Origin: Candidatus Thioglobus autotrophicus
GTDB lineage: Bacteria > Pseudomonadota > Gammaproteobacteria > PS1 > Pseudothioglobaceae
Direction of reading: 5' to 3'
Length of the DNA: 42,257 nt
NCBI GenBank assembly: GCA_022448455.1
Contig: JAKUUR010000014.1
Location: forward strand, 1 to 42,257
The translations under genes and the position numbers were made by a program. Positions 1-42,257 of the stretch are shown piece by piece (position 1 is the first letter of the stretch; each line of letters starts with the position of its first letter). The notes below the pieces were generated by a model. That model did no database searches. It saw only the letters and a program-made list of their open reading frames with translations, and was not told the origin of the DNA.

Positions 1-2
1 AT

Positions 3-116
3 TGTAGTATTGAGGAGGTTGGTTATTATCGAATAAGACCACCAGTTACTCCTATAACGCTTGGTGAACTATCTACTGCAAAAATGACTAAACCAACAGT
101 AACTCGTTCCAACTAG
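3..116 (+). CDS. possible 3' end of an unidentified gene (partial)
   Basis: One plus-strand frame is open from the left edge to a TAG stop at 114-116 and encodes 37 residues, including [12 protein letters not shown] do not recognise it. If real, its end would overlap the converging umuC by 29 bp. It is too short to judge coding bias well, and it could be chance. It is listed because the left edge may cut a gene. Confidence 0.22.
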
Positions 117-1368
117 TCGTATACCTATTTGACCTAAAATCAGCCCTTGATTGCCACATATCATTGCCCACTTCACTTGCATATTTGACTGACTCATTGA
201 AGCGCCTGTTTATGCTTTGTATGGCATTAAATTTGCTGTAGTTGTCTGCCTTCGATTGACTATTTTGATTCATCGAAAATAGGTCCTGCTGACGGTAATT
301 TTTGCTTAGATTTCCTAGCACTATACCTCCCTTGTAGAATGAGTGTCCTGGCTCATAGATAAGCTTTAGTATCTTGGCTGTGAGTGGTATCAGTAGTGAC
401 TCATCTTGAGTGGCTGTAGTCATTCCAACAGTTTTTGATAAATGCACACAGGGCTTGTCTTTTTTGTGAGGATTGGTGTAAATAAAGACGGTAAGGGTTG
501 TGGCTGCCAGTTTGTGATTATTAAGCTTATTAACAGCCCTCCTAGTAAGGATAGTGAGCGCCTGATTCAATTCATCAAAGTCCGTTAAATCAGCCCCAAA
601 CGAACGAGAGGAGACGATCTGTTGCCTGGTTGGTGGAATACACTCAATAGATACGCAGGAGTGGCCACGAAGTTCTTGGTACACCCTCTTGCCGTTAACC
701 CCTAAAAGGGTTTCAATGATGCCAATATCTGCTTTATAAAAATCATAGCTGGAGTTAATGTTAATACGGCTGAGCTTTTTAGCACTCTGTCTTCCTATAC
801 CCCATAAATCCCCCACTTCAACAGACCGCAACAACCTTTTATATCTCTGATATGGTAGTGCATCTATATCAAAAACTCCATTAAATTTTGGGTACTTCTT
901 GGCAATGCGATTTGCAAGCTTAGCCAAAACTTTAGTGCTGCCCATACCGACACAAACTGGGACACCTGTCCAGCATCTAACCTGTCTCCTTAGGGACTGC
1001 ATATGGGTTACCAGGTCAAATGGCAGCCCTTCCAAGTCTATGAAACTTTCATCGATAGAATAGATCTCTTGAATGGGAGAGTACTGAGCAATAATCCTCA
1101 TCACTCTTGACGACATGTCTCCATACAGAGGATAGTTAGAAGACCTAACTACAACGTCATTTTGAAGAATCAGGTTTTTGATTTGGAAGTAAGGCACCCC
1201 CATCTTGATGCCTAGCGCTTTTGCCTCATTAGAGCGGGCAACAATACAACCATCATTATTCGACAGTACAACGATTGGCTTTCCTTCTAGTTTAGGTTCA
1301 AATACTCTTTCACAGGAAGCATAGAAGTTATTGCAGTCAATCAAGGCAAACTTATTGTTCTTAGTCAT
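88..1368 (-). CDS. umuC: DNA polymerase V catalytic subunit UmuC (Y-family)
   Basis: Encodes 426 residues, close to the 422 of E. coli UmuC. It is an error-prone Y-family DNA polymerase that copies past lesions together with processed UmuD. Visible motifs are the first catalytic Asp in [17 protein letters not shown] (D11) and the palm motif YSIDESF (D106, E107). QQDLF at about 360-364 fits a beta-clamp binding motif before the C-terminal tail. The start ATG lies inside the end of umuD, sharing ATGACTAA (1361-1368), which implies translational coupling. It is co-transcribed from the promoter upstream of umuD. No truncation or missing catalytic residue is seen. Confidence 0.96.
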
Positions 1369-1942
1369 ACTGATGTATCACTGAGGTGACGACGCCCCAT
1401 ATAATGAGTTCATCGGTACCCCCAACTTTAATGTCTTCAAACTCAGGATTTTCAGCTTTGAGAGTTATATTTCCTTTGTATTTGTGTAGTCGCTTAACAG
1501 TGAATTCACCATCAACAACCGCAATCACTATCTTGCCGCTTTTGGCAGTTAGGGATTTATCGACTATCAATATGTCGCCTTGCTGGATGCCAGCACCCAG
1601 CATTGAATCGCCCTGCGCCTTCACGAAGAAGGTGGCATCTTTGTGCTGAATGAGGTGTGTGTTTAGGTCAAGTGCATCCTCTAGATGGTCATCTGCCGGT
1701 GACGGGAAGCCTGCTTGTACGCGCGAGGTAAAAATCGGAATCATCAGTTCTGCTGTATTCTCTTTAGTAAGCAGAACTTCTACCCCTGTCTTGACTTGGG
1801 ATTTATATACCTCAATAGAGGGAAGGATAGAGTCAACAAGGCTGATTGGTACTCTGAGGACCTTGGTATCCTCCTTAAAACTACCTGAATTTTTTTTACG
1901 ACCAGCACCTTTTCTGGCGCCACCGTGGTTATGTGCATTCAT
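1361..1942 (-). CDS. umuD: UmuD-like S24 peptidase with N-terminal extension
   Basis: Encodes 193 residues from ATG 1942. An upstream in-frame ATG at 1990 would start before the predicted transcript, so I reject it. The C-terminal part (about 66-193) is a UmuD/LexA self-cleaving serine protease: cleavage-site equivalent A77-G78 in QAGFPSP, nucleophile S113 in GDSM, general base K150 in [10 protein letters not shown]. coli UmuD is 139 residues, so about 55 residues are extra. They hold a basic [14 protein letters not shown] stretch and then [14 protein letters not shown], which resembles a small DNA-binding module. In the family, RecA-stimulated cleavage makes UmuD' for Pol V. A repressor role is inferred from the extension and the operator-like palindrome beside the start. 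Confidence 0.93.
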
Positions 1943-1945
1943 AAT

Positions 1946-1976
1946 CAACTTGAATTTTGTAACAATATTCAAGTTG
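1946..1976. promoter_or_regulatory. 31-bp near-perfect palindrome, candidate operator of umuDC
   Basis: The arms CAACTTGAAT (1946-1955) and ATTCAAGTTG (1967-1976) are exact inverted complements. Inside them TTGT and ACAA pair again around a central A, leaving only one T/T mismatch per half. It lies between the predicted transcription start and the umuD ATG, a usual place for a repressor site. It is not the gammaproteobacterial LexA box CTGT-N8-ACAG. It could also fold as a hairpin in the 5' leader and mask ribosome binding. Confidence 0.7.
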
Positions 1977-1978
1977 AG

Positions 1979-2007
1979 ATTATAGATCAACTATTATGCA
2001 TAGTCAA
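1979..2007 (-). promoter_or_regulatory. sigma-70 promoter of umuDC
   Basis: On the minus strand there is TTGACT (2007-2002), exactly 17 bp, then TATAAT (1984-1979). Both hexamers are at or next to consensus. The predicted start falls near 1972, within the palindrome, so binding there would block transcription. No convincing terminator separates it from the gene ending at 2026, so some read-through from the purine operon is possible. Confidence 0.75.
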
Positions 2008-2025
2008 TCGGAATAATAAGAAAAA

Positions 2026-3381
2026 CTAAGCGCTAGCCAGTTGACGTAATTTTTTCGCTGCATCGCTGTGGCGGTGAATTAATTCAGCTTCATCTTTGTC
2101 AACTATCTTTCCGTCAACGACTCGCCACTGCCCCGCTACCATTACCCTGTCTGCTCTTTGTGCGCCACACAGCAATAACGCTGCCAAGGGATCATGGCTG
2201 CCAGAAAACCTCAGCTCGTCTAGCTTAAATAGTGCCAGGTCTGCTTGCTTTCCGGTTGCTATTTCACCGATATCGTTTCTACCTAAAAGTTTCGCTGAGC
2301 CTGTGCTTGCCCAGTCATATGCATGCTCATGGGTAATCTTTGAGGCGCCATAGCGTAGGCGCTGTAAATACATTCCCTGTCTAAGCTCAGCTATCAAATT
2401 GGATCCGTCATTAGAGGCAGAACCGTCCACACCTAGGCCTACAGTACATCCAGCCTCTTCGAGCTCAAGGCTTCGACAAATTCCGGAGCCTAGCATCATA
2501 TTTGAGCTCGGACAGTGACAGATGCCTACCCCGGATTTACCTAGCTTTTGTATCTCTTCCTGATTGAAGTGGATACCATGCGCTAGCCATGTACGTTCAG
2601 ACAACCAACCAACACTTTCAAGATAGTCGACCGTTCTTAAGCCAAATTTTTCTAGGCAAAAATTTTCTTCGTCTATGGTTTCAGCTAGATGGGTGTGTAA
2701 TCGGACGTCATATTGTTCGGCAAGCTCTGCCGTATCTCGCATCAGCTCAGTGGTCACAGAAAAAGGCGAACATGGCGCCAAAGCGATCTGGATCATCGCA
2801 CCTTCATCGGGATCGTGGTAGCTTTTAATTAGTCGCTCACTGTCACTCAATATCTGCTCTTTAGTCTGTACCACACTTTGTGGCGGAAGCCCTCCATCCT
2901 TTTCCCCCAAGCTCATCGAACCTCTTGTCAGAACCACTCTCACTCCTAGCTTTTGGGCTTGTTCTACCTGAATATCTATCGCATTTTCGAGCTGACTGGG
3001 AAACAAATAATGGTGATCACTTGCGGTGGTACAACCGGACAGTAACAGCTCAGATAGTGCCAATTCAGTCGAGACTGCCAACATCTCTGGTTGGATATGT
3101 GCCCACACCTTATATAGACTCTTTAACCAGGGAAATAATTCTTTATTCAAAGCCTCTGGATAAGCCCTGGTAAGGGTTTGGTAGAAGTGATGGTGGGTAT
3201 TGATTAGCCCCGGTAAAACGACACTGTCGCTGGCATCATAAACCTCATCAATTTGTGACAATGGAGCCTTTCCAACACCAACTAACTCAATAATGTCTTG
3301 ACCTTTAATGACAACGCCGCCATTGCTATTTTTTGCGTATATAGCAAGTGGATTTTTAACCCAAATCGTTGCTTCATTCAT
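2026..3381 (-). CDS. 8-oxoguanine deaminase (amidohydrolase family)
   Basis: Encodes 451 residues of the TRZ/ATZ-like amidohydrolase group. Metal-site motifs appear in order: H63/H65 in INTHHHFYQTLTRAYP, LHTHLAET, HGIHF and VDGSASNDGSN. This subset, with HFYQTLTRA and CHCPSSNMML, matches bacterial 8-oxoguanine deaminases, which turn 8-oxoguanine into urate plus ammonia. They sit beside hydroxyatrazine and guanine deaminases in the superfamily. It is the last gene of the purine array, 50 bp after adenine deaminase, which supports a purine substrate and would feed urate into the pathway. Isoguanine or isocytosine deamination is the main alternative. No strong Shine-Dalgarno is seen at the ATG. 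Confidence 0.82.
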   Translation of the reverse strand: MNEATIWVKNPLAIYAKNSNGGVVIKGQDIIELVGVGKAPLSQIDEVYDASDSVVLPGLINTHHHFYQTLTRAYPEALNKELFPWLKSLYKVWAHIQPEMLAVSTELALSELLLSGCTTASDHHYLFPSQLENAIDIQVEQAQKLGVRVVLTRGSMSLGEKDGGLPPQSVVQTKEQILSDSERLIKSYHDPDEGAMIQIALAPCSPFSVTTELMRDTAELAEQYDVRLHTHLAETIDEENFCLEKFGLRTVDYLESVGWLSERTWLAHGIHFNQEEIQKLGKSGVGICHCPSSNMMLGSGICRSLELEEAGCTVGLGVDGSASNDGSNLIAELRQGMYLQRLRYGASKITHEHAYDWASTGSAKLLGRNDIGEIATGKQADLALFKLDELRFSGSHDPLAALLLCGAQRADRVMVAGQWRVVDGKIVDKDEAELIHRHSDAAKKLRQLASA

Positions 3382-3431
3382 AATTGGTCTGCACCAGAGT
3401 TAGTAAAGTTCTTGATGATACATAATGACAT

Positions 3432-4451
<1,020 letters not shown>

Positions 4452-4475
4452 TTATAAAATATTTCTAGCCCCAAT

Positions 4476-4510
4476 AATGAAATCGCACCCAAAAGGGTGC
4501 GATTATCATT
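4476..4510 (-). terminator. stem-loop between binding-protein gene and adenine deaminase
   Basis: AATCGCACCC (4481-4490) and GGGTGCGATT (4495-4504) form a perfect 10-bp stem with an AAAA loop. AATGA and TCATT extend it past one bulged A. No U-run follows on the minus strand, so it looks more like a 3' stabilising or attenuating hairpin than a full terminator. Equivalent hairpins follow the other two binding-protein genes of the window. Confidence 0.7.
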
Positions 4511-4530
4511 AAAGCTTAAATGAACTTTTA

Positions 4531-5613
4531 TTAGTTAGGATACTTACTGTCAATTCCTTCTACATAAAAATCCATAGTTATGATGTCGGGGAACATAGGT
4601 GGTGTTTCACCTTCCGCCAACCATGGGCTACCGTCTTGCTTGTTGATAGGGCCGGTGAACGGATGAACAGCACCAGCGTCTAGGTCAAGTATAGTGTCTT
4701 GAGCCTCCCACATAACTTCGTCAGGCATATTTGTGAATGGAGCAAATTCAACCATACCTTCCGCAACACCATCGAATGTATCGGTTGATGTCCAAGTGCC
4801 ATCTGCTACAGCCTTGACTCGAGCTACGTAATATGGACCCCATTCATCAATAATTGAAGTCAAATGAGCGTTTGGACCCCAAGCTGTCATATCAGACGCC
4901 TGACCAAAAGCGAGTACCCCTTCGTCTTCAGCTACAGTCATAGGTGCTGTTGAGTCGGTATGTTGCATGATAATATCTGCGCCCTGGGCTATAAGTGCAC
5001 GAGCCGCATCTGCCTCTTTACCTGGATCAAACCAAGTGTAAACCCAAACAATTTTGATTTGGATATCAGGGTTAACAGATTTTGCCGCTAGAAAAGCAGC
5101 GTTAATACCACGGATAACTTCAGGGATTGGGAATGAAGCAATATAACCAATTATATTACTATTTGTCATTCTGCCAGCAATCTTACCTATAACGTGTCTA
5201 CCTTCATAAAATCTCGCAGAATAGGTAGAAATATTATCAGTAGGACGCATATAGCCTGTTGCGTGTTCAAATTTAACATCTGGATAACGCGCCGCGACCT
5301 TTACTGTGGGGTTCATATATCCAAACGATGTGGTGAAAATAATATCATTTTTCCTGGCAAGGCTCGTAATAACACGCTCAGAATCGGAATTCTCAGCAAC
5401 ACTTTCTATACGTGTTATAACTACGCCATCACCTAGTTGATCTTGAACCATATTTGCACCTTGATCATGTGCATAAGTCCATCCATGGTCTCCTGTTGGA
5501 CCAATATAGACAAAAGCTGCTTTTACAGGGTCAGCAAAGGCACCGCCTGTAAATGCCAACATTGAGCTTAATAACGAGAACTTCAAAATACTCGTTAATT
5601 TTCGATTAGCCAT
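4531..5613 (-). CDS. BMP-family periplasmic substrate-binding protein (purine importer)
   Basis: Encodes 360 residues. A Sec signal ends near GGAFA|DPV (after A27), and no lipobox Cys is present, so it should be a soluble periplasmic protein. The mature start AAFVYIGPTGDHGWTYAHDQG is typical of the BMP/PnrA family branch found with purine genes. A clear AAGGAGAAG Shine-Dalgarno precedes the ATG. It follows the ATPase and two permease genes and should feed that importer. Substrates are inferred to be purine bases or related compounds such as xanthine, urate or adenine, since the flanking genes all handle bases. It shares only family resemblance with the plus-arm binding protein. Confidence 0.85.
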   Translation of the reverse strand: MANRKLTSILKFSLLSSMLAFTGGAFADPVKAAFVYIGPTGDHGWTYAHDQGANMVQDQLGDGVVITRIESVAENSDSERVITSLARKNDIIFTTSFGYMNPTVKVAARYPDVKFEHATGYMRPTDNISTYSARFYEGRHVIGKIAGRMTNSNIIGYIASFPIPEVIRGINAAFLAAKSVNPDIQIKIVWVYTWFDPGKEADAARALIAQGADIIMQHTDSTAPMTVAEDEGVLAFGQASDMTAWGPNAHLTSIIDEWGPYYVARVKAVADGTWTSTDTFDGVAEGMVEFAPFTNMPDEVMWEAQDTILDLDAGAVHPFTGPINKQDGSPWLAEGETPPMFPDIITMDFYVEGIDSKYPN

Positions 5614-5689
5614 ATCTTCTTCTCCTTTTTTATTTAACGATTTACTTGCTTGTTTTACTAATTTCTAGTTGACAACTTAGTGATGAAAA

Positions 5690-6619
5690 CTAAGATGTTG
5701 AATGAAATATTCTACCCAAACAATTGGGCATTGTGCGGTTTGTTTTGTTTTTATCTCTCATTCTTAAACTCACCAGTATGACAATCGTTGCCAAATAAGG
5801 CAACATTGACAGGTATTGTGCACTGATCCTAACATCAAAACCTTGGGCATGAAGTTGCAGAATTGTAATACCTCCAAAAATGAGTGCACCTAATATAACT
5901 TTAAAGGGCTGCCATGATGAAAAAACAACTAGTCCAATTGCAATCCAGCCACGACCAGCGGTCATATCTTCACCCCAAATTGGCACCTGCACTAAAGACA
6001 AAAAGGCGCCACCAATGCCAGCCATTGCACCACCAAATAGGATTGCCAATACACGGTAGCGAATAACGTTGTGTCCTATCGCATGGGCTGCATCGTGGTT
6101 GTCGCCTATAGCTCTTAATGTTAACCCTTGTTTAGTTTTAAATAAAAACCACCACACCAAAAACACCATAAAGAAGGCAAGATATACAAGTGGGTTATAA
6201 CTAAACAGCAACGGTCCAACGATAGGAAAATCGGAAAGCAAAGGGATATGGATTGCGGAGATCAGTTGAATATTCTCTTCACTATAACCTCTACCTATAA
6301 AAGCTGCAATTCCAAGACCAAATAGCGTCAAAGCGAGTCCAGTTGCTACTTGATTTGTCAGTAATATTTGCGTTAAGAATGCAAAAATAGAGGCAATTGC
6401 CATGCCCGCTAGTAATGCTGCCAATACTGCTAAAAAAGAACTTCCAGTATGAAATTCAATAACAAAACCGGCCAGCGCTCCAACAATCATCATTCCCTCG
6501 ACTCCTAAATTAAGAACACCTGAGCGTTCAACTAGCAGTTCCCCTATTGCTGCAAAAATCAATGGCACAGAAGCAATACTGATTCCTATAATAATGGCAA
6601 TTATCAGACCTTCATTCAT
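5690..6619 (-). CDS. ABC importer permease, purine importer (second subunit)
   Basis: Encodes 309 residues, very hydrophobic, with about 8-10 membrane segments. It belongs to the BMP-type nucleoside/sugar permease family (BPD_transp_2). Recognisable blocks are ERSGVLNLGVEGMM near residues 31-44 and the cytoplasmic LRAIGDNHDAAHAIG loop that contacts the ATPase. It starts in a 4-nt ATGA overlap with the preceding permease gene, so the two are translationally coupled. It pairs with that permease to make a heterodimeric channel. The binding-protein gene follows after 76 bp. Confidence 0.88.
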   Translation of the reverse strand: MNEGLIIAIIIGISIASVPLIFAAIGELLVERSGVLNLGVEGMMIVGALAGFVIEFHTGSSFLAVLAALLAGMAIASIFAFLTQILLTNQVATGLALTLFGLGIAAFIGRGYSEENIQLISAIHIPLLSDFPIVGPLLFSYNPLVYLAFFMVFLVWWFLFKTKQGLTLRAIGDNHDAAHAIGHNVIRYRVLAILFGGAMAGIGGAFLSLVQVPIWGEDMTAGRGWIAIGLVVFSSWQPFKVILGALIFGGITILQLHAQGFDVRISAQYLSMLPYLATIVILVSLRMRDKNKTNRTMPNCLGRIFHSTS

Positions 6620-7695
6620 AATTTTTGTCGTATGGTTTTAAAGAAAACAATCTTGTATTGAATTAATACGTCACAGGCAAGAAAATAAAACAGCAACATG
6701 CCTTGAAATATGTTCGTTATTGAGCTTGGTAAATTGAAATAAATTTGTACATTCTCACCACCAATATAAGTGAGCGCTATCAATAAAGATGAGAAGATAA
6801 TAGCGATCGGGTGCAGCCTTGACAAAAAGGCCACAATAATTGCAGTAAAGCCATAAAATTGCGGCAATCCAGGGGTGATTTGGCCGGCAGGGCCTATGAC
6901 TTCAAATAAACCAGCTAGCCCAGCTACGCCACCCGATATTAGCAATGCAAACCAGATAGTTTTCTTGTCATCAAAGCCTGCAAATTTAGCAGCGCGAGGA
7001 GCACTACCGGTTATTTTTATTTGTAAGCCCGACAAATGTCTTTTGATACCAAACCAGGTCACAAATGAAAGAATAACAGCAATAATTAAACCAATATTTA
7101 ATCGTGTTCCTTGCCAAATAATGGGTAACAATGCGCTATCATGAAATGGTCGACTTTCTGGAAAATTAAAGCCAGAAGGGTTTCTCATCGGTCCTTGTAG
7201 CATCGCACTAAGAAACAATACAGCAACATAGGTCAGCATAAGTGTCACTAAGATTTCATTGACTTGATATTTGGTCTTTAGAAATGCAGCAATACCGGCA
7301 TAAAACATACCCCCTAAGATTGCCGCTAAGGACATTAAAGGTATCAACCAGAATCCCTCAACGTTATAAAAATATAGCCCGACGGCACCACCAGTTATTC
7401 CGCCAATAACGTACTGGCCCTCAGCACCAATATTCCACACACCAGCTCTAAAGCCAATCGAAAGCCCAAGCGCTATCATAATCAGTGGTGCTGCCTTCAC
7501 TAATAATTCAGAAATGTAGTATGTATCAATCAAAGGCTCCACGAATAGTGTGTAAAAAACACTGGATACTTCGATATCAGTCAATATAAAAGCAAAAATA
7601 AAAAATGCCGTCACAGCCGTCAATGTAAGCGCCAATAATGGCGACAAGAAAATCATTGCTTTAGAGGGTTGAGTGCGCGGTATGAGTCTGATCAT
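6616..7695 (-). CDS. ABC importer permease, purine importer (first subunit)
   Basis: Encodes 359 residues of the BPD_transp_2 permease family, longer than its partner because of the N-terminal hydrophobic region. The block IGFRAGVWNIGAEGQYVIGG and the later SAPRAAKFAGFDDKK coupling loop are typical of the larger subunit in BMP-type importers. It overlaps the ATPase stop by 4 nt and the next permease start by 4 nt. It acts in the inner membrane with the ATPase and the binding protein encoded downstream. Confidence 0.88.
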   Translation of the reverse strand: MIRLIPRTQPSKAMIFLSPLLALTLTAVTAFFIFAFILTDIEVSSVFYTLFVEPLIDTYYISELLVKAAPLIMIALGLSIGFRAGVWNIGAEGQYVIGGITGGAVGLYFYNVEGFWLIPLMSLAAILGGMFYAGIAAFLKTKYQVNEILVTLMLTYVAVLFLSAMLQGPMRNPSGFNFPESRPFHDSALLPIIWQGTRLNIGLIIAVILSFVTWFGIKRHLSGLQIKITGSAPRAAKFAGFDDKKTIWFALLISGGVAGLAGLFEVIGPAGQITPGLPQFYGFTAIIVAFLSRLHPIAIIFSSLLIALTYIGGENVQIYFNLPSSITNIFQGMLLFYFLACDVLIQYKIVFFKTIRQKL

Positions 7696-9191
7696 TGCTT
7701 CTCACTCCCAACCATTAAATTTGAGATTTTTTCTAGGCCATTGTCCTCCATGTCAACAGCAGCTGAAAGACTACCTTCTGAGAGAACATGAACCTGTTCA
7801 CATAAAGTCAGTATCTCATCCAAATCCTGAGAAATAATCAGTATCGCTGAGCCCTGATCAGCCAAAGCGATCAATGACTGGTGAATATTGTTTTCAGAGC
7901 CCGCATCGACACCCCAGGTTGGCTGGGAAACAATTAACAATTCAGGGTTTTGAATTAACTCTCTACCAACCATAAACTTTTGCAAATTCCCACCTGAGAG
8001 TGATTTAGCCAACATTTTGCTGGACTGGGTTTGCACTTTAAAATCATCGATAACTTGTTGTGTGAGTTTCTCAACATTCTGCCAATTAATGACCCCGTAA
8101 TTCGTCATTTCACTCTTTTGGGGTCTGCTGAGTAGCATATTTTCGTGTAGCCCCATATCCGGTACTGCACCATGACCTAAGCGCTCTTCAGGAATAAAAA
8201 ACATTGACAACTGTCTTCTCTGATGGGGGTTCAGTCGACCAACGTCTTCACCCTTAAAAATCAGAGAATCAGCTGGTGCTTCAACCTCACCAATCAATAG
8301 CTCCATTAATTCATCCTGACCATTACCGGCAACGCCGGCTATTCCTACTATACTGCCTTGCTTGATGGTCAAAGAGATATCATGCAGATCAACGCCAAAC
8401 ATGTCTTCACTTTTTCGACTTAAATTGTTAATTGAGAAGATATCTTGTCCGGTCGTTATATTGCTTCTTGCTAATTGAACTAATTTTTTACCGATCATCA
8501 TCTCAGCAAGTTCCTGCTTATTGTGATCCTGGGGATTGCAATTTTGCACCAACTGGCCGCCTCGTAAAATAGTGGCCTCAGAGCATAATTGACGGACCTC
8601 TTCTAACTTATGTGAAATATACAAAATGGCACAGCCATCCTCTGCTAGTTTTCGTAGCGTTATAAATAAATCAGTCACCTCCTGTGGTGTCAAAACCGAG
8701 GTTGGTTCATCCATAATTAACAGTTTTGGATTCTGCATCAAGCAACGGATGATTTCAACTCTTTGGCGAGCTCCAACTGACAAATCACCGACCACTTGTT
8801 GTGGATTAATATCTAGACCATATTGCTTCGAATATTTAATAATTTGTTCAGTGAAATCAGTATCCAGACCAATATCGTCAAGACCGAGTATGATGTTTTC
8901 AGCAACAGTCAAGGATTCAAACAATGAAAAGTGTTGGAATACCATCGCTATACCCTGCTCTCTCGCCTCAAAGGGACTCTTTGGACTATATCCTTCACCA
9001 CACCATTGCATTTGTCCACTGTCAGCCTGTAAAGAGCCATAGATGACTTTCACTAAGGTCGATTTACCTGCCCCGTTTTCACCCAACAAAGCATGAATAC
9101 TTGCAGGTTTAATACTGAGCGAAATATCATCATTGGCCTTTAAATCTCCATACGATTTCGTGATGTTTTGAATTTCTAACTGATATTTCAT
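7692..9191 (-). CDS. ABC importer ATPase with two nucleotide-binding domains
   Basis: Encodes 499 residues with tandem ATPase domains. Domain 1 has Walker A GENGAGKST (37-45), signature LSVGARQRVE and Walker B LLIMDEPTSV. Domain 2 has the family's usual degenerate Walker A (GVAGNGQDE), signature SGGNLQKF and LLIVSQPTWGVD, so only one site is expected to hydrolyse ATP well. This layout is normal for BMP-type nucleoside and sugar importers. The gene overlaps both xdhC and the next permease by 4 nt. That ties purine import to xanthine dehydrogenase assembly in one transcript. Confidence 0.92.
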   Translation of the reverse strand: MKYQLEIQNITKSYGDLKANDDISLSIKPASIHALLGENGAGKSTLVKVIYGSLQADSGQMQWCGEGYSPKSPFEAREQGIAMVFQHFSLFESLTVAENIILGLDDIGLDTDFTEQIIKYSKQYGLDINPQQVVGDLSVGARQRVEIIRCLMQNPKLLIMDEPTSVLTPQEVTDLFITLRKLAEDGCAILYISHKLEEVRQLCSEATILRGGQLVQNCNPQDHNKQELAEMMIGKKLVQLARSNITTGQDIFSINNLSRKSEDMFGVDLHDISLTIKQGSIVGIAGVAGNGQDELMELLIGEVEAPADSLIFKGEDVGRLNPHQRRQLSMFFIPEERLGHGAVPDMGLHENMLLSRPQKSEMTNYGVINWQNVEKLTQQVIDDFKVQTQSSKMLAKSLSGGNLQKFMVGRELIQNPELLIVSQPTWGVDAGSENNIHQSLIALADQGSAILIISQDLDEILTLCEQVHVLSEGSLSAAVDMEDNGLEKISNLMVGSEKQ

Positions 9192-10279
9192 AAAGCCATC
9201 GATTGTTTCTTATCTTCAAGAAAATTTAACAAATCCATAGCAATAGTAACTGCAATTGCAGTAGGAGATTTTAAGAATTTTTGTTTCGCGCCTATAGGAC
9301 AAATAAATTTGTCAACAGTCTCCTTAGGATAACCTTTTTGTAATAATCGATCTCTAAATTTGTTGCCCTTAATTCTTGAACCAATCATACCTAAATAACT
9401 AAAACTATTTCGAGAGATAATCTTCTCACAAATGTCAAAATCCATTTGATGACTATAAGTAATCACCAAGCAGTATATTTCGTCTGGTAAATCTGCCAAT
9501 CCACTTATGAAATCATCACAAATAATGTTAATCTGACTGGTGTCTCCTGGGTATTGCTCAAACTGCTGAGCTCTGTCATCAATCCAATAAATTCTAATGG
9601 GTAGTTTTATCAATATTGGCATCAATGCTCTTGAGATATGTCCCGCACCAAAAATCGCTACAGATTGGAGCTCAGAGTTATTCACCTTTTCATAACAGAC
9701 TTCAATTAAAGACTCTGAAGTACTCTGATATTGAACTATGGTCGGGCTATCATTTTCCGATAATAAATTGTAAGCTCCAGCACTAATCTTGCTAGTCAAA
9801 CCGCTATCACTAGAAGGAGAGCTGTCTTGATTGGCTGTGTAGACAAATTTTTTTCCAGAATTGCGTTTGTCAGTTTGATTATCAATTATTGTTGCTACAA
9901 CAAAGTCTTGTTGCTTTTCAATTAAATCGGAAACACTTTCAAGCCATGAGTTTTTTTTCCTGAGTTTAGTACTATTATTTACGAAACTTTCAAACATCAC
10001 CTTCACATAACCACCGCAACATTGCCCAAGTGTGGCTCCTAGTGGATATCTTTCCAAATGAGTGGAATTGGTGTCTTTGCCCAATAAATCTTGAGCGAGC
10101 GTCAAAGCCTGAAACTCCAGATTACCACCACCTATACTACCGAATGTCAGTTGCTTATCAGAGTAGACAATCTTGTCTCCCACGCTACAAGGTGTAGACC
10201 CTTTTGTCTCTATCACTGTTAACAGTACGCAACCATTGTTTAGGGCAATGGCTTTTTTTAAAGAACTTAACCAGGTCAT
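9188..10279 (-). CDS. xdhC: xanthine dehydrogenase accessory protein XdhC
   Basis: Encodes 363 residues. XdhC proteins bind molybdenum cofactor, promote its sulfuration and insert it into xanthine dehydrogenase. The N-terminal CoxI-type domain shows CVLLTVIETKGSTPCSVGDK, GSIGGGNLEFQAL and LGQCCGG. The C-terminal Rossmann-like domain shows VAIFGAGHISRALMPIL and SYLGMIGSRIK. A polar, low-complexity linker at about 125-200 makes it longer than the usual 280-330 residues. It lies 6 bp after the dehydrogenase gene, the standard order. Confidence 0.92.
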   Translation of the reverse strand: MTWLSSLKKAIALNNGCVLLTVIETKGSTPCSVGDKIVYSDKQLTFGSIGGGNLEFQALTLAQDLLGKDTNSTHLERYPLGATLGQCCGGYVKVMFESFVNNSTKLRKKNSWLESVSDLIEKQQDFVVATIIDNQTDKRNSGKKFVYTANQDSSPSSDSGLTSKISAGAYNLLSENDSPTIVQYQSTSESLIEVCYEKVNNSELQSVAIFGAGHISRALMPILIKLPIRIYWIDDRAQQFEQYPGDTSQINIICDDFISGLADLPDEIYCLVITYSHQMDFDICEKIISRNSFSYLGMIGSRIKGNKFRDRLLQKGYPKETVDKFICPIGAKQKFLKSPTAIAVTIAMDLLNFLEDKKQSMAL

Positions 10280-10285
10280 GATTGA

Positions 10286-13200
10286 TTAATTAAATTTTTT
10301 ATTAAGATTAAAGAAAACTTTTTCAAAACTAGCAGGGGCATCTAGACCAGTTTTGTTGTCGTTATCATCATTGTAGATGGCATTTTTGATTGCTAGCCAT
10401 ACAGATAAAGCAAGCATAAGCGGTGGTTCACCTACGGCTTTGGATTTATGAATAGTGTTTTCATGGTTAGAGATGTTGGGTTTAATTTTGACATTGAAAT
10501 GTTCTGGAGTGTCACCGATCGCTGGAATTTTATAGGTTGACGCTCCAGTTGTTAGTAGGACTCCAGAATCATCCCACTTCAATTCTTCAGAGCATAGCCA
10601 TCCCATACCTTGAATAAATCCGCCAACTATTTGACCCATGTCGATTGCAGGATTTAAGGAAGCCCCTACATCATGCAAAATATCGACAGCAAGCAACTTG
10701 TATTCTCCTGTCAGGCAATCAACAATAACTTCGCTAAGACATACCCCATATGAATAATAATAGAAAGGTCGGCCCTGTTTTTTAGCCTCATCGTAATATA
10801 TTTTTGGCGTTTTGTAATAGCCATTACTGAATAACTCAACCCGATTAAGAAATGCCAAAGATATAAACTCTTTGAAAGTCATTTTTTTGTCGCCTAAGCA
10901 AACATTGGAGTCTTCAAACTTTACATCATCTACATCTACACCAAAATGCTGAACTGCAAAAGCACATAGATTTCTTTTGATTCTTATGCATGCCTCTTTA
11001 GCTGCCATACCATTTAAATCGGAACCAGAAGAGGCTGCTGTGGGTGATGTGTTTGGAACTTTTGAAGTGCTCGTTGCCGAAACTTTGACCTGGTCTAACT
11101 TGACACCAAATTCGTTAGCAACTACCTGCGCTACTTTAATAAATAGGCCCTGACCCATTTCTGTGCCACCATGGTTTAGATATATACTACCATCTTTATA
11201 AACATGGACTAAGGCTCCAGCCTGGTTCATTAGCTGTGTTGTAAAAGAAATCCCAAATTTAACAGGAGATAGCGCCAATCCTTTTTTGAGGTATTTGCTT
11301 TTTTGGTTGAATTTTTGCACCTCCTTTCGGCGCTTATGATAGCCAGTTTCGTCAACCAACTCGCTAGTTAACTCATTGATGATATTGTCTTCAATAACTT
11401 GTGCATATGGGGTCACGTTATTTGTTTTTTGTTGATAAAAGTTAACCTGTCTTACTTCTAAAGAATCCATACCTAAATTGTTAGCAATCTCTTCAATAAT
11501 ATTTTCAATTGACAGCATACCTTGAGGACCGCCAAACCCTCTAAATGCTGTATTTGAAGCAGTGTTAGTTTTACATAAAAATCCACGAAATGTTGCATTT
11601 GGCAAGTAATAGGCGTTGTCTGCATGAAACAAAGCGCGAGAAAGGATGGCTTTTGATAAATCAAGTGAATAACCACAACGAGCTGCGAGATCAATCTTGA
11701 CTCCTTCAATCTGACCTTTGTCATTGTAACCAACCTCATAGTTGGCTACAAAATCGTGACGTTTTCCAGTCATAAGAATGTCATCTCTTCTTGATAATCT
11801 AGCCTTAACTGGTAGTAGGGTTTGTCGTGCAAATATGGCACAAATACAAGCCAATTGAGACGAATCTGTTTCTTTGCCACCGAAACCTCCACCCATCCTT
11901 CGAGTAATAACCTCTATAGCATTGTGGGGGACATTTAGTACATGTGCCACTAAATGTTGGACTTCGGTTGGATTTTGAGTCGAAGAATAAACAACCATTT
12001 CGTTGTCTTCAGTTGGAATAGCTAGAGCGACCTGACCTTCCAAGTAATAATGCTCCTGGCCACCAATCGTTAGACTGCCTGATAAGTGATTTTTTGCCGC
12101 ATTTATAGCACTCTCAGTATCACCGGTAATTATTTCAAGAGGTTGATCGAGGAAGCTTTTCTTAGACATCGCCTGTTCGATAGTTACGGTTGCCTCGAGT
12201 TGAGTGACATTCGCTTCAATTAGTGAGGCAGCTTTTCGGGCATTTTCATGGCTATCTGCAAGCACTGCCGCAATTGCTTGACCATAAAAAACAACCTCAT
12301 CTTTCGCTAGCAAAGGTTCGTCGTGCCTTATTGGACCAATATTTAAACGCTCAATGTCTTGCGCAACTATAACACTGTGCACGCCTGGTGCTTGTTTGGC
12401 TTTTTTTATGTCTATATGATTTATCTTGCCATGAGCGACATCGCTCAAAGCAAAGGCCGCATGGAGAGTTTCTTCTGGCACAGGCATGTCATCAATATAG
12501 GTTGCATTACCTTGGACATGCATATGTGCGCTATCGTGAACTATAGGACGGCCTATAATTTCGCTTGCACTCTCAGATAAATTTTTGCTGGTTTTAGCGA
12601 TGATAGTCTTGACCTCCAAATAAGAACTCGTTTGAGTCATCTCTGCTAGGTCTGCAACATTCTCTCCTTTCATCATTAGGATTGATTTTTTAATCAGATT
12701 GGCAGACACTTTTAAACGGTACTCAGCAGAAGCTCGAACATCATTGATTGGAGAAAATTCTTTCTTTAATGCCTTATAAACATGCTGAGTTAGATTTTCT
12801 TGATTCCAATGTTGTATTAATGCTTTCTCAAGTTGATGTGCTCTTTGGGGTATCTCTGACATACCACCGAGCGCAATCCTAACTGAACTTGGTTGATCTC
12901 CACTTAAAGTAATCTTGATAGCCATACAGACGGCAGAAATGTCGTCTTCATATCTTTTTGATATTTTGTGGGTGATTAATTGTTCTTTGCTGGTAGGTTT
13001 AGGGATAACGATACTTTCAATAAATTCTCCTTTTTTGAGTATGGTTTTTTTGTAACTAACAAAAAAATCCTCCAATTTCACTAAACGCACATTTGAATTT
13101 TTTCTGAGCTTTAATTCTGCCTCCAGTGCAATCAATACCGGCGGCATGTCTCCGATGGGTGAGGCGTTGGCAATGTTGCCACCAATCGTTGCCCAATTTT

Positions 13201-14101
13201 TGATTGGGAGTGAAGCAAAGCGATGCAAAAACGCTTCCAACCCTGGCCAGTAATTAAACAGACTTGCAGATGCGTCTTGGTAAGTAACTGCAGAGCCAAT
13301 CTCCAATTCCGAATGACCGTCCCTGATTGCTTGTAATTCCTTTACAGAAGTGACATTAACGATGTGACTAAACTCTTTTAATGATTGCGTAATTTCAAGA
13401 CTCAAGTCAGTCCCAGCTGCTATTATTTTTGCTGCAGGATTTTTGTTTAAAACTTGATCTAACTCCTGCAAACTTGTTGGCGCATCATAACGAACAGTGT
13501 TGCCATTATTTGTGTAACTTGAACTGTCTTTTTGATGGTCATTTAACCGAATGAGCGCTTGTTTGATTTTGCTCCGATTTTGAGTGTAATAGTCCGAAGG
13601 TTTTTTAGGTTTTTCGTTGAATGCTGAAAACGCGGCAGCAATGATTGGTTTATATCCCGTACATCTGCATAAATTACCAGATAAAGCGTCATTGATTTTA
13701 GTTAGATTTACTTTTGTCTCGTTGTGGTATAAGGCAAACAAAGACATCACAAATCCAGGTGTACAAAAGCCACACTGAGAACCACTTTCATCTACCATCG
13801 CCTGTTGCACGGGGTGAAGAACTTTTCCCTCTATTAGGCCTTCAATAGTGACCAAGTGTTTACCTACTAAGCTGTACGCTAGTGCTATACAGGTATTGAT
13901 GCTTTTATATTCAATTACTTGCTTCTTGTTTTGAACAACCAGTTCACAAATTACCGACGTACAAGCTCCACAGTCTCCAGAAGCACAGCCTTCTTTACTT
14001 CCAACAAGATTGTTATTACGCAGCCATTGCAATACAGTGGTATTTGGATTTATTACACCCAGTTCTGTTGGTGTTGTGTTTTGGTTTAATAAAAAGTGCA
14101 C
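10286..14101 (-). CDS. xdhAB: single-chain xanthine dehydrogenase (XdhA-XdhB fusion)
   Basis: Encodes 1271 residues from a GTG start that shares one base with the uraH stop (TAGTG). It oxidises hypoxanthine to xanthine and xanthine to urate with NAD. Domains in order: plant-type [2Fe-2S] (C39, C44, C47, C71); a second cluster in CGFC and CRC (about 110-150); a FAD domain (about 195-480) with GGNIANASPIGD; and the molybdenum domain (about 520-1271). The last has GGQEHYYLEG near 680, FRGFGGPQGM near 854 and the catalytic Glu in KAVGEPPLML near 1223. Most bacterial enzymes of this type are split in two genes at about residue 480-500. Here the join is continuous, as in animal enzymes. Confidence 0.93.
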   Translation of the reverse strand: MHFLLNQNTTPTELGVINPNTTVLQWLRNNNLVGSKEGCASGDCGACTSVICELVVQNKKQVIEYKSINTCIALAYSLVGKHLVTIEGLIEGKVLHPVQQAMVDESGSQCGFCTPGFVMSLFALYHNETKVNLTKINDALSGNLCRCTGYKPIIAAAFSAFNEKPKKPSDYYTQNRSKIKQALIRLNDHQKDSSSYTNNGNTVRYDAPTSLQELDQVLNKNPAAKIIAAGTDLSLEITQSLKEFSHIVNVTSVKELQAIRDGHSELEIGSAVTYQDASASLFNYWPGLEAFLHRFASLPIKNWATIGGNIANASPIGDMPPVLIALEAELKLRKNSNVRLVKLEDFFVSYKKTILKKGEFIESIVIPKPTSKEQLITHKISKRYEDDISAVCMAIKITLSGDQPSSVRIALGGMSEIPQRAHQLEKALIQHWNQENLTQHVYKALKKEFSPINDVRASAEYRLKVSANLIKKSILMMKGENVADLAEMTQTSSYLEVKTIIAKTSKNLSESASEIIGRPIVHDSAHMHVQGNATYIDDMPVPEETLHAAFALSDVAHGKINHIDIKKAKQAPGVHSVIVAQDIERLNIGPIRHDEPLLAKDEVVFYGQAIAAVLADSHENARKAASLIEANVTQLEATVTIEQAMSKKSFLDQPLEIITGDTESAINAAKNHLSGSLTIGGQEHYYLEGQVALAIPTEDNEMVVYSSTQNPTEVQHLVAHVLNVPHNAIEVITRRMGGGFGGKETDSSQLACICAIFARQTLLPVKARLSRRDDILMTGKRHDFVANYEVGYNDKGQIEGVKIDLAARCGYSLDLSKAILSRALFHADNAYYLPNATFRGFLCKTNTASNTAFRGFGGPQGMLSIENIIEEIANNLGMDSLEVRQVNFYQQKTNNVTPYAQVIEDNIINELTSELVDETGYHKRRKEVQKFNQKSKYLKKGLALSPVKFGISFTTQLMNQAGALVHVYKDGSIYLNHGGTEMGQGLFIKVAQVVANEFGVKLDQVKVSATSTSKVPNTSPTAASSGSDLNGMAAKEACIRIKRNLCAFAVQHFGVDVDDVKFEDSNVCLGDKKMTFKEFISLAFLNRVELFSNGYYKTPKIYYDEAKKQGRPFYYYSYGVCLSEVIVDCLTGEYKLLAVDILHDVGASLNPAIDMGQIVGGFIQGMGWLCSEELKWDDSGVLLTTGASTYKIPAIGDTPEHFNVKIKPNISNHENTIHKSKAVGEPPLMLALSVWLAIKNAIYNDDNDNKTGLDAPASFEKVFFNLNKKFN

Positions 14102-14445
14102 TAACTGCCTCTGTATGTGGAATAACTAAAAGGAGAGATTAATAAAGGTACGTGATAGTTTTCATTTCCCTCAGTGATATAGAAACGAACAACCACATCC
14201 CTTAAAAAAGGACAATCAACCCTATTAGCTTTGAAATATTGGTCGACTACGAACTCAAGCTCGTAACAACCCACTATAAAGTCCTTACCAGATAATAGAG
14301 CCTCATCACATCGACCATCAGAATTTGTTTGCGCTGTTTTAATGAGCACTGGGTTTTGGTCTTCTTTTCGATATAAATTAATCTTTACACCATTAGCTGG
14401 TGTGCCTGTACTTGTGTCTAATACATGTGTCGTTAGTTTTGCCAT
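14101..14445 (-). CDS. uraH: 5-hydroxyisourate hydrolase (transthyretin-like)
   Basis: Encodes 114 residues, the usual length. It opens 5-hydroxyisourate, the urate hydroxylase product, to OHCU. Family marks are LTTHVLDTSTGTPA with H7, an internal Arg/His set and the C-terminal YRGS tetrapeptide (111-114), which is diagnostic of the hydrolase rather than transthyretin. It has an AAAAGGAAC-like Shine-Dalgarno and lies 18 bp after guanine deaminase. It has no signal peptide, so it acts in the cytoplasm. Confidence 0.95.
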   Translation of the reverse strand: MAKLTTHVLDTSTGTPANGVKINLYRKEDQNPVLIKTAQTNSDGRCDEALLSGKDFIVGCYELEFVVDQYFKANRVDCPFLRDVVVRFYITEGNENYHVPLLISPFSYSTYRGS

Positions 14446-14463
14446 GTTTGTTCCTTTTTCATT

Positions 14464-15771
14464 TTATTTTTGATAGGCGCATTGACCTAAAATATACACC
14501 TTGCTCACAAGTCTATCATCTCCAAGCGTCATCAAACAAAACAATAAGTCATTAATATTGCTAGCTATTTTCAGTCTCTGAGTTAATAGTTCTGTGGCAT
14601 TTAAATCAAGCACAATAAAGTCAGCTTCCTTGTTTGATTCAAAATTGCCCAAACAGTCACTCATGTTTAATACCTTTGCAGCGGCTAAAGTGGTCAAATA
14701 AAATGCCTTGACCGGGTCTAGGTTGTAATCATTCAGTCTACATATTTTATAGGCTTGATTCATAACATCAAACATCGAAAAACTATCGCCACCACCGACA
14801 TCTGAGGCTAGAGCTACATTTATGCCGTGTTGCTCTAGTTTATTCAAATCAAACAAACCACTCCCCAGAAACAGATTTGAAGTCGGGCAAAGTGCAACCT
14901 TGGAATTGGTTTCTGCCATGCGTTTATATTCATCAGTTGAGTTATGAATGCAGTGGCCAAATACTGAATTCGTTCCTGACAGTCCGAGATTATCGTATAC
15001 ATCAAAATAATTCTTAGATTGAGGATAGAGCGCTTTAACCCAAGCTATTTCATCACTATTCTCATTGAGATGAGTTTGTAAAAGCACCCCTTTGGCGCTC
15101 TTTGTATTGGGGTACTCTTTTAAAAGTTTAGCAGCCTGAATTAATTGACCTTCGGTTGATGTGGGGGCAAACCTCGGTGTCACTGCATAGCTCAAACGAC
15201 CCTTGTTATGCCACTTTTCAATGAGCAACTTTGAATCGGCATAGCTACTCTCAATATCATCACATAATTCATCCGGGGCGTTCCTGTCCATCATCACTTT
15301 GCCAGCTATCATGCGCAGATTTCTTTTTTCTGCGGCACTAAAGAAGGCGTCGACGGATTGCTTATGTGAAGTACAAAATGTCATTGCTGTTGTAGTTCCG
15401 TTTTTTAGCAGCTCATCAAGAAACAATTCAGCAACCCTGGTCGCATATTCAACATCAGAAAACTTCTGTTCCTCAACAAATGTGTACTTGTTTAACCATT
15501 CCAACAAGCTTGTGCCATATGAACTGATCACTTTGTATTGTGGGTAATGGATGTGAGAATCAATGAATCCAGGCATAATCAAACTATCTTTAAAGTGAAC
15601 TATAGGATCTCCAGAGCTAAACCTAACAGAAAGTTCAGAGTATTCACCGACTTCAACAATTCTTCCTCCACTAACAACCATTAAACCATCTGGGAAGTAA
15701 ACAGGCTCAACATTACTATCATTTTCAATGCAGTGAAAGATTGAGCCACGGTATAGGTTATAGTCAGTCAT
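14464..15771 (-). CDS. guaD: guanine deaminase
   Basis: Encodes 435 residues, normal for the amidohydrolase-type enzyme that makes xanthine from guanine. Motifs include MPGFIDSHIHYPQY (H73, H75), LLQTHLNEN, FGHCIHN, CPTSNLFLGSGLF and ASDVGGGDSFSMF. The SHIHYPQ and SNLFLGSGLFD blocks separate it from 8-oxoguanine and cytosine deaminases. The start overlaps the puuD stop by one base. The gene links guanine released by the nucleoside arm to the xanthine pathway. Confidence 0.95.
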   Translation of the reverse strand: MTDYNLYRGSIFHCIENDSNVEPVYFPDGLMVVSGGRIVEVGEYSELSVRFSSGDPIVHFKDSLIMPGFIDSHIHYPQYKVISSYGTSLLEWLNKYTFVEEQKFSDVEYATRVAELFLDELLKNGTTTAMTFCTSHKQSVDAFFSAAEKRNLRMIAGKVMMDRNAPDELCDDIESSYADSKLLIEKWHNKGRLSYAVTPRFAPTSTEGQLIQAAKLLKEYPNTKSAKGVLLQTHLNENSDEIAWVKALYPQSKNYFDVYDNLGLSGTNSVFGHCIHNSTDEYKRMAETNSKVALCPTSNLFLGSGLFDLNKLEQHGINVALASDVGGGDSFSMFDVMNQAYKICRLNDYNLDPVKAFYLTTLAAAKVLNMSDCLGNFESNKEADFIVLDLNATELLTQRLKIASNINDLLFCLMTLGDDRLVSKVYILGQCAYQK

Positions 15772-16940
15772 TACTCACCCTCAAACCAAACCTTTAATTT
15801 TTCTCTTTCAGTTTCAGTCATATTAGTTTTGTTATTAAACGGCATAGAATTAGTTGCCACTGTGCGTTGATAAATTAGATTCTTACTGGCAATAATCTGT
15901 TCTTCAGTATTCAACATAAAGCCGTTAGGGGCGACGACAAAAACATCGTCAGTAGGACTGTCAGAGTGACAACTAGTACAGCGCCTATCAATGATACTTT
16001 TTACTTCACTAATACTCACTATTTCCTGAATTTCTGACTTATTTTGACTTGGTGAAAGGGCAAAAAACAGCACTATTATTGCTAATATTATTAGACCAAT
16101 CAAACTATTTGTTGCCTGCCCTACTCCCCTTAAATTGAAATAGTGACGTATCAACACCAAAATACCCATAATGGCTATCAACACTAGCCAACCATAAGAA
16201 CCACTATACACCCCAGGGTAGTGAAAACTTATCATCGTAAACACTACAGGGAGCGTGAAGTAGTTGTTATGTCGAGAACGGATATAGCCCTTCAATCCTA
16301 ACTCTCTACTGACCTGGGTTTTATCTATGCAGGCGGCCACCAATTTTTTTTGTACAGGAATAATTACGAAAAAAACATTTGCCACCATGATGGTTCCAAT
16401 CATAGAACCAATCTGCATATAGACTGCTCTAGGAATAAAGATATAGCTGTACAAATAAGCGCTCAGCGTGATAATTAGAAACAAAATCCCTATAAAAATA
16501 GTCGGTTTATCCACTAATTTCGATTTACACAAGAGGTCATATACAAGCCAGATGACCAGCAACCCCAATAGACTCAAAGCAACTCCATAAGCAGGCAGTA
16601 TAGAGCTATCAGAACTCAACAAATGGGTACTAGCATTGAAGTAATAAATGAGTGACAATAGCAATATTCCAGATATCCAAGTGAAATAAGCTTCCCACTT
16701 AAACCAATGCAATGGTTCTGGTAAATTTTCTGGATATTTTTTGTATTTTTCTAGGTAATAGAAGCCACCACCATGGATTGCCCATAGATGACCATCAATT
16801 TCATCTTTGTTGCCGACTCGATTAAGCTTATTTTCTAGCCAATTAAAATAAAAAGAAGCTCCAATCCACGCAATACCCACGACAATGTGGAACAACTTCA
16901 ACGACAAGCTTATCCATTCAAATAGATATATTTTCATCAT
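15771..16940 (-). CDS. puuD: membrane urate hydroxylase PuuD with cytochrome c domain
   Basis: Encodes 389 residues. The first 300 hold about eight membrane helices of the urate oxidase N-terminal family, with HIVVGIAWIGASFYFNWLE, HGGGFY and a WFKWEAYFTW block. The C-terminal 85 residues carry a single haem c site, CTSCH at 321-325, and a likely distal Met in NSMPFNN. PuuD oxidises urate to 5-hydroxyisourate and passes electrons to the respiratory chain, so no peroxide is formed as with soluble uricase. It overlaps allA by 4 nt and guaD by 1 nt. It fills the urate step, since neither uricase nor HpxO is seen here. Confidence 0.93.
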   Translation of the reverse strand: MMKIYLFEWISLSLKLFHIVVGIAWIGASFYFNWLENKLNRVGNKDEIDGHLWAIHGGGFYYLEKYKKYPENLPEPLHWFKWEAYFTWISGILLLSLIYYFNASTHLLSSDSSILPAYGVALSLLGLLVIWLVYDLLCKSKLVDKPTIFIGILFLIITLSAYLYSYIFIPRAVYMQIGSMIGTIMVANVFFVIIPVQKKLVAACIDKTQVSRELGLKGYIRSRHNNYFTLPVVFTMISFHYPGVYSGSYGWLVLIAIMGILVLIRHYFNLRGVGQATNSLIGLIILAIIVLFFALSPSQNKSEIQEIVSISEVKSIIDRRCTSCHSDSPTDDVFVVAPNGFMLNTEEQIIASKNLIYQRTVATNSMPFNNKTNMTETEREKLKVWFEGE

Positions 16941-17458
16941 AAGCTGAACTCTAATGTAATGTTAGAATCTTCTATGGGATGCACGATACATTGCTCTAGG
17001 TCATCAGAATCGATATCATACTTTCTATCAATAACTATAAATTGAGTGTCATCATTGACACTAATTAGAGGGAAATGCCAAACCCCTCGTGAATAGTTTA
17101 CGCCCTGCTCACCGTTACTAATAAAGGACCTGATATCTTCAATATTTGGCTCATCAGAGGGTGGTGTAACGACTACCAAAAAGGGTTGATTATCTTTAGG
17201 AATAAAGGTTTGACTGAAAAAAGGGTGCTTCTCTAGCATCTTAATTTGCAAGGGAAATTGTCTCTTTTTGGCTACAAAAATATGCACTGCGGTTGTTCCA
17301 CCATTTTCCTGAGTGTCTATTGTCGCTAGGTCAGGATATTTTTTTGCATAGCCGTTATTAATGGTCAGGTAATCTTTCTGTTCACAGCTGATCACTTGAC
17401 CAAACTGGCTAAAGTTTTCAGCCGTCAGGGCTTCTGGAGTAAGGATTAAATTATTCAT
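16937..17458 (-). CDS. allA: ureidoglycolate lyase
   Basis: Encodes 173 residues from ATG 17458, which shares ATGAATAA with the allantoicase stop. An in-frame ATG 18 bp upstream lies inside alc and is less likely. The enzyme splits ureidoglycolate into glyoxylate and urea, the last step of this array. Family features include LTPEALTAENFSQFGQVI at the N-terminus, the cupin-fold block SRGVWHFPLISV and FIVIDRK. It sits between allantoicase and puuD, which fits the pathway. Confidence 0.9.
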   Translation of the reverse strand: MNNLILTPEALTAENFSQFGQVISCEQKDYLTINNGYAKKYPDLATIDTQENGGTTAVHIFVAKKRQFPLQIKMLEKHPFFSQTFIPKDNQPFLVVVTPPSDEPNIEDIRSFISNGEQGVNYSRGVWHFPLISVNDDTQFIVIDRKYDIDSDDLEQCIVHPIEDSNITLEFSL

Positions 17459-18458
17459 GATTGATAAAGTTTCCAATAAGTTTTAATCGGGCAATTCCTC
17501 CATCAGGAAAAATGTCAATGCGGATATGAGTGATAGGATCTTGGTGTAATAATTCACTCTTCTTAAAGACATGTATTTGATTCATTTCCAGTTTTTTTCT
17601 GCCAATCAGTTGGTCCCAGGAATTGCTTTGCTCTATTAATGCTTTCGCATCAGACTCATCACTGCAGGTTGTACAAATAGAAAACGTGTCTGGATAGTTG
17701 CCTTTAAAAAATTTTGTATCAACCACAATCTCATCTACTGTTGCTGGTTTTGCAAGCGCAACAATTCCCCAGTCATTTCCAGGCTCACGTCGTCGCCTTG
17801 TCTCCCAACCATCTGCCATATTGATTGGTTCATGTTTTTCAAGAATATTACTTAAACAGCCAAAATGTTCATCATTTGCAAAAACCGCTTTTGCTCCACT
17901 TTCCTTAGCAATTACATTGGTACCCTTAACTTTATATCTATTATCGTCAGACCAAACACTACCATATGCTCTAAGCCTGGCTATACCGCCATCAGGGTAC
18001 AAGGTTACCTTAAGGTGGGTGACTGGCTTGAGAGAATTAGAAGAAAAAATATTACTTGAATCTCCCGTTAATTTTTCCTTGGCTAGCAAGTCAAACCATT
18101 CATCTACTGCCGACCCATCGACAACTCTGTCATCAGTAATACCTCCCGCAACACAACAACCCAATATAGAGATTGCAGGAGCAAAATTACCTGTAAAGTA
18201 ACTGGTATCAATATTAAAGTCATTAATGACTGACTTTGAACCAAGCCTGATGTAACAAAAATCATTTTTGCCATCACGTCGACGTCGGGTCTCCCAACCA
18301 TCCATCCACTTGCCATGCTCGTCATACTTGTCCTCAACAAAAACCGCTTCGTTGTTTTGCAGCATTCGACAAGAGTCAGCAAAAAATTCATCGCTACAAT
18401 AAATTACCTTGCTCCCAAAGTCACTACTTGTGACATTCATTTGTCCTTCATAATCCAT
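17451..18458 (-). CDS. alc: allantoicase
   Basis: Encodes 335 residues that convert allantoate to ureidoglycolate plus urea. The protein is an internal duplication: GWETRRRR occurs near residues 54 and 218, each followed by a beta-rich half and a closing DGGIARLR/K block. That is the classic two-repeat allantoicase fold. ATG 18458 has AAGGA five to six bases upstream, inside the end of uraD (11-nt overlap), so I keep this start over the Met at residue 7. Its end overlaps allA by 8 nt. Confidence 0.95.
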   Translation of the reverse strand: MDYEGQMNVTSSDFGSKVIYCSDEFFADSCRMLQNNEAVFVEDKYDEHGKWMDGWETRRRRDGKNDFCYIRLGSKSVINDFNIDTSYFTGNFAPAISILGCCVAGGITDDRVVDGSAVDEWFDLLAKEKLTGDSSNIFSSNSLKPVTHLKVTLYPDGGIARLRAYGSVWSDDNRYKVKGTNVIAKESGAKAVFANDEHFGCLSNILEKHEPINMADGWETRRRREPGNDWGIVALAKPATVDEIVVDTKFFKGNYPDTFSICTTCSDESDAKALIEQSNSWDQLIGRKKLEMNQIHVFKKSELLHQDPITHIRIDIFPDGGIARLKLIGNFINHE

Positions 18459-18969
18459 AGATTTCCTTAATTCTTAACCAGGCAATTTTGTTAATCTCGC
18501 TCAAAGCATTTAACCTTTCTTGAGAGACAGTATTTTCCTGTCGGCTTTTAAAGCTCGCCAATATTTCAGATTTATTTTTTTCCTTAACTGCCATAATAAA
18601 AGGGAAATTAAACTTTATAAAGTATTGATGGTTAAGTTCTTCAAAAAGCTTAATTTCACTGTCGTTACAGTCATTTAATCCTGCAGATTTTTGTTCAGTT
18701 GTCGAAAAATCTGTGAGTTCATTGTTTTGCGCTTTTTTGCCAGCCAACATTGGGTGCGACAGAATCAAATTGTCTTGTAAATCACTGTCCGCTTGCAACA
18801 TAATTTCACACAAAAGTTGATGAAACATCTCTAAACTGTTGCATTCATTGTTTGCTAAAACTAACTCCAAGGCTTGTTCCACAATCCATGGCGAGTGTTC
18901 ATATACATTTTCAAAAGTTTCTATAAATTCTTTTGAAGAGTGTTTAGCTAAATCACTAGGTAATTTCAT
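18448..18969 (-). CDS. uraD: OHCU decarboxylase
   Basis: Encodes 173 residues, the usual length. It decarboxylates 2-oxo-4-hydroxy-4-carboxy-5-ureidoimidazoline to S-allantoin. Family marks are HPMLAGK (catalytic His), STTEQKSAGLND, LNHQYFIKFNFPFIMAVK and the C-terminal EINKIAWLRIKEI. It lies 14 bp after the allantoinase gene and overlaps alc. With uraH and puuD it completes the three-step conversion of urate to allantoin. Confidence 0.93.
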   Translation of the reverse strand: MKLPSDLAKHSSKEFIETFENVYEHSPWIVEQALELVLANNECNSLEMFHQLLCEIMLQADSDLQDNLILSHPMLAGKKAQNNELTDFSTTEQKSAGLNDCNDSEIKLFEELNHQYFIKFNFPFIMAVKEKNKSEILASFKSRQENTVSQERLNALSEINKIAWLRIKEIYGL

Positions 18970-18983
18970 AGCTATCGTTTCTG

Positions 18984-19910
18984 TTAAAAATTTTCATACC
19001 AATGGTCGGCTATTTGTTTTCGAGTACAAAACCAGACGTCATCAAAAGTTCTAACGTATGCCAAAAACTTTCTCATTGCCATAATTCGACCGGGCCTCCC
19101 TAAGATACGTGCATGCATACCTACGGACATCATTTTAGGGTGCGTTTCTCCTTCCAAATACAGCGCATCAAAGCTGTCCTTGAGGTAGTTAAAGAACTGA
19201 TCACCTGAATTAAATCCTTGGGGAGTAGCAAACCTCATATCGTTAACATCAAGGGTATATGGAATAACTAAATGCTTTTCTTTTTCACTCTTGCCTTCAA
19301 CCCAATAAGGCAAATCGTCATCATAGCTGTCACTGTCATACAAAAAACCTCCCTCTTCAATTACCAGCCTTCTGGTGTTCGGACTATTTCTACCGGTATA
19401 CCAGCCGAGTGGACGTTTACCTAAAAAATCTGTTAACAAAGACATACAGTTTTTGATATGTTCACGTTCTGTTTTTTCATCAATAAACTGATAATCTATC
19501 CAACGAAAACCATGCGCACAAATGTCATAGCTTTTATCAACCAAATAGTCTGCCAGTTCCTGGTTACGGGCAATTGCCACTGCCACAGCAAAAACAGTAA
19601 TAGGGATTTCAAATTCTCGGAAAAGGCCTAATACTCTCCACACCCCTACCCTTGAGCCGTACTCATACAAGGACTCCATACTCATATGTCTCACTCCATC
19701 ATAGGGCTTGGCTCCCACTATCTCTGAAAGGAACGCCTCTGAAGCCTTGTCGCCGTGAAGTATGCAGTTTTCTCCACCTTCCTCATAGTTGAGAACAAAC
19801 TGCAATGCAACACGAGCCTTATTCGGCCACTGAGGATGAATTGAGCCGCTTCCATAACCGGTCATATTGCGTGGGTAATGATCAAGACTTTCAATTAATT
19901 TTTTGTTCAT
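18984..19910 (-). CDS. puuE: PuuE-type allantoinase (polysaccharide deacetylase fold)
   Basis: Encodes 308 residues. It is the metal-independent allantoinase class related to NodB/polysaccharide deacetylases, not the dihydroorotase-like AllB. Marks are MTGYGSGSIHPQWPNKAR, LNYEEGGE, ICAHGFRWIDYQ and GWYTGRNSPNTRRL. It hydrolyses allantoin to allantoate for the allantoicase encoded two genes later. It starts 8 bp after the regulator stop with only a weak AGAG ribosome site, so it is probably coupled to the regulator. Confidence 0.93.
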   Translation of the reverse strand: MNKKLIESLDHYPRNMTGYGSGSIHPQWPNKARVALQFVLNYEEGGENCILHGDKASEAFLSEIVGAKPYDGVRHMSMESLYEYGSRVGVWRVLGLFREFEIPITVFAVAVAIARNQELADYLVDKSYDICAHGFRWIDYQFIDEKTEREHIKNCMSLLTDFLGKRPLGWYTGRNSPNTRRLVIEEGGFLYDSDSYDDDLPYWVEGKSEKEKHLVIPYTLDVNDMRFATPQGFNSGDQFFNYLKDSFDALYLEGETHPKMMSVGMHARILGRPGRIMAMRKFLAYVRTFDDVWFCTRKQIADHWYENF

Positions 19911-19918
19911 ATTTTTCT

Positions 19919-20602
19919 CTAATTAAATATATGGCTATAACTATTTTTTGTCTTGACTTGAACACCAAAGTTTAATGACTGAACGCAGTGATCTAAATGA
20001 ACATTTATTGCTTCACTTGCCTTCTTAATATTATTACTTTTAATGGCCTCAATGAGCTCTTGGTGTTCAGCAAAAGAGCAAAAATTTGATTCACGATCAG
20101 CATATACGGAAGCAGCAAGGGCACTCAGAGGAATTAATGGTTTTAAGCTTTCAACTAGATACTTATTGTCACACAACTCAGCCAAAGTTAAATGAAAATC
20201 GCATGACAACCTGGTGAGCTTTGCAAGTTCTTCAGAATCATGCAACTGCTTCTCTTTGGAAACCATAGAATCAATCTCAGTCAAGTCGAGCTGCTTGTTG
20301 TGATATTTTCCTACCAGAATCATAATGACACCAGTTTCTATGGCTTTCCTTGCCTCATAGATTTGCTTAGTTTCATATTCCGTTGGACAAGCAACACGAA
20401 CGCTTTGATTCTTTTTGTGTATTAAAACACCTGAATCAACTAGCCTATCAAAACCTTGCCTAATCACTGAACGACTATACCCAAACTCTTCTTGTAAAGA
20501 AATTTCAGATAATTTAACTCCAGGGTTGAGTCTCTTCTTTAGTATGGCTTCAAAGATAACCTCAACAACATCGTCAGAACTTGTGCTTAAAGTTGTACTC
20601 AT
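19919..20602 (-). CDS. GntR-family regulator, FCD (FadR-like) subgroup
   Basis: Encodes 227 residues. The N-terminal winged helix (about 12-70) contains LSEISLQEEFGYSRSVIRQ and FDRLVDSGVL. The C-terminal all-helical FCD domain has the expected metal/ligand residues in CDFHLTLAE, AEHQELI and HLDHC. It is the first gene of the purine array, so it probably regulates its own operon. The paired palindromes just upstream have the TTGTNNACAA form common for this subgroup. The effector is unknown; a pathway intermediate such as urate, xanthine or allantoate is a reasonable guess. Confidence 0.88.
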   Translation of the reverse strand: MSTTLSTSSDDVVEVIFEAILKKRLNPGVKLSEISLQEEFGYSRSVIRQGFDRLVDSGVLIHKKNQSVRVACPTEYETKQIYEARKAIETGVIMILVGKYHNKQLDLTEIDSMVSKEKQLHDSEELAKLTRLSCDFHLTLAELCDNKYLVESLKPLIPLSALAASVYADRESNFCSFAEHQELIEAIKSNNIKKASEAINVHLDHCVQSLNFGVQVKTKNSYSHIFN

Positions 20603-20642
20603 AGTATCTTACATATTTATCTTAAGAATCAATAATAACGCT

Positions 20643-20671
20643 ATTGTAGACCTATAAATTTAAATAGTCAA
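20643..20671 (-). promoter_or_regulatory. promoter of the GntR-led purine operon
   Basis: The minus strand has TTGACT (20671-20666), a 17-bp spacer and TACAAT (20648-20643). The transcript would start near 20636 and have a leader of about 34 nt. The palindromes end directly upstream of the -35 box. A third, degenerate half-match (ATTGTAGAC) overlaps the -10 box. Confidence 0.65.
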
Positions 20672-20672
20672 T

Positions 20673-20697
20673 ATTGTTAACAATTATTGTATACAAT
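20673..20697. promoter_or_regulatory. tandem 12-bp palindromes, probable GntR/FCD operator
   Basis: ATTGTTAACAAT (20673-20684) and ATTGTATACAAT (20686-20697) are both perfect palindromes, separated by one base, with centres 13 bp apart. They share the ATTGTNNACAAT frame. FCD-type GntR dimers commonly bind sites of this TTGT-ACAA kind. The position between divergent transcripts suggests joint control of both arms. Confidence 0.72.
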
Positions 20698-20743
20698 ATT
20701 TTAAGTCTAATATTTAGATATTTATAATTATTTACATAATTTT

Positions 20744-20773
20744 TTGCCAAAAAATTATAGACAGGAATATAAT
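20744..20773 (+). promoter_or_regulatory. candidate distal promoter for the nucleoside arm
   Basis: TTGCCA (20744-20749), 18 bp, then TATAAT (20768-20773). It would give a leader of about 145 nt containing complementary segments TGTTTAA and TTAAACA, and GGGTA and TACCC. Its use relative to the proximal promoter cannot be judged from sequence. Confidence 0.45.
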
Positions 20774-20854
20774 GATTAAAACTTGGGTATTTGTTTAAAA
20801 ATTCCAGAACCCTAGGTTAAACACAGAAGAATTTTTACCCGTCTTTCTTAATGG

Positions 20855-20883
20855 TTGATTTCTAAAATTTTTATAACTATAAA
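20855..20883 (+). promoter_or_regulatory. candidate proximal promoter for the nucleoside arm
   Basis: TTGATT (20855-20860), 17 bp, then TATAAA (20878-20883). The predicted start near 20890 leaves a short leader with the AAGGAGAAG ribosome site at about 20911-20919, ahead of ATG 20924. This is the simpler promoter of the two. Confidence 0.5.
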
Positions 20884-20923
20884 GTAAGATAAAAATACAT
20901 AACATAAACCAAGGAGAAGAAAA

Positions 20924-21955
20924 ATGAAACACACGAAAAGCTCACGATTAGGTGGGTTAATTAAAAAAACAAGTCTGGCTTTGATTGCTGGCGCATTTGT
21001 CTTATCTGCGTCTATAGCGCAAGCTGATATTAAGCCTGCCGTAGTATACGACATTGCCGGTAAGAACGACCAATCTTTCAATGAAGCTGTATTTGTAGGA
21101 ATAACTAAGTATATGAATGATACTGGTATTGCTGTTACAGAACTTGAGCCTACAAACGCTGCTCAAGTAGAACAAAGCTTGAAGAAGCTCGCTTCACGTG
21201 GTTATGAACCTATCGTCGCTGTTGGTTTTGCCATGGCTAATGCGGTGCAAGCCGCTGCTGAAGCTTATCCGGATACAAAATTCACTCTAATTGATATGGT
21301 TGTAGGATTACCTAATGTTCAGAACGTGTTATACAAAGAGCATGAAGGCTCCTTCCTTGTCGGTGTGTTGGCAGCCATGAATTCCAAGACTGGCACTGTA
21401 GGTTTTATCGGCGGTATGGATATTCCTTTGATTAGCCGCTTTGAGTGTGGCTATAAGCAAGGTGTTAAATGGCAAGATAGCTCTATGAATGTACTTGCTA
21501 ATATGACTGGCTCAACCCCGGCAGCATTTGGTAACCCATCTAAAGGTGGTGAATTGACCCGTACCCAGATCCAAAATGGAGCTGATGTGGTCTATGCAGC
21601 TGCAGGTGGCACAGGTTCCGGCGTCTATCAAGCCGCTGCCGATGCAGGTGTTCTGGCTATCGGTGTTGACTCAAATCAGAACTGGATGCAACCTGGCACT
21701 ATGCTAACCTCTATGTTAAAGAGAGTAGGAGAAGCCGCTTATGATAGCTATGAAGCAGCAAACAATGGTACCTGGGAAGCTGGCTTTAGAATTCTAGGAC
21801 TTGCTGAGGATGGTGTTGGTTGGGCTCTAGACGAGTACAACCGTGACCTAATCACTCCAGAAATGGAAGCACGCGTAAATGAAGCCAGAGACGCAATTAT
21901 TGCTGGCGACATTGTAGTACATGATTACATGGCGGATGATAGCTGCCCAATCTAA
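20924..21955 (+). CDS. BMP-family periplasmic substrate-binding protein (nucleoside importer)
   Basis: Encodes 343 residues. The signal peptide ends at SIAQA|DIK (after A34) with no lipobox, so the protein is probably soluble in the periplasm. The mature start AVVYDIAGKNDQSFNEAVFVG matches the PnrA/BMP nucleoside-binding type. The remainder shows VGFIGGMDIPLISRFECGYKQG, typical of the family. An AAGGAGAAG site precedes the ATG. It heads the plus-strand nucleoside operon, and a strong stem-loop separates it from the ATPase gene. Nucleosides are the likely ligands because cytidine deaminase and phosphorylase genes follow. Confidence 0.9.
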   Translation: MKHTKSSRLGGLIKKTSLALIAGAFVLSASIAQADIKPAVVYDIAGKNDQSFNEAVFVGITKYMNDTGIAVTELEPTNAAQVEQSLKKLASRGYEPIVAVGFAMANAVQAAAEAYPDTKFTLIDMVVGLPNVQNVLYKEHEGSFLVGVLAAMNSKTGTVGFIGGMDIPLISRFECGYKQGVKWQDSSMNVLANMTGSTPAAFGNPSKGGELTRTQIQNGADVVYAAAGGTGSGVYQAAADAGVLAIGVDSNQNWMQPGTMLTSMLKRVGEAAYDSYEAANNGTWEAGFRILGLAEDGVGWALDEYNRDLITPEMEARVNEARDAIIAGDIVVHDYMADDSCPI

Positions 21956-21973
21956 CTACTAGTTTTATCCATT

Positions 21974-22003
21974 AATACATCCGACCTTAGGGTCGGATGT
22001 ATT
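21974..22003 (+). terminator. 13-bp stem-loop after the nucleoside-binding protein gene
   Basis: AATACATCCGACC (21974-21986) pairs perfectly with GGTCGGATGTATT (21991-22003) around a TTAG loop. Only a weak U stretch follows. It probably stabilises or partly terminates the binding-protein message so that this subunit is made in excess of the membrane components. Confidence 0.78.
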
Positions 22004-22051
22004 ATATGTACGACTATAAAATATTATTGTATTTAGTTTAGAATTACAACT

Positions 22052-23608
22052 ATGGACAATTCTCATATAGCAATTGAACTAATCGATGTAGACAAACATT
22101 TCGGTGCCGTTCATGCCAATGACAAAGTATCTCTGACTGTTAAGACTGGAACTATCCATGGCATTGTAGGCGAGAATGGCGCCGGTAAATCAACATTGAT
22201 GAGTATTTTGTACGGCTTTTATCAGGCAGACTCAGGGCATATTAAAGTCTTTGAGAAAGACTGCAAATTTACTAGCTCACGTCAATCTATCGACGCGGGT
22301 ATTGGTATGGTTCATCAGCACTTTATGTTAGTTGAAAACTTTACTGTACTAGAAAACGTCATTTTGGGAACTGAGGGTGGCGCCTTAATCTCAGAAAGCT
22401 TAGAAAAAGCTCGCAAAGAGCTTACACGTCTTGGTGTTGAATATGGTCTGGAAGTAGATTTAGATACACCCGTTGAATCACTATCGGTAGGAATACTGCA
22501 AAGAGTTGAAATTCTCAAGGGTTTATATAAAGGCGCCAAGATTCTAATCTTGGATGAACCCACAGGTGTACTAACACCCCAAGAAACAGATGAGCTTTTT
22601 CGTATCTTTACTTCACTAAAAGAGCAAGGCGTAACCATCATTTTAATTACTCATAAGCTCCGCGAGATCATGAGCATCACAGACCAAGTGTCAGTCATGC
22701 GTGATGGAAAAATGGTAGCGCATCGACAAACAAATGAAACCAGCTTTGAAGAGCTAGCTGAATTAATGATCGGCCGCAAAGTATTGCTAAATATAGATAA
22801 ATCAGAATCAAAAAGTGGTTCACCAGTACTGAAAGTAAAAAACCTACATGTCTCAAACGAACAAGGTATTGAACGTGTTAAAGATGTCAGTTTTGAAGTC
22901 TGTTCTGGTGAAGTTCTTGGGATTGCCGGTGTTACCGGAAATGGTCAAGGGACGCTATTGAAAGCTTTAACCGGTATTTTGCCTTTGACTGAAGGCAGTA
23001 TTGAAGTCTTTGGTGAAATCATAACTTCTAATAATCATCTTGGACCCAAAATATTGCGTGAATTGGGTATAGCACATGTACCAGAAGATCGTCAAAGGAT
23101 GGGTTTGATTACTGAATTTAGTGCCAGTGAATCAGCCCTCCTAGGTTATCACAATGACAAACAGCTCAATCAAGGATTATGGCTTAAAAAATCATTAGTA
23201 AGGGACAACTGTGAATCTTTAATGTCTGCCTTTGATGTGCGTCCAGCAGACCCTAAACTAAAATCATCTAATTTTTCGGGTGGCAACCAACAAAAACTCA
23301 TTGTAGCTCGAGAATTCGAACGCAATCCTGAAGTCTTAATTATTGGTCAGCCGACCCGTGGAGTCGACATTGGTGCCATTGAATTTATTCATAAGAGGAT
23401 TATTGCTATGCGAGATGCAGGCAAAGCTGTTGTTCTGGTTTCTGTTGAATTAGAAGAAATTATGTCGCTCAGTGATCGTATCATTGTTATGTGTGATGGA
23501 CAAATTACCGGCAAAGTGGATGCGATAGATGCCGAAGAGCGCACACTAGGTATGATGATGGCCAACGTACTGAATCCATCAGAAACAAACCAAGAGGCAC
23601 AGCCATGA
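22052..23608 (+). CDS. ABC importer ATPase, nucleoside importer (two domains)
   Basis: Encodes 518 residues with tandem ATPase domains. Domain 1: Walker A GENGAGKST (40-48), LSVGILQRVE, LILDEPTGVLTP. Domain 2: degenerate GVTGNGQGT, SGGNQQKLIVAREF and LIIGQPTRGVDIG. This is the standard architecture of BMP-type nucleoside importers. It is more canonical in its second domain than the purine-arm ATPase (TRGVDIG rather than TWGVDAG). Its stop overlaps the next permease start by 4 nt. Confidence 0.92.
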   Translation: MDNSHIAIELIDVDKHFGAVHANDKVSLTVKTGTIHGIVGENGAGKSTLMSILYGFYQADSGHIKVFEKDCKFTSSRQSIDAGIGMVHQHFMLVENFTVLENVILGTEGGALISESLEKARKELTRLGVEYGLEVDLDTPVESLSVGILQRVEILKGLYKGAKILILDEPTGVLTPQETDELFRIFTSLKEQGVTIILITHKLREIMSITDQVSVMRDGKMVAHRQTNETSFEELAELMIGRKVLLNIDKSESKSGSPVLKVKNLHVSNEQGIERVKDVSFEVCSGEVLGIAGVTGNGQGTLLKALTGILPLTEGSIEVFGEIITSNNHLGPKILRELGIAHVPEDRQRMGLITEFSASESALLGYHNDKQLNQGLWLKKSLVRDNCESLMSAFDVRPADPKLKSSNFSGGNQQKLIVAREFERNPEVLIIGQPTRGVDIGAIEFIHKRIIAMRDAGKAVVLVSVELEEIMSLSDRIIVMCDGQITGKVDAIDAEERTLGMMMANVLNPSETNQEAQP

Positions 23609-24705
23609 CTCGTGATACTCGTCTAGCCTGGATTAATGGTTTGATGTTGCCACTACTTAATGTCTTAACTGCATTTGCTGCCATAGCTATCGTTTTTGTA
23701 TTTATCAATGTGGACCCTATTGAAGCTGCCAAAATTGTTATATACGGTACCCTTGGTTACGAAGAAGGGATTGGTTACACTCTGTATTACGCTACCAACT
23801 TTGTTTTTACCGGTTTAGCTGTTGCTGTTGCCTTTCATGCAGGGTTATTCAATATTGGCGGGGAAGGACAGGCCTATGTTGGTGGACTCGGTGTTGCTCT
23901 GGTAGTTCTAGCTTTCGATCCGAGTATAAGTCCCTGGATTGTTATCCCTGCGAGCATCATGGGTAGCCTACTATTTGGCGCCTTATGGGCTATCGTGCCA
24001 GGCTACCTGCAAGCTTATAGGGGGAGTCACATAGTCATCACCACGATCATGTTTAATTTCATAGCTTCGGCTTTGATGGTCTATATGTGTGTTCACGTGC
24101 TACGTGAAGTTGGACAAATGAACCCTCAAAGCAAGATGTTTCCTGAAACAGCATGGCTGCCATTTATTCATGACGTTTTCGCTGGAATAGGTTACAAGAT
24201 AGCCCCTTCACCTTTAAATTTATCAATAGTGCTGGCGTTACTTTTCTCACTATTGGTGTGGATTTTCCTTTGGCATACTCGCTGGGGTTACGCCATACGT
24301 GCCACAGGAAAAAACACTACTGCAGCAGTGTATGGTGGAATTAAACCGAAAAAAGTTATTGTCATAACTATGTGTATTTCTGGTGCCTTAGCAGGCTTAG
24401 TCGCTGTAAATGAACTGTTAGGTTATCAGCATCGTCTGATGTTGGATTTCCAATATGGCTATGGGTTCGGTGGTATAGCAGTGGCATTAATGGGTCGAAA
24501 CCATCCAGCAGGCATCCTAGTCGCTGCATTATTGTTTGGCATACTCTATCAGGGAGGGATGGAGCTAGCCTTTGAGCTACCAAACGTTTCTCGACACATA
24601 GTGGTTGTTATGCAGGGTTTAGTGATACTTTTTTGTGGTGCCTTGGAGTATATATATAAACCCTGGTTGGTTCGTTTTTTAGCACCTGTAGAGGTAAGCG
24701 AATGA
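23605..24705 (+). CDS. ABC importer permease, nucleoside importer (larger subunit)
   Basis: Encodes 366 residues with about 8-10 membrane segments. FHAGLFNIGGEGQAYVGGLG near 75-95 and IRATGKNTTAAVYGG near 230 are the family blocks. It starts in an ATGA overlap with the ATPase gene and ends in one with the next permease. It forms the membrane channel together with that protein. Confidence 0.9.
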   Translation: MTRDTRLAWINGLMLPLLNVLTAFAAIAIVFVFINVDPIEAAKIVIYGTLGYEEGIGYTLYYATNFVFTGLAVAVAFHAGLFNIGGEGQAYVGGLGVALVVLAFDPSISPWIVIPASIMGSLLFGALWAIVPGYLQAYRGSHIVITTIMFNFIASALMVYMCVHVLREVGQMNPQSKMFPETAWLPFIHDVFAGIGYKIAPSPLNLSIVLALLFSLLVWIFLWHTRWGYAIRATGKNTTAAVYGGIKPKKVIVITMCISGALAGLVAVNELLGYQHRLMLDFQYGYGFGGIAVALMGRNHPAGILVAALLFGILYQGGMELAFELPNVSRHIVVVMQGLVILFCGALEYIYKPWLVRFLAPVEVSE

Positions 24706-25667
24706 ATGAATTTCTATTAAATACTTTAGATGCCACATTAAGGTACAGTACACCTCTCATATTTGCATCCATGGCAGGATTATTTAGCGAACGTTCTGGT
24801 GTTGTTGATATTGGCTTAGAAGGAAAAATGCTAATCGCAGCCTTTATTTCTGCAGCTGCAGCTTCAGTATTTGGATCACCATGGATTGGTTTGGGTGCAG
24901 CGATTATAGCCTCCTGTATTTTTGCTATGGTTCATGGTTTTGCCACCATTACCCACAAAGGAAATCAAATTGTGAGCGGTGTAGCCATCAACATAATGGC
25001 GTCAGGGCTGACGATGGTTTTGGGTTTGGCATGGTTCAAGCAAGGAGGACAGACGCCCGCTCTTGCAAATGATGAAAGATTTCTTTCTATCACATTGCCA
25101 GGTGTTGATATTATTGACTATATTCCAATTTTAGGAGATATATATAGGGAATTGATTAGTGGTCACAACATTTTGGTTTATTTAGCTCTTCTAATAGTTC
25201 CACTGGTCTGGTGGGTTGTATACCGAACCCGATTCGGGCTACGTCTACGAGCCGTAGGTGAGAATCCTAAAGCTGTCGATACTGCGGGTTTGTCTGTTGA
25301 TAGATTGCGCTATAAGGCATTACTAATAGGTGGAATTTTATGTGGCATCGGAGGCGCATATATTGCCACAGCCCACAACGCTCAGTTCACAAAAGACATG
25401 ACTGCAGGAGCAGGATTTATTGCTTTGGCTGCTTTAATATTCGGAAAATGGCGTCCATATACAGTCCTATCTGCATGTTTTTTATTTAGTTTTCTAAAGG
25501 CTTTAGAGGACCGCTTGCAAAGTGTAGTTATTCCCGGTATTGGTGAAATTCCAGTGCAGTTTATTGAGGCTACTCCTTACATATTAACCGTCATCTTGTT
25601 GGCTGGTTTTATTGGGAGAGCAATACCACCTAAGGCCGTTGGAGAACCTTATATTAAGGAGTTATAG
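24702..25667 (+). CDS. ABC importer permease, nucleoside importer (smaller subunit)
   Basis: Encodes 321 residues. SERSGVVDIGLEGKMLIAAF near 28-47 and the coupling loop RLRAVGENPKAVDTAGLSV identify the smaller BMP-type permease. It overlaps the preceding permease by 4 nt and ends 2 bp before cytidine deaminase, so transport and the first catabolic step are coupled. No catalytic domain is fused. Confidence 0.9.
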   Translation: MNEFLLNTLDATLRYSTPLIFASMAGLFSERSGVVDIGLEGKMLIAAFISAAAASVFGSPWIGLGAAIIASCIFAMVHGFATITHKGNQIVSGVAINIMASGLTMVLGLAWFKQGGQTPALANDERFLSITLPGVDIIDYIPILGDIYRELISGHNILVYLALLIVPLVWWVVYRTRFGLRLRAVGENPKAVDTAGLSVDRLRYKALLIGGILCGIGGAYIATAHNAQFTKDMTAGAGFIALAALIFGKWRPYTVLSACFLFSFLKALEDRLQSVVIPGIGEIPVQFIEATPYILTVILLAGFIGRAIPPKAVGEPYIKEL

Positions 25668-25669
25668 GT

Positions 25670-26065
25670 ATGCATGAAGATAACTATATTGCATTATTAA
25701 AAGAAGCCATGAATAAGGCTTACGTGCCCTACTCTAATTATCCTGTGGGTGCTTTAGTGGTTACTGACAAGGGAAACACTTATAGCGGTTGTAACGTTGA
25801 GAATGCAAGCTATCCGGAAGGACACTGTGCAGAAACAGCGGCCATCGCGTCAATGGTGATGGCAGGTGAAAAGAACATCAAAATGATTTATGTTATGAGT
25901 CAAAATGATCAAGGCGGTTGTCCCTGTGGTGGCTGTCGTCAACGCATACGAGAATTTTCTAACATCAATACACAAGTTATCTTGTGTTCCCCTAGCAGCG
26001 TACAACAGCGATTACTTCTTGCTGACTTGTTGCCTAATTCATTCGGACCAGAGCATTTGCCATGA
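25670..26065 (+). CDS. cdd: cytidine deaminase
   Basis: Encodes 131 residues, the size of homotetrameric cytidine deaminases. Zinc ligands are C53 (in GHCAETAAI, with catalytic E55), C86 and C89 (in CPCGGCRQR). It converts cytidine and deoxycytidine to uridine and deoxyuridine. It overlaps the phosphorylase start by 4 nt. It shows that the imported mix includes pyrimidine nucleosides. Confidence 0.94.
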   Translation: MHEDNYIALLKEAMNKAYVPYSNYPVGALVVTDKGNTYSGCNVENASYPEGHCAETAAIASMVMAGEKNIKMIYVMSQNDQGGCPCGGCRQRIREFSNINTQVILCSPSSVQQRLLLADLLPNSFGPEHLP

Positions 26066-26865
26066 GTCAGGTTGAAGACTGTATTAAAGTTATTAGCAAA
26101 TCTGCAAAGGGTTTCAGACCTCAGGTGGGCTTAATACTAGGTTCTGGATTGGGTCAATTTTGTGACCATGTTGAGGTTGTTGCCAGTATTGACTTTGATG
26201 AATTGCCAGGATTTCCTGTCGCCGGTGTAGGCGGTCATGCAGGTAAGCTATTTTTAGGTCAAGTAAGTGGTATCGATATTGCAATTCTACAAGGACGAGC
26301 TCACTATTATGAAAAAGGAAAGGCCAATACAATGGCTGTAGCTATTCAAACCCTTAATGTTATGGGTTGCCAATCTTTAGTAATAACTAATGCTGCCGGA
26401 AGTTTAAATTCTAATGCCACTCCGGGAAGCGTAATGCTGATAACTGATCACATTAATATGACCGGTGTTTCACCGTTATTTGGTGTTGAAAGCAATCAAC
26501 GTTTTGTAGACATGAGTGAGGCTTACAGTCATGACTTGAATGATGCTATGCGCTCTGCAGCTAAAGCTAATGATATTAATTTACATGAAGGCATCTATGC
26601 CTGGATGAGTGGTCCGCAATTCGAAACTCCTGCAGAAATTCGCGCTCTCAAAACTTTAGGTGCAGATGCGGTTGGTATGTCGACCGTCCCAGAGGTCATT
26701 CTCGCTCGCCATCAAGGCCTATCTTTGTGTGCCCTTTCAGTGATTACTAACTATGCAGCAGGTATGAGTAAAACAGCTCTTAGTCACGAACAAACGATTT
26801 CTTTTGCAAGCCAGGCTGCAGATACTGTAGAGTGTTTACTGATTGCCTACCTTAAAGGCCAATAA
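26062..26865 (+). CDS. purine nucleoside phosphorylase (PNP-II type)
   Basis: Encodes 267 residues of the trimeric inosine/guanosine phosphorylase class (human PNP, E. coli XapA). Motifs are GLILGSGLGQFCDHV, GGHAGKLFLG, LQGRAHYYEKG (phosphate/His), ITNAAGSLN, MSGPQFETPAEIRAL and VGMSTVPEVILARH. It splits purine (deoxy)nucleosides to base plus (deoxy)ribose-1-phosphate. The base can go to Hpt or to the minus-arm enzymes, and the sugar to phosphopentomutase. Adenosine is a poor substrate for this class, which fits with add in the same operon. Confidence 0.93.
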   Translation: MSQVEDCIKVISKSAKGFRPQVGLILGSGLGQFCDHVEVVASIDFDELPGFPVAGVGGHAGKLFLGQVSGIDIAILQGRAHYYEKGKANTMAVAIQTLNVMGCQSLVITNAAGSLNSNATPGSVMLITDHINMTGVSPLFGVESNQRFVDMSEAYSHDLNDAMRSAAKANDINLHEGIYAWMSGPQFETPAEIRALKTLGADAVGMSTVPEVILARHQGLSLCALSVITNYAAGMSKTALSHEQTISFASQAADTVECLLIAYLKGQ

Positions 26866-26873
26866 TATTTTAA

Positions 26874-27944
26874 ATGAAGACTAACAAGCTAAATACTGAA
26901 GACTCGATTATCAACAAAAAATTCGCTGAGGATGACAAAAAAGTTATTTCTTATCCAAAAATGGAAGTAGAAAATTACCCTAATGGTGAGTCCAATATTA
27001 AGCGTAACCTAGGTGTCGAATTTCAGAAAGGTAAGATTGCCAATATCTCTATCAATCGAAGTGCTATAGAGCGTCGATGTGCGAATTACGGTGTACGCCG
27101 TAGTATTAAAAAACAACAACAGGCGGCATGGTTACTCAAAGCTATCACCTTGATTGACCTGACAACATTGTCCGGTGATGATACCGAAGCTCGTGTTCGA
27201 CGTCTTTGCAGTAAAGCTAAGCAACCCTTAAACCCTAACTTAAAAAAGGATTTAGCTGTCGAATCTCTTGAAATAAGTGTAGCTGCAGTTTGCGTTTACC
27301 ACGACATGTTGAATGCTGCAAACAAAGCCCTAAAAGACTCAGAAGTGAAATTAGCTGCCGTATCTACTGGTTTTCCTGCAGGGCTCTCCCCCCTACCCTT
27401 AAGGATGCAAGAAATTGAATATTCAGTTTCTTCTGGTGCAGATGAGATCGATATAGTGATAAGCCGCCGTCACGTTTTAGAAGGCAATTGGAAGGCGCTA
27501 TACAAAGAAGTTAAAGATTTCCGTGAGAAGTGTGGCACAGCACTCATGAAAACTATTTTAGCGACTGGCGAGCTAGGGAATCTTAGTAACATTGCCAAAG
27601 CTTCTCAGGTTTGCATGATGGCCGGAGCTGACTTCATCAAAACGTCTACTGGAAAGGAGCCTGTCAATGCGACCTTGCCAGCGAGTTTGGTTATGGCTCG
27701 CATGATTCGCAATTTTTATGAAGAGACTGGTTGCCGCATTGGTTTCAAAGCAGCAGGTGGTATCAGTGACAGCAAGACAGCGTTAGTTTACATGACCATG
27801 ATTAAAGAAGAACTGGGACGACGCTGGTTGGAGCCAGACCTATTTAGATTTGGTGCATCTAGCTTACTGGGTGATATTGAACGTCAGCTTGATCATTTTT
27901 CTAGTGGTTATTATTCAGCTTCTTACCGACACCCTCTAACATAG
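26874..27944 (+). CDS. deoC: deoxyribose-phosphate aldolase, long animal-like type
   Basis: Encodes up to 356 residues; the compact E. coli enzyme has 259. It cleaves 2-deoxyribose-5-phosphate to acetaldehyde and glyceraldehyde-3-phosphate. The Schiff-base lysine is K256 in DFIKTSTGK, and a second active Lys lies in IGFKAAGGI. The blocks QQAAWLLKAITLIDLTTLSG, KTILATGELG and GADFIKTSTGKEPVNAT closely resemble animal DERA. The first 40 residues are charged and not part of that fold. The start is uncertain: neither ATG 26874 nor ATG 26961 has a good ribosome site. It is followed directly by the ALDH16 gene. Confidence 0.92.
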   Translation: MKTNKLNTEDSIINKKFAEDDKKVISYPKMEVENYPNGESNIKRNLGVEFQKGKIANISINRSAIERRCANYGVRRSIKKQQQAAWLLKAITLIDLTTLSGDDTEARVRRLCSKAKQPLNPNLKKDLAVESLEISVAAVCVYHDMLNAANKALKDSEVKLAAVSTGFPAGLSPLPLRMQEIEYSVSSGADEIDIVISRRHVLEGNWKALYKEVKDFREKCGTALMKTILATGELGNLSNIAKASQVCMMAGADFIKTSTGKEPVNATLPASLVMARMIRNFYEETGCRIGFKAAGGISDSKTALVYMTMIKEELGRRWLEPDLFRFGASSLLGDIERQLDHFSSGYYSASYRHPLT

Positions 27945-27953
27945 GATTAACCC

Positions 27954-30320
27954 ATGTCATTATTAAAATCTTTTGAACAACTTGATTATAGCCAAGCTCT
28001 AGAAAGTAGCACTGAAGCGCAAAAATGGCTCGAAAAGCATGGTCGTCGATTTGGACAATTTATCAATGGTAAGTTTGATAACCGGAAAAATGCAGAGTTG
28101 ATCGCTAGTAATAATCCTTCGAATGGCGAACTACTGGCCCACATTGAAGTAGCCAACTCTTCTCAATTAGATGCGGCTGTGGCTACTGCCCGAAAAGCTC
28201 AACCTAAATGGCAAGCATTGGGTGGACATGGAAGGGCTAAAGTACTCTATGCGTTGGCACGTTTATTACAAAAACATACACGTTTAACCGCGGTCTTAGA
28301 AACCCTAGATAACGGCAAACCAATTCGCGAAAGTCGGGACATTGATATACCCTTGGTTATTCGACATTTCTATCACCATGCTGGCTGGGCACAACTTCAA
28401 GAACAAGAGTTTTCTAGCTATGAACCGATTGGAGTAGCAGCACAAATTGTACCTTGGAATTTCCCCTTATTAATGTTGGCATGGAAAATCGCCCCTGCTA
28501 TGGCAATGGGCAACACGATTGTATTTAAATCAGCCGAACAAACACCTATCACTGCTATGTTCTTTGCTCATTTGTGTGAACAAGCTGGTGTCCCTCCTGG
28601 TGTCGTTAATATCGTCAATGGTGCCGGCGATGTAGGTGCATCGCTAGCTGCTCACAAGGGAGTTGACAAGGTTGCCTTTACTGGATCAACAGCCGTAGGT
28701 CGATCAATAAGACAGAGTACTGCAGGTCAAGGTAAGAAACTAACTTTAGAGCTTGGTGGCAAGTCAGCTTTCGTGGTTTTTGAAGATGCTGATTTAGATG
28801 CTGCTGTTGAAGGCTTAGTTGACTCTATCTGGTTTAATCAAGGTGAGGTATGTTGTGCAGGGTCAAGATTGTTAGTACAAGCAAAAGTTGCAGATAAATT
28901 GCACTCCAAAATCAAAAAACGTATTCAAAAATTACGCTTAGGCTTGCCGCTAGATAAATCAACTGACTTGGGAAGCTTAGTAAGTCAAACTCAATACCAG
29001 AGGGTTGATCAGATGGTACAACAAGGTCTCCAACAAGGTGGTGAACTTTTCCAAGCTTATGATGGCCAATCTGAAGGAAATTATTACCCGCCAAGTCTTA
29101 TTACTGAGATCGATGCAAGCCACCCTCTAGCTCAAGAAGAAATTTTTGGACCTGTATTAGTATCAATGACTTTCCGCACTCAAACTGAGGCTGTCGCTTT
29201 GGCTAATAATAGCCGCTACGGCTTAGCAGCAAGTGTTTGGAGTGAAAATATTAATCGTGCTATGGATGTGGCTCCAAAGCTTAAGGCTGGAGTAATCTGG
29301 ATTAACTGCCACAATCAATTTGATGCTTCTTGCGGTTTTGGCGGAGTAAGAGAATCTGGATTTGGTCGCGAAGGTGGCAAGGAAGGGCTTTTTGAGTACC
29401 TTAAACCAAAATTCTTAACCCCTAGTAAAAGCTTAAAACCTGTCACCGCAAAGCAACAACCAAGTAGCAATGAAACTATTGACCGCACCTTAAAATTCTA
29501 TATTGGTGGTAAACAGGTAAGACCAGATGGTGGCCACAGCATTGCCACTTACAAGGCCGATGGTAGTTTAGCAAGCTTGGTTGGCTCAGGTAACCGTAAA
29601 GATATTCGAAATGCAGTAAGTGCAGCAATTAAAGCCAATTCTTGGAGTAACCAAAATGGTCATGTTAGAGCTCAAATTATCTATTTTCTGGCTGAAAACT
29701 TAGCACTGCGCGAATCTGAATGGATAAAGCGCTTACAAGATTTGTGTGGAATCACCAAAAAAGAGGCAAAAACTGAATTTAATGCCAGCTTGAGTCGACT
29801 ATTTAGCTATGCAGCATGGTCCGATAAATATGATGGCGCTGTTCATAATGCACCTTATCGTGGCGTAACAATGGCTTTACCTGAAGCCATCGGAGTATTG
29901 GCACAAATCGCTCCTGAAGAAAAACCCTTGTTAAGCACAATATCTTTGATTGCACCTGCTATAGCTATGGGTAACCGAGTTGTTTTAATTCCTAGTCAGC
30001 GCTATGCTGGTGTCGCTTTGGAATTAGTTCAAACACTTGAAACCTCAGATATTCCTCCTGGGGTGATAAATATAGTAACTGGCAACAAGAGTGAATTAGC
30101 TGATCAATTAGCTGGTCACGCCGAAGTAGATGGAATTTGGTGTTGGTCTGACGACGAAACGGTTGCCAAAGTTGAGACTACTAGTGCTGCTGACTTAAAG
30201 CGTTTATGGGTTCATCAGGAAGGCGATCGGGATTGGCTGGACCCTCAACAAGGCGAAGGTTTAGAATTTCTGCGTAACGCCACAGAAGTGAAAAATATTT
30301 GGACACCATATGGTGACTAA
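27954..30320 (+). CDS. two-domain aldehyde dehydrogenase of ALDH16 type
   Basis: Encodes 788 residues. Residues 1-490 form a complete aldehyde dehydrogenase: PWNFPLL (N169), FTGSTAVGR, LELGGKS (E266) and the nucleophile C300 in NQGEVCCAGSR. Residues about 510-788 form a second, shortened aldehyde dehydrogenase-like domain that keeps ALPEAIGVLAQIAPEEKPLL and IPPGVINIVTGNK but lacks the catalytic Cys and Glu region. This layout and length match ALDH16. The neighbour deoC releases acetaldehyde, so oxidation to acetate is the likely job. Unlike human ALDH16A1, which lacks the catalytic Cys, this protein should be active. Confidence 0.9.
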   Translation: MSLLKSFEQLDYSQALESSTEAQKWLEKHGRRFGQFINGKFDNRKNAELIASNNPSNGELLAHIEVANSSQLDAAVATARKAQPKWQALGGHGRAKVLYALARLLQKHTRLTAVLETLDNGKPIRESRDIDIPLVIRHFYHHAGWAQLQEQEFSSYEPIGVAAQIVPWNFPLLMLAWKIAPAMAMGNTIVFKSAEQTPITAMFFAHLCEQAGVPPGVVNIVNGAGDVGASLAAHKGVDKVAFTGSTAVGRSIRQSTAGQGKKLTLELGGKSAFVVFEDADLDAAVEGLVDSIWFNQGEVCCAGSRLLVQAKVADKLHSKIKKRIQKLRLGLPLDKSTDLGSLVSQTQYQRVDQMVQQGLQQGGELFQAYDGQSEGNYYPPSLITEIDASHPLAQEEIFGPVLVSMTFRTQTEAVALANNSRYGLAASVWSENINRAMDVAPKLKAGVIWINCHNQFDASCGFGGVRESGFGREGGKEGLFEYLKPKFLTPSKSLKPVTAKQQPSSNETIDRTLKFYIGGKQVRPDGGHSIATYKADGSLASLVGSGNRKDIRNAVSAAIKANSWSNQNGHVRAQIIYFLAENLALRESEWIKRLQDLCGITKKEAKTEFNASLSRLFSYAAWSDKYDGAVHNAPYRGVTMALPEAIGVLAQIAPEEKPLLSTISLIAPAIAMGNRVVLIPSQRYAGVALELVQTLETSDIPPGVINIVTGNKSELADQLAGHAEVDGIWCWSDDETVAKVETTSAADLKRLWVHQEGDRDWLDPQQGEGLEFLRNATEVKNIWTPYGD

Positions 30321-30331
30321 CTGGTAGATTT

Positions 30332-31684
30332 ATGAGTGAAAAATTCCTACCACAAGAACTGATTCGTAAAAAACGTGACGGACTAAGTTTAAACCATTCA
30401 GAGATCGGTTTTTTAGTTAAAGGCATTAGTGATAAAAGTCTTACTGATGCTCAGTTAGGAGCGTTTGCCATGGCAGTATTTCACTGTGGAATGAGCATGG
30501 AAGAGCGTGTCAGTTTAACGCAACACATGATGCATTCAGGTGAAACACTTAAATGGCATGATTTAGATCTCGACGGTCCTGTTGTCGATAAACACTCTAC
30601 TGGAGGAGTGGGAGACAAAGTCAGCTTGATGCTTGCACCTATTGTTGCAGCCTGTGGTGGCTACGTTCCTATGATATCTGGAAGAGGTTTGGGGCATACC
30701 GGTGGAACTTTGGACAAGCTAGAAAGTATTCCAGGCTACAATGGCGCTCCAGATAACACCAAATTTCGAGCATTGGTACAGAAAGTGGGCTGCGCTATTA
30801 TTGGTCAAACTGATAAATTAGCTCCAGCCGATAAGCGCTTTTATGCCATAAGAGATGTGACTGCTACAATAGAGTCTATAGACTTAATTACCGCATCTAT
30901 ACTGTCTAAAAAGCTTGCCTCTGGCCTTGATGCCTTGGTGATGGATATCAAGACCGGAAATGGTGCTTTTGCTGCAGACTACAGTATGGCTCAAGAGTTG
31001 GCTCAGAGTATTGCAGATGTCTCAAGCAGTGCGGGTGTTCCAACCCGTTGCCTAATCACGGACATGGATCAGGTATTAGGCTATAACGTGGGTAATGCCA
31101 CCGAAGTACAAGAATGTATCGGGTTTTTGATTGAACCAGAAAATGCTAATGAACGTTTACTGCAACTAACACTCGAGCTGGCTGCACAAATGCTACAGTT
31201 GAGTGGCATCGAATCTGATCTAGTAGCTGCTAGAACGAAATCCCAAGAGGCTTTATTTTCGGGTCAAGCAGCACAGGTATTTGGACAAATGATCCATGCG
31301 CTAGGAGGCCCTATAGATTTATTGGAAAAAACGGATGACTACTTAGTCCCAATGCCAATTATTAACCCTATATTATCGAAATCTTCTGGCTATATAACTA
31401 AGATGGATGTTCGTACCATTGGTTTAAATATGATACACCTGAAGGCTGGACGCACTAAGGCCAGTGACTCAATAGATCATGGCGTAGGTTTGACCGACAT
31501 CGTGAATATCGGTCAGTGGATCGATACTGGGCAACCTTTAGCCTATGCACATGTCCGTAATGATGATCAAGTCCAGTATTTGCAACAAACATTGCCCTCA
31601 ACCATACAATTCAGTGAAACCCCCCCTGAAACAGCACCTCTGGTGTATGAAATATTATCTTCCAACAAAGAGAGAGAATCGTGA
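30332..31684 (+). CDS. deoA: thymidine phosphorylase
   Basis: Encodes 450 residues, matching the E. coli DeoA class (440). The phosphate-site block KHSTGGVGDKVSLMLAP and GRGLGHTGGTLDKLESIPG are intact. It converts thymidine and deoxyuridine to base plus deoxyribose-1-phosphate. It is the only pyrimidine nucleoside phosphorylase seen here, so uridine from cytidine deaminase would need an enzyme elsewhere or relaxed specificity. Its stop overlaps the GTG of deoB by 4 nt. Confidence 0.95.
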   Translation: MSEKFLPQELIRKKRDGLSLNHSEIGFLVKGISDKSLTDAQLGAFAMAVFHCGMSMEERVSLTQHMMHSGETLKWHDLDLDGPVVDKHSTGGVGDKVSLMLAPIVAACGGYVPMISGRGLGHTGGTLDKLESIPGYNGAPDNTKFRALVQKVGCAIIGQTDKLAPADKRFYAIRDVTATIESIDLITASILSKKLASGLDALVMDIKTGNGAFAADYSMAQELAQSIADVSSSAGVPTRCLITDMDQVLGYNVGNATEVQECIGFLIEPENANERLLQLTLELAAQMLQLSGIESDLVAARTKSQEALFSGQAAQVFGQMIHALGGPIDLLEKTDDYLVPMPIINPILSKSSGYITKMDVRTIGLNMIHLKAGRTKASDSIDHGVGLTDIVNIGQWIDTGQPLAYAHVRNDDQVQYLQQTLPSTIQFSETPPETAPLVYEILSSNKERES

Positions 31685-32895
31685 AGCGTGCAATCATTTT
31701 AGTACTCGATTCCTTAGGCATAGGTTCAAGCGCTGACGCTCATCGATATGGCGACAAAGGTGCAGACACTCTAGGCCATATTGCTGAAGCTTGCGCTGAG
31801 GGTAATGCAGACAATAGTCAACGCCAAGGGCCACTAAACATACCTAATTTACTTAGGTGGGGTCTAGGAGCTGCAGCTAATGCCAGTCGTGGAAAACCTT
31901 TGCCTGTGGCTAGTGTTACTCCTCAAGGCGCTTATGGTTACGCCCGTGAAGTAAGTGCCGGCAAAGACACTCCAAGTGGTCATTGGGAAATTTGTGGCTT
32001 GCCGGTTCCTTTTGAGTGGGGGACATTTCCAAGCCAAGAAAACTGCTTTCCTTCATCGCTACTTCAGAACCTCTTAACTCAAGGTCAAATTAGCGGCACC
32101 TTAGCTAATAAGCATGCTTCCGGCACAGAAGTCATCAAAGAGTTTGGTGAGAAACACTTGGAAACCGGTTTTCCTATTTGTTACACATCTGCTGATTCAG
32201 TATTTCAGATTGCTGCACATGAACAATCTTTTGGCTTGGAGCGTCTTTATGAACTATGCAAAGTAGCCAAGCGTCTTGTTGACCCATTGGGTATTACGCG
32301 AGTTATTGCAAGGCCATTTATTGGCACTTGTAGTGATGATTTTGAGCGTACTGCTAACCGTCGTGACTTAACCACCCCTCCAAATGGCCTAACTTTATTA
32401 GATTTTATTCAAGCTGCCGGTGGTCAAGTTGTTTCACTAGGAAAAATTGCCGATATTTTTTCTAATCAAGGCGTTAGTTATACTGTTAAGGGTTCTGATA
32501 ACATGGCATTGATAGATCAATTATTGTCACAAATGAAGCTAGTTCAAGAAGGATTAATATTTGTCAATTTAGCAGACTTCGATACTAAGTTTGGACACCG
32601 ACGTGACGTTGCGGGCTATGCGTTGGCTTTGGAACAACTCGATAAACGTATAATTGAAATTGAGAGCCAATTAAGTAATGATGACCTGGTACTTATTACT
32701 GCCGATCATGGTTGCGACCCAACTTGGCCAGGTAGCGACCATACTCGTGAACATGTACCGGTAGTATTTTATGGAAACCAAGTGAAAAACAATAACTTAG
32801 GCGAAAGATCTAGCTTTGCTGATATGGGTCAAACAATAGCTAATCATTTAGAGATAGATCCGTTGCCGCATGGTAAGAGCTGTCAATTAATATAA
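31681..32895 (+). CDS. deoB: phosphopentomutase
   Basis: Encodes 404 residues, the usual size. It interconverts (deoxy)ribose-1- and 5-phosphates. The alkaline-phosphatase-like metal site shows in ILVLDSLGIGSSADAHRYGD (D10), the phosphorylated Thr in GKDTPSGHWEI, and the late ITADHGCDPTWPGSDHTREH block. It starts with GTG in a GTGA overlap, preceded by AGAGAGAA. It links the phosphorylases to deoC. Confidence 0.95.
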   Translation: MKRAIILVLDSLGIGSSADAHRYGDKGADTLGHIAEACAEGNADNSQRQGPLNIPNLLRWGLGAAANASRGKPLPVASVTPQGAYGYAREVSAGKDTPSGHWEICGLPVPFEWGTFPSQENCFPSSLLQNLLTQGQISGTLANKHASGTEVIKEFGEKHLETGFPICYTSADSVFQIAAHEQSFGLERLYELCKVAKRLVDPLGITRVIARPFIGTCSDDFERTANRRDLTTPPNGLTLLDFIQAAGGQVVSLGKIADIFSNQGVSYTVKGSDNMALIDQLLSQMKLVQEGLIFVNLADFDTKFGHRRDVAGYALALEQLDKRIIEIESQLSNDDLVLITADHGCDPTWPGSDHTREHVPVVFYGNQVKNNNLGERSSFADMGQTIANHLEIDPLPHGKSCQLI

Positions 32896-32910
32896 AATTG
32901 ATTAATACAG

Positions 32911-33924
32911 ATGAAATTAATGTACCAAAAAATCCGTCAAATACCTAAGGTTGAACTCCATAGTCATCTCGAGGGAACCATCCAGCCTTCATTAGTTAAA
33001 CAGATTGCAAAACGCAATAACATAAAGCTGAGGGATGGTTTATTTACTCCACAAGGAGACTTTGCCTGGGATGACTTTGTCACTTTTTTGCAAGCTTACG
33101 ACGAAGTAAGTTCTTGTCTGCAGTACAGCAAAGACTATCGAGACATTACCTATGATTACCTTAAATCCTGTGCACTTGAGGGAACGATTTATGCTGAAAC
33201 ATTTATTTCTCCAGACCACGCTGCTGAAATGGGTATGAGTTACGAAGATGTTTTGTCAGGCTGTGCTCAAGGGATTGATGATGCTGAAAGAGAGTTTGGC
33301 ATTATAGGACGAATTATAGTCACTTGTGTCCGTCATCTAGGGCCACAGCAGGCGGTAAGAATTGCACAACTCATGGTCGATGAGCCACACCCCTATATTG
33401 TCGGTTTTGGTATGGGTGGAGATGAATCCCAATACGTTGCATCAGATTTTACTCCCGCTTTTCAAATTGCCATCGATGCTGGCTATCCTTGCACTGTTCA
33501 TGCGGGTGAAGTATGTGGTTCCGAAAGTGTATGGGATGTAATTAATCATCTACCAATGATAAGCCGAATAGGCCACGGTGTTCGAAGCGCTGAGGACGAC
33601 GAATTAATTAAAACCTTGGCAAATCGTAAAATATCTTTAGAAATCTGTCCGGGAAGCAATTTGGCTTTGGCTTTGTATCCAGACTGGAAAAGTCATCCTC
33701 TAAATCATATTCTTGAAGCAGGAATTAGTGTCAGCCTAAACTCAGACGATCCACCGTTTTTTAATACCAGTGTCGGTAAAGAGTATCAAAATGGAGCTGA
33801 ACACTTTAATCTCGATTTAAAACAGCTACTTTACATTTCTCGCATGGCTATGGAATCCTCGTTTGCAGATACTAAAACTAAATCTCACTTAGTTAAGCAA
33901 ATTAATGAATGGTCAATTGACTAA
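32911..33924 (+). CDS. add: adenosine deaminase
   Basis: Encodes 337 residues. The zinc and catalytic set is VELHSHLEGT (H17, H19), VHAGEVCGSESVWD, RIGHGVRS and NSDDPPFFNTSVGKEY. GFGMGGDES and the DDPPFFNT loop fit adenosine rather than adenine deaminase. It turns (deoxy)adenosine into (deoxy)inosine for the phosphorylase. It is a distant paralog of the gene at 3432-4445 on the other arm, so each arm has its own adenine-ring deaminase. Confidence 0.9.
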   Translation: MKLMYQKIRQIPKVELHSHLEGTIQPSLVKQIAKRNNIKLRDGLFTPQGDFAWDDFVTFLQAYDEVSSCLQYSKDYRDITYDYLKSCALEGTIYAETFISPDHAAEMGMSYEDVLSGCAQGIDDAEREFGIIGRIIVTCVRHLGPQQAVRIAQLMVDEPHPYIVGFGMGGDESQYVASDFTPAFQIAIDAGYPCTVHAGEVCGSESVWDVINHLPMISRIGHGVRSAEDDELIKTLANRKISLEICPGSNLALALYPDWKSHPLNHILEAGISVSLNSDDPPFFNTSVGKEYQNGAEHFNLDLKQLLYISRMAMESSFADTKTKSHLVKQINEWSID

Positions 33925-33976
33925 AATATAAATTAAATAAATTTATAATTAAATAATGATTAATCGGAATGAAATT

Positions 33977-34546
33977 ATGTCTATAACAAAGAAATATATT
34001 ACAGCGGAAGAATTACTTCTCGATTCATTTAAACTCGGTGTGGATATCTATAATAGTGGCTTCAGACCAAACTTTATTGTGGGTGTTTGGCGTGGCGGCA
34101 CCCCGGTAGGTATTGCCATTCAAGAAATACTGGCTTATCTAGGCAATGAATCTGATCATATTGCTATTCGGACTTCCTCGTATATTGGCATAAACAATCA
34201 ATCAAAAGAGGTACGCGTTCATGGCATAGACTATCTTATTAGTCACATGAATGCTGAAGATAGTCTGCTTTTGGTTGATGACGTGTTCGATTCAGGAAGA
34301 AGCATTAAAGCGATACTAGACACTCTAAATGAGAGGGCAAGAAAAAATATACCTCACGATGTTCGTGTGGCGATGCCTTGGTATAAGCCCGAAAGAAACA
34401 TCATTGATATGGTCCCAGATTACTATATTCATGAAACAGATGACTGGTTAGTCTTTCCTCACGAAATGGATGGCCTCACAGAAGAGGAAATATTTACCAA
34501 TAAAAAGAGTATGAAAGAGATTTTATCTCAGGTAACTACTAAATAG
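33977..34546 (+). CDS. hypoxanthine-type purine phosphoribosyltransferase
   Basis: Encodes 189 residues from ATG 33977, which has GGAA about 10 bp upstream. The in-frame ATG at 33956 has no ribosome site. The PRPP motif is LLLVDDVFDSGRS, and FIVGVWRGGTPVGI is the loop expected in hypoxanthine/xanthine/guanine transferases. It salvages bases released by the phosphorylase to nucleotides. It is the last gene of the nucleoside arm, which gives the cell a choice between salvage and breakdown. Which base it prefers cannot be read from the sequence. Confidence 0.82.
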   Translation: MSITKKYITAEELLLDSFKLGVDIYNSGFRPNFIVGVWRGGTPVGIAIQEILAYLGNESDHIAIRTSSYIGINNQSKEVRVHGIDYLISHMNAEDSLLLVDDVFDSGRSIKAILDTLNERARKNIPHDVRVAMPWYKPERNIIDMVPDYYIHETDDWLVFPHEMDGLTEEEIFTNKKSMKEILSQVTTK

Positions 34547-34597
34547 TTTTACCTTTTCGAAGTATCCTTATTAGCTAAATTTGTAATACAGCTAAAT

Positions 34598-34735
34598 TTA
34601 AAAGACTGACTTAATTATGTCCCACAAGCCATAAAATATAGCCAACCATATAAGCCCCTTTATAAGAAAAAACATGAAGGGCAGGATAATGAGTAGCCAT
34701 TTATTTTTTATGCGTTTTCTAAAGTAGTTAATCAT
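34598..34735 (-). CDS. small membrane protein after oppF
   Basis: Encodes 45 residues: a basic start (MINYFRKRIKNKW) and one or two hydrophobic segments ending in GLWDIIKSVF. I do not recognise a family. The ATG shares ATGATTAA with the oppF stop, the same 8-nt coupled overlap as umuD-umuC and alc-allA. The charge pattern and coupling support a real gene. A role alongside the oligopeptide importer is only a guess. It has no clear Shine-Dalgarno of its own. Confidence 0.55.
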   Translation of the reverse strand: MINYFRKRIKNKWLLIILPFMFFLIKGLIWLAIFYGLWDIIKSVF

Positions 34736-35714
34736 TAAAGTGGCAGGCAACTTCATGACTACTTGCAGCTTTTTTGAGTTCGGGCTTTTCCTGAGAACAA
34801 ATGTCCTGCGCTTTTTTGCAACGGGTACGAAAAACACAACCTGATGGAGGGTTTATCGGTGATGGTAAGTCCCCTTCTATTAGAATTAAATCCTTGTTTT
34901 TCTCTATTTTTGGATCTGGAATTGGAACTGCAGAAATCAACGCCTGGGTATAAGGGTGACGTGGATGATTATATATATCTTCACTTTTAGCAAGCTCAAC
35001 TATATTGCCCATGTAAAGAACCATAATTTTGGTACTGATATGCTTCACAATGCTTAAATCATGAGCGATAAATATTAGAGTCAAGCCCATCTCTTTCTGT
35101 AAGTCCATTAGTAGATTTATTACCTGGGCCTGGATGGAAACATCTAGCGCCGAAACTGGTTCATCACAAATAATTAATTTAGGCTTTAAGATTAAAGCTC
35201 TCGCTATACCGATACGTTGGCATTGGCCACCAGAAAATTCATGAGGATAACGATTAATAAGGTTTTCTAATAAACCAACCTTATTCATTACATCTCCAAC
35301 TCTTGCTTTAATATCTGCCTTTGAAGTTTTAGGGTAATGAGTTTTCAAGGGTTCTGCAATAATCTCTCCAATAGTCATTCGAGGATTAAGGCTTGCAAGT
35401 GGATCTTGAAAGATCATTTGGATTTCTTTTCGGTGTTTTCTCATTTCTGTTTTATTAAGTGCTAATAAGTCTTTACCGAACCATAAAACTCTTCCTGTTT
35501 CAGCAGGAACCATGCTAATAATTGCACGAGCTAAGGTCGATTTACCACACCCTGACTCACCCACTATGCCTAGCGTTTCACCTGACTTTAATTCAAATGA
35601 AACTCCATTTACTGCCTGTAATTTTTTTCGTTTTGTCCAAAGCATATCTCCTTCACTAGAAACATCAAAATGCACCTTTAGGTTTTCAACTTGCATCATA
35701 GTTTCATGATTCAT
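34728..35714 (-). CDS. oppF: oligopeptide ABC importer ATPase OppF
   Basis: Encodes 328 residues (E. coli OppF 334). Walker A is GESGCGKST, signature SGGQCQRIG, Walker B LIICDEPVSALD. The C-terminal GCVFRTRCKKAQDIC carries the Cys-rich segment found in OppD/F proteins. It forms the heterodimeric motor with OppD and overlaps that gene by 4 nt. Confidence 0.95.
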   Translation of the reverse strand: MNHETMMQVENLKVHFDVSSEGDMLWTKRKKLQAVNGVSFELKSGETLGIVGESGCGKSTLARAIISMVPAETGRVLWFGKDLLALNKTEMRKHRKEIQMIFQDPLASLNPRMTIGEIIAEPLKTHYPKTSKADIKARVGDVMNKVGLLENLINRYPHEFSGGQCQRIGIARALILKPKLIICDEPVSALDVSIQAQVINLLMDLQKEMGLTLIFIAHDLSIVKHISTKIMVLYMGNIVELAKSEDIYNHPRHPYTQALISAVPIPDPKIEKNKDLILIEGDLPSPINPPSGCVFRTRCKKAQDICSQEKPELKKAASSHEVACHFND

Positions 35715-36682
35715 AATAATTCCTTAAATGCTACATGACAGGCTCTGAAGTGTTTATTTTCTCCTGTCTCAAGAAGTTCTGGAGTGTGAGTGGAACAAAT
35801 GTCTTTTGAAAATTTACAGCGCGGGGAAAATGGGCAGCCTACAGGGTCCAACATCGCATCTGGAGGATTGCCTTGTATAGTTTTTAGTTTAACGGCATTG
35901 TCGTCAAGTCGAGGAACTGCACTCATCAATCCTTGAGTGTATGGATGGGTAGGACTTGCATAGATAAGCTCAGTTGTAGCAATTTCCATAACCTGACCAC
36001 CATACATTACTAAAGTCTCATCACTGTTGCCAGCAACAACACCAAGATCATGGGTGATTAAAATAATTGAGGTGCCAAACTCCTTTTGAATATCGGATAG
36101 TAAATGCATTATTTGAGCTTGAACTGTAACATCTAGGGCGGTTGTAGGTTCATCAGCAATTAACAATTTAGGATGACACAGTAGAGACATTGCAATCATT
36201 ACACGCTGCCTCATGCCTCCTGAAAATTCATGGGGATACATTCTAATAAGGTTTCTAGCATCAGGTATTTGAACCGCATCCAGCATACTAATTGATTGCT
36301 TAATGGCGTCAGTTTTTGACAATCCTTTGTGATGTATTAAGACTTCAGCCATCTGCGCAGAGACTTTCATATACGGATTAAGACTAGTCATCGGATCCTG
36401 AAAAATAATCGCTATCTTTTCAGAACGAATAAGGTTTAGCTCTGAAATAGAAAGGTTAAGAATTTCTTGATCTTCGAATTTCACACTTCCAGTGGCATGA
36501 CCATTTTGATCCAACAAACCCATCATCGCAAAAACTGTCTGACTTTTTCCACTTCCAGACTCACCAACAATTGCTAAAATTTTTCCCTCTTCAAGTGAAA
36601 AGCTAACATTATTAACTGCACTTACTATGCCATCAGTAGTCTCAAATTGTACTTGGAGATTGTTTACCTCTAATAAGCTCAT
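35711..36682 (-). CDS. oppD: oligopeptide ABC importer ATPase OppD
   Basis: Encodes 323 residues. Walker A is GESGSGKSQ, signature SGGMRQRVM, Walker B LLIADEPTTALDV. The C-terminal GCPFSPRCKFSKDIC is the usual Cys-rich tail segment. It lies 5 bp after oppC and overlaps oppF. Complete for the family. Confidence 0.95.
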   Translation of the reverse strand: MSLLEVNNLQVQFETTDGIVSAVNNVSFSLEEGKILAIVGESGSGKSQTVFAMMGLLDQNGHATGSVKFEDQEILNLSISELNLIRSEKIAIIFQDPMTSLNPYMKVSAQMAEVLIHHKGLSKTDAIKQSISMLDAVQIPDARNLIRMYPHEFSGGMRQRVMIAMSLLCHPKLLIADEPTTALDVTVQAQIMHLLSDIQKEFGTSIILITHDLGVVAGNSDETLVMYGGQVMEIATTELIYASPTHPYTQGLMSAVPRLDDNAVKLKTIQGNPPDAMLDPVGCPFSPRCKFSKDICSTHTPELLETGENKHFRACHVAFKELL

Positions 36683-36687
36683 ATCAA

Positions 36688-37614
36688 CTACCTACCCTTT
36701 GGATCAAGGGCATCTCGTAAACCGTCACCAATAAAATAGAAGCAAAAAAGACTTACAACAAAAAATGCTAGAGGAAACAGCAATTGCCATTCTGTATCGT
36801 ACATGATTGTGTTAGAACCTTCCTTAATTAAAGCACCCCAGCTTGTTAATGGCTCCTGAACACCGAGTCCTAAAAATGAAATAAAACTTTCAGCTAGAAT
36901 AATTCCTGGAACTAGAAGCGTTGCATATACTGCGACAATACCTAAAAGATTGGGAACAATGTGTCGCATAATAATTTTATAATCACTCACACCTATTGCC
37001 TGAGCAGCCTCAATGAACTCTTTGTTCTTAAGATTCAGGGTTTGACCACGAACTATACGGCTCATATCTAGCCAAGACAAAAGACCAATACCCACAAAAA
37101 GCATTATAATTGATCGGCCAAAAACAACTAATAAAAGAATTAAAACAAACATGTATGGAATTGACATTAATATATCAACAATTCGCATCATAATTTGATC
37201 CGTTCGTCCACCTAGATAGCCTGAGGTTGCTCCATATAGAGTGCCAACAACAACTGCTACAGTTGCTCCCAATATGCCAACCATTAGAGAAATCTGAGTA
37301 CCCTGAATAACACGTGAATAGATATCACGACCCAGATCGTCAGTTCCAAAGTAGTGACCAGTCTCAATTGATGGCATTCCAACTTTTGCAGCTGAGCCCA
37401 CAGCATTCCAATCAATTCGCTCATAACTCCAAACAGCAAAGTGAGAGCCAATAAAAGAAAATGCGACAATTACTAATAAAACAAATAGACTTAGAGTTGC
37501 AGCCTTATTTTGCATAAATCGCATCCGAGCATCTTTCCAAAGAGAGCGGCCAGGACCTGAATCAGAAAGATTTTCCGCCATATCTTTGATTTTGTTTTTA
37601 TTTGCTACTATCAT
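36688..37614 (-). CDS. oppC: oligopeptide ABC importer permease OppC
   Basis: Encodes 308 residues. After a short cytoplasmic start, GRSLWKDARMRFMQNKAA leads into the first membrane helix, much like E. coli OppC. GTDDLGRDIYSRVIQGTQIS and the EAAQAIGVSDYKIIMRHI coupling loop identify the DppC/OppC family. ATG 37614 is kept because the N-terminal length then matches E. coli. It begins 4 bp after the oppB stop. Confidence 0.94.
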   Translation of the reverse strand: MIVANKNKIKDMAENLSDSGPGRSLWKDARMRFMQNKAATLSLFVLLVIVAFSFIGSHFAVWSYERIDWNAVGSAAKVGMPSIETGHYFGTDDLGRDIYSRVIQGTQISLMVGILGATVAVVVGTLYGATSGYLGGRTDQIMMRIVDILMSIPYMFVLILLLVVFGRSIIMLFVGIGLLSWLDMSRIVRGQTLNLKNKEFIEAAQAIGVSDYKIIMRHIVPNLLGIVAVYATLLVPGIILAESFISFLGLGVQEPLTSWGALIKEGSNTIMYDTEWQLLFPLAFFVVSLFCFYFIGDGLRDALDPKGR

Positions 37615-37618
37615 TTTA

Positions 37619-38542
37619 TTAGTACCTAATCTTTGGATCTACCCAGGCATAAAGAAGATCTGCAATTAAACTAAACAAAATGGTCAGAGAACCCACCAAA
37701 ATAGTAATACCCATCATTACTGCATAATCACGATTAAATGCAGCATTTACGAAAAAATAACCCATTCCACCCGTTGAAAAAATCATGTCAATAACTACTG
37801 ATCCAGTAATCAACCCTACAAATGCTGGTCCAAGATATGAAATAACTGGAAGAAGAGAAGGCTTAAATACATGCCTAAAGAAGATTGTTTTTGTCGGAAG
37901 TCCTTTTGCTCTAGCTGTACGTATATAGTTTGCATTCAAAACTTCCAACATCGAAGAACGGGTTATTCTCGCAATTGAGGCCATATAGCTAGTTGATAGA
38001 GCAATAACTGGCATTACTAGGTATTCCCAATCACCACCATGCCAACCACCACCTGGCAACCATCCAAGCCATAAGGTAAAAACAATAATCAGTAGCGGTG
38101 CCATGACAAAATTTGGCAATACTTGTGCACCAATTGAAACCCCTACAGCAAAGTAATCAATCCAAGTGTTTTTGCGGATTGCTGCTATTGCTCCGAGTGG
38201 AATACCTACCCCTATAGCAACAATAAATGACCAAAAGCCATACTTTAAGGTAATTGGAAAGCCTTGAGCGATAATCTCATTGACAGTTCTATCATGATAT
38301 TTATAGGAGGGTCCAAAATCAAACTCAGTTACAACACCCCACGAATAGTTAATCATCTGACGCCAGACTGGCTGATCCAAACCATATTTAGCCTCTATAT
38401 TTGCAAGCACTTGTGCAGGTAGAGGTCTTTCTGAAGTAAAGGGACCACCAGGGGCGGCATGCATTAAATAAAAGGTTACTACTATCAGAATTAGTAATGT
38501 CGGAATAGCAATTCCAATTCGCTTAATTATGTAGTTGAACAT
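37619..38542 (-). CDS. oppB: oligopeptide ABC importer permease OppB
   Basis: Encodes 307 residues (E. coli 306). IAIPTLLILIVVTFYLMHAAPGGPF would be the first helix region, followed by VLANIEAKYGLDQP and FDFGPSYKY, all close to E. coli OppB. The RTARAKGLPTKTIFFRH loop contacts the ATPases. It follows oppA across a strong terminator-like hairpin, so it is expected to be expressed at a lower level than oppA. Confidence 0.95.
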   Translation of the reverse strand: MFNYIIKRIGIAIPTLLILIVVTFYLMHAAPGGPFTSERPLPAQVLANIEAKYGLDQPVWRQMINYSWGVVTEFDFGPSYKYHDRTVNEIIAQGFPITLKYGFWSFIVAIGVGIPLGAIAAIRKNTWIDYFAVGVSIGAQVLPNFVMAPLLIIVFTLWLGWLPGGGWHGGDWEYLVMPVIALSTSYMASIARITRSSMLEVLNANYIRTARAKGLPTKTIFFRHVFKPSLLPVISYLGPAFVGLITGSVVIDMIFSTGGMGYFFVNAAFNRDYAVMMGITILVGSLTILFSLIADLLYAWVDPKIRY

Positions 38543-38587
38543 ATTGGAAATTGAACAGAAAAATATTTATTGAATTATTGTACCCGA

Positions 38588-38625
38588 CAAATAAAAAAGC
38601 ACCGCACATTCTCTGTGCGGTGCTT
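38588..38625 (-). terminator. rho-independent terminator/attenuator between oppA and oppB
   Basis: AAGCACCGCACA (38597-38608) and TGTGCGGTGCTT (38614-38625) form a perfect 12-bp GC-rich stem with a 5-nt loop. On the minus strand the stem is followed by TTTTTTATTTG. This is a textbook intrinsic terminator inside an operon, so partial read-through presumably sets the oppA to oppBCDF ratio. Confidence 0.88.
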
Positions 38626-38642
38626 CTCTAGAGAACTATATA

Positions 38643-40271
38643 TTACTGAGCAACTTTATATAAGTTACGCGAATACCAGTTCTGTTCTACGTTGTTATAA
38701 GGCCAACCTTTAACGTTAGTTTTAAGCATAAATACACCTGCATAGTGATAAATAGGGATCACTGGCATTTCATTAGCCAAGATCTCTTCAACACGAGTGT
38801 AGTTAGCTGACGCATCAGACATAGTTCTTGCTTCTAACATCAACTGATCAACTTCAGCGTTACTAAATTTACCATCATTGTAGCCAGAAGGCGTTGATAG
38901 AAGGTCTAAGAAAGTAGAGGCTTCGTTATAGTCACCACACCAAGCGCCGCGGGCAAGTTCGAAACCTTGTCCACCACGAGTTTTAAGGAATGTCTTCCAC
39001 TCCTGATTAGCTAGTGTAGCATTAGCACCAAGTGTTTCTTTCCACATTTGTTGAGCTGCTATTGCAATCTTCTTATGCCCTTCAGAAGTATTATATAAAT
39101 ACTCAAAGCTTAGTGGATTATCTGGACCGTAACCAGCTTCGGCCATTAACTCTTGAGCTTTTGCATTTCTCTCATCTTGAGACATTTGACCAAATGCAAC
39201 TGCAGGAACATCAAAACCAGCAGTAGCACCTGGAGTAAATGTAAATGCATTAATTTGACCAGCTTGTAAGATCTTTTCAGTAATAACTGAACGATCAATA
39301 GCATATGCTAATGCGTGACGAACACGAACATCTTTAAATGCTTCTGGGCCACTAGGTGACAAGTTAAATGTCATGTAGTAGTTACAAAGCCTAGGGAAAG
39401 ATGTCGCCTGATTAGGGTATTCCTCTTTTAGACGAAGGTATTGTCCTGAAGGAACGGTTCCTTTATCAGTTTCGCCAGCTAAATAACGAGTTAAATCAAC
39501 GTTCTCGTCATTAATAACTAGAGTTACTACTTTATCAAGGATCGTTGCTTCATCATTCCAATATAATGAGTTACGCTCACGAATAGTGCGTTCCATAGGA
39601 ATGTGTTCTGTAAGAACATAGGCACCATTAGATACAATATTACCTGGCTTAGTCCAGTCATTACCAAACGTTCTTATTGTCCACTGAGGAGTTGGGAATG
39701 TCGAAGCATGGGTAGTCATTGCAGCAAAATACGGCAACGATGCTGTCAATCGCACTTCTAGAGTGTGATTGTCAAGCGCTCTAATTCCTAATGCTTCTGG
39801 TCCTAATTCACCTGACATAACCGCACCAACATTCTCGAGCGCCATAATTTCAGCAAACCATGAGTATGGTGAGGCAGTTGCAGGGTCAGCTAAACGCTGC
39901 CACGCATAAACAAAATCGTGAGCGGTAACTTGGTTGCCGTCAGACCACATAGCGTTATCACGTAGTGTAAATGTATATACATTTTTTGCATCATTTGTAG
40001 TGAAGCCAGTAGCAACACCTGGAACAAGGTTACCATCAGCATCTTGATTCATTAATCCTTCAAAAAGGTCACGAATAATATCAGAACCAGAAACGTCCTC
40101 AACAATTTGAGGATCTACTGAAGTAAATTCATCCAACAAACTGTATGTAAATGTCTGATCATCAGCCAATGCTTCGCCTGTTACTGGGTGTGTTCCCGCT
40201 GCAAGCACAGAAGATGCTGCAAAGGTTGCCAATACGAAGCCCACAGCCAATGACTTTGGCAAATAGTTCAT
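38643..40271 (-). CDS. oppA: oligopeptide-binding protein OppA
   Basis: Encodes 542 residues from ATG 40271, which follows AAGGAGAAA closely. A longer in-frame start at 40328 would put extra sequence before the signal peptide and is rejected. The signal peptide ends near SSVLA|AGTHP. The mature protein belongs to SBP_bac_5 (peptide/nickel binding), with FTYSLLDEFTSVDPQIVED, VHALAYAIDRSVI-like and WCGDYNEASTFLDLL segments. It captures oligopeptides in the periplasm for OppBCDF. Confidence 0.94.
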   Translation of the reverse strand: MNYLPKSLAVGFVLATFAASSVLAAGTHPVTGEALADDQTFTYSLLDEFTSVDPQIVEDVSGSDIIRDLFEGLMNQDADGNLVPGVATGFTTNDAKNVYTFTLRDNAMWSDGNQVTAHDFVYAWQRLADPATASPYSWFAEIMALENVGAVMSGELGPEALGIRALDNHTLEVRLTASLPYFAAMTTHASTFPTPQWTIRTFGNDWTKPGNIVSNGAYVLTEHIPMERTIRERNSLYWNDEATILDKVVTLVINDENVDLTRYLAGETDKGTVPSGQYLRLKEEYPNQATSFPRLCNYYMTFNLSPSGPEAFKDVRVRHALAYAIDRSVITEKILQAGQINAFTFTPGATAGFDVPAVAFGQMSQDERNAKAQELMAEAGYGPDNPLSFEYLYNTSEGHKKIAIAAQQMWKETLGANATLANQEWKTFLKTRGGQGFELARGAWCGDYNEASTFLDLLSTPSGYNDGKFSNAEVDQLMLEARTMSDASANYTRVEEILANEMPVIPIYHYAGVFMLKTNVKGWPYNNVEQNWYSRNLYKVAQ

Positions 40272-40501
40272 ATATTTCTCCTTAAATAAATAAAAAACAA
40301 AATCCTCCATAAATAAATGAGGATACACAGAAGTTTATATTATTTTTTTAACGTTGTTATATCTTTTCTAGATATTTAGCCCAGTTTTTTTTTAATAACT
40401 AGTCAATCGGGGAAACTGGGTTTGGTGTGAAATTATTATTTTTTGTACTTGAATTGACAGTTGCATATTGTCATAAAGACTTTTCTATAAAATCAAAATT
40501 T
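40272..40501. promoter_or_regulatory. divergent region upstream of oppA and the methyltransferase
   Basis: This very AT-rich stretch holds the oppA ribosome site. It has a short inverted repeat, ATCCTC/GAGGAT, in the oppA leader, and a wider one, CCCAGTTT (40380-40387) with AAACTGGG (40413-40420), around a T-tract. No consensus promoter with correct spacing was found with confidence for either gene. Confidence 0.35.
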
Positions 40502-41065
40502 ATGAATTACTTCGACAATGAAAAAAATGTGAATGACTATATCTCAAGGACAGAGGGTCACGATGGTAAGGAATTAATTGAAATATTACATAATTACTTA
40601 CCCTATAATTCAACCGTCCTAGAACTCGGAATGGGTCCGGGTTCTGACCTGGATCTTCTCAGTCGTAGATACCAAGTCACAGGTTCGGACAACTCAAAAC
40701 TGTTTATTGATAGGTATCGTGACATACATAAAGATTCTGACTTACTCTTTCTGGATGCTACTTCAATAGACACCAATAAGAAATTTGACTGCATCTATTC
40801 TCATAAAGTCCTACACTACTTTACTGATGAGGAACTTTCTCAGTCATTTAAACGACAATATCAAGTTTTAGAGAACAAGGGCATTCTCTGCCACACTTTT
40901 TGGTATGGGGACAAGATTGAGGAACATCTTGGACGATTAATTTACTATCACACTGAAGAAAACATAAAAAATATTATATGTAACAACTTTGATATTTTAG
41001 AAATGGAAAGATATGAGGAGATTGAAAAAGATGATTCCATTTACGTAATTCTGAAAAAACTCTAA
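40502..41065 (+). CDS. class I SAM-dependent methyltransferase, unknown substrate
   Basis: Encodes 187 residues from ATG 40502. An in-frame GTG at 40427 would add 25 hydrophobic residues and is less likely; neither start has a good ribosome site. The SAM-binding motif I is VLELGMGPGSDLDLL, followed by VTGSDNS (motif II acidic) and LLFLDATSI; FDCIYSHKVLHYF fits motif IV. The C-terminal half (TFWYGDKIEEHLG) is short for the family. The low GC content and weak start could mean recent acquisition. The flanking genes do not suggest a substrate. Confidence 0.75.
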   Translation: MNYFDNEKNVNDYISRTEGHDGKELIEILHNYLPYNSTVLELGMGPGSDLDLLSRRYQVTGSDNSKLFIDRYRDIHKDSDLLFLDATSIDTNKKFDCIYSHKVLHYFTDEELSQSFKRQYQVLENKGILCHTFWYGDKIEEHLGRLIYYHTEENIKNIICNNFDILEMERYEEIEKDDSIYVILKKL

Positions 41066-41125
41066 TTAGATAACTGGAAACTTAGCGACTCTCAGTAAGA
41101 GAATCAAGAGTAAACGAATTAACTA

Positions 41126-41653
41126 TTATCGCCTCCCAAACCACATTCTGGACAATACATTCTCTTTGCGGATAAATTGGTGCCACATCGTTGCCAAGAA
41201 ATGCAATGCTATAGTTACAATCAAAATCTTTGTTAATACGCCATGTGCTATTCTAGGTGGTAGGTCGTCAAAAGTTTCTGGTAATGCTTCACCACTTCCA
41301 AAAAATACAATATCTGACAAACCCGCCAATATGGCTGTACCTAAACCGCTGCCTACAATCAAGAAGACCAATACATATATTAAAATATGGCTATATTTAC
41401 CTGTCTTATTGATGAAAACATCACCAGTGTCAATTGCCACAGGTTTACCCGTTTTAATTCTAACGAACAGTCTCAGCAACATCAAAACAAGAATAACCAA
41501 ACCCGAGATAATATGAACTTTAAGTATTGCAATCTTGTCAGGGTTATCATTAGGCATAACTGCCAAAATATTACTACCAGCAAACAATGAAAACAATATT
41601 AATACAGCCAACAACCAGTGCAAACTTACAAGTAGTGGGTGGTAGCGTTTCAT
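41126..41653 (-). CDS. cytochrome b561 family protein
   Basis: Encodes 175 residues with four membrane helices. Candidate haem b ligands are H12 in SLHWLLAV, H47 in LKVHIISGL and two later His in IAHGVL/IALHFLATMWHQF. Bacterial b561 proteins move electrons between quinol and partners in the inner membrane. No signal peptide or fused domain is present. It lies 58 bp after the GYD gene in the same direction, with one arm of an 18-bp inverted repeat between them. Confidence 0.9.
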   Translation of the reverse strand: MKRYHPLLVSLHWLLAVLILFSLFAGSNILAVMPNDNPDKIAILKVHIISGLVILVLMLLRLFVRIKTGKPVAIDTGDVFINKTGKYSHILIYVLVFLIVGSGLGTAILAGLSDIVFFGSGEALPETFDDLPPRIAHGVLTKILIVTIALHFLATMWHQFIRKENVLSRMWFGRR

Positions 41654-41690
41654 TTTTCTTCTCTAGCGTCTACAACTTACTGGGTTACGT

Positions 41691-41708
41691 GTGAAATTTA
41701 GAGTTTTT
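41691..41708. repeat. left copy of 18-bp inverted repeat flanking the GYD gene
   Basis: GTGAAATTTAGAGTTTTT. Its exact reverse complement is at 42086-42103. The copy lies 38-55 bp upstream of the cytochrome b561 start. The bases just outside the two copies do not form a target duplication. Confidence 0.85.
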
Positions 41709-41711
41709 GAA

Positions 41712-42035
41712 TTAACTAGGTGGTGTATAACCTGCCATTGCTGTAGAAGCTAAAGTTGCAATATTTTTCATATCCACAGCTTCAAGAATGGTGAGGTTTT
41801 CGATATTCCCCGATGCTACAACAACCATTTTGAGTGCAGCAGTACTTTCAAAGTTTGGTGCATCAACGGCAGCAATAAAATCGTATTGTCCTCTAACAAT
41901 GTCAAAAGACGCCAATGTTGCACCAATTGTTTTTGAAAGTTCACTAGCAGCCGCAGCTCTGTCTTGACTCGGGTTTTTAATAAAACCTTGAAAAGCTTTA
42001 GGTGTGTAATTACCCATTACATAAAATTTAGACAC
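41712..42035 (-). CDS. GYD-domain protein, function unknown
   Basis: Encodes 107 residues from a GTG start with AAAGGAG five to six bases upstream. The start MSKFYVMGNYTPKAFQGF and the RGQYDFIAAVDAPN block define the GYD family, small ferredoxin-like-fold proteins of unknown function named for a Gly-Tyr-Asp motif (here Gln-Tyr-Asp in the core). Length is normal. The gene is bracketed by perfect 18-bp inverted repeats, one of which covers its likely -35 box. Confidence 0.88.
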   Translation of the reverse strand: MSKFYVMGNYTPKAFQGFIKNPSQDRAAAASELSKTIGATLASFDIVRGQYDFIAAVDAPNFESTAALKMVVVASGNIENLTILEAVDMKNIATLASTAMAGYTPPS

Positions 42036-42074
42036 ACGTACTCCTTTGGTTATTTATTTAATTTAATATTACCA

Positions 42075-42103
42075 TATATACCTGAAAAAACTCTAAATTT
42101 CAC
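42075..42103 (-). promoter_or_regulatory. candidate promoter of the GYD gene
   Basis: On the minus strand GTGAAA (42103-42098), a 17-bp spacer and TATATA (42080-42075). The -35 is within the right repeat copy. The predicted leader is about 30 nt. The -35 match is only moderate. Confidence 0.4.
42086..42103. repeat. right copy of 18-bp inverted repeat flanking the GYD gene
   Basis: AAAAACTCTAAATTTCAC, the exact reverse complement of 41691-41708. A smaller inverted repeat, GTGCA/TGCAC, follows at 42109-42125. Confidence 0.85.
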
Positions 42104-42147
42104 GAGAAGTGCACGAAATTTGCACGATATACGAAGATTTATGTCAC

Positions 42148-42175
42148 AAAAAAAGGCTTACACTCTGCAAGCCTT
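42148..42175 (-). terminator. rho-independent terminator of the tRNA-Lys transcript
   Basis: On the minus strand AAGGCTT (42175-42169) pairs with AAGCCTT (42159-42153) around a 9-nt loop and is followed by a run of T. It starts 8 bp after the tRNA CCA end, so it should end the tRNA transcript. Confidence 0.85.
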
Positions 42176-42183
42176 ATAGAATA

Positions 42184-42257
42184 TGGTGGGTCGTGAGCGA
42201 TTTGAACGCTCGACCATCGGATTAAAAGTCCGGTGCTCTACCAACTGAGCTAACGAC
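42184..42257 (-). tRNA. tRNA-Lys(TTT), first two bases beyond the window
   Basis: The minus strand reads GTCGTTAGCTCAGTTGGTAG, then an anticodon loop CTTTTAA (anticodon TTT at 42226-42224), a T arm with TTCAAAT and the acceptor ACGACCC plus ACCA. The CCA end is encoded. The acceptor stem needs two more 5' G residues, which lie past position 42257. All arms pair well. Confidence 0.96.

Follow-up and report, generated by a model that had tools for sequence, protein, structure and literature searches.

The window analysed here, a stretch of 42,257 nucleotides of a Candidatus Thioglobus autotrophicus genome, carries near its start a umuDC operon, with a long palindrome lying between promoter and umuD. 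Which protein reads this palindrome, and could it be UmuD itself? The features of the locus are the following, in window coordinates.

88..1368, minus strand: umuC, 426 amino acids, catalytic subunit of pol V (PF00817, PF11799, PF13438; NF002955 E 6e-109, under the cut-off).
1361..1942, minus strand: umuD, 193 amino acids, an S24 peptidase with an N-terminal extension, proposed autorepressor and precursor of a pol V subunit (PF00717 E 9.7e-34; NF007621 over the cut-off; 48% identity to A. baumannii UmuDAb).
1712..1942, minus strand: N-terminal part of UmuD, which would be lost on the predicted self-cleavage at Ala77-Gly78 (GGARKGAGR at residues 7-15, TKVLRVP at 26-32, helix at 33-51, from alignments and an AlphaFold2 model).
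1945..1977, no strand assigned: palindrome of 33 nt, the proposed UmuD operator (15 of 16 pairs; single copy in the genome; conserved).
1950..1972, minus strand: core operator TTGA-N5-GTTAC-N5-TCAA, 23 bp (TTGA, GT.AC and TCAA invariant in 37 of 37 orthologues; arms and core as in the published UmuDAb operator).
1979..2007, minus strand: sigma-70-type promoter TTGACT-N17-TATAAT (11 of 12 consensus positions).

The umuDC operon and its promoter region

The UmuD protein matches the NCBI UmuD model NF007621 with 164.8 bits against a cut-off of 110 and has its umuC partner downstream, the two genes overlapping by 8 nt. The open frame of umuD extends 16 further codons upstream, across the palindrome, but a start at the ATG at 1942 fits the orthologues. 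The residues A77, G78, S113 and K150 are invariant among 62 aligned sequences, and from Ala77-Gly78, Ser113 and Lys150 a self-cleavage at Ala77-Gly78 is predicted. The closest UmuDs, up to 90% identical, were found in the SUP05 cluster and Candidatus Thioglobus (protein search, best 80 of 580 relatives). Beside umuDC (2026-9191) the window encodes an 8-oxoguanine deaminase, an adenosine deaminase and a BMP-type ABC transporter (under the model cut-off); that genes of purine metabolism adjoin a mutagenic polymerase is probably chance.

On the minus strand a -35 element TTGACT (2007-2002) is followed, after 17 nt, by a -10 element TATAAT (1984-1979), and the consensus promoter that had been predicted for umuD is thus borne out. 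Directly 3' of the -10 element, over the expected start site, lies the palindrome (1977-1945), composed of two 16-nt arms that are complementary at 15 of 16 positions, with one central base between them; its end is separated by 2 nt from the umuD ATG (1942-1940). A near-perfect palindrome at this position had likewise been predicted, although its length was put at 31 bp and is in fact 33 nt. The TTGAA-N13-TTCAA arrangement around a central GTNAC is present as described, and on reading positions 1943-2030 no CTGT-N8-ACAG was seen at the umuD promoter, in line with the claim that a LexA box of this form is lacking.

The whole window was scanned for palindromes with 16-nt arms, at most one mismatch and 0-3 nt between the arms. 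Two were found, at 1945-1977 and 21973-22004, whereas 60 dinucleotide shuffles yielded none, and a chance origin of the palindrome was rejected. The sequence TTGAATNTTGTNACAANATTCAA, searched with up to three mismatches, occurs a single time in the 1.71-Mb genome, at umuD. The second near-perfect palindrome (16-nt arms, one mismatch) is situated between an ORF ending at 21955 and an ORF starting at 22052, both ABC-transporter-like, and is possibly a terminator.

Operator, LexA and regulon in the Thioglobus family

A UmuD match was obtained in 39 genomes of the family, two of which (G007 and G056) are fragments, and the upstream DNA was read for the remaining 37. All 37 umuD genes carry TTGA-N5-GTNAC-N5-TCAA at 0-8 nt before the ATG, and operator columns 1-4, 10-11, 13-15 and 20-23 (TTGA, GT.ACA, TCAA) are invariant throughout. 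The palindrome is thus conserved in relatives, a point on which the original prediction depended, and the invariant columns correspond to the arms and core that are important for UmuDAb, plus one extra A. The promoter is less constant than the operator, a TTG-type -35 together with TATAAT being recognisable in 21 of the 37 orthologues. In 12 of them (L024-L031, L045, L049-L051) the start codon stands immediately 3' of the core operator, inside the right arm of the palindrome; translation of umuD may be leaderless there, and UmuD bound at its operator would cover its own start codon.

A palindrome in a leader might also act as RNA, in the form of a hairpin that serves as attenuator or in translation control. 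The umuD leader of the window does fold, at -12.3 kcal/mol (z -4.0), and the leader of L092 has a z of -3.8, but in the close relative L089 the leader folds at -4.6 kcal/mol with a z of -0.9. Moreover, core columns 7 and 17 are unable to pair in at least 23 of the 37 sites while the letters of arms and core are invariant, and among the relatives described below the distance between the end of a site at 11/12 positions or better and the start codon ranges from 0 to 46 nt. We regard the hairpin as very unlikely and prefer to read the palindrome as a DNA site bound by UmuD.

LexA was searched for in 145 genomes, of which 83 (G000-G082) belong to the Thioglobus family. In none of the 83 does a match exceed the LexA cut-off; weaker matches number 38 in the family and fall on the UmuDs themselves. 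In the genome of the window the sole match to the LexA model (TIGR00498) is UmuD, with 93.5 bits against a cut-off of 110.95 and from model position 65 on; recA is present. A lexA gene with the same palindrome in its own promoter was consequently not encountered in the 83 family genomes. It could nevertheless be argued that the palindrome is the organism's own LexA box and that the LexA reading it is absent from the genome bin, which is 95% complete, so that one gene could be missing. The family argues otherwise, since several of its genomes without a LexA match consist of a single contig and are 99-100% complete; two further points, the form of the boxes at domain-less UmuDs and the LexA-bearing genomes, are taken up below. 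The UmuDAb corepressor DdrR was found in none of the 83 family genomes, with a query that detects DdrR in four of seven Acinetobacter records. In the family genera g2 and g4 (e.g. G029, G031 and G048), complete or near-complete genomes gave no match to UmuD or to LexA under the thresholds applied.

The extent of the regulon was addressed with the pattern TTGAWTNNTGTNACANNAWTCAA, sought with at most two mismatches in 24 genomes that were chosen for such a site at umuD. It gave 39 sites, against 6 for the reversed pattern used as control. One genome (G163) has no TTGAWTNNTGTNACANNAWTCAA site at this threshold; in each of the other 23 a site adjoins a UmuD match, and in 16 of these it is the only one. 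A single site, at umuD, was found in each of six family genomes, and the scan of the window's own genome with TTGAATNTTGTNACAANATTCAA likewise returned one site, at umuD. A looser pattern, TTGAA-N3-5-GTNAC-N3-5-TTCAA, gave extra matches over the family; the five inspected (L169-L173) fall inside reading frames, two of them in what we take, from its sequence, to be an L23-like ribosomal protein gene. In G193, a record titled Legionella santicrucis, an extra operator (contig C85, L246:1066) precedes a lone umuC without umuD, which suggests control in trans. Similarly, umuC genes are reported among the UmuDAb targets in A. baumannii (PMC11332147).

Pairing of the N-terminal domain with the operator

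The window UmuD and UmuDAb share an N-terminal domain motif, GGxRxGAGR...TKxxR[VI]P, followed by a helix. In 14 aligned sequences G7, G8, R10, G14, R15, T26, R30 and P32 of the domain are invariant. Among the Pfam matches of 62 members no model describes the domain; besides Peptidase_S24 there are only isolated weak matches, each in 1-2 of the 62. An AlphaFold2 model built on 62 sequences (mean pLDDT 74, pTM 0.52) consists of an extended stretch and a single helix (33-51), followed by the S24 domain; it contains no helix-turn-helix, and the fold of the domain is uncertain in it, with block pLDDT values of 51-82. The strong Foldseek matches of the model are UmuD', LexA and cI, and neither Pfam nor Foldseek yielded a known fold for the domain itself. 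On the strand-then-helix pattern a ribbon-helix-helix fold was considered, which is at most speculative.

Whether domain and operator occur together was assessed on UmuD loci picked by protein alignment alone, blind to the upstream DNA (best 80 of 580 relatives). The 100 nt before each start codon were scanned for TTGA-Nk-GT(N)AC-Nk-TCAA, with k from 3 to 7 and a threshold of at least 11 of 12 positions. The operator was found at 48 of the 65 UmuDs with the domain motif and at none of the 15 without it, two of which (L125 and L143) contain a portion of the domain, which was called by motif. The domain-bearing loci scored 12/12 in 27 cases, 11 in 21, 10 in 8 and lower in 9, which leaves 17 of 65 without a site at the threshold, whereas no domain-less locus scored above 10. 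The pattern had been widened to GTAC and N3-N7 after the result of a first, narrower scan (GTNAC, N4/N5) was known, in which 28 of 65 domain-bearing and 0 of 15 domain-less loci reached 11; the 1300 dinucleotide shuffles were scanned with the widened pattern, and 0.31% of them reach 11 and none 12.

The pairing does not depend on the kin of the window, as 40 of 57 domain-bearing loci have the operator when these (L089-L095, L135) are left out, and 34 of 51 when Acinetobacter is left out as well. With one row per 65% protein cluster the counts are 17 of 27 against 0 of 7. Operator-bearing records are titled Legionella, Methylococcus, Methylophilaceae, Hydrogenophilales, Halothiobacillus, Acinetobacter, Opitutales (Verrucomicrobiota) and Candidatus Actinomarina (Actinomycetota), among others. 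On plasmids, two Acinetobacter records have exact N4 sites and a Sulfuricella plasmid has an N5 site with one mismatch; at the umuD of a Synechococcus plasmid no operator site was found. The core is GTNAC in 28 of the 48 sites and GTAC, without the middle base, in 20; the resulting 22-bp form occurs at L096, L097, L110, L153, L112, L116, L118 and L130, among others. In further samples the domain-bearing UmuDs L177 (the same gene as L208), L178, L206, L039, L053 and L042 reach 11/12, L040 and L188 stay below the threshold at 10 and 9, and L038 and L041 have no operator site; L207, with a broken domain motif and no site, was counted on neither side.

The site might alternatively be bound by an unrelated transcription factor, the N-terminal domain of UmuD having another role. 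Binding of UmuD is a prediction, and the 17 domain-bearing umuD genes without a clear site leave some room for this view. It would however take a coincidence for one such factor to track the UmuD domain over Pseudomonadota, Verrucomicrobiota and Actinomycetota, and the UmuDAb of Acinetobacter, whose N-terminal domain is the same, itself binds these arms and this core (PMC11332147). We therefore hold another factor to be unlikely and UmuD to be the probable ligand of the operator.

UmuDs that lack the domain come from 398 evenly sampled Pseudomonadota genomes, in which the 30 best loci and another 20 were read; L179 and L181-L184, with LexA-like N-termini, as well as L180 and L185, were omitted from the count. 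None of the 36 domain-less UmuDs (19 + 4 + 13) has the operator at 11/12 or better, whereas CTGT-N8-ACAG without mismatch lies within 100 nt in 18 cases, namely 16 of the 19 best-scoring ones and 2 of the 17 others (with the first ATG in frame as start codon). In the 80-locus set, LexA-type boxes of several kinds lie within 150 nt of one gene among the 65 with the domain and of four among the 15 without it; in the latter group the gammaproteobacterial box is absent and four genes show GAAC-N4-GTTC. The operator thus tracks the domain, and the LexA box tracks the absence of the domain only in part.

These boxes also bear on the idea of a LexA missing from the bin, since the CTGT-N8-ACAG at domain-less UmuDs of relatives is of another form than the palindrome. 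In addition, a LexA over the cut-off is present in 13 of the 50 genomes behind domain-bearing loci, and 9 of these 13 nonetheless have the operator at umuD (L096, L097, L098, L100, L106, L112, L116, L122 and L146), while it is missing in 4 (L109, L111, L113 and L119). The absence of LexA from the other 37 is weak evidence because genome completeness was not given for them. The pair of operator and domain exists also where LexA is present, and we consider a LexA box read by a missing LexA to be improbable to the point of being negligible, again in favour of UmuD as the reader of the site.

In a tree of the S24 domain (117 columns; 108 rows, which are not independent) the operator is found at 50 of 68 domain-bearing and 0 of 40 other UmuDs, five of the latter having LexA-like N-termini. 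L109, L163 and rows without a recognised 90-residue S24 stretch (among them L084, L087 and L188) were omitted. Three independent pairs are supported on the tree, with a mean of 1.3 for the association and 0 against; with the deep forks so poorly resolved, this paired comparison is too weak to be used. The domain label changes at least 3 times on supported branches and 13 times on the best tree, which is compatible with loss, gain and transfer alike. The UmuD of L100, a MAG record titled Chloroflexi, is placed with weak support among alphaproteobacterial UmuDs, either through transfer or because the contig was wrongly binned.

Spacer and protein lengths also appear to go together. Among L089-L168, the UmuDs at operators with N4 spacers have 11-12 residues between GR and R[VILM]P in 7 of 7 cases, and those at operators with N5 spacers have 9, 10, 14 or 15 in 40 of 41. 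We treat this as a lead, because the N4 rows come from Acinetobacter and Aquitalea only, that is, from few independent clades.

The proposed switch and its relation to known systems

Together the data argue for a circuit in which UmuD represses umuDC through the palindrome and a RecA-triggered self-cleavage both ends the repression and makes UmuD', a reading to which we assign a probability of about 0.85; binding, repression, cleavage and induction by damage we infer alike from sequence. Before cleavage UmuD would form a dimer through its S24 domain and bind the 23-33 bp site via the N-terminal domain, with contacts to the DNA presumably made by the GGxRxGAGR arm, the TKxxRVP segment and the one helix. 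With the site overlapping the umuDC promoter from immediately downstream of the -10 element on, the bound dimer would block this promoter. Upon DNA damage, RecA filaments would stimulate the self-cleavage of UmuD at Ala77-Gly78. The DNA-binding domain would then leave the dimer, by which umuDC is predicted to be derepressed, and the same cut would yield UmuD', the active subunit of pol V. Because neither LexA nor DdrR was found and six family genomes have a single site each, the transcriptional SOS response visible here amounts to one operon. The LexA-independent SOS-type circuit that was originally proposed is supported in this form, with binding and induction by damage as its predicted elements; the N-terminal domain and the broad occurrence of the pair go beyond what that proposal contained.

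UmuDAb has so far been treated as a peculiarity of Acinetobacter (PMC3978071, PMC11332147, PMC10100956). According to these papers, it 'appears unique' to that organism (PMC10100956), its DNA-binding domain was possibly acquired there (PMC11332147) and fellow Moraxellaceae lack umuD (PMC3978071). The accessible open-licence literature yielded no UmuD repressor outside Acinetobacter/Moraxellaceae (cf. PMC7273328, PMC9578287), nor any report that combines Thioglobus and UmuD, and Acinetobacter seems so far to be the only source of a described UmuD repressor of this kind. What is new is the occurrence of domain and operator together well outside Acinetobacter, the same elements being found in SUP05 bacteria, Legionella relatives, Methylococcus, Opitutales, Actinomarina and on plasmids. 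Genomes without LexA that were counted as 'no SOS' can now be screened for the pair by means of a single protein motif and a single DNA pattern. If the proposed circuit is true, it would be about the smallest conceivable damage response, in which a single protein is repressor, sensor and mutagenic polymerase subunit, all three being switched by the same cut.

Taking these results jointly, we lean slightly towards the view that UmuDs with GGxRxGAGR form an old and widespread class of combined repressors and polymerase subunits, a one-operon SOS switch that occurs on plasmids and in three phyla or more. UmuDAb would then be a local member and not an Acinetobacter invention, and the E. coli-type UmuD would be derived, having lost the domain and come under the control of LexA. 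The domain, made up of an arm, a short extended segment and a single helix, would represent an undescribed DNA-binding unit, with operator variants of the 23-bp GTNAC, the 22-bp GTAC and the 4-base-spacer type.

Among the known systems UmuDAb, with its corepressor DdrR (PMC11332147, PMC4807011), is alike in its S24 domain, its N-terminal motif, an operator with TTGA/TCAA arms and a GTNAC core, and the lack of LexA. Its operator is given as TTGA(N4)GTWAC(N4)TCAA, and by EMSA competition arms and core both matter in A. baumannii, the core counting more for binding than either arm (PMC11332147). The resemblance put forward in the original prediction agrees with this published operator: arms and core are the same, and a ten-letter stretch of the published A. 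baumannii probe, TCAACTTGAA, is found again at the window operator. The UmuDAb gene was taken from L083, a chromosome-sized A. baumannii record filed as plasmid, where the operator reads TTGAAAATGTAACTTTTTCAA and the N-terminus MPKKKEFEHGGARENAGRKAQFNEPTKVIRVPESQV; its segment GGARENAGRKAQFNEPTKVIRVPESQV aligns with residues 7-36 of the window UmuD, the whole proteins being 48% identical. The UmuDAb changes E24K and K40/N41 to proline are reported to be derepressing, with binding reduced only slightly and dimerisation more important (PMC11332147); by our count from the sequence, these positions correspond to the nearly invariant E24 and the single helix of the family.

The two systems differ in that the spacers are N4 in UmuDAb and, one base longer per side, N5 in the window as in all 37 family sites, although Acinetobacter loci themselves have N5 spacers at L164 and L168 besides N4 at L121, L137, L148 and L162. 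Furthermore, UmuDAb has DdrR, its several umuDC and umuC targets in A. baumannii (PMC11332147) contrast with the single site in each of six family genomes, and it has been published with a predicted helix-turn-helix, which the model of the window UmuD does not show. The circuit is best called UmuDAb-like, because the exact spacing, DdrR and the multiple targets are not shared.

With LexA the window UmuD has in common an S24 domain of the self-cleaving repressor type with an Ala-Gly site, but the DNA-binding domain and the box are others, and UmuD has one predicted target operon. The Bacteroidetes SOS repressors and FddR of Francisella are likewise S24 proteins that control an SOS-like response without LexA; they are related to phage repressors or constitute a separate family, carry other motifs and are not UmuDs (PMC8565304, PMC13148647), and the UmuDs of Bacteroidetes are without a DNA-binding domain (PMC8565304). 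Finally, the E. coli-type UmuD resembles the window UmuD in its S24 domain, which is over the NCBI UmuD cut-off, and in the umuC gene downstream, whereas the window UmuD has about 50 extra N-terminal residues (residue 14 of the E. coli protein aligns to residue 67) and an operator of its own in place of the LexA box.
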